Source: Calothrix brevissima NIES-22
GTDB lineage: Bacteria > Cyanobacteriota > Cyanobacteriia > Cyanobacteriales > Nostocaceae
NCBI RefSeq assembly: GCF_002367995.1
Contig: NZ_AP018207.1
Coordinates: 1,488,001 to 1,552,000 of the forward strand
Reading direction: 5' to 3'
Length of the DNA: 64,000 nucleotides
In this document: positions 1 to 64,000 of the stretch, one piece after another
How positions within the stretch are numbered: position 1 is the first letter of the stretch
Layout: each line of letters begins with the position of its first letter
Notes under the pieces: model-generated
The model's database searches: none
The model's input: only the letters and a program-made list of their open reading frames with translations
What the model was told of the DNA's origin: nothing
Made by a program: the position numbers and the translations under genes

Positions 1-104
1 TTTACCCTAACAACATAGAAATGTAGTTGCGACTTCATTTGTTCAGCCTTAAATTCTACTAAAATCAAAGCTGATATGGTATGCACAAAAATCTTTAACA
101 ACTC

Positions 105-497
105 ATGTCGGCTAAGAAACTAGAAACTTTAATTAACAAGGCTGTAAAAAAGGCACTTAAAAAAGAAATAGGTAAGCTCACAAAGGAAGATTTACCGATT
201 GTTGCTAATCAAACTAATCCGCCATTAGAGAATTTTGTAGAAACTTTTGATACATGGGAAGAGAAAAGTTCTACAGAAGAAATTATTGATAATATATATC
301 CCGCTCGTTATGTTAGTTTACCTGCTAAGGAAGATGCAGAACTTGAACGGAAGTTACGAGAATTAAAGTTTAAACAAGAACTAAGAAAGGATTGGATATT
401 ATTTCTGTTAAAAGATGTAATAGTATATTCTGCAACTGTGATTTTTATATTTACTGCGGCTGGTTTTTATTTATTCACCCTAATTCAGAGATATTAA
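105..497 (+). CDS. Hypothetical protein with C-terminal membrane anchor
   Basis: 130 residues, family not recognised. The N-terminal 30 residues are lysine-rich (pairs of KK), the middle is acidic, residues 75-97 are a charged probable helix, and residues about 104-127 form one hydrophobic membrane segment followed by QRY. This suggests a cytoplasmic basic/acidic domain anchored by its C-terminus. ATG 105 is the only sensible start; no strong ribosome site is visible. It stands alone, with 157 bp to the next gene. Coding is supported by an uninterrupted frame and sensible composition only. Confidence 0.6.
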   Translation: MSAKKLETLINKAVKKALKKEIGKLTKEDLPIVANQTNPPLENFVETFDTWEEKSSTEEIIDNIYPARYVSLPAKEDAELERKLRELKFKQELRKDWILFLLKDVIVYSATVIFIFTAAGFYLFTLIQRY

Positions 498-654
498 ATT
501 GCGTATTATATCCTTTACTCAAGAGTTATACTTATGATAAGTAATCACTCATAAAATATCCTTTTCGTAGGGAATGAAAATATCAAGGTTGCCATTCAGG
601 ATTATCTTTTTGTTGCAGTAGGGTATGGCTATCTATAGATAAAACCAATAAACT

Positions 655-1248
655 ATGACTCCCCAAATTATAGATAAATTGACTACGCTCCCAGAACAGC
701 GCTTTCTGTTACCTGGCTATTACAGTTGGGAAGAATTTGAGAAGATTGAAGCGTTAACAGCAGATGCGCCAGGTTTACGGATAAATTATCTTGATGGATA
801 TATAGAATTCAGAACTCATAGTGAAAAACATGAGATTATTAAAAGTATTTTAGCTATATTACTAGAATTTTACTTTTTTGAAATAAATATAAATTTTATC
901 CCTGTAGGTAGTGCTACCCGTCGAGCAAAGGAAAAGAGTGCTTCTTTTGAACCTGATGAATCTTATTATATAGGTGAGAAAAAAGAGCATCCTGATTTAG
1001 CTATTGAAGTTAATATTACTAGTGGCAGTCTCGATAAACTAGAAAAATATAAGAGATTTAAAATTACTGAAGTCTGGTTTTGGGAAAATAATCAGTTATT
1101 TTTATATGGACTAAATAATGATAACTATGAACAAATTACTCAAAGTAATTTACTACCAGAATTAGATATAAATTTATTAGTACGTTGTGTTTTAATGCCT
1201 TCAATTATTGAGGCTAGAACAGAATTTATTAAAGGAATACGGCAGTAA
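655..1248 (+). CDS. Uma2 family (DUF820) PD-(D/E)XK nuclease-like protein
   Basis: 197 residues, the usual length for the Uma2/DUF820 family, which is greatly expanded in cyanobacteria and has a restriction-endonuclease-like fold. Visible family marks are the N-terminal SWEEFEKIEAL segment, the G-rich turn LDGYIEFR (46-53), FEPDESYYIG (98-107), and the core HPDLAIEV (112-119) with D114 and E118 as probable metal ligands. These are followed by the helix LDKLEKYKRF and the strand EVWFW. The biological role of Uma2 proteins is not settled; they are often scattered singletons, as here. Nuclease activity is inferred from the fold, not shown. Confidence 0.85.
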   Translation: MTPQIIDKLTTLPEQRFLLPGYYSWEEFEKIEALTADAPGLRINYLDGYIEFRTHSEKHEIIKSILAILLEFYFFEININFIPVGSATRRAKEKSASFEPDESYYIGEKKEHPDLAIEVNITSGSLDKLEKYKRFKITEVWFWENNQLFLYGLNNDNYEQITQSNLLPELDINLLVRCVLMPSIIEARTEFIKGIRQ

Positions 1249-1307
1249 TTTAGCTATCTTCAAATCTCTGTGTTCTCTGCGCCTCTGTGGTTAGATGAAT
1301 TACAAAC

Positions 1308-1443
1308 CAATACAGTTCTGTTAGCGCCAAAAACCTTAAGCTGCGTAGGTTGGGTTGAGGAACGAAACCCAACATTTTCGGCAATTTGTTGGGTTTCACT
1401 TCGTTCAACCCAACCTACAATTATTCTTAACTGAACTGTATTG
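1308..1443. repeat. 136-bp inverted-repeat element, copy 1 (MITE-like)
   Basis: Ends are near-perfect inverted repeats: CAATACAGTTCTGTTAG on the left and TTAACTGAACTGTATTG on the right. The interior holds an inner inverted pair around TAGGTTGGGTTG and CAACCCAACCTA. Flanks are AATTACAAAC (1298-1307) and AATTATAAAC (1444-1453), a 10-bp direct repeat with one mismatch that looks like a target-site duplication. A copy of identical length lies at 29538-29673 and a larger one at 37925-38156. No protein is encoded. It fills most of the gap 1249-1735, whose remainder holds two HIP1-rich stretches and nothing else recognised. Confidence 0.7.
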
Positions 1444-1735
1444 AATTATAAACCGCTCCAGAGGCGAGAGGCGCAGAATAATGCGATCGCCTACAGCAAC
1501 ATCAAGAGCGATCGCACTCCAACCAGTCTTATACACAACATCAATATCAGTAAATATTCGTAATTAATTATACAGGCGACGAAGCAAACTTGCGGAAAGT
1601 AGACTCTTTGATATATCCACGAAAAGTTGACTGGATATCACAGCTACTTTGATGGGTAACTCTGCAAACAACTATTTTGCTTGCTTGTCAGGGTGTGGGA
1701 TTTCTTCATTCGCAAGTTTTTTGGAACTTAAAAAT

Positions 1736-2326
1736 ATGATGGGGTTTTTAATATTTTTGGTTGCTGTAGTTGCCACTGTGGTTGTAATTATTATCAGTAG
1801 CTACAACGATTTAGTGAAGTTTCGCAATCGCTATAAGAATGCTTATGCTCAAATTGATGTGCAATTACAACGGCGCTATGACTTAATTCCCAATTTGGTG
1901 GAAACTGCTAAAGGTTACATGAAATATGAGCGCGAAACCCTTGAAGCCGTAATTGCAGCGCGAAATTCTGCACTTAATGCTAGCAGTCGGGCAATGCAAA
2001 ATCCAGGCGATCCGCAAGCGATGCAGCAGTTAGGTAATGCTGAGGCGGCTTTGACTGGTGCTTTAAGTCGCTTAATGGTGCTTTCGGAAGCTTACCCAGA
2101 ACTCAAAGCCGATCGCGCTATGACTCAGGTTATGGAAGAATTATCTTCGACGGAAAACCGCATTGCTTTTGCGCGTCAGGCTTTTAATGACGCTGTGACA
2201 CTCTACAACACTAAAAGCGAATCTTTCCCCAGCAATTTAATAGCCAGCAGTTTTAACTTTACTAATGCTGAATTACTCCAAGAAGCGACACCAGAAATGA
2301 AAACTGCTCCCCGCGTGTCTTTTTAG
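1736..2326 (+). CDS. lemA: LemA family protein
   Basis: 196 residues from ATG 1736. An in-frame TTG at 1649 would add 29 residues that do not resemble LemA, and the family normally starts just before its membrane segment, so I chose 1736 (1739 is equally possible); GGAA lies about 10 nt upstream. One N-terminal membrane helix (GFLIFLVAVVATVVVIIIS) is followed by the LemA signature: YNDLVKFRNRYKNAYAQIDVQLQRR in segments, then YDLIPNLVETAKGY, then the four-helix region ending in NDAVTLYNT. It overlaps no gene but abuts the next one directly (stop at 2326, GTG at 2327). LemA with an HtpX-like M48 peptidase is a recurrent pair, so translational coupling and a shared membrane-quality role are likely. 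Confidence 0.88.
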   Translation: MMGFLIFLVAVVATVVVIIISSYNDLVKFRNRYKNAYAQIDVQLQRRYDLIPNLVETAKGYMKYERETLEAVIAARNSALNASSRAMQNPGDPQAMQQLGNAEAALTGALSRLMVLSEAYPELKADRAMTQVMEELSSTENRIAFARQAFNDAVTLYNTKSESFPSNLIASSFNFTNAELLQEATPEMKTAPRVSF

Positions 2327-4240
2327 GTGTCTATGAATTTCTTTGAACATCAGGATATAGCACGCCAAAACACGCAAAAGTTAATTGGGTTATTTGCTTT
2401 ATCGATCGCAGTCATGATTGTAGCAATTTATATTGCTATGTTATTTGTGTTGCGCATGGCTCCCCGGATTTGGTGGCATTCTGGCTTATTTTTCTGGGTA
2501 GCGACGAGTACCATAATTGCGATCGCGCTTGCTAGCACTTATAAAATCTTCTGTCTGCGTGAGGGAGGTAGCATGATTGCGCAGCAGTTGGGGGGAAGAC
2601 TGCTAATACCAGAAATGGCGGACGAGCAAGGGCGACAATTATTAAATATTGTCGAGGAAATGGCGATCGCATCTGGTATTTCTGTCCCCGCAGTATATCT
2701 GTTGGAATCAGAATCTGGTATTAACGCCTTTGCTGCCGGGTTTACACCTAACGATGCGGTAATTGGTGTTACCCGTGGCAGTTTACAACACCTGAACCGA
2801 GATGAATTACAAGGAGTCATCGGCCATGAATTCAGCCACATTCTTAACGGAGATATGCGGCTGAATTTGCGCTTAATGGGGCTTTTACACGGGATTTTAT
2901 TTATTTACTTAGCTGGGGAATTGTTGTGGCGCTGGCGCGTGCGCAGTTCTAGCGAAGAAAAAGGTTTACCCCTGTGGGCGTTTGGTCTAGCATTAATGGC
3001 AATTGGCAGTATTGGGTTATTGTGTGGGCGCTTAATTAAAGCTGCTGTCTCTCGTCAGCGAGAATTTTTGGCTGATGCTTCAGCAGTTCAATTTACTCGC
3101 AACCCTGTAGGAATTACGGGAGTATTGCAAAAACTCCAACAGATGGATTCACGCTTAATTGCTCCCGGAGCAGAAGCTGCCAGCCACATGTTTTTTGGCA
3201 ATGCGCTCAAGCTGGAATTTTGGGAAGATATATTTGCTACCCATCCACCCTTAACAGAACGCATCCGCCGAATTGGGAGTTTAAACCCCAAAGATTTAGC
3301 CAAAATGCGATCGCCAATGCGTCATCAAAGTCATGGGGATGGGCTAGCAATGGGCTTTGCTGGTGGTGGAAATCATACCGCCATTACCCCAGAACAAATA
3401 GTTAACCAAGTGGGAAGCGTTGCACCTGAGCATTTCGCCCATGCTCAAGCCTTGTTAGCCCAGTTACCAGAAAGCTTGCGTTTAGGGGTAAAGGAACAGC
3501 AAAGTGCAACTGCGATCGCTTTTGCATTAGCTTTAGAACCAGACAACCCCGAAATTCAAGAACGGCAAATAACTTGGTTAAAACAAGTCCAACCGCCGGA
3601 ATTAATCGAGAAAACCCTGGAATTTAGCAGCGAAATCAACCAATTAGATCCCAGCTTGCGTTTACCTCTCGTCGATTTGATGATACCCACATTCCGGCAA
3701 ACTTCCGCCAAAGAATGCCAAAGATTGTGTAAATGCGTCCAAGGAATCATTATTGCGAGGGGAAGCTTATCATTATGGAATTTTGTGTTGCAGTTAGTAC
3801 TGTGGCACCGACTCGAACCTTGTATAAATCCCACGGCACACACAACAGTAGAATTCACATCTATAGACCAGATTTGGTCAGATAGCATACTAGTGCTGTC
3901 AGCATTAGCCAGAGTCGGACAAACTCAACCCGATGAAATCGCCTATGCTTTCCGTTCTGGAGTTTTTCGCCTTCCCGGAGCCGGACAGCAAGAAATACCA
4001 GATACACCAGTTAATAGTAACTTTACTGATATCAAAAAAAGTATCGATCGCCTGCGCCTTGCAACCCCCAAACTCAAGCAAGCCCTGGTGGATGCCTGCG
4101 CCCACACCGTTTTACTAGATAATAAAGTGACACCATCAGAAGCAGATTTGCTCAGAGCGATCGCTATGACATTAGACTGTCCCATACCCCCATTTTTAAA
4201 TTCTCAGCGCGGCTTTAAGGGGGTAGGGGCTAGGGGCTAG
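2327..4240 (+). CDS. M48 family membrane metallopeptidase (HtpX-like)
   Basis: 637 residues from GTG 2327 (ATG 2333 is the alternative). The N-terminus has two membrane segments (about 19-45 and 52-72), the catalytic zinc motif HEFSH (H167, E168, H171) and two more hydrophobic segments around 185-235. REFLADASAV provides the third zinc ligand, and THPPLTERI is typical of HtpX. The last ~280 residues are a helical extension beyond the normal ~300-residue HtpX; its function is unknown. Likely a membrane protease working with the adjacent LemA. The final residues (VGARG, then TAG) are encoded by a GGGGCTA heptamer repeat, so the 3' end has been remodelled by STRR sequence. Confidence 0.88.
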   Translation: MSMNFFEHQDIARQNTQKLIGLFALSIAVMIVAIYIAMLFVLRMAPRIWWHSGLFFWVATSTIIAIALASTYKIFCLREGGSMIAQQLGGRLLIPEMADEQGRQLLNIVEEMAIASGISVPAVYLLESESGINAFAAGFTPNDAVIGVTRGSLQHLNRDELQGVIGHEFSHILNGDMRLNLRLMGLLHGILFIYLAGELLWRWRVRSSSEEKGLPLWAFGLALMAIGSIGLLCGRLIKAAVSRQREFLADASAVQFTRNPVGITGVLQKLQQMDSRLIAPGAEAASHMFFGNALKLEFWEDIFATHPPLTERIRRIGSLNPKDLAKMRSPMRHQSHGDGLAMGFAGGGNHTAITPEQIVNQVGSVAPEHFAHAQALLAQLPESLRLGVKEQQSATAIAFALALEPDNPEIQERQITWLKQVQPPELIEKTLEFSSEINQLDPSLRLPLVDLMIPTFRQTSAKECQRLCKCVQGIIIARGSLSLWNFVLQLVLWHRLEPCINPTAHTTVEFTSIDQIWSDSILVLSALARVGQTQPDEIAYAFRSGVFRLPGAGQQEIPDTPVNSNFTDIKKSIDRLRLATPKLKQALVDACAHTVLLDNKVTPSEADLLRAIAMTLDCPIPPFLNSQRGFKGVGARG

Positions 4241-4647
4241 AAGGGGGACAAGGAGGACAAGGGGGACAAGGGGGACAAGGAAGATAAATAAGAAATGCCC
4301 AATGCCCCATGCCCAATGCCCAATACCCAATACCCAATTTCCTGGGAACCGTATCGGGGTAAGCCACCGTCATAGCCGAAAGTAAGCTAATGCGTATCTA
4401 AATTGCATAACTACTAATAAGGGCTGTTAACAGTCAACACTTCGACAGGCTCAGTGCGGCGCGGTCAACGGTCAACAGTCAACAACCCTCATAATGGATT
4501 GTGCAACTTAAAAGCAGAAGTAGAGAGTATTGAGCGATGAACTCAAAACTCTCCATAATATCTGTAATGCTACCGTATAGTTCCCCTTCTCATTCTGGGA
4601 TATGGTGGTTAACAATGGGTTGAATGTGTTTTAAATAATTCAACTTT
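4226..4647. repeat. STRR arrays and gap before the 84-residue gene
   Basis: Three tandem heptamer families in a row: GGGGCTA (4226-4240, overlapping the end of the peptidase gene), a 9-mer GGGGACAAG family (4244-4283) and CCCAATG/CCCCATG (4296-4338). A fourth family, GGTCAACAGTCAAC, lies near 4425-4485. The rest of the gap to 4647 is plain AT-rich DNA; a ribosome site for the next gene is not obvious. These are the short tandemly repeated repetitive sequences known from heterocystous cyanobacteria. Confidence 0.8.
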
Positions 4648-4902
4648 ATGCCGAGAACTCCGAATGAATACTCAGTACACCTCCTACTAGACAGTGGTCA
4701 TCGCGAAGAAGTACGTTTTCCGACTATTCAAGAGTTTCAGAAGTGGTATAGTGGCGAACTGGTGCCAAAATCTGCTTCTAATGACTTTATTAGCGTGCCG
4801 ATCAAGAATATTCAAGGGGAGTATATGGTAGTACGCCCAGCTCGGATTATTGCGATCCGGGTAGAACCAATTTTTAGCTCTAGTGTTGAAAGATTCAGCT
4901 AA
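4648..4902 (+). CDS. Small conserved hypothetical protein upstream of mltA
   Basis: 84 residues, soluble, no Cys cluster or signal peptide. It reads as a compact alpha/beta domain: HLLLDSGHREEVRFPTIQEF, then FQKWYSGELV, then FISVPIKNIQGEYMVVRPARI in segments. No family name recognised. Its TAA ends at 4902 and the mltA ATG begins at 4903, so the two are almost certainly co-transcribed and translationally coupled. That suggests, but does not prove, a role with cell-wall turnover. Confidence 0.7.
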   Translation: MPRTPNEYSVHLLLDSGHREEVRFPTIQEFQKWYSGELVPKSASNDFISVPIKNIQGEYMVVRPARIIAIRVEPIFSSSVERFS

Positions 4903-6165
4903 ATGATGAGAAAAACCCTTGCCTTGTGTTCCTTAAGTCTAGGACTTGCCTTTGTCAATGCAATTTGGTCAGCTGTAGCTCAGGTTCCTGATTTACCGCC
5001 GCCAGTAGAACCAACACCGGCATCTGTACCTATCCCAGTGCCACCGATCGCACCTGAGGTACAGCCAGCACTTAAACCTGTGGACTTAGGGAGCGATTGT
5101 ACCCCAAACTCGGCTTGTTTGGGTTGGGATGAGCAAATTTGGGGTAGTAGGGGTAAACGCGGCGATCGCCAAGCGCTGTTAAAAGCGATTGATAACAGTC
5201 TCAGTTATTTAGAAAAAGATAAGGCGATCGCTATTTATCAACAATATCCAATTCCAGAAATTACATTGGATCGGGTACGTCGCAGCTTATTACGCTTTCG
5301 TCAGTTAGTTGTGCAATCTAAGTCGGCTGCACAACTGCAAGCTGCTGTCAAGCGAGAGTTTACCTTTTACCAATCTGTAGGCAATGATGGCAAGGGTAGT
5401 GTTAAATTTACTGCTTATTATGAACCTGTTTATATAGCCAGTCGTGTTAAGACTGCTCAATATAAATATCCCTTATATCGTTTACCAGCGAACTTCGAGC
5501 AATGGGCTAAACCTCACCCAAAACGCATTGAATTAGAAGGACAAGACGGTTTATTGGGTGATAAAAGCCAGTTGCACGGTTTAGAAATGTTATGGTTCCG
5601 CGATCGCCTCGATGCATATATGATCCATATCCAAGGTTCTGCCCAAATTCAGTTAACTGATGGGAAAAGAACTTCTGTAGGTTATGCAGGTGGAACAGAT
5701 TACCCTTGGACAAGTATCGGCAAAGAACTGGCGAAAGATGGTAAATTACCACTAGAAGGCTTAACGCTACCAAAGTTAGTCAGTTACTTTAGACAAGCTC
5801 CTCAAGAATTGAGTAACTATTTACCACGCTGGGAAAGGTTTGTGTTCTTTAAGGAAACTAGCGGTACACCAGCCACAGGTAGTATTAATGTACCCGTAAC
5901 ACCAGAGCGTTCCATTGCTACCGATAAATCTCTCATGCCTCCTGGTGCTTTAGCTTTGGTGAATACCTCGATTCCTTATCCTAATCAGGCAGGTAAGCTA
6001 GAGTATCGCCGAGTCAATCGCTTTGTCTTAGATCAGGATACAGGTAGCGCCATTAAAGGCCCAGGTCGAGTAGATTATTTTATGGGAACCGGCAAACTAG
6101 CAGGCGATCGCGCTGGCATTACAGGCGGCAACGGTTCATTATATTATTTATTACTTAAAGAATAG
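4903..6165 (+). CDS. mltA: Murein lytic transglycosylase MltA
   Basis: 420 residues. An N-terminal signal sequence (hydrophobic 6-22, probable cut after AVA near 27) is followed by a proline-rich linker (30-60). The MltA domain contains KFTAYYEPVY and the double-psi region with MIHIQGSAQIQL, YAGGTDYPWTSIG and RWERFVFFKE. The C-terminal 3D domain carries KGPGRVDYFMGTG, where D391 corresponds to the catalytic aspartate of E. coli MltA. It cleaves the MurNAc-GlcNAc bond of peptidoglycan with formation of a 1,6-anhydro ring. No lipobox Cys is apparent in the signal peptide, so it is probably periplasmic rather than a lipoprotein. It starts directly after the preceding small gene. Confidence 0.93.
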   Translation: MMRKTLALCSLSLGLAFVNAIWSAVAQVPDLPPPVEPTPASVPIPVPPIAPEVQPALKPVDLGSDCTPNSACLGWDEQIWGSRGKRGDRQALLKAIDNSLSYLEKDKAIAIYQQYPIPEITLDRVRRSLLRFRQLVVQSKSAAQLQAAVKREFTFYQSVGNDGKGSVKFTAYYEPVYIASRVKTAQYKYPLYRLPANFEQWAKPHPKRIELEGQDGLLGDKSQLHGLEMLWFRDRLDAYMIHIQGSAQIQLTDGKRTSVGYAGGTDYPWTSIGKELAKDGKLPLEGLTLPKLVSYFRQAPQELSNYLPRWERFVFFKETSGTPATGSINVPVTPERSIATDKSLMPPGALALVNTSIPYPNQAGKLEYRRVNRFVLDQDTGSAIKGPGRVDYFMGTGKLAGDRAGITGGNGSLYYLLLKE

Positions 6166-6169
6166 GGCA

Positions 6170-6304
6170 TTGGGCATGGGGCATGGGGCATGGGGCATTG
6201 GGCATTGGGCATTTATCTCCCTTCCCTTCCCTTGTCCTCCTTGTCCTCCTTGTCCTCCTTGTCCTCCTTGTCCTCCTTGTCCCCTTTCTAGCCCCTAGCC
6301 CCTA
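6170..6304. repeat. STRR arrays between convergent genes
   Basis: GGGCATT/GGGCATG heptamers (about 6166-6210) run into a CCTTGTCCT array (about 6230-6285) and then CTAGCCC heptamers (6286-6304). The last TAG on the minus strand is also the stop codon of the next gene, so the array reaches into that gene. No separate terminator can be identified between these two convergent genes; the purine/pyrimidine-biased repeats fill the whole gap. Confidence 0.8.
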
Positions 6305-7171
6305 ATAGGGCGGATAACCAAAATCATCCTCATCAGCGTAAATATAGGAACTAGAAACCCCTGCCATTTCGATTTTAGGTGTTTCTATTTTCACGACTTC
6401 CTTACCAAATTCTTTGTAATCTTCAAAAGTCTTACAAATTATTGTAGATTCAGGCGAATCAGAAGCTATGAGATATTGCGTTAATGTGGATACTGTTGGA
6501 TGTTTAAAATCTACAGTAGAAGCTACTAATACAGTATTAGGTTCAATACCCCTTTCTTCACATTCAATTATTGGTGAAAAAATCCCGTGAGCATGGAATA
6601 ACTGTCCTTTTGGCGTCACAGGTTGCTTTCTGTATCCCGCATAAGCTCGTTCTAATTCAGAAACGAAACCGCTTACAACCTTACCTTGCTGATATTCGCA
6701 ATAGGTTTTACTAAAACTTGCCCCGGCTGCACCATTTAAAGTTAATTGTAATGGCGTATGATGCAAGAATTTTTTATCTTCTCCAACTATAAAAATTAAA
6801 TAGCGAGTAAAGGTTTTAAACTTAAGTTTATCTGCTAAAAAAGCATCATAGTTATCTTTAAGCGTACCCAATTTTAACCCAGTTTCTCTATCTTTAACCG
6901 ATAACGGGCCGCGCCTGACTATTACTAAATTGGGAGTAGGAGTAATATATATAGTTTCCACTCCAGAGCTAAATTCATGCTCTACCTGTTGCCAGTTATC
7001 ATCTGGTTGAAAGCCTACAGCTTGGGCATTATCGAGTTTAATTGCCAAACCGTAAGATTGGATACCATCTGTGCCATACCGAGGATTAATCATCTGACAC
7101 CAGGGGATGACTTGAGAAGGCGGTGCATTAAATTTTTCGTCTTCAAAGTCGAACTTAGCAGATGCTTTCAT
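6302..7171 (-). CDS. Cyanobacterial conserved protein (DUF5895-like)
   Basis: 289 residues, no signal peptide or membrane segment. Features are an N-terminal segment FDFEDEKFNAPPSQVIPWCQMINPR in pieces, then a stretch resembling single-strand-binding or phage-type proteins (YLIFIVGEDKKFLHHTPLQLTL), and an acidic aromatic tail (YADEDDFGYPPY) of the kind seen in proteins with partner-binding C-termini. I relate it to the cyanobacterial family DUF5895 by its opening; no function is known to me. The stop TAG is the first TAG of a CTAGGGG repeat. The start is ATG at 7171, with 400 bp of non-coding DNA upstream. Confidence 0.6.
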   Translation of the reverse strand: MKASAKFDFEDEKFNAPPSQVIPWCQMINPRYGTDGIQSYGLAIKLDNAQAVGFQPDDNWQQVEHEFSSGVETIYITPTPNLVIVRRGPLSVKDRETGLKLGTLKDNYDAFLADKLKFKTFTRYLIFIVGEDKKFLHHTPLQLTLNGAAGASFSKTYCEYQQGKVVSGFVSELERAYAGYRKQPVTPKGQLFHAHGIFSPIIECEERGIEPNTVLVASTVDFKHPTVSTLTQYLIASDSPESTIICKTFEDYKEFGKEVVKIETPKIEMAGVSSSYIYADEDDFGYPPY

Positions 7172-7572
7172 CGTTTTGGGCTATCAAAGTGGTTTGCTAA
7201 ACAAGTTTATCAGTAGTCAACAGTCAGTGGTCAAGAGAGACGCGATTAATCTTAGAGACGCGATGAACCCTTGTCTGTACAAGTGTCTTTTGGTGTTTGT
7301 GTCTTTCTTGCTCGCGATCTTCTTCAATAGTAATACTTTTGTATCATTATTCGGGAATCTTGGATAGATCTAAATTTAATTTTTACAATCGTTAAGCTTG
7401 CAGCGTTGTGTTCTCCTCTACCTGACTAAGACAGGTTTCCCGGAAATGGCGGAAATAATTTAAAATTTTTACAGAAATTCCGTGCATTTACAGACGCGAT
7501 CGCTCATATCTCAAGCAGAGACGAAATTAATCGTCAATTTAAATTAATCTTAATAAAATTATAACCAAAAAC
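7172..7572. other. Divergent intergenic region
   Basis: About 400 bp between divergent genes. It contains a partial GTCAACAGTCAG repeat (7212-7230), a short direct repeat of GAGACGCGAT (about 7236 and 7254) and a HIP1 site near 7497. Both promoters should lie here, but I could not assign -10 and -35 boxes with confidence. Open frames seen across it have no coding character. Confidence 0.4.
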
Positions 7573-8055
7573 ATGATTAAAAAAAAAGAAAGATTGAGAT
7601 TAAGTGAGGGTGAAAGAAAGCATATTTTACAAGAAATTAGCTCGCTTTTAAAAATACAGTTTAACTTAAAACAAACTATCCAAGAACAACAACAGCAATT
7701 TAATGCAGAAGTTGAAGAATTATTTTTAGAATTAATCGATTTTTTTGATGCGTTAGAATATTTACAAAATTACATGCGCGATAATCTAGAATATTTAGAG
7801 CCAGATGACGATTATTTACTTAAAACAATTGCTGATATTGAAAATCGGCTGTTGCAAATACTAGAAAAGCAAGAAATTCAAATCATAGATTTTCAAGATA
7901 ATTATCCAGATTTTCGCTATTGTAAAGTTGTTGATATTGAAGTTCGTAATGATTTAGAAAATCAGACAATTACAAGAATTGTTCGCCGGGGGTTTCGTCT
8001 AGGTGATAAAATTTTACGCCCTGTGGAGGTAGTTGTCTCTAAAAGAGAAGAATAA
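7573..8055 (+). CDS. GrpE-like nucleotide exchange factor paralogue
   Basis: 160 residues. The first ~75 residues form a long charged coiled coil (KKKERLRLSEGERKHILQEI and onward, with LKQTIQEQQQQFNAEVEEL). The C-terminal 55 residues resemble the GrpE beta domain: VVDIEVRNDLENQTITRIV followed by RRGFRLGDKILRPVEVVVS, compare the family pattern of a GY.LGDRVLRPA.V.V ending. Canonical GrpE is longer and sits near dnaK/dnaJ; no such genes are here, so this is a stand-alone paralogue, perhaps serving a specialised Hsp70. Start ATG 7573 directly follows AT-rich DNA without a clear ribosome site. Function inferred from fold only. Confidence 0.65.
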   Translation: MIKKKERLRLSEGERKHILQEISSLLKIQFNLKQTIQEQQQQFNAEVEELFLELIDFFDALEYLQNYMRDNLEYLEPDDDYLLKTIADIENRLLQILEKQEIQIIDFQDNYPDFRYCKVVDIEVRNDLENQTITRIVRRGFRLGDKILRPVEVVVSKREE

Positions 8056-8067
8056 TCATCTTAAATA

Positions 8068-8148
8068 TCACCTCCTTGTCCCCCTTGTCTTCCTTGTCCC
8101 CCTTGTCCCCCTTGTCCTTTTGTTCATATATAAAATAAGATTGCTATA
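8068..8148. repeat. STRR array with conserved right flank
   Basis: CCTTGTCCC-type 9-mers (8070-8119) followed by TGTTCATATATAAAATAAGATTG. The same composite, array plus flank, recurs at 31749-31812 with a flank reading TGTTCGCATATCAAATAAGATTG. So the repeat unit that spreads is longer than the heptamer/9-mer alone. It lies just upstream of the ABC permease gene. Confidence 0.7.
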
Positions 8149-8154
8149 TCAATA

Positions 8155-8934
8155 ATGCTCATGAAATATTGGCGAGAAATTATCGCTGTAACTCAGCGTA
8201 TTTTAATTGAACTATTGCGCCGCAGACGCAGCTTAATTTTTTGGATTATTTTTCCAATTTCGGTGTTAATTCTCAGTGGATTAATCTTAGCAGAACGGGC
8301 AGAATTACCAATAAATACGGCTTTTGAATATGCTGCACCTTCAACTTTGGTAGGCGCAGCAATGTTTTTTAGCTGTTTGGGTGGAACTGTTGCTACGGTA
8401 GTTGCAGAAAGAGAACAGCGAACCCTCAAACGCTTATTTCTCTCTCCCTTAAGCGGTATTTCTTATTTTTTAGGAATTTTTCTCGCCCATAGTTGCATTG
8501 GTTTAGGACAAGCAGTTTTAATTTATACTATTGCTGCTTTTTGGGGTGCAACTTTTAAAGGATCTATTTTATTAGGATTAATCGTGATTTTTATGACGAT
8601 TATTGCTTATGTTGGCTTAGGTTTTATTTTAGGTACACAATTAGCACGGCGGATTGAAGATGTTAATTCCCTGATTGCAGCTTTTGGTGTACCTTTGTTA
8701 ATTCTTGGCGGAGCATTTTTACCTGCTGCGCTTTTTCCGCCAACCTTAATTAATATCGCTAAATATAATCCTATTTATCACATGAATGAAGCTATGGTAG
8801 CAATTTCAGCTAAGGGCGAAACAATTAGCGATATAGGTTCACACTTTTGGTTCTTACTAATTTTCGCCCTAGTCATGCTCTTGTGTGGATGGCTATCTTA
8901 TCACCGCATGTTAATTGTAGAAAGGCAATTATAA
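8155..8934 (+). CDS. ABC-2 type transporter permease
   Basis: 259 residues with six predicted membrane segments: about 24-44, 60-82, 106-126, 135-158, 170-190 and 233-253. The first loop carries VVAEREQRTLKRLFLSPLS, the element of ABC-2 permeases that follows the second helix. It should form the membrane part of an exporter with the ATPase encoded 78 bp downstream. Substrate unknown; ABC-2 systems move drugs, polysaccharides or lipids. ATG 8155 and ATG 8161 are both possible starts. Confidence 0.88.
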   Translation: MLMKYWREIIAVTQRILIELLRRRRSLIFWIIFPISVLILSGLILAERAELPINTAFEYAAPSTLVGAAMFFSCLGGTVATVVAEREQRTLKRLFLSPLSGISYFLGIFLAHSCIGLGQAVLIYTIAAFWGATFKGSILLGLIVIFMTIIAYVGLGFILGTQLARRIEDVNSLIAAFGVPLLILGGAFLPAALFPPTLINIAKYNPIYHMNEAMVAISAKGETISDIGSHFWFLLIFALVMLLCGWLSYHRMLIVERQL

Positions 8935-9012
8935 AAATATATTTTAACCAATGCCCAATGCCCACTCGCCTTGAGCGAAGTCGAAAGGATGCCCCATGCC
9001 CATTTATAATTT

Positions 9013-9906
9013 ATGCTGACAATTCAAAATTTAAATAAATCATATGGTAAAAGACAAGTTCTCAAAAATTTGAACTTGCAAATCAATTCTGGAGAAGTTT
9101 ATGGCTTAATTGGTGCTAATGGCTCTGGTAAAACAACTACGATTAATATTATTTGTAATTTACTACAAGCTGATAGTGGGGAAATTAAAATTAATCAGCA
9201 ATCGGTTTCACAAACAACGAAAAAAATTATCGGTGTAGCACCGCAAGAAAATTTACTTTATAAAAGTCTCTCTTGTGCCGAAAACCTGAAATTTTTTGCG
9301 GATATTTATGGATTAAATCGAAAAGAACGTCAGCAACGCATTTTAGCTACCTTAGCATCTGTAAATTTATTAGATAGAGCAAAACAACCAGTAGAAACGC
9401 TTAGTGGTGGGATGCAAAGACGGTTAAATATTGCAGTGGCTTTAGTACATCAACCGCAGTTAGTGATTTTGGATGAACCGACAACCGGGTTAGATATTGA
9501 GGCGAGATACGAAATTTGGGAATTAATCCGCCAATTGAAAAATCAAGGAATTACGGTTTTACTGACAACTCACTTATTAGAGGAAGCTGAACGCCTTTGT
9601 CAGCGCATTGGCGTTTTAAAACATGGTCAAATATTAGCTGAAGGTAGTTTAGCAGAATTAAGGAAATTAATTCCCGCCGAAGAAATTATCTTAGTGCAAA
9701 CTGAGTCTGAGGAACAAGCGATCGCAAGAGCCAAAGAATATGGTTTTACCCATAGGCGTTATGGTAGTGACTTGGCTTTCTGGTTACCGGAATCTTTGGA
9801 ATTAAAGGAAATTATTGCCCGGTTTGATGGTATAGCTATTAATTCCATCGCCCGTCAGCCTGTACGTTTAGAGCATATTTACCTGGAATTAATGCAATAC
9901 AGCTAA
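9013..9906 (+). CDS. ABC transporter ATP-binding protein (drug/polysaccharide export type)
   Basis: 297 residues. The nucleotide-binding domain spans 1-215 with Walker A GANGSGKTT (34-42), Q-loop in APQENLLY, signature LSGGMQRR, Walker B LVILDEPTTGLD and switch His in TTHLLEEAERL. Residues 215-297 are the small regulatory extension usual in CcmA/DrrA-like ATPases. It energises the adjacent ABC-2 permease. The gap between the two genes holds CCCAATG heptamers and CTTGAGCGAAGTCGAAAGG, a dispersed repeat, yet gene order argues for one operon. Confidence 0.92.
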   Translation: MLTIQNLNKSYGKRQVLKNLNLQINSGEVYGLIGANGSGKTTTINIICNLLQADSGEIKINQQSVSQTTKKIIGVAPQENLLYKSLSCAENLKFFADIYGLNRKERQQRILATLASVNLLDRAKQPVETLSGGMQRRLNIAVALVHQPQLVILDEPTTGLDIEARYEIWELIRQLKNQGITVLLTTHLLEEAERLCQRIGVLKHGQILAEGSLAELRKLIPAEEIILVQTESEEQAIARAKEYGFTHRRYGSDLAFWLPESLELKEIIARFDGIAINSIARQPVRLEHIYLELMQYS

Positions 9907-10584
9907 CAATATTTATGCTGTAATCTCAGATTTTTTGGTTTTTTTGGCTATTTTTATAATTAATCGTGAATATCAATTCAATTGCAGCAGTATTTTTGAT
10001 GTGTTAACATACTTTGAAGCAAAACTAGCAAACACAGCAGTAATTTTTTTAGAGAAATTATAGATTTTCCATCTGCCAATTTCTTAAATCAGAAACTTTA
10101 ATTAAACAAGAACTTGTTATCAACTTTTGCTTGATTTTGTTTGTAATTACTTATCAATATCAACTTGAGCTAACAAAAAATCAAATATTTTTTTATAAAG
10201 GTTGCATAAAGATGACAAATTGTGTAACATCTGTCTAAAGTAAATTCGTCCGGGCAAAACAACTAGATTAAGTTAAACTTATAACTATAATCTAAGTAAA
10301 ATTGCTATAGCGAATAAAGTTTGGCTGAAGTTATAACGTTTGCATGAACTGAATAGTGCTGATTTCAATCAATTGAAATAGCGATAAATTGTTGCATCTA
10401 GAAAAAAAGAGGAATATCCGACTGAATATCGTCACTAAATTCCTCAATATCAAATTGAAATCAGAAAAGTCATCACAGCAGGGTGCTCTGAATCCCATCA
10501 TCTCGACTAGTGGTGAATCACAGAAGTGGTGATTCTAGGCAAAAGTCGGACTGAAAACCTTATTTATTTACGGGAATTCAAAGC
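9907..10584. other. Long AT-rich upstream region of the RTX protein gene
   Basis: 678 bp without a gene. The left 450 bp are AT-rich and featureless apart from short A/T runs. The right part has two possible hairpins: GAGGAAT/ATTCCTC (10409-10415 with 10439-10445, loop 23) and GAATCAC/GTGATTC (10515-10521 with 10529-10535, loop 7). The second is followed by TAGGCAAAAGTCGGACTG and then the ribosome site GGGAATTC before ATG 10585. This looks like a structured 5' leader, not one I can name. Confidence 0.35.
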
Positions 10585-12540
10585 ATGACAATTATTAATG
10601 TAACTACAGCCTCTGATAGCGGTGCTGGTTCTTTGCGCAATGCGATCGCTTCTGCAAAAGCAGGAGATACCATCAAATTTTCCTCTACCCTTGCTAATAA
10701 AGTCATTAAACTCACAAGCGGGGAAATTAGCATCACCAAGAATTTGACAATTGATGGTTCGGGAGCAGCAAACTTAAAAATTAGCGGTGACGGTACAAAA
10801 AGAGTACTGAATATTGCCAGACATGTCGATGCGAAGGTGCAAAACCTGACGATTGCTGATGGTTATACTAATGACGCCGGTGGCGGTATTAAGGTAGGTC
10901 AACACGGTTCGCTGATAGTAGAGAACTGTAAATTCAATAACAATCGTGGCGGTAAAGGCGGAGCAATCTTTGTCGGTTACAGCGCTAAAGCCACAGTCAT
11001 CAATAGTAGCTTTGATAAAAATGATGGTACTGTAACTAACTCTGGACATAGCAGTGGCGCAATTTCTACCTATGGTTCTGGCGATCTGACTGTCAGAGGT
11101 TGTCAATTTACCAACAATAAGGGAGTCAATGGCGGTGCAATTTATAGCCTACTGGGTGGATTAACTGTAGAAAACTCAGTTTTCCGCAATAACAGTTCAG
11201 CAGGTGATTTGGGTGGCGGTGCAATCTGTACCGATGGCGCTAATCCTGTAGGATCTGGCTCCTCTGTTGGTGGTGTCATCAGAATCCGTGGTAGTCGATT
11301 TGAAAACAATCAAGCCAAAGGAGAAGGCGGCGCACTCTTGCTTTATGGTTACGCAAAAGACCAAATTCTCCTAGAAAATAGCACCGTTGTTGGTAACACA
11401 GCTAGCAGGAATGCGAAAGGAATTGCCAGAGGCGGTGGGTTACGAGGTAATAGCGCACTCACAATTCGCAACGTCACCTTTGCCAATAACACCGCAGAGA
11501 AACAAGGTGGTGGTTTGTGGTTAGATGGTGCTTCAGAGAAAAATATTATCAATAGCACCTTTTCAGGTAATAAAACACTCACAGGTGCTGGTGGCGCAAT
11601 GCTTTTGAATAGCGATAAATCCACCCCTGTGAATATTATTAATTCCACCATCGTGAATAACTATGCCGGACGAGCTTGTGGAGCCGTTTGGATTAACGAT
11701 CCAGCTGCGCCTGTAACTCTAACCAACTCGATTGTGGCTAATAATAAAGCTGCTGATTTATCACAACAACAAGTTGGGTATCAACTCCAAGATGGTGGTG
11801 GTAATATTGAATTTCCCGCGCCTTCACAAGGTAGAAGAGTTGTCGCAGGTAGTCGGATTGTCGATCCGCTTCTCGGGCCTTTACAAACAATTGGTAATTC
11901 TTTATTGCATCCTCTATTAGCCGGTAGCCCCGCCATTAATTCTGGGAGGACTGGTGGTATTATCCCCATAATTGATGCTATGGGAATGGCGCGAGATAGT
12001 AAACCAGATGTTGGTGCTTTTGAGATATCTTCTCAAATGAACTTAACAGCTATGAATATAAGTATGTCTGGCCCCAACCTCTTACGCGGTACTAGAGGTA
12101 ACGACATCATTAATGGCAGTTCTAACAGCAATATCATCCAAGGTGGTGATGGTAACGATATCCTTACAGGAGGTTCTAGTAACGATATCATTCAAGGTGG
12201 TGAAGGTAACGATGTCTTGATCGGTGGTAAAGGTGCCGATATCTTAAGTGGTGTAGGCGGTAACGACCGATTTGTGTATAACAGTATTTCCGAAGGAGGC
12301 GATAAAATTCAATATTTTGAAGCTGCAAAAGATACGATCGATCTGCGCAAAATTATGAGTGGTGCCAACTTTAATAGTTCTAATCCTTATCAGGCATATA
12401 TCAGAAAAGAGCAGGTTGGTTCGCATACAGTTGTGAAAATTGACTCTGATGGTAGTCTCAGCGCCAATCAATTCCAAACATTGCTGACTTTGACTAACTT
12501 CAACAGTAGTAATCTGACTGAGAAAAATTTCCTGCTTTAG
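10585..12540 (+). CDS. Secreted beta-helix protein with C-terminal RTX calcium-binding repeats
   Basis: 651 residues. Residues 1-480 are a right-handed parallel beta-helix of the choice-of-anchor-Q/polymorphic outer membrane repeat type, seen as recurring GGAI and NSTF/NNTA turns (for example GGAIFVG, GGAIYS, GGGAICTDG, GGALLLYG, GGGLWLDG). Residues about 505-565 carry nonapeptide repeats GGDGNDILTGG, GGEGNDVLIGG and GVGGNDRFVY that bind calcium, followed by the DTIDLRKI segment usual in RTX C-termini. There is no N-terminal signal peptide, as expected for type I secretion through an uncleaved C-terminal signal. Probably a cell-surface or extracellular protein; ligand unknown. Confidence 0.85.
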   Translation: MTIINVTTASDSGAGSLRNAIASAKAGDTIKFSSTLANKVIKLTSGEISITKNLTIDGSGAANLKISGDGTKRVLNIARHVDAKVQNLTIADGYTNDAGGGIKVGQHGSLIVENCKFNNNRGGKGGAIFVGYSAKATVINSSFDKNDGTVTNSGHSSGAISTYGSGDLTVRGCQFTNNKGVNGGAIYSLLGGLTVENSVFRNNSSAGDLGGGAICTDGANPVGSGSSVGGVIRIRGSRFENNQAKGEGGALLLYGYAKDQILLENSTVVGNTASRNAKGIARGGGLRGNSALTIRNVTFANNTAEKQGGGLWLDGASEKNIINSTFSGNKTLTGAGGAMLLNSDKSTPVNIINSTIVNNYAGRACGAVWINDPAAPVTLTNSIVANNKAADLSQQQVGYQLQDGGGNIEFPAPSQGRRVVAGSRIVDPLLGPLQTIGNSLLHPLLAGSPAINSGRTGGIIPIIDAMGMARDSKPDVGAFEISSQMNLTAMNISMSGPNLLRGTRGNDIINGSSNSNIIQGGDGNDILTGGSSNDIIQGGEGNDVLIGGKGADILSGVGGNDRFVYNSISEGGDKIQYFEAAKDTIDLRKIMSGANFNSSNPYQAYIRKEQVGSHTVVKIDSDGSLSANQFQTLLTLTNFNSSNLTEKNFLL

Positions 12541-12967
12541 CTTAGGGGTTAGGGGTTAGAAGAGGCTAGGGACTAGGGGCTAGGGGCTAGTGTTTGCAAA
12601 GCTCCAAAGCCTTTAGGCTCAATCTTGAGGCTTGACACCGAATTCCTGGGTAAAATGAGAATAGAGAAAATGAAATTGAGAGCATTCATTCACTTTCTTT
12701 TTTAAGTCATCAGCAAGGTGTCGTTAATACTCACAAGTTTCTCTGTGTGTCATCGGCAAATAGGGCACTGGTAATTCAGGTAGTATATAACAGCCCACAG
12801 TAGGAGATGTATTCCCAGAATTTGATAGATAATTACCAGAAAAATTAGCAGCTTGATTGCTAATGGCTATAGCTAGGCAATCGAGCAAAGAGAGTAGAAT
12901 CGGCAAGCCTTCTGTATGTTCCACAGAATTAAGCGATGCGTCGCTCTCACCTGATGGAGGTAAAATT
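12541..12967. repeat. STRR array and gap
   Basis: GGGGTTA/GGGGCTA heptamers occupy 12543-12590. Further right are AGGCTCAATCTTGAGGCTTGAC, an imperfect palindrome, and ordinary DNA. The segment 12900-12960 is open in frame with the next gene but lacks coding character; the strong ribosome site GGAGG at 12956-12960 shows where translation begins. Confidence 0.6.
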
Positions 12968-13651
12968 ATGTCTATCAAGTTCCGTACCCGGACTGAGGCT
13001 GGTAAGTTGTTAGCTAGAGAACTAGCAGCTTATGCTGACTGTAAAGATTTATTGGTTTTAGGTTTGCCTCGTGGGGGTGTACCTGTTGCCTATGAAGTGG
13101 CTAAGGCGTTAGATGCACCATTAGATATTTGTATCGTCAGAAAAATTGGTGTACCGGGTCATCAAGAATTGGCAATGGGTGCTATTACTTCGGGAGGAAT
13201 TCGCGTTTTAAATTCTGATGTCATTAATTCCTTGGCTATTACTAGTCAGACAATTAATCAAGTAGCAGCTGATGAATGGCAGGAGTTACAACGCCGCGAT
13301 CGCGTTTATCGTGGCGATCGCCCTCCGTTAAATGTTGAAAATCGCACTGTGATTTTAGTTGATGACGGTATTGCTACTGGTTCGACTATGTTGGCTGCTA
13401 TTACTTTATTAAAACAGCAAGAACCTCACAGGATAGTTGTTGCAGTTCCTGTTGCTCCGCCAGATACTTGCGAAAAATTGAGCGAAAAAGTAGACGAAGT
13501 TGTGTGCTTAAAGATGCCAGAGCAGATGTATGCAGTTGGCGTTTGGTATGAAGATTTCTCGCAAACTACCGATGAAGAAGTGCGCTATTTCATGTCTCAG
13601 CAGTCACAGTTGATGGCTGCTTTGGGTGAACCATCAGCTGCAAACAGCTGA
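12968..13651 (+). CDS. Phosphoribosyltransferase domain protein
   Basis: 227 residues. The frame is open from 12857, but ATG 12968 has GGAGG 7 nt before it and the protein then begins MSIKFRTRTEAGKLLARELA, the usual start of this family. Motifs: the PPi loop region LGLPRGGVPVAYEVA, IVRKIGVPGHQELAMGAI, and the PRPP loop VILVDDGIATGST (about 127-139). Such stand-alone type I PRTases are often fused to, or found beside, dienelactone-hydrolase-like or erythromycin-esterase-like proteins; here it is alone. The substrate base is unknown. Confidence 0.88.
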   Translation: MSIKFRTRTEAGKLLARELAAYADCKDLLVLGLPRGGVPVAYEVAKALDAPLDICIVRKIGVPGHQELAMGAITSGGIRVLNSDVINSLAITSQTINQVAADEWQELQRRDRVYRGDRPPLNVENRTVILVDDGIATGSTMLAAITLLKQQEPHRIVVAVPVAPPDTCEKLSEKVDEVVCLKMPEQMYAVGVWYEDFSQTTDEEVRYFMSQQSQLMAALGEPSAANS

Positions 13652-13676
13652 TGGTTTTGGCGATTTAAATTATTGC

Positions 13677-14174
13677 TCAACTAGCAATAAACTTTAAAGC
13701 CGCACCATTCATACAGTAGCGCTTACCAGTAGGTGCAGGCCCGTCATTAAAGACATGGCCTAAGTGTCCGCCACAGCGATGACAATGGACTTCAACTCTG
13801 GTCATAAAAAATGACTTATCTACCGATGTGGCGATCGCGTCTTCAATGGGTGCGTAAAAACTAGGCCAGCCTGTACCACTATTAAATTTAGTTTCGGAAG
13901 TAAATAGCGGTAAATCACAGCCAGCACATATATAAGTCCCTGCTGCATATTGCTTATCTAAAGGACTAGTACCAGCGCGTTCAGTACCGTGTTTACGTAA
14001 TACATGAAACTGTTCTGGTGTCAAGGTTTTGCGCCATTCTTCTTCTGTTTTAGTGATTTCAAATTCATTTTTTGCAGCTGTCATAACTTCTGATTTCCTG
14101 GTGAAATATTGTGATAAAAATGCTGTACCTACAATTACTGTACTAGCTTCTAAAAAATATCGTCGATTTGTCAT
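13677..14174 (-). CDS. msrB: Peptide-methionine (R)-S-oxide reductase, Tat-exported form
   Basis: 165 residues. The N-terminus TNRRYFLEAS followed by a hydrophobic stretch is a twin-arginine signal, so the enzyme is probably exported to the periplasm or thylakoid lumen. The MsrB domain (about 38-163) has the two zinc CxxC pairs (CAGC and CHRC), FNSGTGWPSF, GHLGHVF and the catalytic Cys154 in RYCMNG. It reduces methionine-R-sulfoxide in oxidised proteins. A cytoplasmic MsrB would lack the first ~35 residues; an internal Met at 31 could give such a form. Convergent with the phosphoribosyltransferase gene, 25 bp apart. Confidence 0.92.
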   Translation of the reverse strand: MTNRRYFLEASTVIVGTAFLSQYFTRKSEVMTAAKNEFEITKTEEEWRKTLTPEQFHVLRKHGTERAGTSPLDKQYAAGTYICAGCDLPLFTSETKFNSGTGWPSFYAPIEDAIATSVDKSFFMTRVEVHCHRCGGHLGHVFNDGPAPTGKRYCMNGAALKFIAS

Positions 14175-14177
14175 TGG

Positions 14178-14434
14178 TTAGTTGTCAGTTGTCAGTTGTC
14201 AGTTGTCAGTTGTCAGTTGTTTTCCTCATCTTCCTTATGGGTGGAGATTTTTAACTTGCTGATTGGGTATTATGAGCGATCGCTCTGAATTAACCCTGAT
14301 AGCAAGATGAAAATCTTCTAAGAATTATAAAACTTATACCATTAGCACCGTAGAGCCAGGATAGAGTTATCAAAAGTCCCTAGTCGGAAATTTTCATACC
14401 AATGACCAATGACCAATGACCAATGACCAATGAT
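14178..14434. repeat. Two STRR arrays flanking a divergent promoter region
   Basis: TTGTCAG heptamers (about 14180-14221) lie just upstream of msrB, and CCAATGA heptamers (14398-14434) run into the start of the serine hydrolase gene on the other strand. Promoters for both genes must lie between or within them. The right array creates five consecutive ATGs at 7-bp spacing, hence in all three frames. Confidence 0.8.
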
Positions 14435-15658
14435 ATGTTATTTGCAACTGTATTATTAACAGCCAGTTTACTTTCACCACATGGTGTATTAACGGAATCA
14501 ATAGAGCAGAATTCATTACCAATTGTCCAAGTACAATTACCGAAACAATCTGCTATGAATAAAGCGGCGTTAGAAAGACTATTAACTAGTGAAAAAGTGC
14601 AAGCTGATTGGTTTAGTTCTGAGTTTTTAGCGCATGTGCCTATTTCTCAGATTGAGCAGATTATCTCTAGTTTAAAACAAGGATTAGGAGATTATCAAAA
14701 AGTAGAAGAACAAGGTAAAAATTACAGAGTTGTGTTTGCCCGTGGTTATGTACCGACGCAAATCGCCTTTGATAGCAATGGTAAAATTGCCATGCTATTT
14801 TTTCAACCGCCTGTGGCTAAGTCCCAAGATTTAAAAGAAGCGATCGCAGAATTGAAAACTTTACCGGGTAAGGTGAGTTTTCTAGTTCTCGAAGGGAAAT
14901 CAGAACGCGCGGCGTTAAATGCTGATACCCCTTTGGCTGTGGGTTCGGCGTTTAAGTTGGCAGTTCTGCAAGCGCTAAAATCGCAAATTTCTGCAAAAGT
15001 GCGATCGTGGGCGGATGTTGTCGAGTTAAAATCAGGATGGAAGAGTCTACCCTCTGGGATGTTACAAACTTGGCCTGATGGTTCATTGTTAACTTTGCAG
15101 ACATTATCGGCTTTGATGATTTCTCAAAGTGACAATACCGCCACTGATGCTTTAATTAATATCATTGGACGACCGATAATAGAAAAGATTACACCGCGCA
15201 ACGTTCCTTTGTTGACGACTCGCGAGTTTTTTATCCTCAAAAGTGCGAAGAACCAAGAGTTACGAAAACGCTATCGTAATAGTAATGTAGAGCAAAAACG
15301 GGCAATTTTAAACTCCCTAGCTCAACAATCCTTACCAGATGTAAGTGAATTTACTGATAAGCCAGTAGCTTTAGATATTGAGTGGTTTTTGACTGCGCGA
15401 GAACTTTGTAGTTTGATAGAGCAAGTTGCTGATTTACCGTTAATGAGCATCAATCCTGGGGTAGCGAATGCGGGAGATTGGGAACGAGTAGCTTTTAAAG
15501 GTGGTTCGGAATCTGGGGTGCTAAATTTGACAACTTGGCTAAAAGCGAAGAATGGCAAACAATATTGTGTTGTGGGAACCTGGAATCATGACGCACCTTT
15601 AGAAGAATCTCGGTTTATGACAATATATAGTAGTGCGATCGCGGGTTTAAAAAACTAG
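14423..15658 (+). CDS. Class A beta-lactamase-like serine hydrolase, exported
   Basis: 411 residues. Hydrophobic signal-like N-terminus (5-17). The penicillin-binding fold is shown by SAFK (S175, K178), SDN (236-238) and KGGS (359-362), the three active-site elements of class A enzymes. The family of cyanobacterial proteins with an extra ~140-residue N-terminal domain (DUF3887-like: YRVVFARGY, then GKIAMLFFQPP) is usually called serine hydrolase; whether it degrades beta-lactams or cell-wall peptides is unknown. ATG 14423 lies inside a CCAATGA repeat; ATG 14435 (residue 5) is an alternative. The repeat has supplied MTND and perhaps the start itself. Confidence 0.85.
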   Translation: MTNDMLFATVLLTASLLSPHGVLTESIEQNSLPIVQVQLPKQSAMNKAALERLLTSEKVQADWFSSEFLAHVPISQIEQIISSLKQGLGDYQKVEEQGKNYRVVFARGYVPTQIAFDSNGKIAMLFFQPPVAKSQDLKEAIAELKTLPGKVSFLVLEGKSERAALNADTPLAVGSAFKLAVLQALKSQISAKVRSWADVVELKSGWKSLPSGMLQTWPDGSLLTLQTLSALMISQSDNTATDALINIIGRPIIEKITPRNVPLLTTREFFILKSAKNQELRKRYRNSNVEQKRAILNSLAQQSLPDVSEFTDKPVALDIEWFLTARELCSLIEQVADLPLMSINPGVANAGDWERVAFKGGSESGVLNLTTWLKAKNGKQYCVVGTWNHDAPLEESRFMTIYSSAIAGLKN

Positions 15659-15665
15659 CATCGCA

Positions 15666-15702
15666 AGGCGGAAGTCAAAAGTCAAAAGTCAAAAGTCAAA
15701 AT
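15666..15702. repeat. AAAAGTC heptamer STRR
   Basis: Five tandem copies of a GTCAAAA heptamer between the convergent serine hydrolase gene and the NuiA-like gene. No separate terminator hairpin is visible in the 111-bp gap. Confidence 0.7.
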
Positions 15703-15769
15703 TAATACAAAGTAAGGGTTTTGTTGACTGAGAATAGGTAAATTCTTGACTCCGTGCTGTAGTAGATAC

Positions 15770-16690
15770 TTAAGGATTATATTCAAATTCACTGGTGGAA
15801 CGAACGCCAATCCAATCACCGGGTGGGGTTTGTCCGACTTCGTAGGTGTAACCCAGATCCCAAAAACTGATATTGTAGAGAGTGCGATCGCTTAAACACT
15901 GGTTCATAAATTGGCTGAGTTTGCGGCTATTGTCAGCATCGCTAGCATACTCAACTGTTGGCTTTTCTATTACTACCATTGCTGCGGCTTGTAATGCAAG
16001 TTCAATTGCAGATATTTTAGTTTTAGCGTATGCACCTAAAAGGTGATGTTCATAAGTATAGTTATATCCGCCATGATAGTAGCCGTAAATGGTAATTGGC
16101 GTGAGATGATCGAGGAATGATTGGACTTCGGTTATTAAACTTTCATCCGCTAAACTTGCTGATTTTTCACGGACAATTTTCGTTGTGGGTGGGTTTGTTT
16201 TACGGCGATTATAGCTGACTTGATCGGGAACGGTAGGCGCAAGACATAACCAGTTATTATTATTAGTTTCAGCTACTAATATTGATACAGAAAAATCAGG
16301 GTGTTCCCATTCAAAATTTTGATGGTTTGATTTGGGGATAGATAAACTATAAGCTTGCAAATTTTGACAATTGTTAGTGATAAGGTGCTGAATTTTTTGA
16401 TAATATTCTTGGCGTTCAGCAGCAATGGTTTGATTCCAGTTATTGTTTTTGCGTTCGGAACGAGTAGGAGCATATTCATAGTCAAATACTTGTTGATTTG
16501 TAGGCGTTCCCCATTCCTCAATGTTTTGCCAATGTTCAAAAGCGAGTTCTATGTCGGTTAGGTTGACAAATCTTTGAGAAATCATTAAATTCCATAGGTT
16601 AAATTCTCCTTGGTAGATAGTTTCCCAAATAAAAGCATTAGAACAGAGGATTTCTAATGTACCGAGCAATTTTTCTGTTTCAGCTTGCAT
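15770..16690 (-). CDS. Doubled NuiA-like protein A
   Basis: 306 residues, no signal peptide. I read it as two NuiA (nuclease A inhibitor)-like halves. The first half has FNLWNLMI, VNLTDIELAFEHWQNI, a helix near 120-150 and SILVAETNNNNWLCL. The second has a G/Y-rich insertion (TIYGYYHGGYNYTYEH), a helix with SRKLSQFMNQCL, and the C-terminal strand YTYEVGQTPPGDWIGV (281-296). Anabaena NuiA ends in a comparable Y.xG..T..G.WAG strand. It is the last gene of the minus-strand group and starts 30 bp after its paralogue. Homology to NuiA is my own reading by eye; nuclease inhibition is inference. Confidence 0.6.
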   Translation of the reverse strand: MQAETEKLLGTLEILCSNAFIWETIYQGEFNLWNLMISQRFVNLTDIELAFEHWQNIEEWGTPTNQQVFDYEYAPTRSERKNNNWNQTIAAERQEYYQKIQHLITNNCQNLQAYSLSIPKSNHQNFEWEHPDFSVSILVAETNNNNWLCLAPTVPDQVSYNRRKTNPPTTKIVREKSASLADESLITEVQSFLDHLTPITIYGYYHGGYNYTYEHHLLGAYAKTKISAIELALQAAAMVVIEKPTVEYASDADNSRKLSQFMNQCLSDRTLYNISFWDLGYTYEVGQTPPGDWIGVRSTSEFEYNP

Positions 16691-16720
16691 AGTGATTTGG
16701 CGTAATTGTAATATTTAAAA

Positions 16721-17659
16721 CTATGGATTATACACAAATTCGCTTTCTATGTATAAACCAGCCCAATCGCCTCCTGAAGTTTCGCCAATGATGTAGATAT
16801 TCTCCTGAGTCCAAAAACTGAATCTATACATCATTACTTCTGCAAAAGTATGATGCAAAAATTTGTTTAATTTATCGTATTTTGCATATTTTGCCTCTAA
16901 ATTGTTAGCCCACCTTGGCAAGTATTCTTTCTCAGAAAAAAACTTATGAAATATGCCAATTTCTAACATTCCCGAAGCTTGTAGAGCCTGTGCCATTGCT
17001 GCTTCTTTTGTCTCAGCTGCACCATAGACGATTTGATAATCGTAATTATAGTAATATCCACCACCAATATCTCCTGCTAAATGAATGGTTCCCATGTCTG
17101 ATGTAATGGCTTGAAGTTGTGAGACTATATTTAGTGTATTTTCTCTTAATGCTTGAGCAGAGATATGATGAATCACGGGAGAACGAGAAAGTTGTTCTTG
17201 TGGAATTTTAGTTTCTTTATAAAGGGTATGAAAAACAGCAATCCAATTTCCATCTGTAGTTTTACCAACAATCAAACCAACTAAATCGTCATCTGGGAAG
17301 TACGAGGAAGTTTTAACATTAAAAGATTCTAAGTCTTGTAAATTCTGAATTAGTAATTGAGATAATATTTCTATTTTACTAGCCCAAGCAGTTTTTTCAT
17401 TTAAATTTAAAGAAAAGCTATTAAAATTACTTGCATAATCCATTGTCTGCCAATTTTTAATTGTGGCATCAATATCTGTAAGTTTTAACCAGCCTTTCTC
17501 AAGGCTGAGATTAAGTATATTAAATTCACCATTTTGGGATAACTCCCAAACAAAAGGAGAAATAGATCCACCAGATTCATGCCCAGGTAAATTAAAGCCT
17601 GATTGAGGCTCGATGATAACTTGTAGTGTTGCTAGAATTTGCTCTGTTTTTGGTTGCAT
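16721..17659 (-). CDS. Doubled NuiA-like protein B
   Basis: 312 residues, paralogue of the flanking proteins. Half one: SPFVWELSQNGEFNILNL, WLKLTDIDATIKNWQ, helix KIEILSQLLIQNLQDLESF and strand VGLIVGKTTDGNWIAVFHT (127-145). Half two: TIHLAGDIGGGYYYNYDY, helix KYDKLNKFLHHTFAEVMMY and strand IYIIGETSGGDWAGLYIES (288-306). The helix-then-strand end of each half matches the NuiA pattern (KLLEVIKSNL, then YVIGETPAGNLAG). Located downstream of the 1334-residue LRV gene; a 27-codon frame lies between them. No catalytic motif seen, so a binding or inhibitor role is more likely than an enzyme. Confidence 0.6.
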   Translation of the reverse strand: MQPKTEQILATLQVIIEPQSGFNLPGHESGGSISPFVWELSQNGEFNILNLSLEKGWLKLTDIDATIKNWQTMDYASNFNSFSLNLNEKTAWASKIEILSQLLIQNLQDLESFNVKTSSYFPDDDLVGLIVGKTTDGNWIAVFHTLYKETKIPQEQLSRSPVIHHISAQALRENTLNIVSQLQAITSDMGTIHLAGDIGGGYYYNYDYQIVYGAAETKEAAMAQALQASGMLEIGIFHKFFSEKEYLPRWANNLEAKYAKYDKLNKFLHHTFAEVMMYRFSFWTQENIYIIGETSGGDWAGLYIESEFVYNP

Positions 17660-17670
17660 AATTTCAGAGA

Positions 17671-17754
17671 TTATATGAATAAATTACGCTTTTCATCAAT
17701 TACAAGTTGAAAAGCTTCTCGAACTTTAGCAAGTGTAAAATCACTGTATGGCAT
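17671..17754 (-). pseudogene. 27-codon remnant in the LRV/NuiA operon
   Basis: Reads MPYSDFTLAKVREAFQLVID followed by EKRNLFI and stop. It has GAGG about 10 nt before its ATG and sits between the LRV gene (25 bp upstream) and NuiA-like protein B (11 bp downstream). The opening resembles the first residues of a cyanobacterial uncharacterised family that starts MPYSDFTL-like and is normally about 200 residues, so I call it a truncated remnant. It could instead be a real short translated leader. The other cassette has only 13 bp at the corresponding junction. Confidence 0.4.
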
Positions 17755-17779
17755 CTGCAACATCCTCAATTATTCACAA

Positions 17780-20700
17780 CTAAACTTTAGCTGCTACACG
17801 AACAATGCGATTACTATCTTGCGCAAGTTGTTGGCGTAATTCTGCTGGGGTTGCGGGGTTATCTGCAACTGCGTAGCGTTCTAGCCAAGATTGAGATTGT
17901 GCTGCTTGTGTTAATATTTCTGGGGGAGTTAGGGGATGGAGTAGAGTTACTAAGCGAACAAAGGCGTTTTCGGAATTCGCATATTCTACAAGTATGGTTG
18001 AAATGTCATCGCTGCTGGGGTTGTAAATGCGGCTGATTCCGCGCAAGGTAGTGCTGACACTTTGTTGATTGTTGGGTTGAAAAACTAAATCGCGGAGAGT
18101 TTGTTTAATAGTCGCAGGGGTATAAGGATGAAGTGCAACAGCACGACGAATTTCGATTTTTTCATCAGTTGCTAGTTGTGTCAGGATTGTTTCTGGTGAA
18201 TGCGGATTATAAGCAATGGCTACACGAACAAATGCTTCTTCATCTTGTGCTAATTGTTCTAAAATCTGTACAGGTAAATTCTGATGATTCGCAACATTTG
18301 CACGGACAACTTGATCTGCATCTTTGGCTAATATTTCCAGAATATTCACAGGAGTATTTGAGTTAGCAGCAACTAACTGACGTACTTTAACTTCTGCATG
18401 GTTAGCAAGCTGTAGCCAAATTTCTGGTGTAATGTGGGGATGATTGGCGATCGCACTACAAATATTAGCATTAGAATTCTGCGCCAGTCTGGTTAAAAAT
18501 TCAGCGCTGAGGCTATGATTGCGCGCTAGGGTAGTTAACACAGACTCATTTGACATCGCCATGAGTCTTTCAACAATTGTTGGTGTTAGATTTGCTTGCG
18601 CTGCTATTCGCAGATAAACCTGTTGTAGGTTACTTTCCATCAAGAATTCTAACAGGTTGGGGGGAAGTTCCCGGCGATCGCAAATTGCATGACAAATTTG
18701 TTCGTAGTCTTGATTTTTTGTATCTGTAAACCTTAATAGCAGTCTTTCGAGGAATTGGGGGGGAGTGTCAGCACGACGCGCGATCGCCCACAAAACGGGG
18801 CTATAATCATCATTAATTAAGGGTTCTAAGGCAAAAATCGGGGTATTGGGATGATCCGCTACAGCCGAACGAATCCATGATGTCTTGTAGTTAGCTAATT
18901 TTACCAATATCTCTGCTGGCATTTCGGAATTTCGCGGCTTGAGTAATTCATCTAAAGCTTTATCTCGAAATCGGAAGTCCATTTTTAAAGTATTTTCTAC
19001 AGCTTTTGCTAAAGCTTTAGCAGGTGTTTTCCCATTCCAAGGATTAACAACGCCTTTCTCTACCCCCAAAAATTCTAAAATATCCACAGGTGTATTTGGG
19101 TTACGCGCCAATGCTTCCCACACTTCTTTATTAGAGTCATTAGCCAGCTTTCTCAATAATTCCTCTGGAGTGTCAGTATTAGCAGCAACCTGCGCTCTAA
19201 TTTGTGCTGATTCATCATTAGCTAAATGTTGCAGTACTTCTACAGCAGTTGGTTTATGCAGTCGCTTCCTAGCTAAACCTGCGCGAACATTTAAACTAGA
19301 GTCTTGTGTCAACTCTAATAAATTGCTGAGTGGTAAATTAGCATTTTCTGAGACTACAGAACGTACAGTTTCATCTGCGTCTTTGGCGAGTTGTTGTAAT
19401 ACTTGAATTGGCGTTTTATGACTACGTGCGGCGGTAATTTTGGCATTGCGATCGCCTTTTTCTAAAACCTGCGCTAAAGCATAAGGACTATCAACACGAC
19501 GCGCCATTAATTGATGCGCTTCCATAATTTCTTGTTCTTCTTCCATCACTAATAATATCCGATGGCGTTCTCTTGCAGGCAAATGAGGATTTTTGATGAT
19601 ATTACCTCGAATATTGGCAACATTATTAATTGTCTTTTCTACAGGTTGTTTAGCAAGTTGCAGCAAAATATTAATCGGCGTACCGGGATTTTCAGCTACC
19701 CAATTTCGCGTAGTGCTATTAGCATCTTGAGCTAATTCTGCTAATGCATTAGCAGGTGCATTGGGATTGCGAGAAACTTCTTGACGAACGCCACCAGGAC
19801 GAGTCATTAATTGGTTTATAATTTCTGGTGGAGTATTGGGATTTCTGGCAATTGTTTCTGGAATATCGTTCCAATTTGTTGAGAGAAGTTGCTGAAAATA
19901 CTCTTTGCGTTCGGCTTCGGGAACTTGAGGATTATAAGCTAAAGCCATCCGCATATCGCAATCATTTTCGTAAGAATTTAATTTTTCTAAAGGACGAGTG
20001 AGTTGCTTTTGCAATTTTTCTCGTAAAGGTACTGGTAGACTAGGATTACCTACTAAGGCTACAGCAACAGTGCGATCGTCTTTTACCACATCTACCAGCG
20101 TGTCAGGAATTTCTAATATATTAGCGATCATTTTTTGTCGTTCTGACTCTGATATAGTTGGCAGAAATTGTTTCCATTCCTCGTTTACCTGTTCGTAAAA
20201 ACTTTTATCTTGGCGGTATCTTCCTTGTAAATCGCCAACATAAGTATAATTTTCTAGTAATGTTGTCCATTGATAACTTTCAATTAAATTAAACCATTCC
20301 TCAACATCAATTGATATTTGATATGGAGCGAGAATTTTTCTGATTGCATCCATACAGAAATCAGCTACAGATTCTCTATTATCTGCTTCTGGATTTCTAG
20401 TTAAAAGGCGGCGGAGTTTGAAGCGGAATTTATTTTGAGGTGATTCCTGTTCAACTATTTGTTCTAAAATCGCCACAGGTGTTTGGGAATCTGCGGCGAT
20501 TAGCTTGAGAACATCCCTTTCTCCGGCTTTGACTAACTCCTCTAGTAACTCAATTTTTTTCGCTGGATCAATCAGAGAATTTTGGGCAACTGCTAGCTTA
20601 ATATATGGATGGGGATATTGAATTAAATGTTCTAAAATTCCTAGGGAAACTTGGGGATGTTTGGCAACATCAACCAAAAACCTCATATCATCTCTAATCC

Positions 20701-21784
20701 ATTGCTCAAAAACTTCTGGTAATGGTAGATGCGTATGCTTTGCTCGTTTCGCTACTCTTAAAGCTTCTAAATCAACATTCGCTAATTCAGCTAAAATCCA
20801 TGTAGGTGTATGCGGTTGTTGTAAAAATAAATAATTATCTCTTACCCCTTCATTAAATAATCTTTCTAAAATACTAGTCGGTAAATTTTCTCTTCTTTTT
20901 AAAAGTTGCTGCTGAGTGGGAAATAATTGATGTAATATCTCTGCCGTTGCATTTCGATGTTCGGCTACAGTTGCTTGGATTGTTTGATTTTGATGTTGCG
21001 CTAATACAGCTAACACATCTGCGGGTGTTTCTGGATTCTTCGCCACTGATAACTGGATTTTATATACCCTATCTCCAGCCAACTGCATTAAAGTTTCTGC
21101 TGTCGCTGAGGGATTTTGTGCCACCGCCAAGCGAATCCAAGCCCAACGGCTTTGTGCTAACATTGCTAATTGTTCTGCATCGGTATTCCAATCAGATGCA
21201 ATGGTGTATTGTCCTTCCACTAATTCAATTAATGATGGGGGACAATTGGGGTTAAACTTTACTGCTAATCTAATAGGTAATTCTAAATCCCCTGCTAGTT
21301 GTTCTAATACTGCTAAGGGTGTTTCTGGTGATTCTGCAACTTGTAAGCGTGGTTCTAAAGTCGGTTCCTGCGCCAAGCGTTCGAGTAATTGTAAGCGATA
21401 TTTTAACGGTATATGGGGATTACGCAACGCTGGAATGAGCTTTTCTGCGGGAACCCATTCGCTGAAAAAGCATGGCGGTACAGTTCCCAATTTGAGCAAT
21501 TCTACAGCTAATCGGTCATTTTGCCCTAGTTCCTGTTGTTGCAGTATTTCATCTACCGCTTTTTGCCAATTTTCTGTGATTTCTCCCGCATAATTTACGT
21601 GCACCCTGGCGGCTTGTGATACTTGTTTGTCAGTGCTATTAACGAGAACTTCTAAGAGCGATCGCGGTGTTTCAATGTAGTTTGCAAAAGCTAATTGCAA
21701 TTCCACAGGCTGCTGTAATAACTGTTCTGGTGTATCTAAAAATGCTTGTAAATCGGCGGCGCTAACTGGCTGAAGAGGTTGCAT
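17780..21784 (-). CDS. Giant LRV (leucine-rich repeat variant) protein 1
   Basis: 1334 residues from the ATG at 21784; an upstream TTG at 21799 would add five. Most of the length is ~26-residue units of the form VR..VA.N..TP...L..LA.D, as in the LRV family first described from Azotobacter. Good examples are VRQLVAANSNTPVNILEILA, VRANVANHQNLPVQILEQLA and VRVAIAYNPHSPETILTQLA. The protein should fold as a long right-handed alpha/3-10 superhelix, a binding scaffold. No catalytic domain, signal peptide, membrane segment or Cys cluster is visible (the Azotobacter LRV protein has an Fe-S cluster; this one lacks the Cys). N-terminal ~220 and C-terminal ~150 residues are nearly the same as in LRV protein 2; the centre differs. 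Confidence 0.85.
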   Translation of the reverse strand: MQPLQPVSAADLQAFLDTPEQLLQQPVELQLAFANYIETPRSLLEVLVNSTDKQVSQAARVHVNYAGEITENWQKAVDEILQQQELGQNDRLAVELLKLGTVPPCFFSEWVPAEKLIPALRNPHIPLKYRLQLLERLAQEPTLEPRLQVAESPETPLAVLEQLAGDLELPIRLAVKFNPNCPPSLIELVEGQYTIASDWNTDAEQLAMLAQSRWAWIRLAVAQNPSATAETLMQLAGDRVYKIQLSVAKNPETPADVLAVLAQHQNQTIQATVAEHRNATAEILHQLFPTQQQLLKRRENLPTSILERLFNEGVRDNYLFLQQPHTPTWILAELANVDLEALRVAKRAKHTHLPLPEVFEQWIRDDMRFLVDVAKHPQVSLGILEHLIQYPHPYIKLAVAQNSLIDPAKKIELLEELVKAGERDVLKLIAADSQTPVAILEQIVEQESPQNKFRFKLRRLLTRNPEADNRESVADFCMDAIRKILAPYQISIDVEEWFNLIESYQWTTLLENYTYVGDLQGRYRQDKSFYEQVNEEWKQFLPTISESERQKMIANILEIPDTLVDVVKDDRTVAVALVGNPSLPVPLREKLQKQLTRPLEKLNSYENDCDMRMALAYNPQVPEAERKEYFQQLLSTNWNDIPETIARNPNTPPEIINQLMTRPGGVRQEVSRNPNAPANALAELAQDANSTTRNWVAENPGTPINILLQLAKQPVEKTINNVANIRGNIIKNPHLPARERHRILLVMEEEQEIMEAHQLMARRVDSPYALAQVLEKGDRNAKITAARSHKTPIQVLQQLAKDADETVRSVVSENANLPLSNLLELTQDSSLNVRAGLARKRLHKPTAVEVLQHLANDESAQIRAQVAANTDTPEELLRKLANDSNKEVWEALARNPNTPVDILEFLGVEKGVVNPWNGKTPAKALAKAVENTLKMDFRFRDKALDELLKPRNSEMPAEILVKLANYKTSWIRSAVADHPNTPIFALEPLINDDYSPVLWAIARRADTPPQFLERLLLRFTDTKNQDYEQICHAICDRRELPPNLLEFLMESNLQQVYLRIAAQANLTPTIVERLMAMSNESVLTTLARNHSLSAEFLTRLAQNSNANICSAIANHPHITPEIWLQLANHAEVKVRQLVAANSNTPVNILEILAKDADQVVRANVANHQNLPVQILEQLAQDEEAFVRVAIAYNPHSPETILTQLATDEKIEIRRAVALHPYTPATIKQTLRDLVFQPNNQQSVSTTLRGISRIYNPSSDDISTILVEYANSENAFVRLVTLLHPLTPPEILTQAAQSQSWLERYAVADNPATPAELRQQLAQDSNRIVRVAAKV

Positions 21785-21800
21785 GATAATCACACCCAAC

Positions 21801-21895
21801 GCAATAGTACATATATACTATAAAAATGACTGTAGTTTACCTACAGTCACAGTTTTTATTCCTATCTTCATAATTCCCAAAATTATCGTCTCAGG
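21801..21895 (-). promoter_or_regulatory. Conserved upstream block of LRV gene 1
   Basis: Shared with the region upstream of LRV gene 2 (26613-26700). Common elements on the plus strand are GTAC-ATAT-ATAC (21807-21818; GTAC-TTTT-GTAC in copy 2), TATAAAAATGACTGTAG, and ATTCCTATCTTCATAATTCCC. An 8-bp-arm hairpin, GACTGTAG-TTTAC-CTACAGTC, lies at about 21827-21847; in copy 2 the loop is inverted and the stem imperfect. On the minus strand TATAGT could be a -10 box. It lies 17 bp upstream of the start here. The role as promoter or operator is inferred from conservation. Confidence 0.4.
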
Positions 21896-21925
21896 AACAG
21901 AATTTAACTTCGCTGTAAAAATCAG

Positions 21926-22870
21926 TTAAGGATTAAAATCAAATTCACTTTCAATATAGATTCCTGCTATATCTTCTGCCTTTGTTGTTCCGAGAACATA
22001 TATACATTCACGGTTCCAAAAACTACATCTCAACATCTGAATATCAGAAAGTTTTTGAGTGAGAAATTGATTTATCTTGTCATATTGTGGGTAAAATTCA
22101 GCAATTTCATTTTCATCCCAATTCCCAGATAAAGCTTCTACGTCAAATTTGTGAAATTTACCAATATCAAGCATTCCTGCTTGTTGGAGAGCAATTAATA
22201 TTGCTTGTTCTCTAGAGTTGCTTATTGCTTGAACTAAATAATGTGGAAATCTATAATCATAGCCGCCACCATAGTAACCATAAATAGTAATTGGTTCTAA
22301 TGTATTGATGATTTGCTGAAATTTATCTTTCAATTTAGCCGTATTTCTATCCAAAGATGGCTGCATGGTTAAATCAGGTAAATTAGAATATTTGATTTCT
22401 CCTCGTAATTTAGTTTCTCTGGCAACAGTTTGAGAAAAACAAAACCAATTATTTTCTTGGTCTTGACCTAACACAACATAAAATGAATACATAGGAATGC
22501 GGCTAAATTTGAAAACCTCGATATTCTGAAGGTTTTCTGAAATAGCATCAGCTAATTCCTCATATATCTCTGCTCTTGCATCAGCTAATTCCGGAGCGAT
22601 AACATCTTCGTAGTCATCAGGATAATCATCTGGGTTTAAATAACCGCGCCGTTCTAATGCTTGCCAATTTTTGACAGCAACATCAATATCGGTGAGAGTT
22701 ATCCATTTGCGATCGCGTCCCAGATTGAGTAAACTAAAATCGCCTTTTTCCTGGATATCCCAAACGAAAGGTTCTAAAGAAGAATGGTGATTATAGTGCA
22801 GACGAAACTCAAGGCGTTTATCAATTAATACTTCAAGAGTACCTAAGATTTTTGCGGTTTCTAAGTTCAT
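21926..22870 (-). CDS. Doubled NuiA-like protein C
   Basis: 314 residues from the ATG at 22870; the frame is open to 22915 but that start would overlap the LRV gene, and MNLETAKILGTLEVLI aligns with the starts of paralogues A and B. Half one: EPFVWDIQEKGDFSLLNLG, WITLTDIDVAVKNWQAL, a long helix and SFYVVLGQDQENNWFCFS. Half two: TIYGYYGGGYDYRFPHY, QYDKINQFLTQKLSDIQML and IYVLGTTKAEDIAGIYIES. It follows LRV gene 2 after 13 bp, the tightest LRV-NuiA junction, implying co-translation and probably interaction of the two products. Confidence 0.6.
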   Translation of the reverse strand: MNLETAKILGTLEVLIDKRLEFRLHYNHHSSLEPFVWDIQEKGDFSLLNLGRDRKWITLTDIDVAVKNWQALERRGYLNPDDYPDDYEDVIAPELADARAEIYEELADAISENLQNIEVFKFSRIPMYSFYVVLGQDQENNWFCFSQTVARETKLRGEIKYSNLPDLTMQPSLDRNTAKLKDKFQQIINTLEPITIYGYYGGGYDYRFPHYLVQAISNSREQAILIALQQAGMLDIGKFHKFDVEALSGNWDENEIAEFYPQYDKINQFLTQKLSDIQMLRCSFWNRECIYVLGTTKAEDIAGIYIESEFDFNP

Positions 22871-22883
22871 ATTTATCTTTGAT

Positions 22884-25800
22884 TTATAAATTTGCGATCG
22901 CAACTGCTTTGACAATGCGATTACTATCGTGGGTTAGCTGCTGACGTAGTTCTTCTGGTGTTGCGGGGTTATCTGCAACTGCATAGCGTTCTAGCCAATA
23001 TTCAGATTGTGCTGCTTGTGTCAATACTTCTGGGGGAGTTTGCGGGTGGAGTAGAGTTACTAAGCGGACAAAGGCGTTTTCGGAAGTTGCATATTCTGCC
23101 AGTATGCTTGTTATATCATCGCTGCTGGGGTTGTAAATACGGCTAAGTCCGCGTAAGGTGGGATTAGTTTGTTGGGTGGTGGGTTGAAAAACTAAATCGC
23201 GCAGCGTTTGTTTAATAACCGCAGGGGTGTGAGGATTTTGAGCAACTGCACGGCGAACTTCAACTTTTTCATCAGTTGCTAATTGTGCCAAGATTGTTTC
23301 AGAAAGATGAGGATTACTAGCCGCAGCAGTTCTGACACTGGGGTTTTCGTCGCTGGCTAAAATTTCTAAAACAGGAATTGGTGTATTAGAGTTAGTCGCT
23401 ACTTGAATTTTTACCTCGCTTTGCTCATCCCGCGCCAATAATTCCAAAATGTTTACAGGTGCGTTGTTTGCAGCTGCAACTGCTTCCCGCACCGATATTG
23501 CTGTATCTTCAGCTAGGCACAACCATAAAGCCTCTGTTAAGTTGGGATGGCGAACTAAACAAACTCGCACCTCTATGCTAGGGTCATGAGTGAGAATGGC
23601 GAGCAGTTGTGGTGTTAAGCTGGGATTATATGCAAGCGATCGCACGATCTCATCATTCGTTGTTGCTGGAAGGAATGCTTCTGGATCTGGTGTTGCACCT
23701 AAAAACTCTCTTCTTGCCAAAATTTCTAATGCTTCAATGGGTGTGCGCGGATTTCCAGCTATGCAACGCAGCACATCATTATGATTACCAGGAAATGCAC
23801 TCTTGAGCATATCCACGGTTTGATTTGGGGTATTTCCTGAATTTTGGGTACTTTGAACGATTTGGGAAAGTGCGCGAGGCGGTGTATTTGGATTGCGTGC
23901 AACGTCCAATCGCGTTGTAAAATCTGAATGAGTGGCGAGTACTTCCAATGTTTCCGGGGATGTATTGGGATTACTAGCGACAGCGCGAACTGTAGCGACG
24001 TAAGCATCTCTCGCTAACTGTCTTAAAACTGTGGCTGGGGTGTTGGGGTGCGACGCGACGCGATAACGCACCGAACTATCGGTGTGAGTTGCTAACTGTG
24101 CCAAAGTTTCCGCCGGCATTTGCGAACCTTTGACAGGATGTTTAATAAAATCAGCGAGATTTTTCCCACTCATGCTTTTAACTGCTTGAGCAAGTACAAT
24201 TCCTGGTGTACTGGGATTGCGTTGATTTACGAGATTTTCTTCTAATCCCAAACGAGTCAGAATTGTTACGGGAGTGTTAGGGTTAGCAATTAGTTTGGTT
24301 TTGACTTCACGACTGGTATCGTTGGCTAACTGCACCAATATTTCTACTGGTGTATCGGGATGTTCTGCAACTTTGGCTCTGATTATTGGTGATTCATCCT
24401 GTGCCAATATTTCTAATAATTGAATAGGGGTAGGTATTTTACTATGTAATGGTTTATAGGCAAGATTTGAACGTACATGAACGCTTGGATCTTTGGCAAA
24501 TTCTAATAAGTTATTTAAAGGTAAATTGGCATTTTTAGAAACAGCTTGCCGGATGGCTTCATCTGCATCTTTTGCTAGTTGTTGTAATACTGGGATAGGG
24601 GTTTGATTGCTACGTGCGGCGGTAAGTTTAGAATTGCGATCGCCTTTTGCTAAAATCTGCGCTAAAGCATAAGGAGTACCAGTACGACGCGCCATTAATT
24701 TGTGAGCATTCTTAGTTTCTTCGGCTTTGGTTTCGGCTAAAAAAAGCTGATAAATTCCTAACTGTATTTGCCGATGTGCTTCTAAAATAGGCACATGAGG
24801 ATTTTGTAATGCATAATCTTTTACTTGTCGATCCTCATCTTCGGTAAGACGAATCAAAATTTCTCCAGGAGTTGAGAGATTCATCGCCACATAACGCCGA
24901 ATAATTGGATTTGATGATTGTGCTAACTTCTCTAACAAATGAGGTGGCGTTTTAGGATTTTTAGCTAATTGTTCTAATGTATTTTTTTCGCCATTATATT
25001 GAAACATTTCTTGCAGATAATGATTGCGTTCTGCTTCTGTAACTGCTGGGTTTAAAACTAGTGCCATACGACATTCCCAGTCTTCATCATGCCACTTCCT
25101 TCCTGGAGGATTGAGAAAATTTTGCTTTAAGCGTTCTCTAAGATATAGAGGAGTAGAAGAATTACTTAATAATGCGATTGTTACAGAGCAATCTTTTTTA
25201 GCAAAATATAATTCACTTTCACCTAGTAGTTCTAATAAAACTGCCGGTGTTTTTTCATATGCAGCTACTTCAGCACGGATTGAAATTTCTTCTAATGCTG
25301 CTAAATCTGTGAGTATTTCTTCGCGTAAAGAATCTGGCGTATTAGGATTGCGTGCTACCTCTAAGCGCACCAAATTATCTGCATGATTTGCTAATAGCTC
25401 TAATGTACTGACAAGACATTTGGGATTTTTCGCAATTCTTTTTTCCCATCCCGGTTGAATATTGATTAATTTAGCTAAAATTTCTCCAGTTATATTTGCT
25501 TGTTCATCAAGTGCGTAAATTAAGCCTTGACGAGTATCTACTAATTTTTCAATCACAATAGCTGGTAAATTAGTTCTTTGTGCAATTTCATTACTGAAAT
25601 TTGGTAAAAGTTGTAATAACAATTCTTCAGAAGAGTTACAATGTTTTGCCACAGCTTCACGCACTGCATGGTTGAAATGATTAACCAACAATGTCAACGC
25701 AGCTACAGGTGAGGAAGGATTACGCGCCACATCAAGATGAATTCTGGTAATAGAATCGCTAGCTAGTTTGACTAACACATCAGGCGGTGTATTCGGGTTT

Positions 25801-26468
25801 TGTGCTACAGCTTGACGAATCCAAGCCCAACGGCTTTGTGCTAACATTGCTAATTGTTCTGCATCGGTATTCCAGTCAGATGCAATAGCGTGTTGTCCTT
25901 CCACTAGTTCAATTAATGATGGTGGACAGTTGGGGTTAAACTTTACTGCTAACCTAATAGGTAACTCTAAGTCACCTGCTAACTGCTCTAATACTGCTAA
26001 CTGTGTTTCTGGGGATTCTGCAACTTGTAAGCTTGGTTCTAAAGTCGGTTCCTGCGCTAGACGTTCTAAGAGTTGCAAACAGTACTTTAACGGTATATGG
26101 GGATTACGCAACCCAGGTATTAGCTTTTCTGCGGGAACCCATTCGCTGAAAAAGCATGGCGGTACAGTTCCCAATTTGAGCAATTCTACAGCTAATCGGT
26201 CATTTTGCCCTAGTTCCTGTTGTTGCAGTATTTCATCTACCGCTTTTTGCCAATTTTCTGTGATTTCTCCGGCATAATTTACGTGTAAACTAGCGGCTTG
26301 TGATACTTGCCTATCAGTGCTATTAACTAGGATTTCTAAGAGCGATCGCGGTGTTTCAATGTAGTTAGCAAAAGCTAATTGCAATTCTGTTGGCTGCTGT
26401 AATAACTGTTCTGGTGTATCCAAAAATGCTTGTAAATCGGCGGCGCTAACTGGCTGAAGAGGTTGCAT
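22884..26468 (-). CDS. Giant LRV (leucine-rich repeat variant) protein 2
   Basis: 1194 residues from ATG 26468 (ATG 26474 is two codons earlier). Same architecture as LRV protein 1: N-terminal MQPLQPVSAADLQAFLDTPE, then tandem ~26-residue LRV units (for example VREAVAAANNAPVNILELLA, then VKIQVATNSNTPIPVLEILA). The C-terminal cap has TLRDLVFQPTTQQ and SRIYNPSSDDI. The central part has a different number and sequence of units from protein 1, while both ends are conserved at DNA level. It is expected to be a cytoplasmic scaffold. First gene of the minus-strand cluster; its conserved promoter block lies 145 bp upstream because about 120 bp of repeat DNA sits between. Confidence 0.85.
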   Translation of the reverse strand: MQPLQPVSAADLQAFLDTPEQLLQQPTELQLAFANYIETPRSLLEILVNSTDRQVSQAASLHVNYAGEITENWQKAVDEILQQQELGQNDRLAVELLKLGTVPPCFFSEWVPAEKLIPGLRNPHIPLKYCLQLLERLAQEPTLEPSLQVAESPETQLAVLEQLAGDLELPIRLAVKFNPNCPPSLIELVEGQHAIASDWNTDAEQLAMLAQSRWAWIRQAVAQNPNTPPDVLVKLASDSITRIHLDVARNPSSPVAALTLLVNHFNHAVREAVAKHCNSSEELLLQLLPNFSNEIAQRTNLPAIVIEKLVDTRQGLIYALDEQANITGEILAKLINIQPGWEKRIAKNPKCLVSTLELLANHADNLVRLEVARNPNTPDSLREEILTDLAALEEISIRAEVAAYEKTPAVLLELLGESELYFAKKDCSVTIALLSNSSTPLYLRERLKQNFLNPPGRKWHDEDWECRMALVLNPAVTEAERNHYLQEMFQYNGEKNTLEQLAKNPKTPPHLLEKLAQSSNPIIRRYVAMNLSTPGEILIRLTEDEDRQVKDYALQNPHVPILEAHRQIQLGIYQLFLAETKAEETKNAHKLMARRTGTPYALAQILAKGDRNSKLTAARSNQTPIPVLQQLAKDADEAIRQAVSKNANLPLNNLLEFAKDPSVHVRSNLAYKPLHSKIPTPIQLLEILAQDESPIIRAKVAEHPDTPVEILVQLANDTSREVKTKLIANPNTPVTILTRLGLEENLVNQRNPSTPGIVLAQAVKSMSGKNLADFIKHPVKGSQMPAETLAQLATHTDSSVRYRVASHPNTPATVLRQLARDAYVATVRAVASNPNTSPETLEVLATHSDFTTRLDVARNPNTPPRALSQIVQSTQNSGNTPNQTVDMLKSAFPGNHNDVLRCIAGNPRTPIEALEILARREFLGATPDPEAFLPATTNDEIVRSLAYNPSLTPQLLAILTHDPSIEVRVCLVRHPNLTEALWLCLAEDTAISVREAVAAANNAPVNILELLARDEQSEVKIQVATNSNTPIPVLEILASDENPSVRTAAASNPHLSETILAQLATDEKVEVRRAVAQNPHTPAVIKQTLRDLVFQPTTQQTNPTLRGLSRIYNPSSDDITSILAEYATSENAFVRLVTLLHPQTPPEVLTQAAQSEYWLERYAVADNPATPEELRQQLTHDSNRIVKAVAIANL

Positions 26469-26474
26469 CACCAT

Positions 26475-26837
26475 AAAACCTATTAAAAATTAAAAATTAA
26501 AAATTCAAAATTCAAAATTCAAAATTAAAGACATTTTCAGTCGGGGATTTAAACCCCAACTGAAAACCTACTACGTATAGACGCAGGGATCTTCAACCTT
26601 CGGAATTAGGACAACTTAGTACTTTTGTACCATAAAAATAACTGTAGGTAAACTATACTTAAAGTTTTTATGCCTATCTTCATAATTCCCAGAACTGTCA
26701 CATCAACAACAGAATTCGACTTTGGCATATTAAAGTTGCGATTTGAAAATCAACGCTGATTTTCTGAGGAGAAAATGGAAGAATGTAAAGGTTAACTGGC
26801 TCAGGAAAAGTCTCTCAAGAGAGTTGATGGTGTTGTT
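26475..26837. promoter_or_regulatory. Divergent control region between LRV gene 2 and the DhaM fusion
   Basis: 363 bp. From left: AAAAATT/TCAAAAT heptamers (26486-26527), a hairpin repeat TTTTCAGT-CGGGG...CCCC-AACTGAAAA (26534-26566), GTAC-TTTT-GTAC (26619-26630) and the block CATAAAAATAACTGTAG...GCCTATCTTCATAATTCCC (to about 26695) that also lies upstream of LRV gene 1. The heptamers and hairpin appear to have been inserted between promoter block and start. The right 140 bp should contain the promoter of the rightward gene; no clear boxes found. Confidence 0.45.
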
Positions 26838-29318
26838 GTGATTGGAATAGTCATTGTTTCTCACAGTAAACAACTCGCGCTTGGTGTACAGGAACTAGCA
26901 GCGCAAATGGTTCAGGGTAAAGTCCCGTTAGCGATCGCAGCTGGAATTGACGATCCAGATAATCCTTTGGGTACAGATCCCATGCAAGTTTATCAGGCGA
27001 TCGCTTCTATCTTCAATGATGATGGTGTATTAGTCTTAATGGATTTGGGTAGCGCTGTGATGAGTGCAGAAATGGCGCTAGATTTCCTTAACCCACAACA
27101 ACGGGAAAAAGTCCATTTATGTGCAGCACCACTGGTTGAAGGTGCGATCGCAGCTGTAGTCGCCGCCGCCGCAGGTCATAATATTCAACAAGCGATCGCT
27201 GAAGCACAGTCAGCTTTAGTAGCAAAACATACTTTGCTCGGCATAGATAGCAGTTCTGCATCGGTTATTGCTACAGCTCACGCAGAATCGCCTAGCAAAG
27301 AAATTCGCCTCACAGTTAACAATCGCTTGGGTTTACACGCCCGTCCAGCCGCGCAATTTGTCACCACCGCCGCCCAATTTCAAGCGCAAATTAAGGTAAG
27401 GAATGTTACAAGGGGGACAGATGCCGTGAGGGGTGACAGTATCAATCAAGTCGCAACTTTAGGAGTACGTCAAGGACATGAATTAGTAATTACGGCTACT
27501 GGTATCGATGCTGATGCTGCCTTAGCCGCCTTAGAAGTATTAATTAATAATAACTTTGGCGAAGATAATAGTACATTTGCGCCGCCAGTGGTTGAGTCAA
27601 CAGAAGTTAGCCCTGCTTCTGCTGGCGAACTCTCGGGAATTCCGGCTTCACCAGGAGTTGCGATCGCGCCTGTAGTCCATTATCAACTACCTGCCATCAC
27701 TGCTACACAATATCACGTAGATGATGCAGAATCAGAGTGGCAAAGATTACAAATAGCCATTGCTACCGCTCAACAGCAAATTCAGACATTATTTTCTCAA
27801 GCTTCCCTGCAAATTGGCGATACAGAAGCGGCGATTTTTGTCGCCCATCTTTTATTTTTAGAAGATCCGGTACTTTTAGAAGCGGTAAGGGCGAGAATTT
27901 ATGATCATCATCTCAACGCCGAAGCCGCTTGGCAAGCTGTTGTTGATGAAGTCGCTTCTAGCTACCATCAACTAGAAGATGCTTATTTACAGGAACGAGT
28001 CGAGGATGTGGTTGATGTCGGACAAAGAGTATTGCGTTTACTCACCGGCGCATCAGCCAGTGCTTTAGAATTGACAGAACCAGCGATTTTAGTCGCCAGC
28101 GATTTAACACCCTCAGACACCATTGGCTTAGATCCCAGCAAAGTATTAGGAATTTGTACCACATCTGGTAGTGCCACATCTCACAGTGCAATTATTGCCC
28201 GGACATTAGGGATTCCGGCGGTTTTGGGCGTAGATGCAGGCATATTATATCTGGAAGATGGCACAATTATGGCCCTTGATGGCGGCAGTGGTAAAGCCTG
28301 GGTAGAGCCAGAAGCAGATATTTTGAGTATATTAGAAGCGAAGCGAGAAGCTTGGCAAACTGCACAACAGGAAGCGCTAGCCAAAGCACATCAACCAGCA
28401 ATTACGCGCGATGGTAAGCAAGTCAGTGTCTTTGCTAACATCGGTAGCATAGCTGATGTTCAAGTGGCTTTAGCTAGCGGTGCTGAAGGAGTAGGACTAC
28501 TGCGTACAGAGTTCCTGTATTTAGGTAGGACAAGTGCTCCCACGGAAGAGGAGCAATTAGCAGTATACCAAGCGATCGCCCAAGTTTTAGATCAACAGCC
28601 ATTAATTATTCGGACTTTAGATGTTGGTGGGGATAAACCGCTACCTTATATTCAAGGCGTACCGGAGACAAACCCCTTTTTAGGTTGTCGGGGAATTCGC
28701 TTTTGTTTAGAACATCCCGACATATTGACAACTCAATTACGGGCGATTTTACGAGCTAGTACAGGACACAATATTAAAATTATGCTGCCGATGATTGCCA
28801 GTATCACCGAAGTTAGGGCAGCTAAGGAAATTTTAAATGAAGTGCAACGGGAACTCAGACAAGCAGCGATTCCCTTTGATGCCAACATTCAACTAGGTAT
28901 CATGATTGAAGTCCCCGCAGCTGTAGCGATCGCGGATCAGTTAGCAGCTGAGGTAGACTTTTTTAGTATCGGCACCAACGACTTAAGTCAGTATGTCATG
29001 GCAGGCGATCGCAATAACCCCCGCGTTGCTAATTTAACTGATGCATTACACCCCCCAGTCTTGCGCATGATTCAACGCACAGTGAAAGTTGCTCATGACG
29101 CCGGAATTTGGGTAGGATTATGTGGTGAACTTGCAGCCGAAACCGCCGCCACAGCGATTTTATTGGGATTAGGATTAGATGAATTAAGCGTTAATCCCCA
29201 AGCCATCCCCATTTTAAAACAAGCGATCGCCCAATTAAGTATAAGTCAGAGTCAGGCGATCGCCGCTTCCGCATTACAACTAGATTCCGCCGAACAAGTC
29301 AGACAACTTACGGCTTAA
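26838..29318 (+). CDS. dhaM: DhaM-type fusion: EIIA(Man)-HPr-Enzyme I phosphotransferase
   Basis: 826 residues from GTG 26838, the only start that keeps the family opening IGIVIVSHSKQLA. Domains: EIIA-Man/DhaM 1-130 with phosphorylatable His9; HPr 152-240 with His167 in NNRLGLHARPAAQF; Enzyme I 262-826 with His449 in TSGSATSHSAIIARTLGIP, the PEP-binding RTEFLYLGR, and GIMIEVPAAVAIA and SIGTNDLSQYVMAGDR. It should relay phosphate from PEP through EI and HPr to the DhaM domain, the donor for dihydroxyacetone kinase DhaK/DhaL. Neither dhaK nor dhaL is next to it (a divergent LRV gene on one side, 939 bp of repeats on the other). Cyanobacteria lack sugar PTS permeases, so a metabolic or regulatory role is expected. 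Confidence 0.92.
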   Translation: MIGIVIVSHSKQLALGVQELAAQMVQGKVPLAIAAGIDDPDNPLGTDPMQVYQAIASIFNDDGVLVLMDLGSAVMSAEMALDFLNPQQREKVHLCAAPLVEGAIAAVVAAAAGHNIQQAIAEAQSALVAKHTLLGIDSSSASVIATAHAESPSKEIRLTVNNRLGLHARPAAQFVTTAAQFQAQIKVRNVTRGTDAVRGDSINQVATLGVRQGHELVITATGIDADAALAALEVLINNNFGEDNSTFAPPVVESTEVSPASAGELSGIPASPGVAIAPVVHYQLPAITATQYHVDDAESEWQRLQIAIATAQQQIQTLFSQASLQIGDTEAAIFVAHLLFLEDPVLLEAVRARIYDHHLNAEAAWQAVVDEVASSYHQLEDAYLQERVEDVVDVGQRVLRLLTGASASALELTEPAILVASDLTPSDTIGLDPSKVLGICTTSGSATSHSAIIARTLGIPAVLGVDAGILYLEDGTIMALDGGSGKAWVEPEADILSILEAKREAWQTAQQEALAKAHQPAITRDGKQVSVFANIGSIADVQVALASGAEGVGLLRTEFLYLGRTSAPTEEEQLAVYQAIAQVLDQQPLIIRTLDVGGDKPLPYIQGVPETNPFLGCRGIRFCLEHPDILTTQLRAILRASTGHNIKIMLPMIASITEVRAAKEILNEVQRELRQAAIPFDANIQLGIMIEVPAAVAIADQLAAEVDFFSIGTNDLSQYVMAGDRNNPRVANLTDALHPPVLRMIQRTVKVAHDAGIWVGLCGELAAETAATAILLGLGLDELSVNPQAIPILKQAIAQLSISQSQAIAASALQLDSAEQVRQLTA

Positions 29319-29397
29319 TTGTTGACGGTTGACGGTTGACGGTTGACGGTTGACTGTTGACGGTTGACGGTTGACTGTTGACGGTTGACGGTTGACT
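29319..29397. repeat. GTTGACG heptamer STRR
   Basis: About eleven tandem GTTGACG/GTTGACT units directly after the stop codon of the DhaM fusion gene. The same heptamer recurs near 58917-59028. Confidence 0.8.
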
Positions 29398-29537
29398 GAG
29401 ATAATTATGTCTTTCAGCAGAAGATTTGTAATTACATCTCTACACAAAGGTAGATTTTACCAATTTAAAACAATCATAAGACAGATGTACCTGTAGGGGC
29501 GGGGTTTCCCCACCCAAAGTCAAATTGAAATATAGCC

Positions 29538-29673
29538 CAATACGGTTCAGTTAGCATCAAAAAACTGATTTAGCGTAGGTTGGGTTGAGGAACGAAACCC
29601 AACATTTTCGGCGCTTTGTTGGGTTTACACACGGTAAGCCCAACCTACATTTATCCTTAACTGAACCGTATTG
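29538..29673. repeat. 136-bp inverted-repeat element, copy 2 (MITE-like)
   Basis: Same length as copy 1 (1308-1443). Ends are CAATACGGTTCAGTTAG and TTAACTGAACCGTATTG, a 17-bp inverted repeat. A 38-bp interior segment beginning CGTAGGTTGGGTTGAGG is identical to copy 1. No flanking duplication is evident. Compensating changes in the two ends (A to G left, T to C right relative to copy 1) keep the hairpin paired. Confidence 0.7.
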
Positions 29674-29711
29674 GGGCAAAATTCGCCAAATTTATCATTT
29701 ACACATATTCA

Positions 29712-30055
29712 GGACTCATTTTTAAATTTTATGTAAACAAAAAAGCATTTCGCCTTCTCATTTATCGAAATCAAGTACCCATTTTCTTATTTTAAGTAAG
29801 CGAAAAGCCATTTCACCTACTCATTAAGCCTTAACGAGTTCTCATTTTAGTGTTTTCCGCAAGTAAAATACTATTTCACCTACTCAAAAAGCCATAATGC
29901 TTACTCATTTCGGTAAATCACGCACAGGTTTTAGTGTTTTCCGCAAGTAAAAAGCCATATCGCTTACTCGTTTAGGTAAATCGCGCACTCATTTTAGTGT
30001 TTTCCGCAAGTAAAAAGTTATATTGCTTGCTCAAAAATTGCAATGCTTGACAATA
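29712..30055. repeat. Degenerate ~62-bp tandem repeat upstream of the P450 gene
   Basis: Five units, the last three best preserved: each begins near CTCATTTTAGTGTTTTCCGC, then AAGTAAAAAGCCATATCGCT and TACTCATTTAGGTAAATCG. Unit starts near 29712, 29777, 29838, 29921 and 29983. The last two are 62 bp apart and the third is longer by a 21-bp partial duplication. No frame is open across it. With the STRR and the inverted-repeat element it fills the 939-bp gap 29319-30257; the remaining ~200 bp before the P450 start are AT-rich. Confidence 0.65.
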
Positions 30056-30257
30056 AACTGCTGTTTAACTAACCTTTCATATTTTTTGCGCATTACTTAA
30101 TTAAAAATCGCTAATTATTACTGATAAATAGCTAGCATTGATACTTTAAAAATAAAGTCAATATGCTCTGTAATTTATGTATTTTAAATGCAGAAATATT
30201 TAATGTTATTCGGCAAAATTCATTGGCAAAACAGAATTAACCCAACAAATTAAGCCT

Positions 30258-31631
30258 ATGAAATTGCCTCATGGCCCGAAATCTCCAGCGCTGGTACAAA
30301 TGCTGAAGTGGATTTTCCAACCAATGCCATTCATGACAGATTGTGCCCAGCGCTATGGTGATATTTTTACCATGCAATTAAATGCACCTGTGGTGTTTGT
30401 TAGCAATCCCCAGGCTTTAGAAAAAATGTTGACTAGCGATACTAAAGAATTCACTGCACCTAGCGATTTCAACACGGTATTTGAACCGATGTTAGGAAAA
30501 AATTCTGTAATTACAGTTAGCGGGGAAGTACATCGCCGTCAACGTCAATTATTAATGCCACCGTTCCACGGTGATAGAATGCGTACCTATGGACAGGTAA
30601 TTAATAAAGTTACAACCCAGGTAATTAGTCAATGGGAAATAGATAAACCATTTTGTACTAGATCGGCAATGCAAATTATTACTATGCGGATAATTATGCA
30701 AGCTGTATTTGGATTATATGAAGGCCCCCGCGCCCAAGAATTAGAGGAAATTTTAGCAGTAATGCTGAATGAAAACTCGCCTTTAAGGGTTGTAGAATTG
30801 TATTTTCCCGCCTTGAGAATGGATTTAGGCCCCCGCAGTTCTTGGGGAAGATTTTTGCGTCGTAAACAGCGCGTTCACGAACTATTAAATGCAGAAATTC
30901 AAGAACGGCGAGACAATCCCGATCCATCGCGGACTGATATTCTGAGTTTACTGATGGCGGCGCGTGATGAAGCAGGTGAAGCCATGACTGATGCAGAATT
31001 GCGCGATGAATTGATGACGCTGTTAACAGCCGGACATGAAACCACAGCCACAGCATTAACTTGGGCTTTGTACTGGATTCATAAGTTACCATCAGTTAAG
31101 GAAAAACTATTACAAGAATTAGATACTTTGGGTGAAAATCCAGACCCCAGCAGCGTGTTTAAATCACCATATCTTAACGCTGTTTGCTGCGAATCTTTGC
31201 GAATTTATCCTGTAGGAATGTTAACTTTCCCCCGTGTAGTCAGAGAACCTGTATCTTTATGCGGTTACGATTTAGAACCCGGTACAATCGTTCTTGGTTC
31301 CATTTATTTGACTCACCAACGCGAAGATTTATACCCACAACATCAAGAATTTAAACCAGAACGCTTTTTAGAACGTCAATTTTCGCCTTATGAGTTTTTG
31401 CCCTTTGGCGGTGGTGTGAGACGCTGTATAGGTATGGCATTTGCTCAATTTGAAATGAAAGTAATATTAGCAAAAATCCTTTCTAATTGGGATTTGGCGC
31501 TAGTCGATGAGAATCTAGAGATTTATCCAAAACGGCGTGGTTTGGTAACAGGGCCTAATCGCAGCGTGCAAATTGTAGCAAAAAACCATCATCGCTTACC
31601 ATCTCTGCCTTTGGAGTCGAGTAACATCTAA
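30258..31631 (+). CDS. Cytochrome P450, CYP110-like
   Basis: 457 residues, normal bacterial P450 length, no membrane anchor. Visible are the start MKLPHGPKSPALVQMLKWIF typical of cyanobacterial CYP110 proteins, the I-helix LLTAGHETTATALTW, the ExxR motif ESLRIYP, and the haem loop FLPFGGGVRRCIGMAF with Cys390 as axial ligand. CYP110 enzymes hydroxylate fatty acids, alkanes or terpenoids, and some belong to natural-product clusters. No terpene synthase or redox partner is adjacent, so the substrate is unknown. Expression may be influenced by the repeat-rich 600 bp upstream. Confidence 0.92.
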   Translation: MKLPHGPKSPALVQMLKWIFQPMPFMTDCAQRYGDIFTMQLNAPVVFVSNPQALEKMLTSDTKEFTAPSDFNTVFEPMLGKNSVITVSGEVHRRQRQLLMPPFHGDRMRTYGQVINKVTTQVISQWEIDKPFCTRSAMQIITMRIIMQAVFGLYEGPRAQELEEILAVMLNENSPLRVVELYFPALRMDLGPRSSWGRFLRRKQRVHELLNAEIQERRDNPDPSRTDILSLLMAARDEAGEAMTDAELRDELMTLLTAGHETTATALTWALYWIHKLPSVKEKLLQELDTLGENPDPSSVFKSPYLNAVCCESLRIYPVGMLTFPRVVREPVSLCGYDLEPGTIVLGSIYLTHQREDLYPQHQEFKPERFLERQFSPYEFLPFGGGVRRCIGMAFAQFEMKVILAKILSNWDLALVDENLEIYPKRRGLVTGPNRSVQIVAKNHHRLPSLPLESSNI

Positions 31632-32181
31632 CGATTTGGCAATGATAACAAGCGATGTCTACAACAAGTCGCTTTATATTTACGCACTGGCACAGCAAAG
31701 CTGTGCCTTAATTCTAGCAATGAGTTTAGGAGTTACAAACACCTATCTTCCTTGTCCCCCTTGTCCTCCTTGTCCTCCTTGTCCTTTTTGTTCGCATATC
31801 AAATAAGATTGTTCTATATATAGGTGGAAAAAGCGATCGCAAAATTTAAAATTTGCAAATGCTAAATATAGTTAAGGTTACGGTAAAGTTGACTCTGATG
31901 TTGTACAACTACCTGAAAAACAATATTTTCCAGGCTAGGTAAAGGAACTGAGGCGATCGTTTATCCAAAAATCTCGTTGTTAGCTTTGGCTATACCTAAA
32001 TTATCACTTCCTCTAGGGATAATTTTGTTGTATCCTAGACTAGCTTAAGTAATTTTCAACACCAAACTTTACAACAACTTTTTACGGATTTATCTGTTAG
32101 TTTGGGAAAGACTAGATTGTGCTGTTCTTAATTCTCGCTCAGAGAATTATTTTTTTGTCAAATCATACAATTTAAACGTCA
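31632..32181. other. Gap with STRR array and conserved flank
   Basis: 550 bp. It contains CTTGTCCCC/CTTGTCCTC 9-mers (31749-31785) with the flank TTCGCATATCAAATAAGATTG that also follows the array at 8068-8148, and a HIP1 site near 31833. No further structure recognised; the promoter of the next small gene probably lies in the last 150 bp. Confidence 0.5.
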
Positions 32182-32448
32182 ATGGATATCCAACTCATCA
32201 AAAGAATTGAAAAACCCATTCTGCCAAAGCCAGAAGCACAAGAAGAGTTATCTGAGCCGGCTTCCAGCGATGATACTTTTGAGATTCCAGAATACACAAG
32301 TCAGCAACAGCAAGTACTTGATGTTAACTATCAAGAACCTAGATATATTCCATTGCGCGACAATCCTTTGGTACAATCTGTGGGTAATTCCGGCTGGCAA
32401 GTTTCAGAGATTTGGCGAGATTTAAGAATAGACAACTTCTATGATTAA
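32182..32448 (+). CDS. Small hypothetical protein
   Basis: 88 residues, acidic, probably partly disordered (EELSEPASSDDTFEIPEYTS, then a QQQQ run). A more ordered C-terminus (YIPLRDNPLVQSV, then GWQVSEIWRDLRIDNFYD) looks like the conserved part. No family recognised. The ribosome site is not evident. A hairpin, CCCCATCCC-TTTGC-AGGGTGGGG, at 32588-32614 could terminate the transcript, though no T-run follows. Confidence 0.5.
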   Translation: MDIQLIKRIEKPILPKPEAQEELSEPASSDDTFEIPEYTSQQQQVLDVNYQEPRYIPLRDNPLVQSVGNSGWQVSEIWRDLRIDNFYD

Positions 32449-32873
32449 TTATTCTTAATACCGGAAAATGTCTAGCAATTTTCTCTATCCAGAGAACTAC
32501 TGGCGCGGTGTTTGGCTAATTGAATAGAAGACATAGATACATCAAGCAAAGAAAGTGCCTAAATTAGTATCTGTCGGGAAAACTGGAAACCCCATCCCTT
32601 TGCAGGGTGGGGTTAATTCAGCAAATTTTAAATTTTAGGTTTTAAATTTTGGATTAGACAAAATTTAACATCTAAACATATCTGTCATCCCAATTTAATA
32701 TGCAATTGCATATAGGGACATCCAATTTTTTAAATACCCAATAAATTTGTAGTGCGAGCATCTTGCTCACAGATGTTTAAAAGCGAGCAAGATGCTCGCT
32801 AGGGAATATGGGTAATTTATTTTTTGTAAGAGGCTGAATTTTTTCCGCCGATGAATTTTCACTCAGGGATGTT
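32449..32873. other. Gap with GC-rich hairpin and perfect 15-bp inverted repeat
   Basis: 425 bp. Besides the hairpin at 32588-32614 it holds GCGAGCATCTTGCTC (32754-32768) and its perfect reverse complement GAGCAAGATGCTCGC (32785-32799) with a 16-nt loop, probably a dispersed palindromic repeat and possibly a terminator for either neighbour. Confidence 0.5.
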
Positions 32874-33308
32874 TTAGGAATTTACATTTGATGATGATTG
32901 CTTTTGCCAAAGGCGATCGCGAATTAATTGTAATTGCTCTTGAGTACTAACAGGACTACGGGGTGATGGTAACTCTGTATTCGGCCAACTTGGTAAATTA
33001 TGACAGGGACAACTTAAAGCCGGCATCCCCAAATTGCGCATTGCTACTGGCATATTGCAACGACTACAAGGTAGCATTTCCCATGTAGGTGTCAGGAGTT
33101 CGCCAATCGTTTCACTAGTTCCTTCTAAATACGATTCATCCGCGCGATCGCGAATTTCTTGCCAACAGGTTTCAAATTCTGAACTATAGTTATCACCTTT
33201 CAGCACTGGTTGCGGCAACAAAGATGCCATACCATTGCCTACAACCACCTTTTTACCTAGCTGAAACCAGTAGGCTAAATATCTTTTAACGTCTTTTTCA
33301 GTTGCCAT
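32874..33308 (-). CDS. Conserved hypothetical protein with zinc-ribbon-like cysteines
   Basis: 144 residues. Residues 1-45 read EKDVKRYLAYWFQLGKKVVV, then NGMASLLPQPVLKGDNY. A Cys pair (CSRC, about 81-84) and a second cluster (CPCH, about 100-103) could bind one zinc. I do not recognise a family name. It lies 149 bp downstream of cobU on the same strand, perhaps co-transcribed, but the gap carries a GTCATTG heptamer array, so this is uncertain. Confidence 0.6.
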   Translation of the reverse strand: MATEKDVKRYLAYWFQLGKKVVVGNGMASLLPQPVLKGDNYSSEFETCWQEIRDRADESYLEGTSETIGELLTPTWEMLPCSRCNMPVAMRNLGMPALSCPCHNLPSWPNTELPSPRSPVSTQEQLQLIRDRLWQKQSSSNVNS

Positions 33309-33387
33309 ACCTTTAATTCTAAATTTAAGCTGGGAACTTTAGGTCATTAAATCTTGAATAAACTATTAAGAAGCTGAATACATCGGT

Positions 33388-33427
33388 CATGGGTAATTAG
33401 TCATTAGTCATTGGTCATTGGTCATTT
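33388..33427. repeat. GTCATTA/GTCATTG heptamer STRR
   Basis: Five tandem heptamers between cobU and the zinc-ribbon-like gene. Confidence 0.7.
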
Positions 33428-33457
33428 GTATCTTTTTGCTTACCTACACCTCTTCTT

Positions 33458-34006
33458 TTATTGCTTGGGAGGTGGTAGGGGTGTGCCAAGATTGCTGAGA
33501 TTCAAAACATGACCCCCAGTAACTAGATATACGGTATCGCAAAGAATAGCTAATTGACGTACCAAAGAACCCAGGCGATCGCGAAATAGGCGTCCGCTAG
33601 GATAAGCTGGAACTAAACCCCATCCAACTTCCTCGGCAACAAATATCATATCTGCCGCAACGAGCTGTACAGTTTCTAACAATTCTGCTATCTTGTTGTC
33701 CCAACTAATTTTGTCTTCCTCTAAAAAATTAGCTACCCAAGTGCCCAAAGAATCAACTAGAAGACAGGTGTTTGGCGTGGCTGCGGCTAAAGTCGCAGAT
33801 AATTCCATAGGTACACTCAGGGTTAACCAATCCTGGGGACGCCGATTTTGGTGTGCTTGAATGCGTTTTTGCCATTCTTCATCCCCAGGATATTCTGCTG
33901 CTGTGGCTACATACACAACCACCTTTTGTGACTGCATCGCCAGATTTTCTGCCCATTCACTTTTACCAGATCTAGCTGGCCCTGTAACTAAGATAACTTT
34001 ACCCAA
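33458..34006 (-). CDS. cobU: Adenosylcobinamide kinase / adenosylcobinamide-phosphate guanylyltransferase
   Basis: 182 residues, the normal CobU size. P-loop GPARSGKS (9-16), guanylylation region RIQAHQNRRPQDW with His52 as probable GMP-carrying residue, CLLVDSLGTWVANFL and FVAEEVGWGLVPAYPSGRLFRD. It phosphorylates adenosylcobinamide and activates it with GTP to GDP-cobinamide, the nucleotide-loop assembly branch of (pseudo)cobalamin synthesis in the cytoplasm. No other cob gene is nearby and no cobalamin riboswitch is seen upstream; cyanobacterial cob genes are commonly scattered. Confidence 0.95.
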   Translation of the reverse strand: MGKVILVTGPARSGKSEWAENLAMQSQKVVVYVATAAEYPGDEEWQKRIQAHQNRRPQDWLTLSVPMELSATLAAATPNTCLLVDSLGTWVANFLEEDKISWDNKIAELLETVQLVAADMIFVAEEVGWGLVPAYPSGRLFRDRLGSLVRQLAILCDTVYLVTGGHVLNLSNLGTPLPPPKQ

Positions 34007-34218
34007 AGCCTTATCCTTACTCTGTTTAATTGATTTGGGTTACAATGTCTAAACTTAATTTTTACCTTGAAGGATGAGATTGTTGGTTTTAAATATCTTT
34101 TAAGAGATAAAATTAGCACCAGCATCATTGATGCAAAATTGGCATAAGCCAAAAATCCCAACAACCCCATTCTGAATTATTTAACACTACTGGGGACAGC
34201 AAATTTCAGGATATTTTT

Positions 34219-35034
34219 ATGAAAGCAGGCTGGAAACGTATTGAGGCAACTCTACACGATTTAGGGACGAAAACTGCCGCAGACAACCCGGAAGCAGGGG
34301 CATCGCCAAAGCGGCCTTTCTCTTTTAGAATCAGCGTTGGGGCAACTGAATCTCAAGATGGTGATGTCACGCCATCATCAGAGGAGCTAAATACACAAGG
34401 AGCAACAATCGATTTAAGTGCAGATCCCCAGGGTAATTTTTCTGACGCCGAAAATGGCTTTTCTCAACATAACCCAGTACAGGCTTTTTCGACACAAGAA
34501 ACAGGTGGTAAAGCACCTAGCCTACCTAAATTTAAAACCCCTACTTTTAGTAATCATCGCCACGGTGCTAATCCAGGATTGGCAATGAATCTGCTGAAGG
34601 AAATTGAAGAACAGGTTGTAGGTTGGGAGAAAGAACTCAAAAATATTCTTAAGCAAATTCAAGATGTTTATTTAGAAGGGCCGATTGTCAATGGTTGGCT
34701 AGAATCCAATCCCCAGGAAACAGAACAGGGAGGAAAAGCCACCTTACGTCATGCAGAAGTCGATCGCCTGATGGACTATGTGGAAGAGATTTGTGCTACC
34801 AATGCCAAGTTATCGCAATCTGGCCGCACAGGTTACCGTCTTTGCGGTGTAGATGATACGGGTAAAGTTTGGACACGTCCCTGTCCCCCCGATCAAGTGG
34901 CTTCTGTGAGTATGGCGATCGCGCGTTACCAAAAGTTACGCCAACTATTAGGACGCAAGCAATACTTAGAAACCCGCCTCAGTCAATTAGCTGAGACTTT
35001 GGTGATGTTGCACAGTCATATACAACAAGCGTAA
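34219..35034 (+). CDS. Cyanobacterial conserved hypothetical protein
   Basis: 271 residues, soluble. The first ~115 residues look disordered (Ser/Thr/Gly/Pro-rich, FSTQETGGKAPSLPKFKTP). The remainder is helical with LLKEIEEQVVGWEKELKNIL, RHAEVDRLMDYVEEICA, YRLCGVDDTGKVWTRPCPPD and a C-terminal coiled coil (YQKLRQLLGRKQYLETRLSQ). No family recognised, no catalytic motif. Divergent from cobU with a 212-bp shared upstream region. Confidence 0.65.
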   Translation: MKAGWKRIEATLHDLGTKTAADNPEAGASPKRPFSFRISVGATESQDGDVTPSSEELNTQGATIDLSADPQGNFSDAENGFSQHNPVQAFSTQETGGKAPSLPKFKTPTFSNHRHGANPGLAMNLLKEIEEQVVGWEKELKNILKQIQDVYLEGPIVNGWLESNPQETEQGGKATLRHAEVDRLMDYVEEICATNAKLSQSGRTGYRLCGVDDTGKVWTRPCPPDQVASVSMAIARYQKLRQLLGRKQYLETRLSQLAETLVMLHSHIQQA

Positions 35035-35121
35035 AGTTCGTCATATTATTTCCGAAAAAACTCGGTTGGTGAGTCTGTAATTTTTGGGATAGATTGGCAG
35101 GCACTAGGTAAATATTTAATG

Positions 35122-35153
35122 TTGTCAGTGGTCAGTAGTCAGTAGTCAGTAGT
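35122..35153. repeat. GTCAGTA heptamer STRR
   Basis: Four tandem GTCAGTA/GTCAGTG heptamers in the gap before the glycosyltransferase genes. Confidence 0.7.
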
Positions 35154-35285
35154 AAAGATTTTTTCAGGCTGTTGATAACAAGACAGACTAGGAAACTTTC
35201 TGCAAAACCACTGTACAGACGTAATGAATTGCGTCTGTGATAATTGACAAGTTAAGAGTAATAAAAATCACAACCACCGCTACCT

Positions 35286-36284
35286 ATGCCAGATCCTCAA
35301 ATCTCTGCCATTATTTGCACTCACAATCGAGACACCTATTTAGGTGCAGCGATTGATAGTCTATTGGCGCAGGATTTTCCGGCTGAGTTTGAAGTTGTGG
35401 TAGTAGACAATGGATCGAGCGATCGCACTTGTGAAGTTGTCGCCAAAAGAGCCAGCAATCCCCGTCTTAAATATATCTTTGAACCAATTTTAGGGTTATC
35501 TGTAGCTCGCAATACCGGCGCAAAAGTCGCTAGTAGTGAAATTCTCGCCTATCTAGATGATGATGCAATTGCGAGCGATCGCTGGTTGCAAGTTTTATAT
35601 CATGCCTACCAAGATAATCCCAAATTAGCGATCGCGGGTGGTAAAGTTACCCTTATCTGGCCGCAAAACGTTTCTCAACCAAAATGGCTATCTCCTGGAT
35701 TAGCTGCTAACTTGGGCGCATACGATTTGGGTGAGAACATCATTTATATTCATCAACCAGGTTTAACCCCTAGAGGACTAAACTATTCTATTCGTCGTTC
35801 CTTCTTGATAGAAATTGGTGGTTTCGATACCCATCTTGGCAGAGTGGGGAAAAATTTATTATCAAATGAAGAACTACAAATGACAGAATACGCCCTCAAA
35901 AAAGGATGGCAAGTTGCTTATCTCCCAGAGGCGCTAGTAGCTCATAATGTTGCACCAGAACGCTTAAATCGTTCCTGGTTTTTAAACCGAGGTTGGTGGC
36001 AAGGTATTAGTGAATGTTATCGCGAACAGCTTACTGGTAAAGCAGGTATCAGCCAATTGCAACGGGGCGGCGAACGATTTATTAGGGGTTTATATAAAGC
36101 ATTACAACATTTCCGCGATCCAGCAGAACGCTTTGACAAACTTGTTTATGCTTACGGTCAAATTGGTTATTTAAATGCTGCAATTCAGGGAATGTTTTCT
36201 AAATTCATTGAAGAACGCAGCACTTCGACAAGCTCAGTGACGAGGCAGGAGGCACAAGCAAGAAGAAAGATTACTGATATTTAA
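35286..36284 (+). CDS. Family 2 glycosyltransferase (HpsE-like)
   Basis: 332 residues. GT-A fold: ISAIICTHNRDTYLGAAIDS at the start, VVVDNGSSDRTCEVV, the DxD-type motif YLDDDAIASDRW (metal and nucleotide-sugar binding), LNYSIRRSFLIEIGGFD and the acceptor region LLSNEELQMTEYALKKGW. It resembles HpsE of the Nostoc hormogonium polysaccharide locus in its opening and length. With the next two genes it forms a GT-GT-acetyltransferase run. The final ~20 residues (STSTSSVTRQEAQARR) derive from a dispersed GACAAGCTCAGTGACGAG repeat and are probably not conserved. Donor and acceptor sugars unknown. Confidence 0.82.
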   Translation: MPDPQISAIICTHNRDTYLGAAIDSLLAQDFPAEFEVVVVDNGSSDRTCEVVAKRASNPRLKYIFEPILGLSVARNTGAKVASSEILAYLDDDAIASDRWLQVLYHAYQDNPKLAIAGGKVTLIWPQNVSQPKWLSPGLAANLGAYDLGENIIYIHQPGLTPRGLNYSIRRSFLIEIGGFDTHLGRVGKNLLSNEELQMTEYALKKGWQVAYLPEALVAHNVAPERLNRSWFLNRGWWQGISECYREQLTGKAGISQLQRGGERFIRGLYKALQHFRDPAERFDKLVYAYGQIGYLNAAIQGMFSKFIEERSTSTSSVTRQEAQARRKITDI

Positions 36285-36344
36285 TTAATTCTTGAATTTA
36301 AATTATCTACTCTTAAATAACGAGTAGCCTATATAAAATTTTAT

Positions 36345-37274
36345 ATGTCATTTAAAATACCCGTTTCTGTATTAATTCCCGCCAAAAACGAAGAAGCAAA
36401 TTTACCAGCCTGTCTAACTAGCCTACAGATGGCTGATGAAATCTTCTTAGTAGATTCTCAAAGTCAGGATAATAGCATCGCTATTGCAGAGAGTTTCGGT
36501 GCTAAAATTGTGCAATTTAAATTTAATGGTAGCTGGCCAAAAAAGAAAAATTGGTCTTTAGATAATCTACCATTTCGCAATGAATGGGTATTAATTGTTG
36601 ATTGCGACGAAAGAATTACGCCAGAATTATGGCAAGAAATCGCCCAAGTAATTAATAATAATGAATATGCAGGTTATTATCTTAATCGTCGGGTATTTTT
36701 CTTAGGTAAATGGATTCGTCACGGTGGTAAATATCCCGATTGGAATCTGCGGTTATTTAAGCATAAACAAGGTCGCTACGAAAATCTTCATACAGAAGAT
36801 ATTCCCAACACTGGCGATAATGAAGTTCACGAACATGTGGTATTAGCTGGAAAAGTCGGTTATCTCAAAAACGATATGTTGCATGAAGATTTCCGCGACC
36901 TTTATCACTGGTTAGAAAGACATAACCGTTATTCTAATTGGGAAGCGCGTGTATATTACAATCTGCTAACTAATAGAGATGAAGGTGGAACTATAGGTGC
37001 AAATTTATTTGGTGATGCTGTACAACGCAAACGCTTTTTAAAAAAATTATGGGTACATTTACCATTTAAACCATTACTAAGATTCATATTATTCTATATT
37101 ATTCAGCTTGGTTTTTTAGATGGCAAAGCTGGCTATATTTATGGACGACTATTAAGCCAATATGAATATCAAATAGGCGTAAAACTCTACGAATTACGCA
37201 ACTGTGGCGGTACGTTAAATACCGAAAAATCTCCGTCTTTACCATCATCTTTGGGGCTAGGGGCTAGGGGCTAG
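36345..37274 (+). CDS. Family 2 glycosyltransferase (WaaE/KdtX type)
   Basis: 309 residues. VSVLIPAKNEEANLPACLTS, EIFLVDSQSQDNSIAIAESF, SWPKKKNWSLDNLPF and VLIVDCDERITPELW are the marks of the LPS core glycosyltransferase-like GT2 group. These are followed by YLNRRVFFLGKWIRHGGKYPDW and HEHVVLAGKVG. Likely adds a sugar during surface-polysaccharide assembly at the inner membrane. It is 60 bp after the preceding GT gene. Its last residues (GLGARG, stop) are encoded by GGGGCTA heptamers, exactly as in the M48 peptidase gene. Confidence 0.82.
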   Translation: MSFKIPVSVLIPAKNEEANLPACLTSLQMADEIFLVDSQSQDNSIAIAESFGAKIVQFKFNGSWPKKKNWSLDNLPFRNEWVLIVDCDERITPELWQEIAQVINNNEYAGYYLNRRVFFLGKWIRHGGKYPDWNLRLFKHKQGRYENLHTEDIPNTGDNEVHEHVVLAGKVGYLKNDMLHEDFRDLYHWLERHNRYSNWEARVYYNLLTNRDEGGTIGANLFGDAVQRKRFLKKLWVHLPFKPLLRFILFYIIQLGFLDGKAGYIYGRLLSQYEYQIGVKLYELRNCGGTLNTEKSPSLPSSLGLGARG

Positions 37275-37350
37275 AAGGGGGACAAGGGGGACAAGGGGGA
37301 CAAGGAAGACAAGGAGGACAAATGACAATTGACAAATACCCAATGCCCAA
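37255..37350. repeat. STRR composite spanning a gene end and the next gene start
   Basis: GGGGCTA heptamers (37254-37275) end one gene, a GGGGGACAAG array follows (37278-37320), then CCCAATG heptamers (37338-37353) that lie inside the reading frame of the acetyltransferase gene. The three-part order is the same as at 4226-4338. Confidence 0.8.
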
Positions 37351-37915
37351 TGCCCAGCCTTTTGTAGATTTACGCAAGTATGACCAATCATGGTTCGATC
37401 GCGGTCGCCCGGGTTGGTATATTTTGCTATGGTGGTTTGTACAAGCGATCGCATTTCCTCTGACTCCCCAACCGTTGAATAACCTCCGTTGTGCATTGCT
37501 GCGGCTGTTTGGGGCAAAGATTGGTAAAGGCGTATTTATCCGTCCTACAGCACGTTTCACTTACCCCTGGAAGGTTTCTATAGGCGACTATAGCTGGATT
37601 GGTGATGATGTAGTTTTATATAGCCTGGATTATATTTATATCGGTCAACACTGCGTAATTTCCCATAAATCTTACCTTTGTACTGGTAGCCATGACATTC
37701 ATGACCCTGCATTTGGCTTAAAAACAGCTACTATTACCATCGGTAATGGCGTCTGGGTAGCAGCAGATTGTTTTGTTGCACCAGGGGTAGAAATTGGCGC
37801 AAATGCTGTGATTGGCGCTCGTAGTAGTGTTTTCAGTCCAATGCCATCGGGACAAGTTTGTATGGGTAGTCCCTGTCGTCCCCATTATCCCAGATTCCCA
37901 GAATCTTCTAATTAG
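37322..37915 (+). CDS. WcaF-like (HpsU-like) hexapeptide acetyltransferase
   Basis: 197 residues from ATG 37322; ATG 37343 inside the CCCAATG repeat is an alternative. The conserved protein begins at FVDLRKYDQSWFDRGRPGW. Then come a short hydrophobic helix (WYILLWWFVQAIAFPL) and a left-handed beta-helix of hexapeptides: IGKGVFIRP, VSIGDYSWIGDDVVLY, IGQHCVISHKSYLCTGSHDI with catalytic-type His, and ITIGNGVWVAADCFVAPGVEIGANAVIGARS. It transfers acetyl groups to surface-polysaccharide sugars. Family resemblance is to WcaF and the hormogonium polysaccharide acetyltransferase HpsU. Repeat-derived residues form its first ~13 positions. Confidence 0.85.
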   Translation: MTIDKYPMPNAQPFVDLRKYDQSWFDRGRPGWYILLWWFVQAIAFPLTPQPLNNLRCALLRLFGAKIGKGVFIRPTARFTYPWKVSIGDYSWIGDDVVLYSLDYIYIGQHCVISHKSYLCTGSHDIHDPAFGLKTATITIGNGVWVAADCFVAPGVEIGANAVIGARSSVFSPMPSGQVCMGSPCRPHYPRFPESSN

Positions 37916-37924
37916 GCGTTAACC

Positions 37925-38156
37925 CAATAGTGCTCGGTTAAGGAAAATTGTAGGTTGAGTTGAGGCTCTGCGAAACCCAACAGAGCTACCCAAATGTTGG
38001 GTTACCCTGCGGGAAGCCGCTCCGCGTCTACGTTCCTCAAACGCCACTTGCTACCCTGCGGGAACGCCTCCGGCGAACAAGCCGGGAAACCCGTCCAACG
38101 CAGTGGCTCCCCAACCTACGCGGGTTAAGGTTTTTGAGCTTAACCGAGCAGTATTG
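37925..38156. repeat. Inverted-repeat element, copy 3, enlarged to 232 bp
   Basis: Ends are CAATAGTGCTCGGTTAAG and CTTAACCGAGCAGTATTG (17 of 18 paired). Flanked on both sides by the exact 10-mer GGCGTTAACC (37915-37924 and 38157-38166), a target-site duplication. The interior starts like the 136-bp copies (TTGTAGGTTGAGTTGAGGC) but contains an extra ~100 bp with two TACCCTGCGGGAA units, a separate dispersed repeat that seems to have inserted. An open frame across it is not a gene. Confidence 0.75.
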
Positions 38157-38219
38157 GGCGTTAACCAACCCCTCAGAGGAAAAACCCACAACTAAATATC
38201 AAAATCTCTCCCCTAATCC

Positions 38220-38699
38220 CTAACCCCTAGCCCTTATTTTCTTGCGAGCAACAAGATAATGCTGCAAATTCCGCGATTGGGGTTGAGTGATTACAGAAGA
38301 TGGGCGAGGGGATACTGAATTGCGCAGCAGCAGTAAAGGAATGCTGAGAACGCCTAAAATCATCACTAATGCCGTAATTATCCACACTGACAAGCGATTT
38401 GGTTGATAATTACCGCGTTCAATTTGCCAGAATACCTGATTGTATTGCCAAGCGGCTAAGGCAATGGTCAAAATGCCAATAATGACTAAGATAATTCCTA
38501 AATTCTCTGAATTAAATATAGGATGGACTTGTGGCTCTTTTTGTGATATGACAGCATTAAGCTGATGTAAAAATAGACCAAATCTGGCGATCGCAAAACC
38601 AAAGCCAATCAAAGCAATCGAAGTCCGTAGCCAAGCCAAAAAAGTACGCTCATTTGCTTGATGCTCCCGTTGACGGTCTATTTTCGGCATTTTATCCAT
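38220..38699 (-). CDS. DUF202 (YidH family) membrane protein
   Basis: 159 residues. The signature RTFLAWLRTSIALIGFGFAIARF (in parts, residues 18-40) is the conserved first helix of DUF202, followed by two more membrane segments (about 68-87 and 106-128). Function unknown; eukaryotic relatives include the SPX-VTC transmembrane domain. A tail of ~30 charged residues ends RARG, encoded by a repeat of the GGGGCTA/GGGGTTA type which also provides the TAG stop. Confidence 0.88.
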   Translation of the reverse strand: MDKMPKIDRQREHQANERTFLAWLRTSIALIGFGFAIARFGLFLHQLNAVISQKEPQVHPIFNSENLGIILVIIGILTIALAAWQYNQVFWQIERGNYQPNRLSVWIITALVMILGVLSIPLLLLRNSVSPRPSSVITQPQSRNLQHYLVARKKIRARG

Positions 38700-38876
38700 G
38701 CATTTCTTCCTATTCCCGCATCCCTGACTGAATATACATACGTGCTAGAACAGGAAAATTCATCTCCACAAGGGTACATAATCAAAAGAAAATTCTCAAA
38801 AACATATCTCCTGACAGAGACTTTAAAGCAGTCTAGTAAGCGAAAATAATCATCAGCAATCGATTAGGGTGATCCT

Positions 38877-39182
38877 ATGTTTCGTTTAACTCAAATTATG
38901 CGGAACTTCTACCTTCGGCTAGAAGGTGTTTTCTTGGTGATTTTCCGCAGTGTAGGTAATTTTTTTCAAAGCTTCTTTGGTTTTTTTGGCAAACTGTTTG
39001 GATTTAGTGAATCTGGTTATTTTTTAGAATCCGATCAAGCACAAACCATTAAGCGAAGCGAAACCCCACAGTTAACTGAACCTAAACAAGATACCCCAAC
39101 TCCAACTCCTGCCAGCAAGCGCCGCGCCAATGCCAAAATGGACTATTACCTCAACATGGCTCGCGATATTAAAAAGAATTAA
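38877..39182 (+). CDS. Small conserved cyanobacterial protein
   Basis: 101 residues. An amphipathic/hydrophobic N-terminal half rich in Phe and Gly (RSVGNFFQSFFGFFGKLFGF, about 25-44), a Pro/Thr linker (TPTPTPASKRR) and a conserved-looking tail NAKMDYYLNMARDIKKN. It may lie on a membrane surface. No family function known to me. ATG 38877 is preceded by GGGTGATCCT, a reasonable ribosome site. Confidence 0.6.
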   Translation: MFRLTQIMRNFYLRLEGVFLVIFRSVGNFFQSFFGFFGKLFGFSESGYFLESDQAQTIKRSETPQLTEPKQDTPTPTPASKRRANAKMDYYLNMARDIKKN

Positions 39183-39872
39183 GGCGCAGATTAACCGCGC
39201 CAAATTATGATAGCAGTTTGGTGATTTTCTCAAGTTAATTCTGAGGAAAAACACCTCTGCACCTCTTAATTGAGTAAGTCGTTGTCAATAATTATTGTTG
39301 GGCTAGGGCAGGGGAAAAAAGAGTTTGAGCCTTATTTACTTTACTTCACATAGTTTGGTTTGATTACACTGACTTACGTAAACTCAATGTTTATTGTAAT
39401 ACCGCATATCTTTATGGATTTTTATCTCCCGAAAGTGATTAAAGTGTACATTACCAAACGTAAATACACTTGAAACCCTTACCAATGACTAATGACCAAT
39501 GACCAATGACCAATGACCAATGACAACCCTTGCCTGTTGTACAGCACAACCAGGTTCATCATTGCTTAATATCTGAGGGAATCAGGGCAAGGTGTTGCAA
39601 AATTTTTACAAGCAGATATACTGAATAAGAGAGGGTTAAAAAAACTTTCAAAGTTCTGAATAAAGGGGAGAAGCTAACTACAAAAAAAGCAGCTAGCTTC
39701 TGGCGTAATCTACCGTGTCTTTGTCTTCAGCCGTTTACTGCTCCATTTCCCATACTAAGCTTGTCATTTTTTTTTGTCAAGCTGTCATTTAAAAATGACA
39801 TAAAAAAATGTCTTGCATTTCAGACTTCATGAGAGAAAATAAGACAAGCATGATATTTGAGGATTTCAGCAT
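39183..39872. other. Long gap with STRR and clustered TGTCA half-sites
   Basis: 690 bp without a gene. A CCAATGA heptamer array lies at 39483-39523 and a run of ordinary AT-rich DNA follows. From 39762 to 39815 there is a cluster of TGTCA words in both orientations, including TGTCATTT-AA-AAATGACA (39783-39800), just upstream of the gene for an RHH DNA-binding protein. Confidence 0.5.
39762..39815. promoter_or_regulatory. Candidate operator for the RHH regulator
   Basis: TGTCATTT at 39762, TGTCA at 39775, the palindrome TGTCATTT-AA-AAATGACA at 39783-39800, then ATGTCTTG near 39808. Ribbon-helix-helix proteins commonly repress their own promoter through arrayed short half-sites, and ATG 39873 is 60 bp away. 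Assignment is inference from position and symmetry. Confidence 0.35.
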
Positions 39873-40328
39873 ATGACTGATAGAAGACGCTCTGATGACT
39901 ACAAGCAAATCAGCGGCTACATCCCACTGGATTTAGCCCTGGAGTTTAAAAGCATTTGTGCCCGCTTAGGCATTTCCCAAAGCGACGCGATGGAAGAAAT
40001 GGCGCAAGAGTGGGTAGCCAAAAAGACAGGTTCTCATTTTCTCAAATCTGGAAAAGCTGCTCCACTGACAATTGCCGATGTAGTAAGGGCTAACATGGCA
40101 AAACTTAAGTGCTGTGGGTTAAAAAATTTGCCAGCCTTAGCCAAAGGTGAAGTGCTACCAACACCAGGAGACTTTGCAATTATTACATCGGCTTTAGATA
40201 TTTCTGAGGAAGACAGACAAAAAATTTGGCAAGAAACTTTTAAAATTTCCGTGTATCAAGATTATCCGGGTGTAAAAGTATATAGAAATTCTGGAGGTGT
40301 CAAAGAAGATGAGTGTGAGTATTCTTAG
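39873..40328 (+). CDS. Ribbon-helix-helix type DNA-binding protein
   Basis: 151 residues. Residues 11-50 (QISGYIPLDLALEFKSICAR, then LGISQSDAMEEMAQEWVAKK) have the strand-helix-helix pattern of RHH proteins. The rest (SALDISEEDRQKIWQETF and a putative second helical bundle) is of unknown function. The gene overlaps the following PAS gene, so the two are co-translated. GAGGA precedes the start ATG. It may regulate its own operon through the TGTCA cluster upstream. Confidence 0.65.
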   Translation: MTDRRRSDDYKQISGYIPLDLALEFKSICARLGISQSDAMEEMAQEWVAKKTGSHFLKSGKAAPLTIADVVRANMAKLKCCGLKNLPALAKGEVLPTPGDFAIITSALDISEEDRQKIWQETFKISVYQDYPGVKVYRNSGGVKEDECEYS

Positions 40329-40989
40329 AATCCTCAACTTACCAGGGTGGAATTTTAAAATGTCTTATGATGGAGTCTCTATTTTTGCTCCAACTAAGCG
40401 TGATGCCACTTATATAGCTCGCAGTTATGGTGAGGCTTTTAGCGAAACTGCATGTAAACTTAATGGCAAAGTCAAAATTCAATGGCGAGGCTGTAAGCAA
40501 CCAATTGAATTTTTTGGGTGGATGGCTAGCGAACAACCACCTACAGCGTCGGAAACAGCCGAAGGAATTCTGCAAAATGAGGGTGCAGTATTTTGCAGCC
40601 AGTTGCGCGTACCATCACAGTTGTTGTACCGTATGGTTGCTGCTGCGGAAAATGAGCGTCCGGTGAGCATCGTTAGACAAGATACTCGCAAGCAAATTAT
40701 TGTTAATCAGCCAATGGCAGAAATGCTACAAACACCACCAGAAATTGCCACTCAAAGGATCATGACTCAGTTTTGGCTACCTGAGGATTTAGCCGAACTA
40801 GAACGCAGATTGCACAATGATAGGCAGTTTACTTGGACTTATTCTGCGGGATTGAATGAGAGAGCTTGGGCAATTCTCACCACGCAGTTTGAGGCTTTTG
40901 AGGTGGATGGTATATGGTACAGACAGGGAATCAGCTTGGCAAGTCCTCAACTAGTACCCATACCTCCAGGGGTGTTGGAACAAGCTTAA
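40309..40989 (+). CDS. PAS-domain-like protein paired with the RHH regulator
   Basis: 226 residues from ATG 40309, which overlaps the preceding gene by 20 bp and has GGAGG 11 nt upstream; a GTG at 40297 would overlap that ribosome site. Residues about 100-205 look like a PAS sensor domain (RPVSIVRQDTRKQIIVNQPM, AEMLQTPPEI, EDLAELERRLHNDRQFTWTYSA, WAILTTQFEAFEVDGIWYRQ). The N-terminal 90 residues are unassigned. It probably passes a signal to the RHH protein. No kinase or effector domain is attached. Confidence 0.65.
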   Translation: MSVSILRILNLPGWNFKMSYDGVSIFAPTKRDATYIARSYGEAFSETACKLNGKVKIQWRGCKQPIEFFGWMASEQPPTASETAEGILQNEGAVFCSQLRVPSQLLYRMVAAAENERPVSIVRQDTRKQIIVNQPMAEMLQTPPEIATQRIMTQFWLPEDLAELERRLHNDRQFTWTYSAGLNERAWAILTTQFEAFEVDGIWYRQGISLASPQLVPIPPGVLEQA

Positions 40990-41498
40990 ATTAACAATTT
41001 GGCTCCTTCACGAATTAGAAAATCATCAGGTGTATCATTGATTTTTCTATTTCGGGGTGCATTCTTTAAGTTAAATTACCAGTATTTACGATCGCGTTTT
41101 AAATTCTTTGATTAAAAATTGCCGCAATCGGGGTATTTATCGTCATTCTCTTCAGGACATCTACCTAATTCTTGCTGAAAACCCCGATATGATGACAAAA
41201 TAATTACTAATTCGTAATTAAGATGCAGAGTGGTCGTTTTAGGTGCGGAAGTTAACTGTTCTGACAATTGTGGATGTTTAGTTTTGGTAAATGCACCCTT
41301 GACACTCCATTGCACTGACCAAATTTACCTTGACTTTTACTAAGAAATCGTATCCATCCTTACAATTTGCTTTGTTCTTAGCTATTTTCTCCGTGTGACT
41401 GAATAATAAGCTGATGCACGGGGAAGATTGTGTCTCAGGAAAGGTTTTTTGTGGTGTTGGGTGTGGTAATGTTTTGTAGACAAAAAGACAGCTAAAGC
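40990..41498. other. Gap without recognised structure
   Basis: 509 bp, AT-rich. A 67-codon open frame on the minus strand here lacks a ribosome site and coding character. No repeat array or clear promoter seen. Confidence 0.4.
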
Positions 41499-43427
41499 AT
41501 GACTACACCAGAAATAGTAGCTTATGGAGCTTGGCGATCGCCGATTACCACAGATTTAATTACTTCCCAAACCATCGGCTTAGGACAAATTTGGCTCGAT
41601 GGCGAGGATATATACTGGAGCGAATTACGACCATCGGAAAAAGGTAGGAACGTAATTGTTCGGTTAAAAGATGGTGAAGTTAGCGACGTAACCCCGGCTG
41701 GCTATAACGTCCGTACCCGTGTCCATGAATATGGCGGTGCTTCGTTTTTGGTAGTTAATGGCACAGTGTACTTTGTTAACTTTGCCGACCAGCGCTTTTA
41801 TCGTCAATTTGCTGATAGCGCACCACAAGCTATCACACCAGAAGTAGCAAAACGCTATGCAGATGCTATATTTGACCATCAACGCCAACGGATTATTTGC
41901 GTGTGCGAGGATCATAGCGTTGCTGGGCAAGAAGCGGTCAATACTGTGGTAAGTATTGGGTTGACAGCAGATAGTACGCCGCAGCAACTAGTCGCAGGTA
42001 AGGATTTTTACGCCGCACCGCGCCTGAGTCCTGATGGTTCGCGCTTGGCTTGGCTAAGTTGGAACCATCCAAATATGCCTTGGGATAGTACGGAATTGTG
42101 GGTAGCAGAAGTTCAAGCAGACGGATTTTTAGGCAAAGCCGAAAAAATTGCCGGGGGTATAGAAGAATCTATATTTCAACCTCAGTGGTCGCCAGATGGC
42201 ACGCTATACTTTATTTCTGACCGCACAGGCTGGTGGAATCTCTATCACTGGCAAGATAATAGAGTGGAAGCATTAACCGAAATCACAGCAGAGTTTGGTA
42301 AACCTCTGTGGGTGTTAGGGATGCGCACCTATGATTTTGAGTCAAGCGATCGCATTATTTGCACTTATACTCAAGAAGGTATTTGGCATTTAGCAAGTCT
42401 CAATACCAAAACTAAGCAACTAGAACCTCTGCCAAATACTGACACAGAAATTTCTTCACTACATGCAACCCCTGGTAAAGTAATTTTTATCGGTGGTTCG
42501 CCAACTGAGCAAACAGCTATTGTGCAGTTAGACTTGGCTAGTAAACAGCTGGAAGTGCTACGCCGCGCCAGTGATGTGCAGATTGCGGCTGGTTATCTTT
42601 CCTTACCCCAAGCTATTGCTTACCCTACCAGTGATGGTAAGACAGCCTACGCCTTATTTTATCCACCACAAAATCAAGATTACACCGCACCTGTGGGTGA
42701 AAAACCACCGTTAATTGTGAATAGCCACGGTGGCCCTACAGCCGCAGCTGGGACTAGTTTAGACTTGAGCATTCAATACTGGACGAGTCGCGGTATAGCA
42801 GTTTTAGATGTTAATTATGGTGGTAGTACCGGTTATGGCAGAGAATACCGTCAAAGATTAGATGGACAATGGGGAATTGTCGATGTTGATGATTGCGTTG
42901 ATGGGGCGCGTTATTTGGTAGAAAAAGGAGCAGTAGACGGTAATCGCCTAGCAATTTCTGGTGGAAGTGCGGGTGGATATACAACGCTGTGTGCTTTAAC
43001 TTTCCGCGATACCTTTAAAGCAGGTGCGAGTCACTACGGCGTCAGCGATTTAGAAGCTTTAGCGCGAGATACCCATAAATTTGAATCGAGATATTTAGAC
43101 CGCTTAATTGGTAAGTATCCCGAACAACAGCAGATTTATCAAGAGCGATCGCCAATTAATTTTACCGAACGTCTAGCCTCGCCTGTAATTTTCTTTCAAG
43201 GATTAGAAGACCAAGTAGTACCACCCAACCAAACAGAAGCAATGGTTACAGCATTGCGAGTTAAAGGTGTCCCAGTGGCTTACCTTCCCTTTGCAGGGGA
43301 GCAGCATGGGTTCCGACAAGCAGAGAATATCAAGCGTTCTTTAGAAGGGGAAATTTACTTTTACTCGCAGATTTTCGGCTTTGAATTAGCTGATGCTGTT
43401 GAACCTGTAACAATTGAAAACTTTTGA
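41499..43427 (+). CDS. S9 family peptidase (acylaminoacyl/dipeptidyl-peptidase type)
   Basis: 642 residues. The N-terminal ~380 residues form a beta-propeller with WD/TolB-like strands (APRLSPDGSRLAWLSWNHP, QWSPDGTLYFISDRTGWWN). The C-terminal alpha/beta hydrolase has LIVNSHGGPTAAAG, DVNYGGSTGYGREYRQRL, nucleophile Ser490 in ISGGSAGGYT, Asp in GLEDQVVPP and His in GEQHGFRQ. It cleaves oligopeptides; there is no signal peptide, so it is cytoplasmic. The convergent gene stops at the next base (43428), with no gap. Confidence 0.93.
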   Translation: MTTPEIVAYGAWRSPITTDLITSQTIGLGQIWLDGEDIYWSELRPSEKGRNVIVRLKDGEVSDVTPAGYNVRTRVHEYGGASFLVVNGTVYFVNFADQRFYRQFADSAPQAITPEVAKRYADAIFDHQRQRIICVCEDHSVAGQEAVNTVVSIGLTADSTPQQLVAGKDFYAAPRLSPDGSRLAWLSWNHPNMPWDSTELWVAEVQADGFLGKAEKIAGGIEESIFQPQWSPDGTLYFISDRTGWWNLYHWQDNRVEALTEITAEFGKPLWVLGMRTYDFESSDRIICTYTQEGIWHLASLNTKTKQLEPLPNTDTEISSLHATPGKVIFIGGSPTEQTAIVQLDLASKQLEVLRRASDVQIAAGYLSLPQAIAYPTSDGKTAYALFYPPQNQDYTAPVGEKPPLIVNSHGGPTAAAGTSLDLSIQYWTSRGIAVLDVNYGGSTGYGREYRQRLDGQWGIVDVDDCVDGARYLVEKGAVDGNRLAISGGSAGGYTTLCALTFRDTFKAGASHYGVSDLEALARDTHKFESRYLDRLIGKYPEQQQIYQERSPINFTERLASPVIFFQGLEDQVVPPNQTEAMVTALRVKGVPVAYLPFAGEQHGFRQAENIKRSLEGEIYFYSQIFGFELADAVEPVTIENF

Positions 43428-43853
43428 TTATTGTCTTTCGTGCTGCGGTTGATTTTGCGGACGACGGAGAAACCAATACCATCCAGAACCTTTACGAGTC
43501 AGCCAGGAATCTTCTAAATCGGGATTATAGTCAGGGAAATCGGAAAATTGATTATCATCATGGACGCGAATTCTCAAATTCTGACAATTTCCTTCAATAT
43601 CAATTGTCAAAGTCTGATTATCGCTCTGGTTTGGGCGTAAGAGGCTATCTCTCATAATGCGTCGGTTTCTCTCTACTCTATTATTAGGAAGACAACGCAC
43701 TCTTACTAAAGAACTGTCATTAGGGTTATCTAAAAGATAGGGTAGTACTGAAGAGTCGCGATTTCTCGGAGTTTCGGCGCTGGCTAAAGATGTGATTGAT
43801 AGCAAGAGAATTGTACTCAAGCTAATAATTCTGACTTCAGGTGGGCTATTCAT
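43428..43853 (-). CDS. Small exported hypothetical protein
   Basis: 141 residues. Signal peptide: IISLSTILLLSITSLASA, cut likely after ASA near 28. The mature part has a Cys pair about 35 residues apart (VRVRCLPNN and IEGNCQNLRIRV), probably a disulphide, and many Arg/Asn/Asp. No family recognised. Tail to tail with the S9 peptidase gene with zero spacing; the shared end makes a common bidirectional terminator unlikely to lie between them. Confidence 0.65.
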   Translation of the reverse strand: MNSPPEVRIISLSTILLLSITSLASAETPRNRDSSVLPYLLDNPNDSSLVRVRCLPNNRVERNRRIMRDSLLRPNQSDNQTLTIDIEGNCQNLRIRVHDDNQFSDFPDYNPDLEDSWLTRKGSGWYWFLRRPQNQPQHERQ

Positions 43854-43955
43854 GGTATCTCTTCTTAATTAAAGACAGTAATTGCCAGGGTGCTAACCCC
43901 GGCAGAGCATTTATTTAGAATTTCAAATCAAATACTAGTGTTAATTACTAATAAC

Positions 43956-44618
43956 TTATTTATTTTCTAGCAGTTGATTAACTTGCGCACCTCTGCGACC
44001 AGTTTTAATTTCATAACGACGGGTAAGGTTGTCTTCGTAGTTCATATCTCTAGCAGCCGCAGAGTTAACGAAAGCATCGCAATTCTTACCTTGAACTACT
44101 GTAGAGGAACTGCTGCTATTTTCTTCATTGCGGTTATTACGAGTATCTTTAGAATCGCTGTTATTTTGGCTACCTTGGCTAGCACCGCTACCGCTAACGC
44201 CAATACCTAAAAAGCTGACGCCACCACCACCGCCATCATTGTGACTTTGAGAAGAACTTGAACGAGTGCTAGTAGAAGTAGCGATCGCAATTTTAGCGGA
44301 ACTGTTGCGGGTGTTGCTACCTAAACCAACATCGCTACATAATGCACGGGGGTCATTAGCGAGAGTTTTCGGGTCAACCCAAGATTGATGATCCCCCAAA
44401 CCTTGAATTTCACCGTTACCTACGGGATTGCTGGGAGTGCTAGGTGTAGAAGTGTTAGGAGTACCATTACCAACAGCTGCGCCAGGGGTGAGGATACCAG
44501 GTTTAAAAACACCAGCCGACTGGACATCAAATGGCCCGGCGAATGCTGGTACTGTAGCAGTTAACAGTGCAGTAGCGGTAAGTAAAGAGCTAGTTAGGTT
44601 ACGGAATTTCATAATCAT
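43956..44618 (-). CDS. Exported low-complexity protein
   Basis: 220 residues (second ATG at 44612). Signal peptide LTSSLLTATALLTATVPAFA, cut after AFA near 27. The mature protein has a Pro/Thr linker (TPNTSTPSTPSNPVGNG), a Gly/Ser/Asn-rich central block (SSSSQSHNDGGGGG), and a conserved-looking C-terminus with two Cys overall (LCSDVG, GKNCDAFVNSAAARD, RRYEIKTGRRGAQ). Probably periplasmic or surface-associated. Family not recognised. Confidence 0.65.
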   Translation of the reverse strand: MIMKFRNLTSSLLTATALLTATVPAFAGPFDVQSAGVFKPGILTPGAAVGNGTPNTSTPSTPSNPVGNGEIQGLGDHQSWVDPKTLANDPRALCSDVGLGSNTRNSSAKIAIATSTSTRSSSSQSHNDGGGGGVSFLGIGVSGSGASQGSQNNSDSKDTRNNRNEENSSSSSTVVQGKNCDAFVNSAAARDMNYEDNLTRRYEIKTGRRGAQVNQLLENK

Positions 44619-44736
44619 TTTCCTTGATTTTCAGTGTTTGTCTTGGGCTTTCATCCCTTCACTTACTCATAGGTTGACCGAGAAAATTTTATGCACCCCT
44701 TGGGGAAATTTTTTTGTAAATCCTGGGGAAGGGAAG

Positions 44737-44843
44737 GGGGACAAGGAGGACAAGGGAGACAAGGGAGACAAGGGAGACAAGGAGGAAAAACAACTGACAA
44801 CTGACAACTGACAACTGACAACTGACAACTGACAACTGACTAA
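44737..44843. repeat. GGGAGACAAG and CAACTGA STRR arrays
   Basis: GGGGACAAG/GGAGACAAG units (44738-44785) followed by at least six CAACTGA heptamers (44789-44838), between divergent genes. Any promoter for the LURP-one-like gene must lie in the last 60 bp. Confidence 0.8.
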
Positions 44844-44902
44844 TGACTATTGACCAAAAATTGGGATAAATAAGTGCATCGTCTTGAGGTTTTTACCAAA
44901 CT

Positions 44903-45487
44903 ATGCAGTATCCATTAGAACTGACTTTCAAATTATGGGCGTTAGCGCCACAAATATCCATTGCTGACAGTCAAGGTAATTTGGTTTTCTATGTCAAGCA
45001 GAAGCTTTTTAAGCTAAAGGAAGCAATTACGATTTTTGCTGACGCAGAACAAACTCGTCCGCTTTATTACATCAAAGCTGACCGAATTATCGATTTTTCG
45101 GCACGTTATAACTTTAGCGACAGCGAAGGTAGAGAAATTGGTGCTGTCAAACGGCGAGGATTGCGATCGCTCTGGCGCGCCCGATATGACATATTTGATG
45201 GTGAAACTAGCAATCTCACTATCCAAGAAAAAAACCCTTGGGTAAAAGTTGCTGATGCTTTATTTGCAGAGATACCAGTTGTGGGATTGTTTACTGGTTA
45301 TGTCTTCAACCCAGTTTATCTAGTTAGCCGCGCTGATGGTACGGTGGTGATGCGGTTAGAGAAAATTCCCTCGTTTCTCTCTAGAAGATTTACAATTAAA
45401 CAAGTCGATCAATTGAGCGATCGCGAACAGGAGCAAGTTTTGTTAAGCTTGATGATGATGCTGCTCCTAGAACGCAATCGTGGCTAG
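44903..45487 (+). CDS. LURP-one-related / Tubby-like family protein
   Basis: 194 residues. Pattern of short beta strands: LELTFKLWALAPQISIADSQ, GNLVFYVKQKLFKLKEAITI, FADAEQTRPLYYIKADRI, ARYNFSDSEGREIGAVKR, and RARYDIFDGE. This is the 12-strand barrel with central helix of LURP-one/scramblase-like proteins. A hydrophobic stretch (VADALFAEIPVVGLFTGYVF) corresponds to the buried helix or a membrane contact. Bacterial members have no established role; phospholipid or membrane interaction is inferred. Confidence 0.8.
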   Translation: MQYPLELTFKLWALAPQISIADSQGNLVFYVKQKLFKLKEAITIFADAEQTRPLYYIKADRIIDFSARYNFSDSEGREIGAVKRRGLRSLWRARYDIFDGETSNLTIQEKNPWVKVADALFAEIPVVGLFTGYVFNPVYLVSRADGTVVMRLEKIPSFLSRRFTIKQVDQLSDREQEQVLLSLMMMLLLERNRG

Positions 45488-45524
45488 TTACAGTTAGCCC
45501 ATATTAATAATTATCGCAGAGGCT

Positions 45525-45557
45525 AGATCCCCAACTGCTATCAGAAGTCGGGGATCT
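45525..45557. repeat. 33-bp palindromic repeat
   Basis: AGATCCCC at the left end pairs with GGGGATCT at the right end. A second 33-bp copy at 57779-57811 is fully complementary in its arms (AGATCCCCGACTTCT and AGAAGTCGGGGATCT). Here it lies between convergent genes and may act as terminator of one or both. Confidence 0.6.
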
Positions 45558-45569
45558 GAACAACAGCAT

Positions 45570-46649
45570 TTAATAACCATCCACAGACCAATGAGGAGGG
45601 TCATTACTCAACTTATACACCCCATAGGTACTACCAACAGTCCATAAATTGCGATTTAGGGCTGCATTATTTGGGTTTCCTACAGTTACCAATCGCCCAT
45701 TACCATCTCTAATGCTAATTGTGCCATTCCAGGTAACATTCCAATCAATTGCCTGTCTTTGAGTATGGCGCGAATTTAAAGCAACAGGATTACCACCAAT
45801 TCCATAAGCACCTACCATTTCCTGCGCAGCTTGCATTGAGCCTGCATTGGTGTAATGCTCCCATTCAATATTAACTCCTGCCATACTGGGGACAAATTTA
45901 GCTGAAATTTCTTGTCTATTGATTCGTGCTGCATAATGCATTAAATAAGCGCGTTCTTTCGGACGATGGGTAGCAGTAACAATTACTTGACATCCGGCAT
46001 CAATTAGTGCTTTTTGAAATGCTTCGACTCTTTGACGAAATGGTGACGCTAAATCAGCAATTAATCGACTGGTAGGAAAGTTATCAACCCAATGTGCGCC
46101 ACTTAAACAAAATCTTTGATTTTTGGCAAAACCATTTAAAATATCTAGGGCTGGTGTTAAATCTTGTCCGAGTTTTTGTTTAGTATTATTGCTTAAAGCC
46201 TCTTCAATTTCAGTCCGCCAGCGCACATCTCTTTTTTTATATGCTTCGGCTAAAGCTTTATTACTACTATTACCAAAATCTCCATCTGCTGTTAAAGGTG
46301 GATTTAATTCTCCAGTTTTATTGATACATGCTTGTAAATCTTTAACTTCTGCTTCCCCAAAACCCAGGTAACTTAGTAATGTGCTAGCCGAGAGATTAGG
46401 AATTTGCAAAATAAAACCCTGATTTAGGGCTAGAGAATAAGTCATATTTCCGACTATACCATCAGCAGTTAAGTTATTTCTTTGCTGATAGCTGCGAGTA
46501 GCTTGATCGGTTTGTTTACCAAAGTCCCCATCAACCACATCAATTGGAAATTGAGCATTTTTTAAAAAGCTTTGCCAACCTTGGACAATATCTCCTTTTG
46601 AGCCAAGTTTAATTACTGGTAATTTGAGAATACTGACATTAAAAGCCAT
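45570..46649 (-). CDS. Peptidoglycan-binding M15-like peptidase (endolysin-like)
   Basis: 359 residues, no signal peptide; ATG preceded by GAGGAG. PG_binding_1 domain at 13-75 (LGSKGDIVQGWQSFLKNAQF, DGDFGKQTDQATRSYQQRN, LTADGIVG), a second helical/PG-binding-like segment (100-165), and a C-terminal M15-like domain. The last has HRPKERAYLMHYAARIN, LNSRHTQRQAIDWNVTW (His and Asp zinc ligands) and PPHWSVDGY (third His). Predicted to cleave peptide cross-links in peptidoglycan. Without an export signal it resembles phage endolysins; it is followed on the same strand by no other gene and preceded by an amidase. Confidence 0.78.
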   Translation of the reverse strand: MAFNVSILKLPVIKLGSKGDIVQGWQSFLKNAQFPIDVVDGDFGKQTDQATRSYQQRNNLTADGIVGNMTYSLALNQGFILQIPNLSASTLLSYLGFGEAEVKDLQACINKTGELNPPLTADGDFGNSSNKALAEAYKKRDVRWRTEIEEALSNNTKQKLGQDLTPALDILNGFAKNQRFCLSGAHWVDNFPTSRLIADLASPFRQRVEAFQKALIDAGCQVIVTATHRPKERAYLMHYAARINRQEISAKFVPSMAGVNIEWEHYTNAGSMQAAQEMVGAYGIGGNPVALNSRHTQRQAIDWNVTWNGTISIRDGNGRLVTVGNPNNAALNRNLWTVGSTYGVYKLSNDPPHWSVDGY

Positions 46650-46863
46650 AATTTTCTCCTCATTAAAAATTATAGACTTCTTGCAAAAGCTTGATTTTTA
46701 GTAAGAGAGTCAGCATTTTGCTGAATTTTATCTGTTACTTCAGGTACTTTTGCAAGCCGTCTATGGATTGCTCAATAATGATTGCCTAAATTTTGATGCT
46801 TTCGCCAAATGACTAATGACTAATGACAGCCCTCATCAATTATCTTGAATCGCATCACTCTAA

Positions 46864-47802
46864 TTAAAGTAATTTCTGCCAAGAAGCAGGGCCGATAATT
46901 CCATCAGCAACTAAGCCATTTTGCTTTTGAAAGTTTTTGACTACTCCTTCTGTTTGCGGCCCGTAAACACCATCAACTTCAACACCTAAACGATATTGAA
47001 TGTAACGAATTACTGGCCCGCCAGCATGATTTGGGCGAATGATTCTTTTAGCTAAAATTACATTAATTGCATTCCATGTAGCTTGATCGGCATTTCCTGT
47101 TTCGGTGATACCAATTATTTTTTGGAATTTGGCAACAGCAGAACTTGTAGCACTTCCTGCTAGTCCATCTTCTACTAAAGGTTTACCATTTTTATCGGTA
47201 ATTTTTAGTTGATTTAAGGTTTTTTGTAATCGCAAAACTGTGGCATCTGCATTCTGTTCTTCATCGGGTACAGGGTTGACAGGTGTAGTTGGTAATTTAC
47301 CTGTTAAGCCTTGAACAATCGCATTAGCTATTGCTTCTGGATTATATAGATTCATATCTTTTTGCGAATCAAGAAAGCAACCTTCTACAAGGATTGCCGG
47401 CATATTTGTATTTCTGAGGACATATAAATGAGAACCACTCTTCACACCACGATTAAAAAATCCTAATTTGACAAATTCATCTAATACTGGCTTGGCAATT
47501 TTGCGGCTGGTTTCGCCACCTGCAAATACTTCTGTACCGTTTGCTTGTCCGTTAAAGGAATTAAAATGAATCGAGACATATATATCAACTTTATTGGAAT
47601 TTGCTTTGTCGCATCTTTTCGCCAGTGATTCTCTTACTGAACCGGCGCTGTTTGGTTTACATGGTATGACTTGATGCCCTAAAGCTTGCAGCTTAGATAT
47701 GACTCTAGTCCCCACATCTAAGGTTAAATTATCTTCAAATCTAATACCGCTAGCTCCAGTATCAGGGGGGCAATTATGTCCAATATCAACACCAAATTTC
47801 AT
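46864..47802 (-). CDS. N-acetylmuramoyl-L-alanine amidase with peptidoglycan-binding domains
   Basis: 312 residues, no signal peptide; ATG preceded by GGAGGAG. Amidase_3 domain 1-170: DIGHNCPPDTGASG with zinc His9, RFEDNLTLDV with Glu, VDIYVSIHFNSF with the second zinc His, and AILVEGCFLDS with the catalytic Glu. Then two PG_binding_1 domains (about 188-245 and 255-312; VDGVYGPQTEGVVKNFQK, LVADGIIGPASW). It cuts the MurNAc-L-Ala bond. Located 214 bp upstream of the M15-like gene on the same strand; both together cover two different bonds in the cell wall. Confidence 0.88.
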   Translation of the reverse strand: MKFGVDIGHNCPPDTGASGIRFEDNLTLDVGTRVISKLQALGHQVIPCKPNSAGSVRESLAKRCDKANSNKVDIYVSIHFNSFNGQANGTEVFAGGETSRKIAKPVLDEFVKLGFFNRGVKSGSHLYVLRNTNMPAILVEGCFLDSQKDMNLYNPEAIANAIVQGLTGKLPTTPVNPVPDEEQNADATVLRLQKTLNQLKITDKNGKPLVEDGLAGSATSSAVAKFQKIIGITETGNADQATWNAINVILAKRIIRPNHAGGPVIRYIQYRLGVEVDGVYGPQTEGVVKNFQKQNGLVADGIIGPASWQKLL

Positions 47803-48439
47803 TTTTATCTCCTCCGCTTATTTTCATATTAGTTTAAATTTTTAACATGTTTTGATAACTCTCTTTTATTTTTTTAATAAAAGAAAAATAAATTTCCCAT
47901 GTTAAAAGTTATCATAACTAGTACCTCTGTGGGAAAGTTAAAAGTCAAAAGTCAAAATGATTGTATTCATAGCTCTAACATCCTGCTGTACTAGAAAGAA
48001 TACATAACATAAATATTGTGCAAGTTGATCTGACAAAAGTCATAAGATAAATCGCGATCGCCCAAACTGCACAAAATATTTTTTAACTACAAACTACAGA
48101 AAATAAATTCCTGGATTTTAACAAAACTTTTTTTCGCTTAACATATATGGCATATAAATTTATTACATAATCACTTATGTGATAAATTACACAAGTGTGT
48201 TGACAAGTATTTCTTCCCAGTCAACCGTCAACCGTCAACAAACCTAGTGAAGGGAGGTAATACTACTGAGAAAGCCGTGAAGACCGATCCAGCCATTTAC
48301 CATGCTCTTCTTACAATGATTCTATAAGAATTAATTTGATTTTCTTATCCACAACCACTTGGCGAGAACGGATTTACCGTTGAGCGAGTGTGAGTTATCT
48401 TTATCCTCTCTGTGTCTGGAGTGGTTTCTCCACAAGCCT
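47803..48439. other. Divergent gap upstream of clpB
   Basis: 637 bp. Contents: an AAAAGTC heptamer pair (47938-47958), a HIP1 site near 48055, and a short GTCAACC repeat (48220-48240). The CIRCE heat-shock element (TTAGCACTC with inverted GAGTGCTAA) is not present. A frame in phase with clpB is open from 48359 but begins with TTG and lacks family similarity. Confidence 0.45.
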
Positions 48440-51058
48440 ATGCAACCCACTAATCCAAACCAATTTACAGAAAAAGCCTGGGAAGCGATCGCCCATACCC
48501 CGGATATTGTGAAACAATATCAGCAACAACAAATTGAAAGCGAACACCTGATGAAGGCGCTGCTGGAACAAGAAGGTCTAGCAAGCGGGATTTTAACCAA
48601 AGCGGGTGTGAATTTACAAAAAATCCGCGATCGCGCCGAACAATTTATTCAGCGTCAGCCTAAGGTATCCGGTAGCAGTACTTCTGTTTACTTAGGACGT
48701 AGCTTGGATACTTTATTAGACAGGGCGGACGCTTATCGCAAAGAATTTAAGGACGAATATATTTCTATTGAGCATTTATTGCTGGCTTATGCCAAGGATG
48801 ACCGCTTTGGCAAAGGTTTATTGCAAGAATTTGGTTTAGATGAAAGCAAACTAAAAAATATTATTAAACAAATTCGGGGGAGCCAGACAGTGACCGACCA
48901 AAATCCAGAAGGTAAATACCAATCCCTGGAAAAATACGGGCGTGACCTCACAGAAGCAGCACGTAAAGGTCAACTCGATCCGGTGATTGGGCGCGATGAT
49001 GAAATTCGCCGTACAATTCAAATTCTTTCGCGCCGCACCAAGAATAACCCCGTGTTGATTGGCGAACCTGGTGTTGGTAAAACTGCGATCGCGGAAGGAC
49101 TCGCCCAGCGCATTGTCGCTGGTGATGTTCCTCAATCCCTCAAAGACCGCAAGCTGATCGCTTTAGATATGGGTGCTTTGATTGCTGGGGCGAAATTCCG
49201 AGGAGAATTTGAAGAAAGGCTCAAAGCAGTATTAAAAGAAGTGACCGAATCTGGCGGCAATATAGTTCTATTTATTGATGAAATTCATACTGTAGTTGGT
49301 GCTGGTGCAACCCAAGGCGCAATGGATGCGGGGAATTTATTAAAACCCATGCTAGCTAGAGGCGAGTTGCGCTGTATTGGGGCGACAACTTTAGATGAAT
49401 ATCGCAAATATATTGAGAAAGACGCCGCTTTAGAAAGACGCTTCCAGCAAGTTTATGTGGATCAGCCCAGCGTCGAAGATACTATCTCTATTTTGCGGGG
49501 GTTGAAAGAACGCTATGAAGTACACCACGGGGTGAAGATTTCCGACAGTTCCTTAGTAGCTGCGGCGACATTATCGAGTCGTTATATTAGCGATCGCTTT
49601 TTACCAGATAAAGCCATTGACTTAGTAGACGAAGCCGCCGCTAGGCTAAAAATGGAAATTACTTCTAAGCCAGAAGAACTGGACGAAATCGACCGCAAGA
49701 TTCTGCAACTGGAAATGGAAAAGCTATCTTTGCAAAAAGAAAGCGATTTAGCTTCTCGCGAACGGTTGGAAAGATTAGAGAAGGAACTTGCAGATCTCAA
49801 GGAAGAACAAAGAACCCTGAATGCACAATGGCAATCGGAAAAGGATGTCATTACCAAAATTCAGGCGGTAAAAGAAGAAATTGACCGCGTTAACCTAGAA
49901 ATTCAGCAAGCAGAACGAAATTACGACCTCAATCGCGCTGCTGAGTTAAAATACGGCAAGTTAACCGATTTACATCGGAGATTAGAAGCGGCGGAAACTG
50001 AACTAACACAAACTCAAGGTACGGGTAAATCTCTGCTGCGGGAAGAAGTTACCGAAGCCGATATCGCGGAAATTATTTCTAAATGGACAGGAATTCCCAT
50101 CAGTAAATTGGTGGAATCAGAAAAAGAAAAACTGCTGCATTTAGAAGATGAACTGCACCACCGGGTAATTGGACAAGATGAAGCCGTTACAGCTGTAGCC
50201 GATGCAATTCAGCGATCGCGCGCTGGGTTAGCCGATCCTAACCGTCCAATTGCTAGCTTTATCTTCCTTGGCCCCACAGGTGTGGGTAAAACCGAGTTAG
50301 CCAAAGCTTTAGCAGCGTATATGTTCGACACCGAAGAAGCTTTGGTACGCATTGACATGTCGGAATACATGGAGAAGCACACAGTTTCTCGCTTAATTGG
50401 TGCGCCTCCCGGATATGTGGGTTACGAAGAAGGAGGACAACTCACCGAAGCTATTCGCCGTCGTCCTTATGCAGTGATTCTCTTTGACGAAATTGAAAAA
50501 GCACATCCCGACGTATTTAACGTCTTCTTGCAAATTCTCGATGATGGTCGCGTCACCGATGCTCAAGGTCATACGGTAGACTTCAAAAATGCGATTATTA
50601 TCATGACCAGTAACATCGGTTCTCAATATATTCTCGATGTCGCTGGGGATGACATGCGCTATGACGAAATGCGCCATCGGGTATTGGAAGCGATGCGTAA
50701 TAGCTTCCGTCCAGAATTTCTCAACCGGATTGACGAATTTATTATCTTCCACAGCTTGCAGAAACGCGAACTCCGGCAGATTGTCATGCTACAAGCCGAT
50801 AGATTGCGCCAAAGATTGAGCGATCGCAAAATGTCTCTGCGACTCTCGGATGCTGCTCTTGACTTTTTAGCCGAAGTCGGTTACGACCCTGTTTTTGGTG
50901 CCCGTCCCTTAAAACGAGCAATTCAACGGGAGTTAGAAACTCAAATTGCCAAAGCTATTTTGCGTGGCGAATTCCATGATGGTGATTCTATCTTTGTCGA
51001 TGTGCAAAATGAACGCCTATCTTTCAGCCGTTTACCTGTGGAGATTTTTACTAGTTAA
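48440..51058 (+). CDS. clpB: ATP-dependent disaggregase ClpB
   Basis: 872 residues from ATG 48440, where the typical opening [20 protein letters not shown] begins. ClpN repeats 1-145; NBD1 with Walker A GEPGVGKT and Walker B LFIDEIH; coiled-coil M-domain about 400-525 (heptads such as [19 protein letters not shown]); NBD2 with [18 protein letters not shown] and the sensor-2 [12 protein letters not shown]. Hexameric chaperone that resolubilises aggregated proteins with the Hsp70 system; it lacks the ClpP-binding IGF loop, as usual for ClpB. Nostocales carry more than one clpB, and which paralogue this is cannot be decided here. Confidence 0.96.
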
Positions 51059-51550
51059 TTGCGATAGTCTCACGCAAAGACGCTCTTGAGTTTGCGTCTT
51101 TGCGTTCTTTACATGAACAGGATAGTTCTTGGGATGAGATCAAATGAGTCGCCGATGGGTCAAACCTTGATCGCCAAAGACCGCAAACGGTATAATGCGG
51201 AGTGCGTCGGTATTATCATGCCCTCTAGAATATAGTGATGTGCCGCAAACACTGTTTAAAATAAAGTCAAGCCTACAGAAGTACAGTTAAACCTTGCCCA
51301 ATCCGACAATTTTTTGGACAGAATGCGCGAAGGGGTAGGTGTAAAATTTGAAGTTACCAGGAAAATCGCTGAAACTCTTTCTCTGTAGGTCTTTTAACTG
51401 CTAATTGTTTCCTATGCACCCGCGTGCCTTATACAGACTGGCTTTCAGCTTTTTTAGCTTTGCTTTTTTTCTATCGCGTATGTTATGATTACTCCATCCG
51501 CGCAACCGAACCTTGAAAACTGCATATCAGTTAACTTTGCAGCTTCCGCA
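51059..51550 (+). promoter_or_regulatory. Putative CRISPR leader region
   Basis: 492 bp between clpB and the first CRISPR repeat. A tail-to-tail TTGCGTCTTTGCGTTCT repeat follows clpB. The last ~100 bp are AT-rich with TTTTTTCTATCGCGTATG and end in CGAACCTTGAAAACTGCATA before TTAACTTTGCAGC. It is taken as the leader because the array's degenerate repeats are at the opposite end. No protein-coding frame of note. Confidence 0.5.
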
Positions 51551-54500
51551 GTTGAAATTTCACTTACTCCCTATTAGGGATTGAAACTCGCCAATCTCAC
51601 CCGATAACCTACTAATTGATTGGTTGAAATTTCACTTACTCCCTATTAGGGATTGAAACATTTAACAGAACTGCCATTAAAATACTGGGTTTCGTTGAAA
51701 TTTCACTTACTCCCTATTAGGGATTGAAACAGGCAAAGCTTTTCCCCAAACGGATTTATCATTTTTGTTGAAATTTCACTTACTCCCTATTAGGGATTGA
51801 AACATTACCAAGTGAGATAAGAAAGCGTGCATGAAATGTTTTAATGTTGAAATTTCACTTACTCCCTATTAGGGATTGAAACGAGTATCTGTAATCCAGT
51901 TCTAGCAAGGTTTAGAGTTGAAATTTCACTTACTCCCTATTAGGGATTGAAACTTGGTTTTTAGGCGTGGGTGATGTGGCATCTGATGTTGGGTTGAAAT
52001 TTCACTTACTCCCTATTAGGGATTGAAACTTGGACAGAAGGCGATCGCTCATTTACTAGGTGGTGGTTGAAATTTCACTTACTCCCTATTAGGGATTGAA
52101 ACCGCCAAGGCTTTACGCGCTAGCCCACGGCGCTCAACGTTGAAATTTCACTTACTCCCTATTAGGGATTGAAACAGAAGAATTCATCATTATGCCAGTG
52201 TATGAAAGGTTGAAATTTCACTTACTCCCTATTAGGGATTGAAACTGAGAATGCTGCTATTGCTGTTTGGCAATACACGGGAGTTGAAATTTCACTTACT
52301 CCCTATTAGGGATTGAAACATTATCGAAGCACAAATAAAAAGTTCTACCCAGTTTGTTGAAATTTCACTTACTCCCTATTAGGGATTGAAACATGAAGAC
52401 CTTTTGTAAAATGTCCTCATATATATTGGTTGAAATTTCACTTACTCCCTATTAGGGATTGAAACTCACCATTGCTTAGCGATTTCCTCGTGGAATACTT
52501 ACGTTGAAATTTCACTTACTCCCTATTAGGGATTGAAACCATTGAGACGTAGAAAACTCCTGAACCCCCACAAGTTGAAATTTCACTTACTCCCTATTAG
52601 GGATTGAAACAATTTAAAACTCTACTCAAAGTGTTGCAAATTAGTGCAGTTGAAATTTCACTTACTCCCTATTAGGGATTGAAACTATCTTTTAACGGAC
52701 TATCCGATTGACCTACCAATGTTGAAATTTCACTTACTCCCTATTAGGGATTGAAACGAGAGAACGGCAATGATTAAATGGAAATTGAATGAGTTGAAAT
52801 TTCACTTACTCCCTATTAGGGATTGAAACCAATTGGGATTAGGAAATGTCGAGAGATTGGGTCTATGTTGAAATTTCACTTACTCCCTATTAGGGATTGA
52901 AACAATAATTCCGCGCTCAGTACGATAAACACGGTTGTTGAAATTTCACTTACTCCCTATTAGGGATTGAAACCATGAATAGTACGGATACACCCCCGCA
53001 ATGATTCGTTGAAATTTCACTTACTCCCTATTAGGGATTGAAACAATGAATCCTCATGAATTCCTTGAAGACTTGATTTGTTGAAATTTCACTTACTCCC
53101 TATTAGGGATTGAAACAGAGATCAGCTAGTAGCCCAACAGGCGATCGCGTTGAAATTTCACTTACTCCCTATTAGGGATTGAAACGTATTCATCAAGCAC
53201 CTCATCCATCCAAGTGCAAATGTTGAAATTTCACTTACTCCCTATTAGGGATTGAAACAGGTGCAATTTCTAGTAATAGTTGGCGATATGCGTTGAAATT
53301 TCACTTACTCCCTATTAGGGATTGAAACCTGATGATGCGAGTGAATCTCCTTGTAAGGTTCGATGTTGAAATTTCACTTACTCCCTATTAGGGATTGAAA
53401 CATGTATAACCATGTCTGTATTTAAATAAACAACAAAGTTGAAATTTCACTTACTCCCTATTAGGGATTGAAACAAGCATCCAAACGGCTTGATGGGGGC
53501 GGTACTTTCAGGTTGAAATTTCACTTACTCCCTATTAGGGATTGAAACCCAATCAATGTACAAACTCTTGAAATTGATTGGAAGTTGAAATTTCACTTAC
53601 TCCCTATTAGGGATTGAAACATTCTGATGCAATCAGTGAGATTTACTAATGCGAGTTGAAATTTCACTTACTCCCTATTAGGGATTGAAACAAAATATGA
53701 GCGCTTCTAGCACAATTTCAAATGTTGAAATTTCACTTACTCCCTATTAGGGATTGAAACGCGATCGCACTCCAAGCCCAAAGCGATCGCACCCACTGGG
53801 AGTTGAAATTTCACTTACTCCCTATTAGGGATTGAAACGCCAGATAAATTATGCCTACTTCTTTATATGAAGTTGAAATTTCACTTACTCCCTATTAGGG
53901 ATTGAAACGGCGAATCTGCTACTACATTACTTTGAGTCGGTAGTTGAAATTTCACTTACTCCCTATTAGGGATTGAAACTCTGCCAAATTGCCCCAAACG
54001 CACCAAAACAAAGCAGCGTTGAAATTTCACTTACTCCCTATTAGGGATTGAAACATCCATTGGTAGTCTGTCGTAGGGCGTTCTAAAGTTGAAATTTCAC
54101 TTACTCCCTATTAGGGATTGAAACGTATTTCTTGCTGAAATCACCTTGCTTTTAAGTTGAAATTTCACTTACTCCCTATTAGGGATTGAAACCACGAGTT
54201 GCAGAAAGTAAAAGCCTTATCCCTGATGTGGTTGAAATTTCACTTACTCCCTATTAGGGATTGAAACTGCGTAGCGCTGCTTCTAATTCACGGACTGCGG
54301 TTGAAATTTCACTTACTCCCTATTAGGGATTGAAACCAGCACCTTCCCCAATGGGGCAAACGATGATATGTGTTGAAATTTCACTTACTCCCTATTAGGG
54401 ATTGAAACAGCGAAATTAAATTCTTTGCCCAAGCCCAAAAATCAGAGTTGAAATTTCACTTACTCCCTATTAGGGATTGAAACAAAAGTAACGCTTCCAC

Positions 54501-54777
54501 CACCTTGGGTTCTGCTGCGGGAAGTTGAAATTTCACTTACTCCCTATTAGGGATTGAAACTAAGTTAGGTTGCCAGGGGAACCGGTTTTAGTTGGTTGAA
54601 ATTTCACTTACTCCCTATTAGGGATTGAAACTCACTCTCATTATCAATAACCGCTTCTTGCAGTATGAGTTGAAATTTCACTTACTCCCTATTAGGGATT
54701 CAAACGATGAGAGTAGCGCCGGACTTGAGAGTGTACTTCTGTTGAAATTTCACTTAATCCCTATTAGGGATTGAAAC
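51551..54777 (+). CRISPR. CRISPR array, 45 repeats of 37 bp, 44 spacers
   Basis: The repeat begins GTTGAAATTTCACTTACTCC and ends CTATTAGGGATTGAAAC, with a small palindrome CCCTA-T-TAGGG. Counting every unit gives 45 repeats (first 51551-51587, last 54741-54777) and 44 spacers of 31-42 bp, mostly 33-38. All repeats I read are identical except the last two: GGATTCAAAC at 54696-54705 and CACTTAATCC at 54751-54760. Degeneration at the right end places the leader on the left, and crRNAs would carry the ATTGAAAC 5' tag seen in cyanobacterial type I-D and III systems. No cas gene is in the window, so the type is not determined. Spacers are all different by eye. Confidence 0.98.
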
Positions 54778-54877
54778 ACTTAGGAGTGGCACAGTAAATA
54801 AAAATTCAGCTTGTCAACAGTTAATAACCAAAGTTAAATACTATGGACTATTGACTATGGACTGTTGACTAAAATTT

Positions 54878-57049
54878 ATGACCAATGAAATCTTTCATCG
54901 ACTTGCGCCTTTTATCCAAGAATATATCTATAATCACAACTGGACTGAATTACGCCCAGCACAAATAGCCGCATGTCAAGTCATATTTGATACCGATGCT
55001 CATTTACTAGTTGCAGCCGCAACAGCAGCAGGAAAAACAGAAGCCGCATTTTTACCTGTGGTGACTCGATTGTATGAAAACCCTGCAAATACCATAGGTG
55101 CGCTATATATCGGCCCCATCAAAGCTTTAATTAACGATCAATTTGAACGCCTCAATGGTTTACTCAAAGCCGCAGATATTCCAGTATGGCATTGGCACGG
55201 TGATGTATCTCAAAATCAGAAAAATAAGCTATTAAAAAACCCCAAAGGCGTATTGCAAATTACGCCAGAATCTTTAGAAAGTTTATTAGTAAATAAACAT
55301 CATGACTTAATTCGCTTATTTGGTGATTTACGCTTTGTTGTCATTGATGAAATTCACGCTTTTATGGGTTCAGAACGCGGTTGTCAAATTATTTGTCAAT
55401 TGCAGCGTTTAGCAAACATCACCCAAACCCAACCCCGACGCATTGGTTTATCGGCTACCCTTGGCGATTATTCAATGGCGGAAGATTGGTTGCGTTCGGG
55501 AACGGATAAATCAGTAATTACGCCAAAAATTGAGTCGGGAAAACGCCAAGTAAAATTAGCTGTGGAACATTTTTATCTCAACGATGAAGTTGATGAAATT
55601 GAAGTTACACAATATGATAGATATTTATTTAATCTTAGTAAATCGCGCAAATGTTTGATATTTGGTAATAACCGCACGCAAACGGAATCTGTAATTGCAT
55701 CTTTAAGAAGAATTGCTACAGAACAATCATTACCAGATATTTATCACGTACATCATGGTAGTATCTCGGCAAGTTTGCGCCAAGTGGCTGAAAATGCAAT
55801 GCGCGAACCAAATAATCCAGCAGTGACAGCAGCTACTTTAACTTTAGAATTAGGTATAGATATTGGTCATTTAGAAAGAGTGATTCAGTTAGAATCGCCG
55901 CTTTCTGTCGCGAGTTTTTTACAAAGATTAGGACGCACCGGAAGAAGAGGTGAAGCGGCTGATATGCGCTTTGTCTGTGCAGAAAATCAACCTGGATTAG
56001 ATGCACCTTTAGCAGAACAAATTCCTTGGCAATTATTGCAGTCTATCGCGATTATTCAACTTTATTTAGAAGAACGTTGGATTGAACCAATTAAGCCTGT
56101 AAAATATCCTTTTAGTTTGCTATATCAGCAGACAATGAGTATTTTAGCAGCAACGGGAGAACTCACACCTGCGGCTTTAGCAAAGCAAGTTTTTAGCTTA
56201 CCTCCGTTTGCAGCAATTCCTCAAGAAGATTTTAGATTATTGCTGAGATATTTAATTGATATTGACCATATTCAAAAAACGGAAACTGGTAAATTAATTA
56301 TTGGCTTGACTGGTGAACGTATCGTGCGCAAGTTTCAATTTTATGCTGTCTTTGCTGATAGCCAAGAATATACAGTTAAGCAAGGTGCAACAGAAATTGG
56401 GAGTATTGTCAAACCGCCAATTGTAGGGAATCAATTTGCTTTAGCTGGGAGAACATGGGAAGTAACAGAAGTTGACTTTAAGAAAAGGGTTATTTCTGTG
56501 AAGCAAGTAGAGGGTAAGGCGAGTATTTATTGGCGTGGTGGTGGGGGAATTATTCACACCAAAGTTTTGCAACGGATGCGGCAAGTTTTGTTAGAAGATT
56601 TAGAATATAGCTATTTGCAGCCTAATGCTTTGCAATGTTTACGCACAGTGCGTCAGTTAACTAGAGATGCTGGCTTAGATACAAAAAATATAGTTGTTTT
56701 AGGTAAAGGTAAATGTTGTATTTTTCCTTGGATGGGAACTTTAGCTTTCCGCACTTTGGAAAGATGGCTGAATTCTTGCTGTCGAGAGTCTTTAGAAATT
56801 AAAAGTCTTGGTGGTAGTAGTCCTTATTATTTAACTGTTAAATTAGGTAAGGATAAAGTTGATTACTTGGGTAAAGAAATTGCCGCTTTGGCATCAGAAA
56901 GAATTATTCCTGAGTATTTGGTAAGTGAATCAGAAGCGCCAGAACTGCAAAAATATGATGAATATATTCCCCACCCGCTATTACGCAAAGCTTTTGTGAG
57001 TGACTATTTAGATATAGAGGAATTAAAACAGCAAGTAGCACAATGGTGA
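54878..57049 (+). CDS. Lhr-like DEAD/DEAH-box helicase
   Basis: 723 residues. Helicase core: LRPAQIAACQ (Q-motif-like), Walker A AAATAAGKTEA, Walker B VVIDEIHAF (DEIH box), motif III LSATLG, and motif VI QRLGRTGRRG. It is followed by a winged-helix and Lhr-type region (LLYQQTMSILAATGELTPAA) and a C-terminal beta-barrel part (TEIGSIVKPPIVGNQFALAG, RTWEVTEVDFKKRVISVK). Shorter than full Lhr (~1500), it corresponds to the Lhr-core. It starts 100 bp after the last CRISPR repeat, with a GACTATTGACT STRR between. Helicases of this kind are found in DNA repair and also near defence genes; a link to the array is position only. Confidence 0.88.
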   Translation: MTNEIFHRLAPFIQEYIYNHNWTELRPAQIAACQVIFDTDAHLLVAAATAAGKTEAAFLPVVTRLYENPANTIGALYIGPIKALINDQFERLNGLLKAADIPVWHWHGDVSQNQKNKLLKNPKGVLQITPESLESLLVNKHHDLIRLFGDLRFVVIDEIHAFMGSERGCQIICQLQRLANITQTQPRRIGLSATLGDYSMAEDWLRSGTDKSVITPKIESGKRQVKLAVEHFYLNDEVDEIEVTQYDRYLFNLSKSRKCLIFGNNRTQTESVIASLRRIATEQSLPDIYHVHHGSISASLRQVAENAMREPNNPAVTAATLTLELGIDIGHLERVIQLESPLSVASFLQRLGRTGRRGEAADMRFVCAENQPGLDAPLAEQIPWQLLQSIAIIQLYLEERWIEPIKPVKYPFSLLYQQTMSILAATGELTPAALAKQVFSLPPFAAIPQEDFRLLLRYLIDIDHIQKTETGKLIIGLTGERIVRKFQFYAVFADSQEYTVKQGATEIGSIVKPPIVGNQFALAGRTWEVTEVDFKKRVISVKQVEGKASIYWRGGGGIIHTKVLQRMRQVLLEDLEYSYLQPNALQCLRTVRQLTRDAGLDTKNIVVLGKGKCCIFPWMGTLAFRTLERWLNSCCRESLEIKSLGGSSPYYLTVKLGKDKVDYLGKEIAALASERIIPEYLVSESEAPELQKYDEYIPHPLLRKAFVSDYLDIEELKQQVAQW

Positions 57050-57274
57050 AATACAGCGAATTGCAAGTTGGTGAGGTACAGATAATCGTTGATTGTAGGG
57101 GCATTGGCATTGCCATGCCCCGAAGCGCGTACCTCATTTACCTGAAATATGCTGTAATTCTCTTTGTTAGGATTTTAACCAAATTGATCGCAACCTGTAG
57201 GGATGGTTTCAAGATAGATGCAAGCATTCACAACTATCTCGCTTAACCAGCCCCTACGACCGCTAGATTTACAA

Positions 57275-57538
57275 TTAAAAGGGTAATTTACCTTGAAGTA
57301 AATAAAATTTAGATTTAACGCAAGCAGCACAACTACAACCGAGTTGATCCTGGATGGGATTTGATTCTGATGTTAATTTTGGGGCGATTAATTCATGGTT
57401 TGGTTGTGCAGATGCTACCATAACAATTTCTGTAGCTGGTGCAGAGTTTATACTGGCTGCATGTGCGGGATTGGTGATGAATAGCACAGATGCGAGAAAA
57501 GCAGGACAAGCAAGTAAAATCAATTTGAGTATTTTCAT
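57275..57538 (-). CDS. Small secreted protein with CxCxxC motif
   Basis: 87 residues from the ATG at 57538 (three codons more from 57547). Signal peptide KILKLILLACPAFLASVLF with AHA cleavage site near 27. The mature part ends LGCSCAACVKSKFYLLQGKLPF in pieces; the CxCxxC cluster and the KLPF tail look conserved and may bind a metal or form a disulphide. I recall similar short secreted proteins in other Nostocales but no function. Convergent with the helicase gene. Confidence 0.65.
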   Translation of the reverse strand: MKILKLILLACPAFLASVLFITNPAHAASINSAPATEIVMVASAQPNHELIAPKLTSESNPIQDQLGCSCAACVKSKFYLLQGKLPF

Positions 57539-57547
57539 AGTTGACAA

Positions 57548-57862
57548 ATAAATAGTACTAGCAATACAGCATAGCCAATAAATTGACTACGTTCAACCGC
57601 GATTACTGAGATTAATGACTGGTAAATTTCTCAATAAGTGCCCAGTATCACTGATTATTGCACAGTAAAGGGCGGGGAGACCCCGCCCCTACGAATGCAT
57701 CTATTTATCTCTGTGTTCTCTGTGTCTCTGTGGTTAAATAAAATACTTTGTGTAGAGGTGTTTAAAGAGCGTGCTGACAGATCCCCGACTTCTTGGAGAA
57801 GTCGGGGATCTAAAGAAGCACAAAGGGGTAGATTTTTTCAGATTTTCTATCAGAAATTACCG
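57548..57862. repeat. Gap with three dispersed repeats
   Basis: 315 bp made largely of dispersed elements: GGGCGGGGAGACCCCGCCC (57669-57690), TCTCTGTGTTCTCTGTGTCT with TCTGTGGTTA (57710-57735; a close relative lies at 1264-1293), and the 33-bp palindrome AGATCCCCGACTTCT...AGAAGTCGGGGATCT (57779-57811). Confidence 0.65.
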
Positions 57863-58906
57863 TTAATCTGGCGATACTTTTGACCAAATTAGTAATTCTC
57901 CTTGTTCGCCACCTGCGGCAATATACTGGCTTTGTGGGTGCCAAGCAAGACAGGAAAATCCTGCTGATGCACCTGTAAGTATTTGGCTGACTTCTTGGGC
58001 GTTGTGCCACAAACACAGCCAACCGTCAGCAGCTGCGGAAGCGAGTAAGAAGCTTTGGGGTGCAAAGGCGATCGCATTTATTACTCCCACATGATTAGTT
58101 AAAACTCTCGCCTCCCAGCCTAATGACTCGTCTTCTAGTTTTTCCCAAACTACAATACCCTCAACGCTGGATGATGCTAAAATCGGTGCGCCTAATGGGG
58201 TGGTAGCTTCTGACCATGCTAGGTGGCGAATTTTACCAGGGAAACCGCGCATCACCCAAGGATCGGGGTTACCCCATTCCAAAACGGTGACGCTACGATC
58301 CATGTTGCCAGAACCGAGAAATCTGCCATCGGGAGACCATGCCATTGCTACACTGACTGTCGGCATGGATAATATATATGGTTCTTCATCCCAGTCTTGG
58401 GTATGCCAAATTTTTACCCCTTGATAACCGCTAATGGCTAAGTATTGTCCATCCCTGCGCCAGTCAATCGCCAATACTGAGGAGTTATCAAAATTTAAGG
58501 TAACAACAATATCATTAGTATCCGCATCCCAAACTTGGACATAACGCCCCAAACTAAAAGCCAGTTGATTACTCGTATGATTCCAAGCTAGTTTATCAAC
58601 CCAAGCTGGAGCATTATCTAAAGTAGCGATTAATTTATCACCTTGCCAAATTTTTACCTGTCCATCTTGTCCCGCGATCGCTAAAAATTTACCATCAGGT
58701 GAAAAAGCTAGACAATCTACAGATTTACCATGACTAGCCTGTAAATTTACTAAATCATCTTCATTCCAGAGTATAACTTCCCCGGCGGCTGAAGTTGCAG
58801 CTAATGTATTACCATCAGTTGACCAAGCGATCGCAGTTACATAATCTGAAAGTAACGCCGAAGAGAATTCTGTAAATTCTTGGGCTTTGGTAGTAGTGGA
58901 GTTCAT
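57863..58906 (-). CDS. WD40 repeat protein
   Basis: 347 residues, enough for one seven-bladed propeller and with no other domain. Repeats visible: AIAWSTDGNTLAATSAAGEV, CLAFSPDGKFLAIAGQDGQV, KLAWNHTSNQLAFSLGRYV, AIDWRRDGQYLAISGYQGV, AMAWSPDGRFLGSGNMDRSV, IAFAPQSFLLASAAADGWL and CLAWHPQSQYIAAGGEQGEL. A scaffold for protein interaction, cytoplasmic. It lies 120 bp downstream of the COG0523 GTPase gene on the same strand, so they may be one transcription unit; a GTTGACG repeat array occupies the gap. Confidence 0.9.
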   Translation of the reverse strand: MNSTTTKAQEFTEFSSALLSDYVTAIAWSTDGNTLAATSAAGEVILWNEDDLVNLQASHGKSVDCLAFSPDGKFLAIAGQDGQVKIWQGDKLIATLDNAPAWVDKLAWNHTSNQLAFSLGRYVQVWDADTNDIVVTLNFDNSSVLAIDWRRDGQYLAISGYQGVKIWHTQDWDEEPYILSMPTVSVAMAWSPDGRFLGSGNMDRSVTVLEWGNPDPWVMRGFPGKIRHLAWSEATTPLGAPILASSSVEGIVVWEKLEDESLGWEARVLTNHVGVINAIAFAPQSFLLASAAADGWLCLWHNAQEVSQILTGASAGFSCLAWHPQSQYIAAGGEQGELLIWSKVSPD

Positions 58907-58913
58907 GGAACAG

Positions 58914-59030
58914 GGGGACGGTTGACGGTTGACTGTTGACGGTTGACTGTTGACGGTTGACGGTTGACTGTTGACGGTTGACTGTTGACGGTTGACTGTT
59001 GACTGTTGACTGTTGACTGTTGACTATTAA
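58914..59030. repeat. GTTGACG/GTTGACT heptamer STRR
   Basis: About sixteen tandem heptamers between the WD40 and COG0523 GTPase genes, the same family as at 29319-29397. It reaches the stop codon of the GTPase gene. Confidence 0.8.
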
Positions 59031-59998
59031 ACCAAACAAGCTTGAAAATCTTGCTTAAGTTTAGCTTGATCGAGATTGCGCCCGATGAAGACTAGTTCGT
59101 TTTTGCGAGTTTCGGTTGGTTTCCAAGGGCGATCGGGTTTACCATCAAATATCATGTGTACTCCTTGGAAAACAAAGCGGTTATCTTCCCCAGCAATATT
59201 TAAAATACCTTTCATGCGAAAGATATCAGGGCCTTGAGTCCGGAGTAATTCTGTCATCCAAGCGTTTAATTTTTGCCCGTCAAGTTCGCCTGGTTCTACT
59301 AAAGCTACAGAATAAACGGTTTCATCATGTTGATGGGCATCTTCTCCTAAGAAATTGGGATCGATTTCTAAGGCGCGATCTAAATCAAAGGCTTGTACCC
59401 CTAATAAAGCATCCATATTTAACTCAGAATTGCGGGTACGGTAGATTTTTGCTAAGGCATTCATTCCCCGAATTCGCTTTTCTAGTTCGTCTAAAATTTC
59501 TGGGGCGACTAAATCTGTTTTATTCAATAAAATAACATCGGCAAAGGCGATTTGTTCTTGGGCTTCATCGGCTTCCCAATGCTGCCAGATATGCTTGGCA
59601 TCAACTACGGTGACAACCGCATCTAAAGATAGCTGGCTTTGCATGTCTTCATCGACAAAGAATGTCTGAATGACTGGGGCGGGATCGGCTAAACCAGTAG
59701 TTTCAATGACTAAATGGTCGAATTTATCCCGCCGCTTCATCAAATTGCCGATGATGCGAATCAAGTCGCCTCTGACTGTACAACAGATACAGCCATTATT
59801 CATTTCAAAAATTTCTTCATCTGCATCGATAACCAATTGATTGTCAATGCCTACTTCCCCAAACTCATTGACGATGACGGCGACTTTCTTACCGTGTTCG
59901 TAAGTGAGGATGTGATTGAGTAAGGTGGTTTTACCTGCGCCAAGATAGCCGGTGAGAACAGTTACAGGGACAGAATTGGATGTTTCAGCAGAGAGCAT
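59027..59998 (-). CDS. COG0523 (CobW/ZNG1-type) GTP-dependent metal chaperone
   Basis: 323 residues. Walker A TGYLGAGKTT (16-25), metal-binding C70-I-C72-C73 in NNGCICCTVRGDL, Walker B VIETTGLADPAP, specificity motif LLNKTDL, and a C-terminal CobW_C domain (NAWMTELLRTQGPDIFRMKG, GRNLDQAKLKQDF). Loads a metal, most likely zinc, into a client protein at the expense of GTP. The perfect palindrome TGATAATTATCA 20 bp before the ATG resembles cyanobacterial Zur boxes and supports a zinc-starvation role rather than a cobalamin one. Confidence 0.88.
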   Translation of the reverse strand: MLSAETSNSVPVTVLTGYLGAGKTTLLNHILTYEHGKKVAVIVNEFGEVGIDNQLVIDADEEIFEMNNGCICCTVRGDLIRIIGNLMKRRDKFDHLVIETTGLADPAPVIQTFFVDEDMQSQLSLDAVVTVVDAKHIWQHWEADEAQEQIAFADVILLNKTDLVAPEILDELEKRIRGMNALAKIYRTRNSELNMDALLGVQAFDLDRALEIDPNFLGEDAHQHDETVYSVALVEPGELDGQKLNAWMTELLRTQGPDIFRMKGILNIAGEDNRFVFQGVHMIFDGKPDRPWKPTETRKNELVFIGRNLDQAKLKQDFQACLV

Positions 59999-60017
59999 AA
60001 TCTCAAAGCATCTGTAG

Positions 60018-60029
60018 TGATAATTATCA
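60018..60029. promoter_or_regulatory. Zur/Fur-like operator upstream of the COG0523 gene
   Basis: TGATAATTATCA is a perfect 12-bp palindrome located 20 bp upstream of the start codon on the minus strand, flanked by GTAG and TCTGCC. Cyanobacterial Zur sites have the 7-1-7 form TGATAAT-N-ATTATCA; this is the same half-site with closer spacing. Position is right for a repressor site. Confidence 0.5.
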
Positions 60030-60169
60030 TCTGCCTATGATAGCGCTTGTTTTGAGAAATCGTGGATTTGGGCATGGGTCATGGGGCACTTGTACTGAGC
60101 AAAGTCGAAGTATTGGGCATTGGTAAGGGTTTCAGGTTGAGTTGCGTTCAGTAGAGTGAAAAGTTTTGC

Positions 60170-60452
60170 GATCGCGTTTATCACAAATGGACTTGCATTT
60201 ATAACAAATAGACTTACGTTTATAACAAATGGACTTACGTTTGTTACAAATGGACTCGCCTTTATAACAAATGAACTTACGTTTATAACAAATGGACTCG
60301 TCTTTATAACAAATGCGATCGCGTTTATCACAAATGGACTTGCGTTTATAACAAATGGACTCGTCTTTATAACAAATGGACTCGTCTTTATAACAAATGC
60401 GATCGCGTTTATCACAAATGGACTCGCCTTCATAACAAATGCGATCGCCATC
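60170..60452. repeat. 21-bp minisatellite including HIP1 units
   Basis: About 13 tandem 21-bp units of consensus GACTTACGTTTATAACAAATG. Several units have GCGATCGCGTTTATCACAAAT instead, so the HIP1 octamer takes the place of the variable part without changing unit length. Because 21 is divisible by three, frames stay open on both strands (repeats AFITNGL on plus and SPFVINA on minus), which mimics a gene. I see no ribosome site or conserved protein, and treat it as non-coding. Confidence 0.8.
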
Positions 60453-60473
60453 ATCCTACAAGGGTGCGGCTAA

Positions 60474-60926
60474 CTCTACCAAGTCCGCCTAAACGGACTA
60501 CGAGAAGTGAGGCTTTTTAGTTCACGCAGGTGGGCTTTATTTTTATAGCCTTAGCCTTCAGGCTGAAGGCTTGAGGGATTTACAAACACCCCCTACCGCC
60601 ATCTTGAAGCATTCGTGAACAACCAGATAAGCAACTTGTGTAGAAACAAGCGAGATAAAAATCAAATATTTATACTTTCTGGACAAAACTCCTGTAATTA
60701 TGTCTTCAGCAGATTTATCTTGCTAAATCATACATTAATTATCATCAATACATACATTTAATTGTTGAATATTTTTACCTCATTTATTAAGAGACAAAAC
60801 TCCTTGAATTATGTCTTATCTGCTTTTTTAAGCTATTGATTTCACTTTGGATATCGCTGAAGATAGATTCAAGAGTTAAGCAAACACAGCTTAATTTTTC
60901 CAAAACACTTATACCGGGTAAAAATC
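60474..60926 (+). promoter_or_regulatory. Upstream region of the double-glycine peptide with a 25-bp direct repeat
   Basis: Left part: CTTAGCCTTCAGGCTGAAGGC and similar dispersed repeats. Right part: GACAAAACTCCTGTAATTATGTCTT (60682) in pieces recurs as GACAAAACTCCTTGAATTATGTCTT at 60793 (23 of 25 identical, 111 bp apart). Such spaced direct repeats before a peptide gene could be an activator site or traces of an older duplication of the peptide locus. The final bases CCGGGTAAAAATC precede ATG 60927. Confidence 0.4.
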
Positions 60927-61154
60927 ATGTCTAGAATCACAATTTCCGACTTGGCTATTGACTCTAATTCTTTCATTAATGAAGTAGATGAAACTGAAGC
61001 TGCATTTGTTAATGGTGGCTTTAAAAAGAAAGCTGCTTTTGAGTTACTAGTAGGAATATTAGCTAGCTATGAAAGATTTGCCACCAGCTTTCTCGCGACA
61101 TCTAATAAAATAGTAGATTTCTTAATCAGTTACTTAGGAACTCCCAAAAAATAA
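60927..61154 (+). CDS. Double-glycine-leader peptide (bacteriocin-like precursor)
   Basis: 75 residues. Leader 1-31: SRITISDLAIDSNSFINEVD, then ETEAAFVNGG with the Gly30-Gly31 cleavage site and the hydrophobic positions at -4, -7 and -12 expected for C39-peptidase leaders. Mature part 32-75: 44 residues, KKK near the start, hydrophobic/amphipathic helix (FELLVGILASYERFATSFLA), no Cys, so thioether or disulphide modification is unlikely. It stands before an HlyD adaptor and PpiC-like protein on the opposite strand, the usual companions of cyanobacterial double-glycine peptides. Bacteriocin or signalling function is inferred. Confidence 0.72.
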   Translation: MSRITISDLAIDSNSFINEVDETEAAFVNGGFKKKAAFELLVGILASYERFATSFLATSNKIVDFLISYLGTPKK

Positions 61155-61167
61155 ATTATGCCAAATT

Positions 61168-61400
61168 GTAGGGGCGGGGTGACCCATTGGTGTCAACTTA
61201 ACGCGAAACCCGCTTGGTTGCAATGTTTCGCCCTCACCCCCAGCCCCTCTCCCTGAGGGAGAGGGGAGCAAGAAGAGATTCAATTCCCCTTCTCCTGGGG
61301 GAGAAGGGGTTAGGGGATGAGGGTGCGAGGGTTTTTGTACAACACGCGCCGTATATAGCTTTTAGCTTAAGTTAACACGTATGGGTAACCCCGCCTCTAC
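61168..61400. repeat. 233-bp element with long inverted ends
   Basis: GTAGGGGCGGGGTGACCCA on the left matches the reverse complement of TGGGTAACCCCGCCTCTAC on the right at 17 of 19 positions, and the pairing continues inward through TGTCAACTTAA and TTAAGTTAACA. The interior is itself palindromic: CCCCAGCCCCTCTCCC and GGGGAGAAGGGGTTAGGGG. No coding frame. The gap 61155-61705 also carries CGCTCCCATGCTCTGCGTGGGAGCG (61580-61604) and a relic TTGGGTTGAACGAAGTAAAA (61650) of the 136-bp element family. Confidence 0.6.
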
Positions 61401-61705
61401 GAGTTGCGGGTTTGGTAAGTTAATGATTGGAATATTTTTTCATTTGGAAGTCCCTTATCTAAGTAATTAAATACAAATCATAAATAATAATACCATTTTG
61501 TGTATTTTGCAAAAAAATGATAGTTTCATTCAATAGCAATATTTATATACACAAATGGTATTTTTTTACTCGCTTACTCGCTCCCATGCTCTGCGTGGGA
61601 GCGAATATTTATGAGGCTCTGCCTCAATTTATTATAATAATTGTAAGTTGGGTTGAACGAAGTAAAACCCAACTGAAGATATATTGAATTTTGAATTTTG
61701 AATTG

Positions 61706-62491
61706 TTAAGATGCTATCCTCAACAGTTCTTGAACTGGTTGAGAATAAGAATCTGATTCAAAGTGGGGAATAATTTCTAGTTGTGAAATTTGTTGTTTTA
61801 ACCAATCTGCAAATAACTCACTGATAATCTTTATTCGCAACTGCTGATCTAATTTTGGCTGGATGATTTCTTCTACCCAAATGAGATGTACTTTTTGCGC
61901 AATTACAATCGGTTTAAGTAATTCAGGTGGATTAGCTACAAACACAGCAGCTGCAATATCTGGTTTGAATTCCTGACGATTTTTAATTCCCCGATAACCA
62001 CCAGTACGACGCAGTTCTGGATTTTGGATATGTTGACGAGTCACATCTTGAAAAGTAATTTCGCCTTCTGTGACTGCATAAAATAATTCCCAGGCTAAAT
62101 CTTCATCTTCTAAAACAACTTCATAGGTAACTGCTGCCAGATAATTTAGTTGATTTTCATAAAAGTATGGTTCAACTTTTTCAGCAAATAAATGTGCCGC
62201 TAATTTGAGAGATAGCAAATTAAGTTCAGCGATTTGTTCAAAATCTTCTAAATCTAAATGATGTTTTTGTAGCCATTTCCAGGTATCTTCAGCTTTGATC
62301 AGTCTGTTAGCTGCTCTTAAAGCATCAGCAGCTTGTTGTAGTTCTTCGTTTTCTACTTTGATACCTGCTTCTTTGGCTGTATTTAAGATAATTTTTCTGG
62401 TTGCGATCGCTTCTAATAAACTCGGCACTTGGCAAGAGATTTTTACTTGTTCAATTATTTCTTTTTGCGATACATTTAAAGTTTTAAACAT
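61706..62491 (-). CDS. PpiC-like peptidylprolyl isomerase of a peptide-export locus
   Basis: 261 residues from the ATG at 62491, which has GGAGG 9 nt upstream; an upstream in-frame ATG at 62575 lacks this. N-terminal SurA-like helical part (SQKEIIEQVKISCQVPSLLE) and a parvulin-type C-terminal half (FYAVTEGEITFQDVTRQHI, GGYRGIKNRQEFKPDIAAAV, KPIVIAQKVHLIWVEEII). No signal peptide. Such proteins recur in cyanobacterial type I peptide secretion clusters between HlyD and ABC transporter genes; the role could be folding of the precursor or secretion apparatus. Transcribed after the HlyD gene. Confidence 0.78.
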   Translation of the reverse strand: MFKTLNVSQKEIIEQVKISCQVPSLLEAIATRKIILNTAKEAGIKVENEELQQAADALRAANRLIKAEDTWKWLQKHHLDLEDFEQIAELNLLSLKLAAHLFAEKVEPYFYENQLNYLAAVTYEVVLEDEDLAWELFYAVTEGEITFQDVTRQHIQNPELRRTGGYRGIKNRQEFKPDIAAAVFVANPPELLKPIVIAQKVHLIWVEEIIQPKLDQQLRIKIISELFADWLKQQISQLEIIPHFESDSYSQPVQELLRIAS

Positions 62492-62619
62492 TTTTCTAAT
62501 CCTCCAATAATTTAAAAATTTTTGTGGTTTATGTGAAAGCAGACAGAGTAGATGCAATATATTATGGTGTTGCACCTGAATCTGTGGGATCTGCTTTTAA
62601 ATTGCAAAATACATCTTCA

Positions 62620-62670
62620 GTGCTTTTAACCGTCAACAGTTAACCGTCAACTGTCAACAATCAACAGTCA
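62620..62670. repeat. GTCAACA/GTTAACC heptamer STRR
   Basis: Six degenerate heptamers between the HlyD and PpiC-like genes (about 62628-62670). Confidence 0.65.
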
Positions 62671-62673
62671 TAT

Positions 62674-64000
62674 TTAAAGCTCTAACCCGCCTTTTTGCAG
62701 CTTCTTAAATGGATCTAAAATAAAATCAATTAGGCGGCGTTGACGAACAATTACCTCTGCTGTTGCGGTTTGTCCAGGTGTTAGGGGAATAGATTTATTT
62801 GCGGATTTAATCTCAGTTTGATTCAGAGATATTTCCATGTCAAAAACTTCTACTTTACCTTGAGGAGTTTCCAGAACTTTTGAATCTGGCGATATCCGCA
62901 TAACTTTACCTGCAACTATTCCATAATCTTGGAATGGGTAAGCATCAAATTTTATTTTAACTGGCATTCCTACCTTTAAGAAACCACTTTGTTGACTAGG
63001 CATGTTAGCTTTGAGAATAAAGGGTATCTCTTTAGGAGCAATTTGGGCGATTGTTTGACCGGTTTGGACAACTGCTCCCGGCTTTTTAATGGGTAAATTA
63101 AAAATTACACCATCAATAGGCGATTTGATTAAGCGTTGTGCTAATTGTATTCTAATAGCAGTAATTTGGCTTCTGGTTTGAGCCATTTCTGATTTTAAAC
63201 TGGTAATTTGGGTTTGCAAATCTTTCAGTTGTTCCTGATTTTTTAGCAAAGCTAATTTACCTGCTTGAATTAAACCTTGATAACTATTTTGTTGTTCTTG
63301 TAACCTCAACTTTGCTTGTTTAATATCGGCTTCGGCTTGACGCATTATTCCCTGATAACGGTTTCTTTCTTCTTGCAGGCGTAATTGTGCTTGTTTAACA
63401 TCTGATTCACTTTGCTCATATATTCTTTCGCTTTCATCGGCAATTTTTTCTAATTCCACAACTTTAATTTGGGGAACAGCACCCTCTTTTCCTAAGGGGC
63501 GATAACGTTGAATTTCGGTTAAATCTGTGCGCCAACGATTGACAGCTAATTTATAGGAAGTCTCAGTAGAAACCTGATTTTGTTCAGCCTGAGAGACTAA
63601 TGCAAGTTTCTCTAACTTTTGTAAATTATAAGTACTCTGTTTTGCATCTAAATATTCTTGTGCTTGATTAACTTGAGCAAGTTTTTCTAATTCTTGAGAT
63701 TTATTTTGTTGTTCCTGTACCCCAATTGCTAGTTGTAATTGGTTTTTCAAGAGTTCCAATTGTGCTAGTCGATTAATGAGTCCGTCTAGTTTTGCTGTTC
63801 CCTGTTGTAAGTCAGTTTTGAGGACATTAGAATCTAGTTCTACTAATAACTGTCCGGCTTTGACTTGTTCGCCTTCTTTGACTTTTACAGCAATAATATT
63901 TCCACTAGCTTGACTGTCTAATCTTTGCGTTTCACCTAATGGTTCAATTCTACCTCTAGCGCTTCCGGTTTCATCAATTTTAGACAGCATTGCCCAAGGT
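62674..64000 (-). CDS. HlyD family periplasmic adaptor, cut by the window end
   Basis: At least 442 residues visible; the frame remains open to the last base, reading PWA before MLSKIDETGSARGRIEPLGE, so the N-terminal membrane helix lies outside. Split lipoyl domain (SGNIIAVKVKEGEQVKAGQL, then RLIKSPIDGVIFNLPIKKPG), a long coiled-coil hairpin rich in Q/E/L with repeated LRLQEERNRYQGIMRQAEAD-like heptads, and a C-terminal beta-barrel (KVMRISPDSKVLETPQGKVE, TPGQTATAEVIVRQRR). It links an inner-membrane ABC transporter to TolC in type I secretion. The transporter, probably of the C39-peptidase type, is expected further right. Confidence 0.88.
   Translation of the reverse strand, partial: PWAMLSKIDETGSARGRIEPLGETQRLDSQASGNIIAVKVKEGEQVKAGQLLVELDSNVLKTDLQQGTAKLDGLINRLAQLELLKNQLQLAIGVQEQQNKSQELEKLAQVNQAQEYLDAKQSTYNLQKLEKLALVSQAEQNQVSTETSYKLAVNRWRTDLTEIQRYRPLGKEGAVPQIKVVELEKIADESERIYEQSESDVKQAQLRLQEERNRYQGIMRQAEADIKQAKLRLQEQQNSYQGLIQAGKLALLKNQEQLKDLQTQITSLKSEMAQTRSQITAIRIQLAQRLIKSPIDGVIFNLPIKKPGAVVQTGQTIAQIAPKEIPFILKANMPSQQSGFLKVGMPVKIKFDAYPFQDYGIVAGKVMRISPDSKVLETPQGKVEVFDMEISLNQTEIKSANKSIPLTPGQTATAEVIVRQRRLIDFILDPFKKLQKGGLEL

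Follow-up and report, generated by a model that had tools for sequence, protein, structure and literature searches.

NuiA, the nearest described relative of three of the proteins considered here, is a single-domain inhibitor of one nuclease, about 130 aa long (PF07924; PDB 2o3b and 1ktu). The 4Fe-4S LRV protein of Azotobacter vinelandii is an all-helical solenoid of many LRV/HEAT-like repeats and carries an N-terminal 4Fe-4S cysteine cluster. At the level of whole loci, the closest parallel is offered by polyimmunity loci, in which inhibitor domains are arrayed or fused while the toxins that they would neutralize are missing; in the accessible portion of the defining paper, HEAT repeats are found among the listed immunity proteins and NuiA is not mentioned (PMC3482391).

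The locus compared here with these systems belongs to Calothrix brevissima NIES-22 and lies in a stretch of 64,000 nucleotides, called the window below. Its five long open reading frames stand on the minus strand in the order LRV-2, C, LRV-1, B, A, as an earlier note on this DNA had read them, and the gaps between successive genes measure 13 (LRV-2/C), 141 (C/LRV-1), 120 (LRV-1/B) and 30 nt (B/A) (Table 1). The conserved DNA that the same note placed upstream of the LRV genes comes down to one 100-bp block; ahead of LRV-2 an insertion has moved this block to a distance of about 150 nt from the start. A hairpin with a T-run between C and LRV-1 is a possible terminator, in a region where the 10 sites of this kind are not above the number in shuffles (8.8, sd 3.0). 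All locus products are acidic (pI 4.65-5.47), as is the true NuiA of the host (pI 4.41). Pfam, which was also run on four of the flanking window genes, disclosed no toxin domain in any of the five locus proteins, and PADLOC matched none of these to a known defence system. A phage origin was considered and rejected: PHROGs matched the LRV proteins only, through one function-unknown family at 38-39 bits.

Table 1. Features of the LRV/NuiA-like locus, in positions of the window
Feature	Position	Strand	Basis
LRV-2 conserved upstream block	26617-26716	-	blastn of region against itself
LRV-2, 1194 aa, alpha-solenoid repeat protein	26468-22884	-	PF01816 223 bits, AlphaFold model
Protein C, 314 aa, two NuiA-fold halves in tandem	22870-21926	-	PF07924 43.8 bits, AlphaFold model
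LRV-1 conserved upstream block, 100 bp	21805-21904	-	blastn of region against itself, 79% to 26617-26716
Possible terminator (hairpin with T-run) in the C/LRV-1 gap	21826-21850	-	
LRV-1, 1334 aa, alpha-solenoid repeat protein	21784-17780	-	PF01816 194.1 bits
Gene X remnant, 31 codons, between LRV-1 and B	17677-17769	-	tblastn
Protein B, 312 aa, two NuiA-fold halves in tandem	17659-16721	-	PF07924 46.3 bits
Protein A, 306 aa, B/C paralogue, loop deleted in N-terminal half	16690-15770	-	alignment with B and C, PF07924 20.7 bits

The assignment of both giant proteins to the LRV type was upheld by PF01816, which recognizes 14 stretches in LRV-1 and 17 in LRV-2 with scores far above its cut-off of 21.6 bits. 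The AlphaFold model of LRV-2 is helical throughout (mean pLDDT 84.5), its overall shape being uncertain (pTM 0.54). Among the 50 Foldseek matches listed for it, the best are eukaryotic scaffold solenoids (CAND1, PP2A-A, karyopherins); TM-scores are low and do not exceed 0.18 over LRV-2. LRV-1 and LRV-2 share many LRV/HEAT-like repeats and an all-helical solenoid with the Azotobacter protein. Unlike it, they contain no CxxC motif, which led us to reject the 4Fe-4S LRV type for them; they are linked to doubled NuiA proteins and are presumably some five times as long.

Proteins A, B and C, aligned together, are indeed paralogues of about 310 residues, and they are tandem double NuiA-fold proteins, as had been supposed by eye from the ends of their halves. 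With a cut-off of 22.1 bits, PF07924 recognizes two stretches each in B and C and leaves A just below the threshold. Profile comparison relates the N-terminal to the C-terminal halves of the family (95.0% probability, E 3.6e-8) and each of them to single NuiA (96.1% over 66 columns and 97.4% over 81 columns, respectively), while three column-shuffled C-terminal halves used as a control reached 0.2-0.4%. The structural comparison concerned the model of protein C (pLDDT 88.5), whose top PDB match, and the only one below 1e-3, is NuiA itself (2o3b_B, E 6.6e-5, probability 1.00), with a low TM-score of 0.42 over the NuiA target. B and C are only 35-36% identical, and the A-type rows form a clade of nine in the tree. 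The halves of A-C thus match NuiA in profile and fold as well as in their acidic character; they differ from it in that two folds share one chain, that the chain is partnered with an LRV solenoid and that no NucA adjoins.

The pairing of LRV and NuiA-like genes is firmly established. In a scan of 84,980 species with an LRV query, this LRV family turned up at 24 named cyanobacterial loci, a set found from LRV and not from NuiA, from which records near the genome of the window were possibly left out. In 20 of these loci more than 1 kb extends beyond the LRV gene, and a NuiA-like gene comes next on the same strand in 19. Among 291 genomes of the order, 12 have an LRV match of more than 100 bits covering the N-terminal region, and a doubled-NuiA match adjoins LRV in all 12 (the match is broken in G139 and the LRV gene of G150 is split over two contigs); several of these 12 are identical in record to named loci. 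The adjacency, whose conservation the earlier note had proposed as a check, extends over at least 11 cyanobacterial families within and beyond Nostocales. Neither result by which that note would have been refuted, halves of A-C unlike NuiA in structure or a lack of conserved adjacency in other Nostocales, was obtained. Conversely, among the 21 doubled-NuiA rows above 100 bits outside the own genome, no LRV was found beside nine, one of which (G208:C43) lies near a contig edge. In three genomes (L134, L135 and L136) a pentapeptide-repeat solenoid and two NuiA domains are fused in a single polypeptide. These fusions resemble the LRV pair in joining a repeat solenoid to two NuiA domains and differ from it in the type of solenoid and in having one polypeptide instead of two genes.

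The locus had been described as a duplicated cassette, a description to be corrected in view of L091, where LRV-1/B/A occurs alone, with no second LRV and with 6112 bp of orthologous DNA (15771-21882) that are 95.2% identical, and of the low identity of B and C. A simple recent duplication was rejected on these grounds and on account of the LRV middles, which are 26-64% identical. Of the near-identical LRV ends, the N-terminus stands (94-95% aa identity over residues 1-160, 82% over 161-240) and the C-terminus is weaker (81% over LRV-1 residues 1225-1305). The LRV genes are mosaics whose ends are conserved and whose middles have been exchanged, and LRV complements differ at one locus among the window, L081, L088 and L091. 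Recent LRV pairs have an overall dN/dS of 0.21-0.30, which indicates no general positive selection on LRV. Values above 1 appear in two 80-codon windows (1.37 for LRV-2 481-560 against L081 and 1.42 for LRV-1 1132-1211 against L091), from which we do not claim positive selection because very few synonymous changes are involved. Over 21 cassettes (the second NuiA-like gene being used in G152, since the first is only a partial match), the distances of the NuiA partners correlate with those of the LRV ends (rho 0.51, 0.46) and of the inner segments (rho 0.33, 0.39, 0.26); no LRV segment is without a correlation to the partner, and common descent confounds the comparison, so that co-evolution of the two partners is only suggestive.

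The reading that we favour, tentatively and at less than even confidence, is a cytosolic capture and inhibitor module of LRV and doubled NuiA, serving as orphan immunity against nuclease-type toxins. On this reading the locus holds two copies of a recombining unit, in each of which one to three doubled-NuiA proteins come after a giant alpha solenoid of the LRV (HEAT-like) type. The products of both genes would act together in the cytosol, and from gene order, short gaps and the analogous fusions we infer that they form a complex. Binding of the doubled-NuiA partner would fall to the conserved ends of the solenoid and choice of the captured protein, foreign or own, to its exchangeable middle, with the NuiA folds acting on that protein as a cap or block. 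As an orphan immunity module it would recall polyimmunity loci. We counted in favour of this module the doubled NuiA fold, the conserved adjacency, the pentapeptide fusions, the mosaic LRVs, partner distances that track LRV ends more than inner segments, the acidic products and, in the portion of the source consulted, the HEAT repeats among immunity proteins (PMC3482391). Counted against it were the nine of 21 doubled-NuiA rows with no LRV beside them, the lack of a PADLOC match, the low overall dN/dS, the ancestry-confounded correlation, the low TM-scores, the failure to find a toxin or target among the genes scanned and the absence of NuiA from that portion of the source (PMC3482391).

It is possible, if somewhat improbable, that a solenoid scaffold and its NuiA-like partners instead perform an ordinary cellular job such as assembly, chaperoning or signalling, the fold being reused with nothing inhibited. 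The NuiA contact residues appear only partly kept, the best Foldseek matches of LRV-2 are eukaryotic scaffolds and the range of dN/dS would suit such a role; so would the orphan doubled-NuiA genes, found near psaA/psaB or a Clp ATPase with no common theme. A housekeeping function sits poorly, however, with a presence as patchy as 24 loci in 84,980 species and, for LRV matches of any kind at 1e-20, 24 of the 291 genomes of the order, with broken copies at six loci (L082, L086, L091, L093, L095 and L101) or with the mosaic LRV middles.

Gene X raises another alternative, which we consider unlikely: a conflict or defence system in which LRV senses, X cuts nucleic acid and doubled NuiA restrains X, the latter having decayed here. 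X is a family of 211 aa that appears nuclease-like by eye, of a PD-(D/E)XK-like kind. The X rows keep an EAK motif, with an upstream D in nearly all; X has no match in Pfam or NCBIfam and no PDB relative, which tells against the effector role. In L081, L088, L082 and L086 (in two frames in the last) it separates the NuiA-like gene from LRV; it also stands upstream of LRV in L095 and beside another LRV of the own genome (L060), and the remnant in the window, 93.5% identical to X residues 1-31 by tblastn, recurs in L091. Loss of a toxin while its inhibitor is kept is the expected direction, but in L082 it is X that is open and the NuiA-like gene that is broken into two frames. Moreover, tblastn found no X in 18 of the 24 named loci, and the own genome has six more relatives of X (198-215 aa), for none of which an LRV or NuiA-like gene was found nearby.

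That the doubled proteins inhibit NucA-type (Endonuclease_NS) nucleases, with LRV as delivery or regulatory partner, is very unlikely despite their homology to NuiA. The residues of NuiA that contact NucA are Glu24, the DW motif and the C-terminal Thr. In an ungapped FxW-anchored alignment the Glu24 position holds Glu in B and Asn in C, A having no loop, and for A, B and C the profile alignment of LRV-linked rows stops short of this loop. The Trp of the DW motif is aligned to a Trp in one half each of A, B and C; the C-terminus is YNP in most rows in place of the VET of NuiA, whereas fusion L134 keeps the Glu and ends in VET. The contact residues appear partly changed in A-C. The distribution of the nuclease adds to this: at 1e-5 no PF01223 match was found in five of the 12 LRV genomes (G152, G056, G186, G139 and G150, the last being 66% complete), nor was there one in fusion genome G278. 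The own genome has two such matches, on contigs C5 and C2 and none in the window, and its NucA already adjoins a separate true NuiA on another contig. The earlier suggestion of nuclease control is accordingly weakened in its NucA sense; that of a possible role in conflict or self-recognition is indirectly favoured by the mosaic LRV alleles and the patchy distribution. Finally, that the genes adjoin passively, through common descent and duplication in place, and do nothing together is highly improbable given the pairing in so many families and the parallel pentapeptide fusions, even though orphan doubled-NuiA genes occur and flanking genes are shared at some loci, such as an EI-type gene at the window locus, L081, L088 and L091.

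Returning to the capture and inhibitor module, polyimmunity loci and proteins, so far as the accessible part of their description goes, resemble this locus in their tandem paralogous inhibitor-like domains within chains and in tandem genes (here three doubled-NuiA proteins, with B and A as tandem genes), in their repeat-solenoid proteins and in a content that differs between relatives; they are a changing mixture, whereas LRV and NuiA-like genes form a conserved, fixed pairing with a proposed immunity role (PMC3482391). The X that relatives carry may be a cognate toxin of the unit. A literature search on LRV/HEAT, NuiA and pentapeptide repeats, with subscription journals mostly outside its reach, found no description of the pairing. 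It is conceivable, though doubtful, that it represents a recognition-and-inhibition system undescribed before, with cassette-swapped solenoid middles, NuiA paired or fused and sometimes an X effector, engaged in kin recognition or defence.

Here the NuiA fold comes in doubled form and in several genes, linked to giant repeat scaffolds whose middles can be exchanged, and it also occurs in doubled form in hosts with no NucA-family match. The LRV/NuiA-like pair may be a mix-and-match protective module. If so, cyanobacteria would own a capture module of this kind to counter foreign proteins, of nuclease type or other, and the LRV/NuiA-like loci would supply ready alleles for testing. Even otherwise, the label 'nuclease inhibitor' is unsafe for doubled PF07924 proteins.

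Positions 15770-26468 are taken up by five long minus-strand genes, each beginning with ATG. Their order, LRV-2, C, LRV-1, B and A, is that read in the earlier note, and the gaps between them measure 13, 141, 120 and 30 nt. The 141-nt gap contains a hairpin with a run of T's after it, so LRV-2/C and LRV-1/B/A may be transcribed as separate units; the scan that returned this hairpin found 10 hairpin/T-run sites in total, not above chance (8.8, sd 3.0, in shuffles). Another hairpin, with T-rich repeats, occurs in an insert upstream of LRV-2, and short tandem repeats are present at the end of the EI-type gene (Table).

Both giant proteins belong to the LRV family, as proposed, matching PF01816 with 194.1 bits (LRV-1) and 223 bits (LRV-2). 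The AlphaFold model of LRV-2 consists of helices over its full length (pLDDT 84.5), its overall curve being uncertain because pTM is 0.54. Its top Foldseek matches were CAND1, PP2A-A and karyopherins, none of the 50 matches listed having a TM above 0.18 when measured over LRV-2. The CxxC motif is absent from both sequences.

The NuiA homology of A, B and C is genuine and every one of these proteins is double, which bears out the suspected likeness of both halves to NuiA. The Pfam NuiA model gave 46.3 bits for B, 43.8 for C and 20.7 for A, the last being under the cut-off of 22.1, and a 32-row family profile retrieved two NuiA sequences from the PDB (7.6e-5 and 7.7e-5; next match 0.15). After the alignment had been split into halves, with 29 of the 32 rows kept and three odd ones excluded, profile comparison matched the N-terminal to the C-terminal half at 95.0% (E 3.6e-8, 130 columns), and the two halves to single NuiA at 96.1% (66 columns) and 97.4% (81 columns), respectively; three column-shuffled C-terminal halves reached 0.2-0.4% against NuiA. 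The fold was modelled for C (mean pLDDT 88.5, pTM 0.88), whose best PDB match was NuiA 2o3b_B (E 6.6e-5, probability 1.00, target TM 0.42), with no other PDB match below 1e-3. A passage of the review PMC10189770 cites Kirby et al. 2002, whose title calls NuiA a PR-1 fold variation. Elsewhere, four NuiA-domain proteins carry N-termini that by eye are hydrophobic and signal-peptide-like, which suggests exported NuiA variants.

The adjacency of the two gene types is conserved, as the earlier note required of its reading. A scan for the LRV-family pattern in one genome per species (84,980 species) returned 24 LRV loci, all cyanobacterial, of which four (L083, L098, L103 and L104) were left out, the contig edge lying 1-69 bases past the LRV match. 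In 19 of the remaining 20, a NuiA-like gene is next downstream of the LRV gene on the same strand, in some cases with gene X (encoding a 211-aa protein) between them; the sole exception, L101, has a truncated LRV. Spacing in the 19 ranges from a 116-nt overlap to 956 nt apart, overlaps being partly due to start choice since longest ORFs were measured, and the NuiA-like gene is split into two frames in L082 and L093. Within the order of the host, 24 of 291 genomes have LRV matches at 1e-20 or better; in 12 of these, own genome counted, the match covers the LRV N-terminal region with more than 100 bits, and a doubled-NuiA match adjoins it in all 12 (broken in G139). In genome G150 the N-terminal part of LRV sits on a separate contig. 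These 12 genomes and the 24 loci are not independent counts, since several are the same records. The converse association is looser: 21 doubled-NuiA rows exceed 100 bits outside the own genome, 12 beside LRV and 9 without, one of the latter (G208:C43) less than 500 bases from the contig edge on the expected LRV side. Orphan doubled-NuiA genes follow, for example, psaA/psaB or a Clp ATPase. Two loci share a gene pair upstream of the orphan, the larger gene having, in L053, a weak sub-threshold ABC-2 membrane match. No description of the pairing was found in the literature searched on NuiA and LRV/HEAT-repeat proteins.

In three genomes (G278, G144 and G090) a pentapeptide-repeat solenoid (268.1, 219 and 176.3 bits) is followed in one chain by two NuiA stretches (115.1, 66.9 and 71.8 bits). 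Because a second, unrelated solenoid type is thereby tied to doubled NuiA, this fusion is the best independent support for solenoid and doubled NuiA as a putative working unit.

Features discussed in the text and their locations
Feature	Location	Remarks
X remnant, 31 codons	17677-17769	window, between LRV-1 and B
Hairpin then T's	21826-21850	window, gap C/LRV-1; terminator-type scan
Inserted stretch	26485-26610	window, upstream of LRV-2
Part of insert	26495-26598	window; matches L091:1884-1988 at 89.5%
Tandem repeats	29310-29398	window, end of EI-type gene; period ~7 bp, from blastn offsets
Pentapeptide-repeat + two-NuiA fusion genes	L134:6452-8443, L135:8375-10396, L136:6541-8307	
Gene pair upstream of orphan doubled NuiA	L053:1785-5154, L055:5629-8996	556-561 aa and 512 aa
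NuiA-domain proteins, signal-peptide-like N-termini	L145:2860-3351, L146:8197-8619, L147:8482-9045, L148:2739-3212	
Protein array, ~800-840 aa each	L060:5276-18693 (G000:C1 ~6976275-6989692)	at least two with TPS secretion domains
Convergent NucA-NuiA gene pair	G000:C5:10149-11217 (L058)	own genome, 190-kb contig
Endonuclease_NS match	G000:C2:40521-41366	within 10,482-aa open frame

The cassette had been taken for a duplication. Two LRV/NuiA-like units are indeed present, but they are mosaic, and plain duplication is ruled out. At L091, with the same flank, LRV-1/B/A occurs alone (95.2% DNA identity over 6112 bp), lacking the second LRV and C, its LRV split over two frames. The same locus in L081 has a single LRV, whose DNA agrees with that of LRV-2 at 92.7% of 3578 aligned bases, followed by X, B and A; that in L088 has a single LRV resembling LRV-1 early (residues 241-401: 81 and 72%, against 35 and 31% to LRV-2) and LRV-2 later (81-96% over LRV-2 residues 641-1194, against 22-88% to LRV-1 in windows from residue 762 onward). 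Between LRV-2 and the L081 LRV, the synonymous difference falls to 2% across residues 241-560, compared with 8-19% before this stretch (residues 1-240) and 15-40% further on (641-1194), which marks residues 241-560 as recently exchanged. LRV-1 and LRV-2 are 94-95% identical over the first 160 residues, where the synonymous difference is 0.21-0.24, and 26-64% identical in the middle, where it is 0.41-0.86; the two LRV genes of L100 likewise share 69-80% over the first 240 aligned residues and 32-51% in the middle. Across 21 cassettes, mean LRV identity is highest at the ends (0.57 and 0.55; inner segments 0.39-0.45). The unit thus evolves by trading segments of the solenoid while its ends stay conserved. 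A tree of 43 doubled-NuiA proteins places the A-type proteins in a clade of 9 rows (support 99/99) and B in a second of 12 (100/99); C is on a long branch of unsure placement.

In L081, L088, L082 and L086 gene X separates LRV from the NuiA-like gene, X being in two frames in L086; in L095 it is upstream of LRV. The window and L091 both keep a 31-codon remnant between LRV-1 and B, and L050 has an X fragment and a broken NuiA-like match. X was not found in 18 of the 24 named loci, and its tie to the unit, in a minority of loci, is suggestive. Beyond the window remnant, the own genome has seven X relatives: one directly precedes another LRV gene inside a TPS-domain protein array (L060), and for the other six no LRV or NuiA-like gene was found nearby. 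The array is interrupted by this X relative and the 824-aa LRV protein. On visual inspection, X resembles PD-(D/E)XK nucleases in keeping an EAK motif with a D (in one row E) upstream of it; X had zero matches in Pfam and NCBIfam and chance-level matches only in the PDB.

The proposed control of a nuclease is weakened in the sense of NucA. PF01223 matches at 1e-5 in 7 of the 12 LRV genomes and gives no match at that threshold in the other five (one 66% complete) or in fusion genome G278. The true NuiA of the host (184.7 bits) adjoins a NucA-family gene (202.8 bits) on another contig, C5. NuiA ends in VET, a terminus that YNP replaces in most doubled-NuiA rows. A separate Endonuclease_NS match falls in a very long open frame of the own genome. 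Contact residues are partly kept. In an ungapped alignment on FxW, the position of NuiA Glu24, the metal-bridging residue, is occupied by Glu in B but by Asn in C, and A has lost the loop; the profile alignment stops short of this loop in all three. In one half of each protein a Trp is aligned with that of the NuiA DW motif, which would favour kept binding. A-C are probably not simply NucA inhibitors; possibly they inhibit something else.

The observation of the earlier note thus holds, mosaic correction aside, and its interpretation is partly supported. The anatomy of the unit is documented; the steps that follow are proposals from sequence. The LRV and doubled-NuiA products, which are acidic and in which no signal peptide was seen by eye, are probably in one assembly. 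The doubled-NuiA proteins would be held by the solenoid ends. These are conserved, and across the 21 cassettes their variation tracks that of the NuiA partner most closely (rho 0.51 and 0.46; inner segments 0.33, 0.39 and 0.26; shared ancestry not removed). Choice of the target would fall to the exchangeable middle. Polyimmunity is described in PMC3482391, the part available naming HEAT repeats and not NuiA. An immunity role against delivered toxins would fit this published notion, as well as the acid pI, inhibitor folds arranged in tandem, copy decay and patchy presence.
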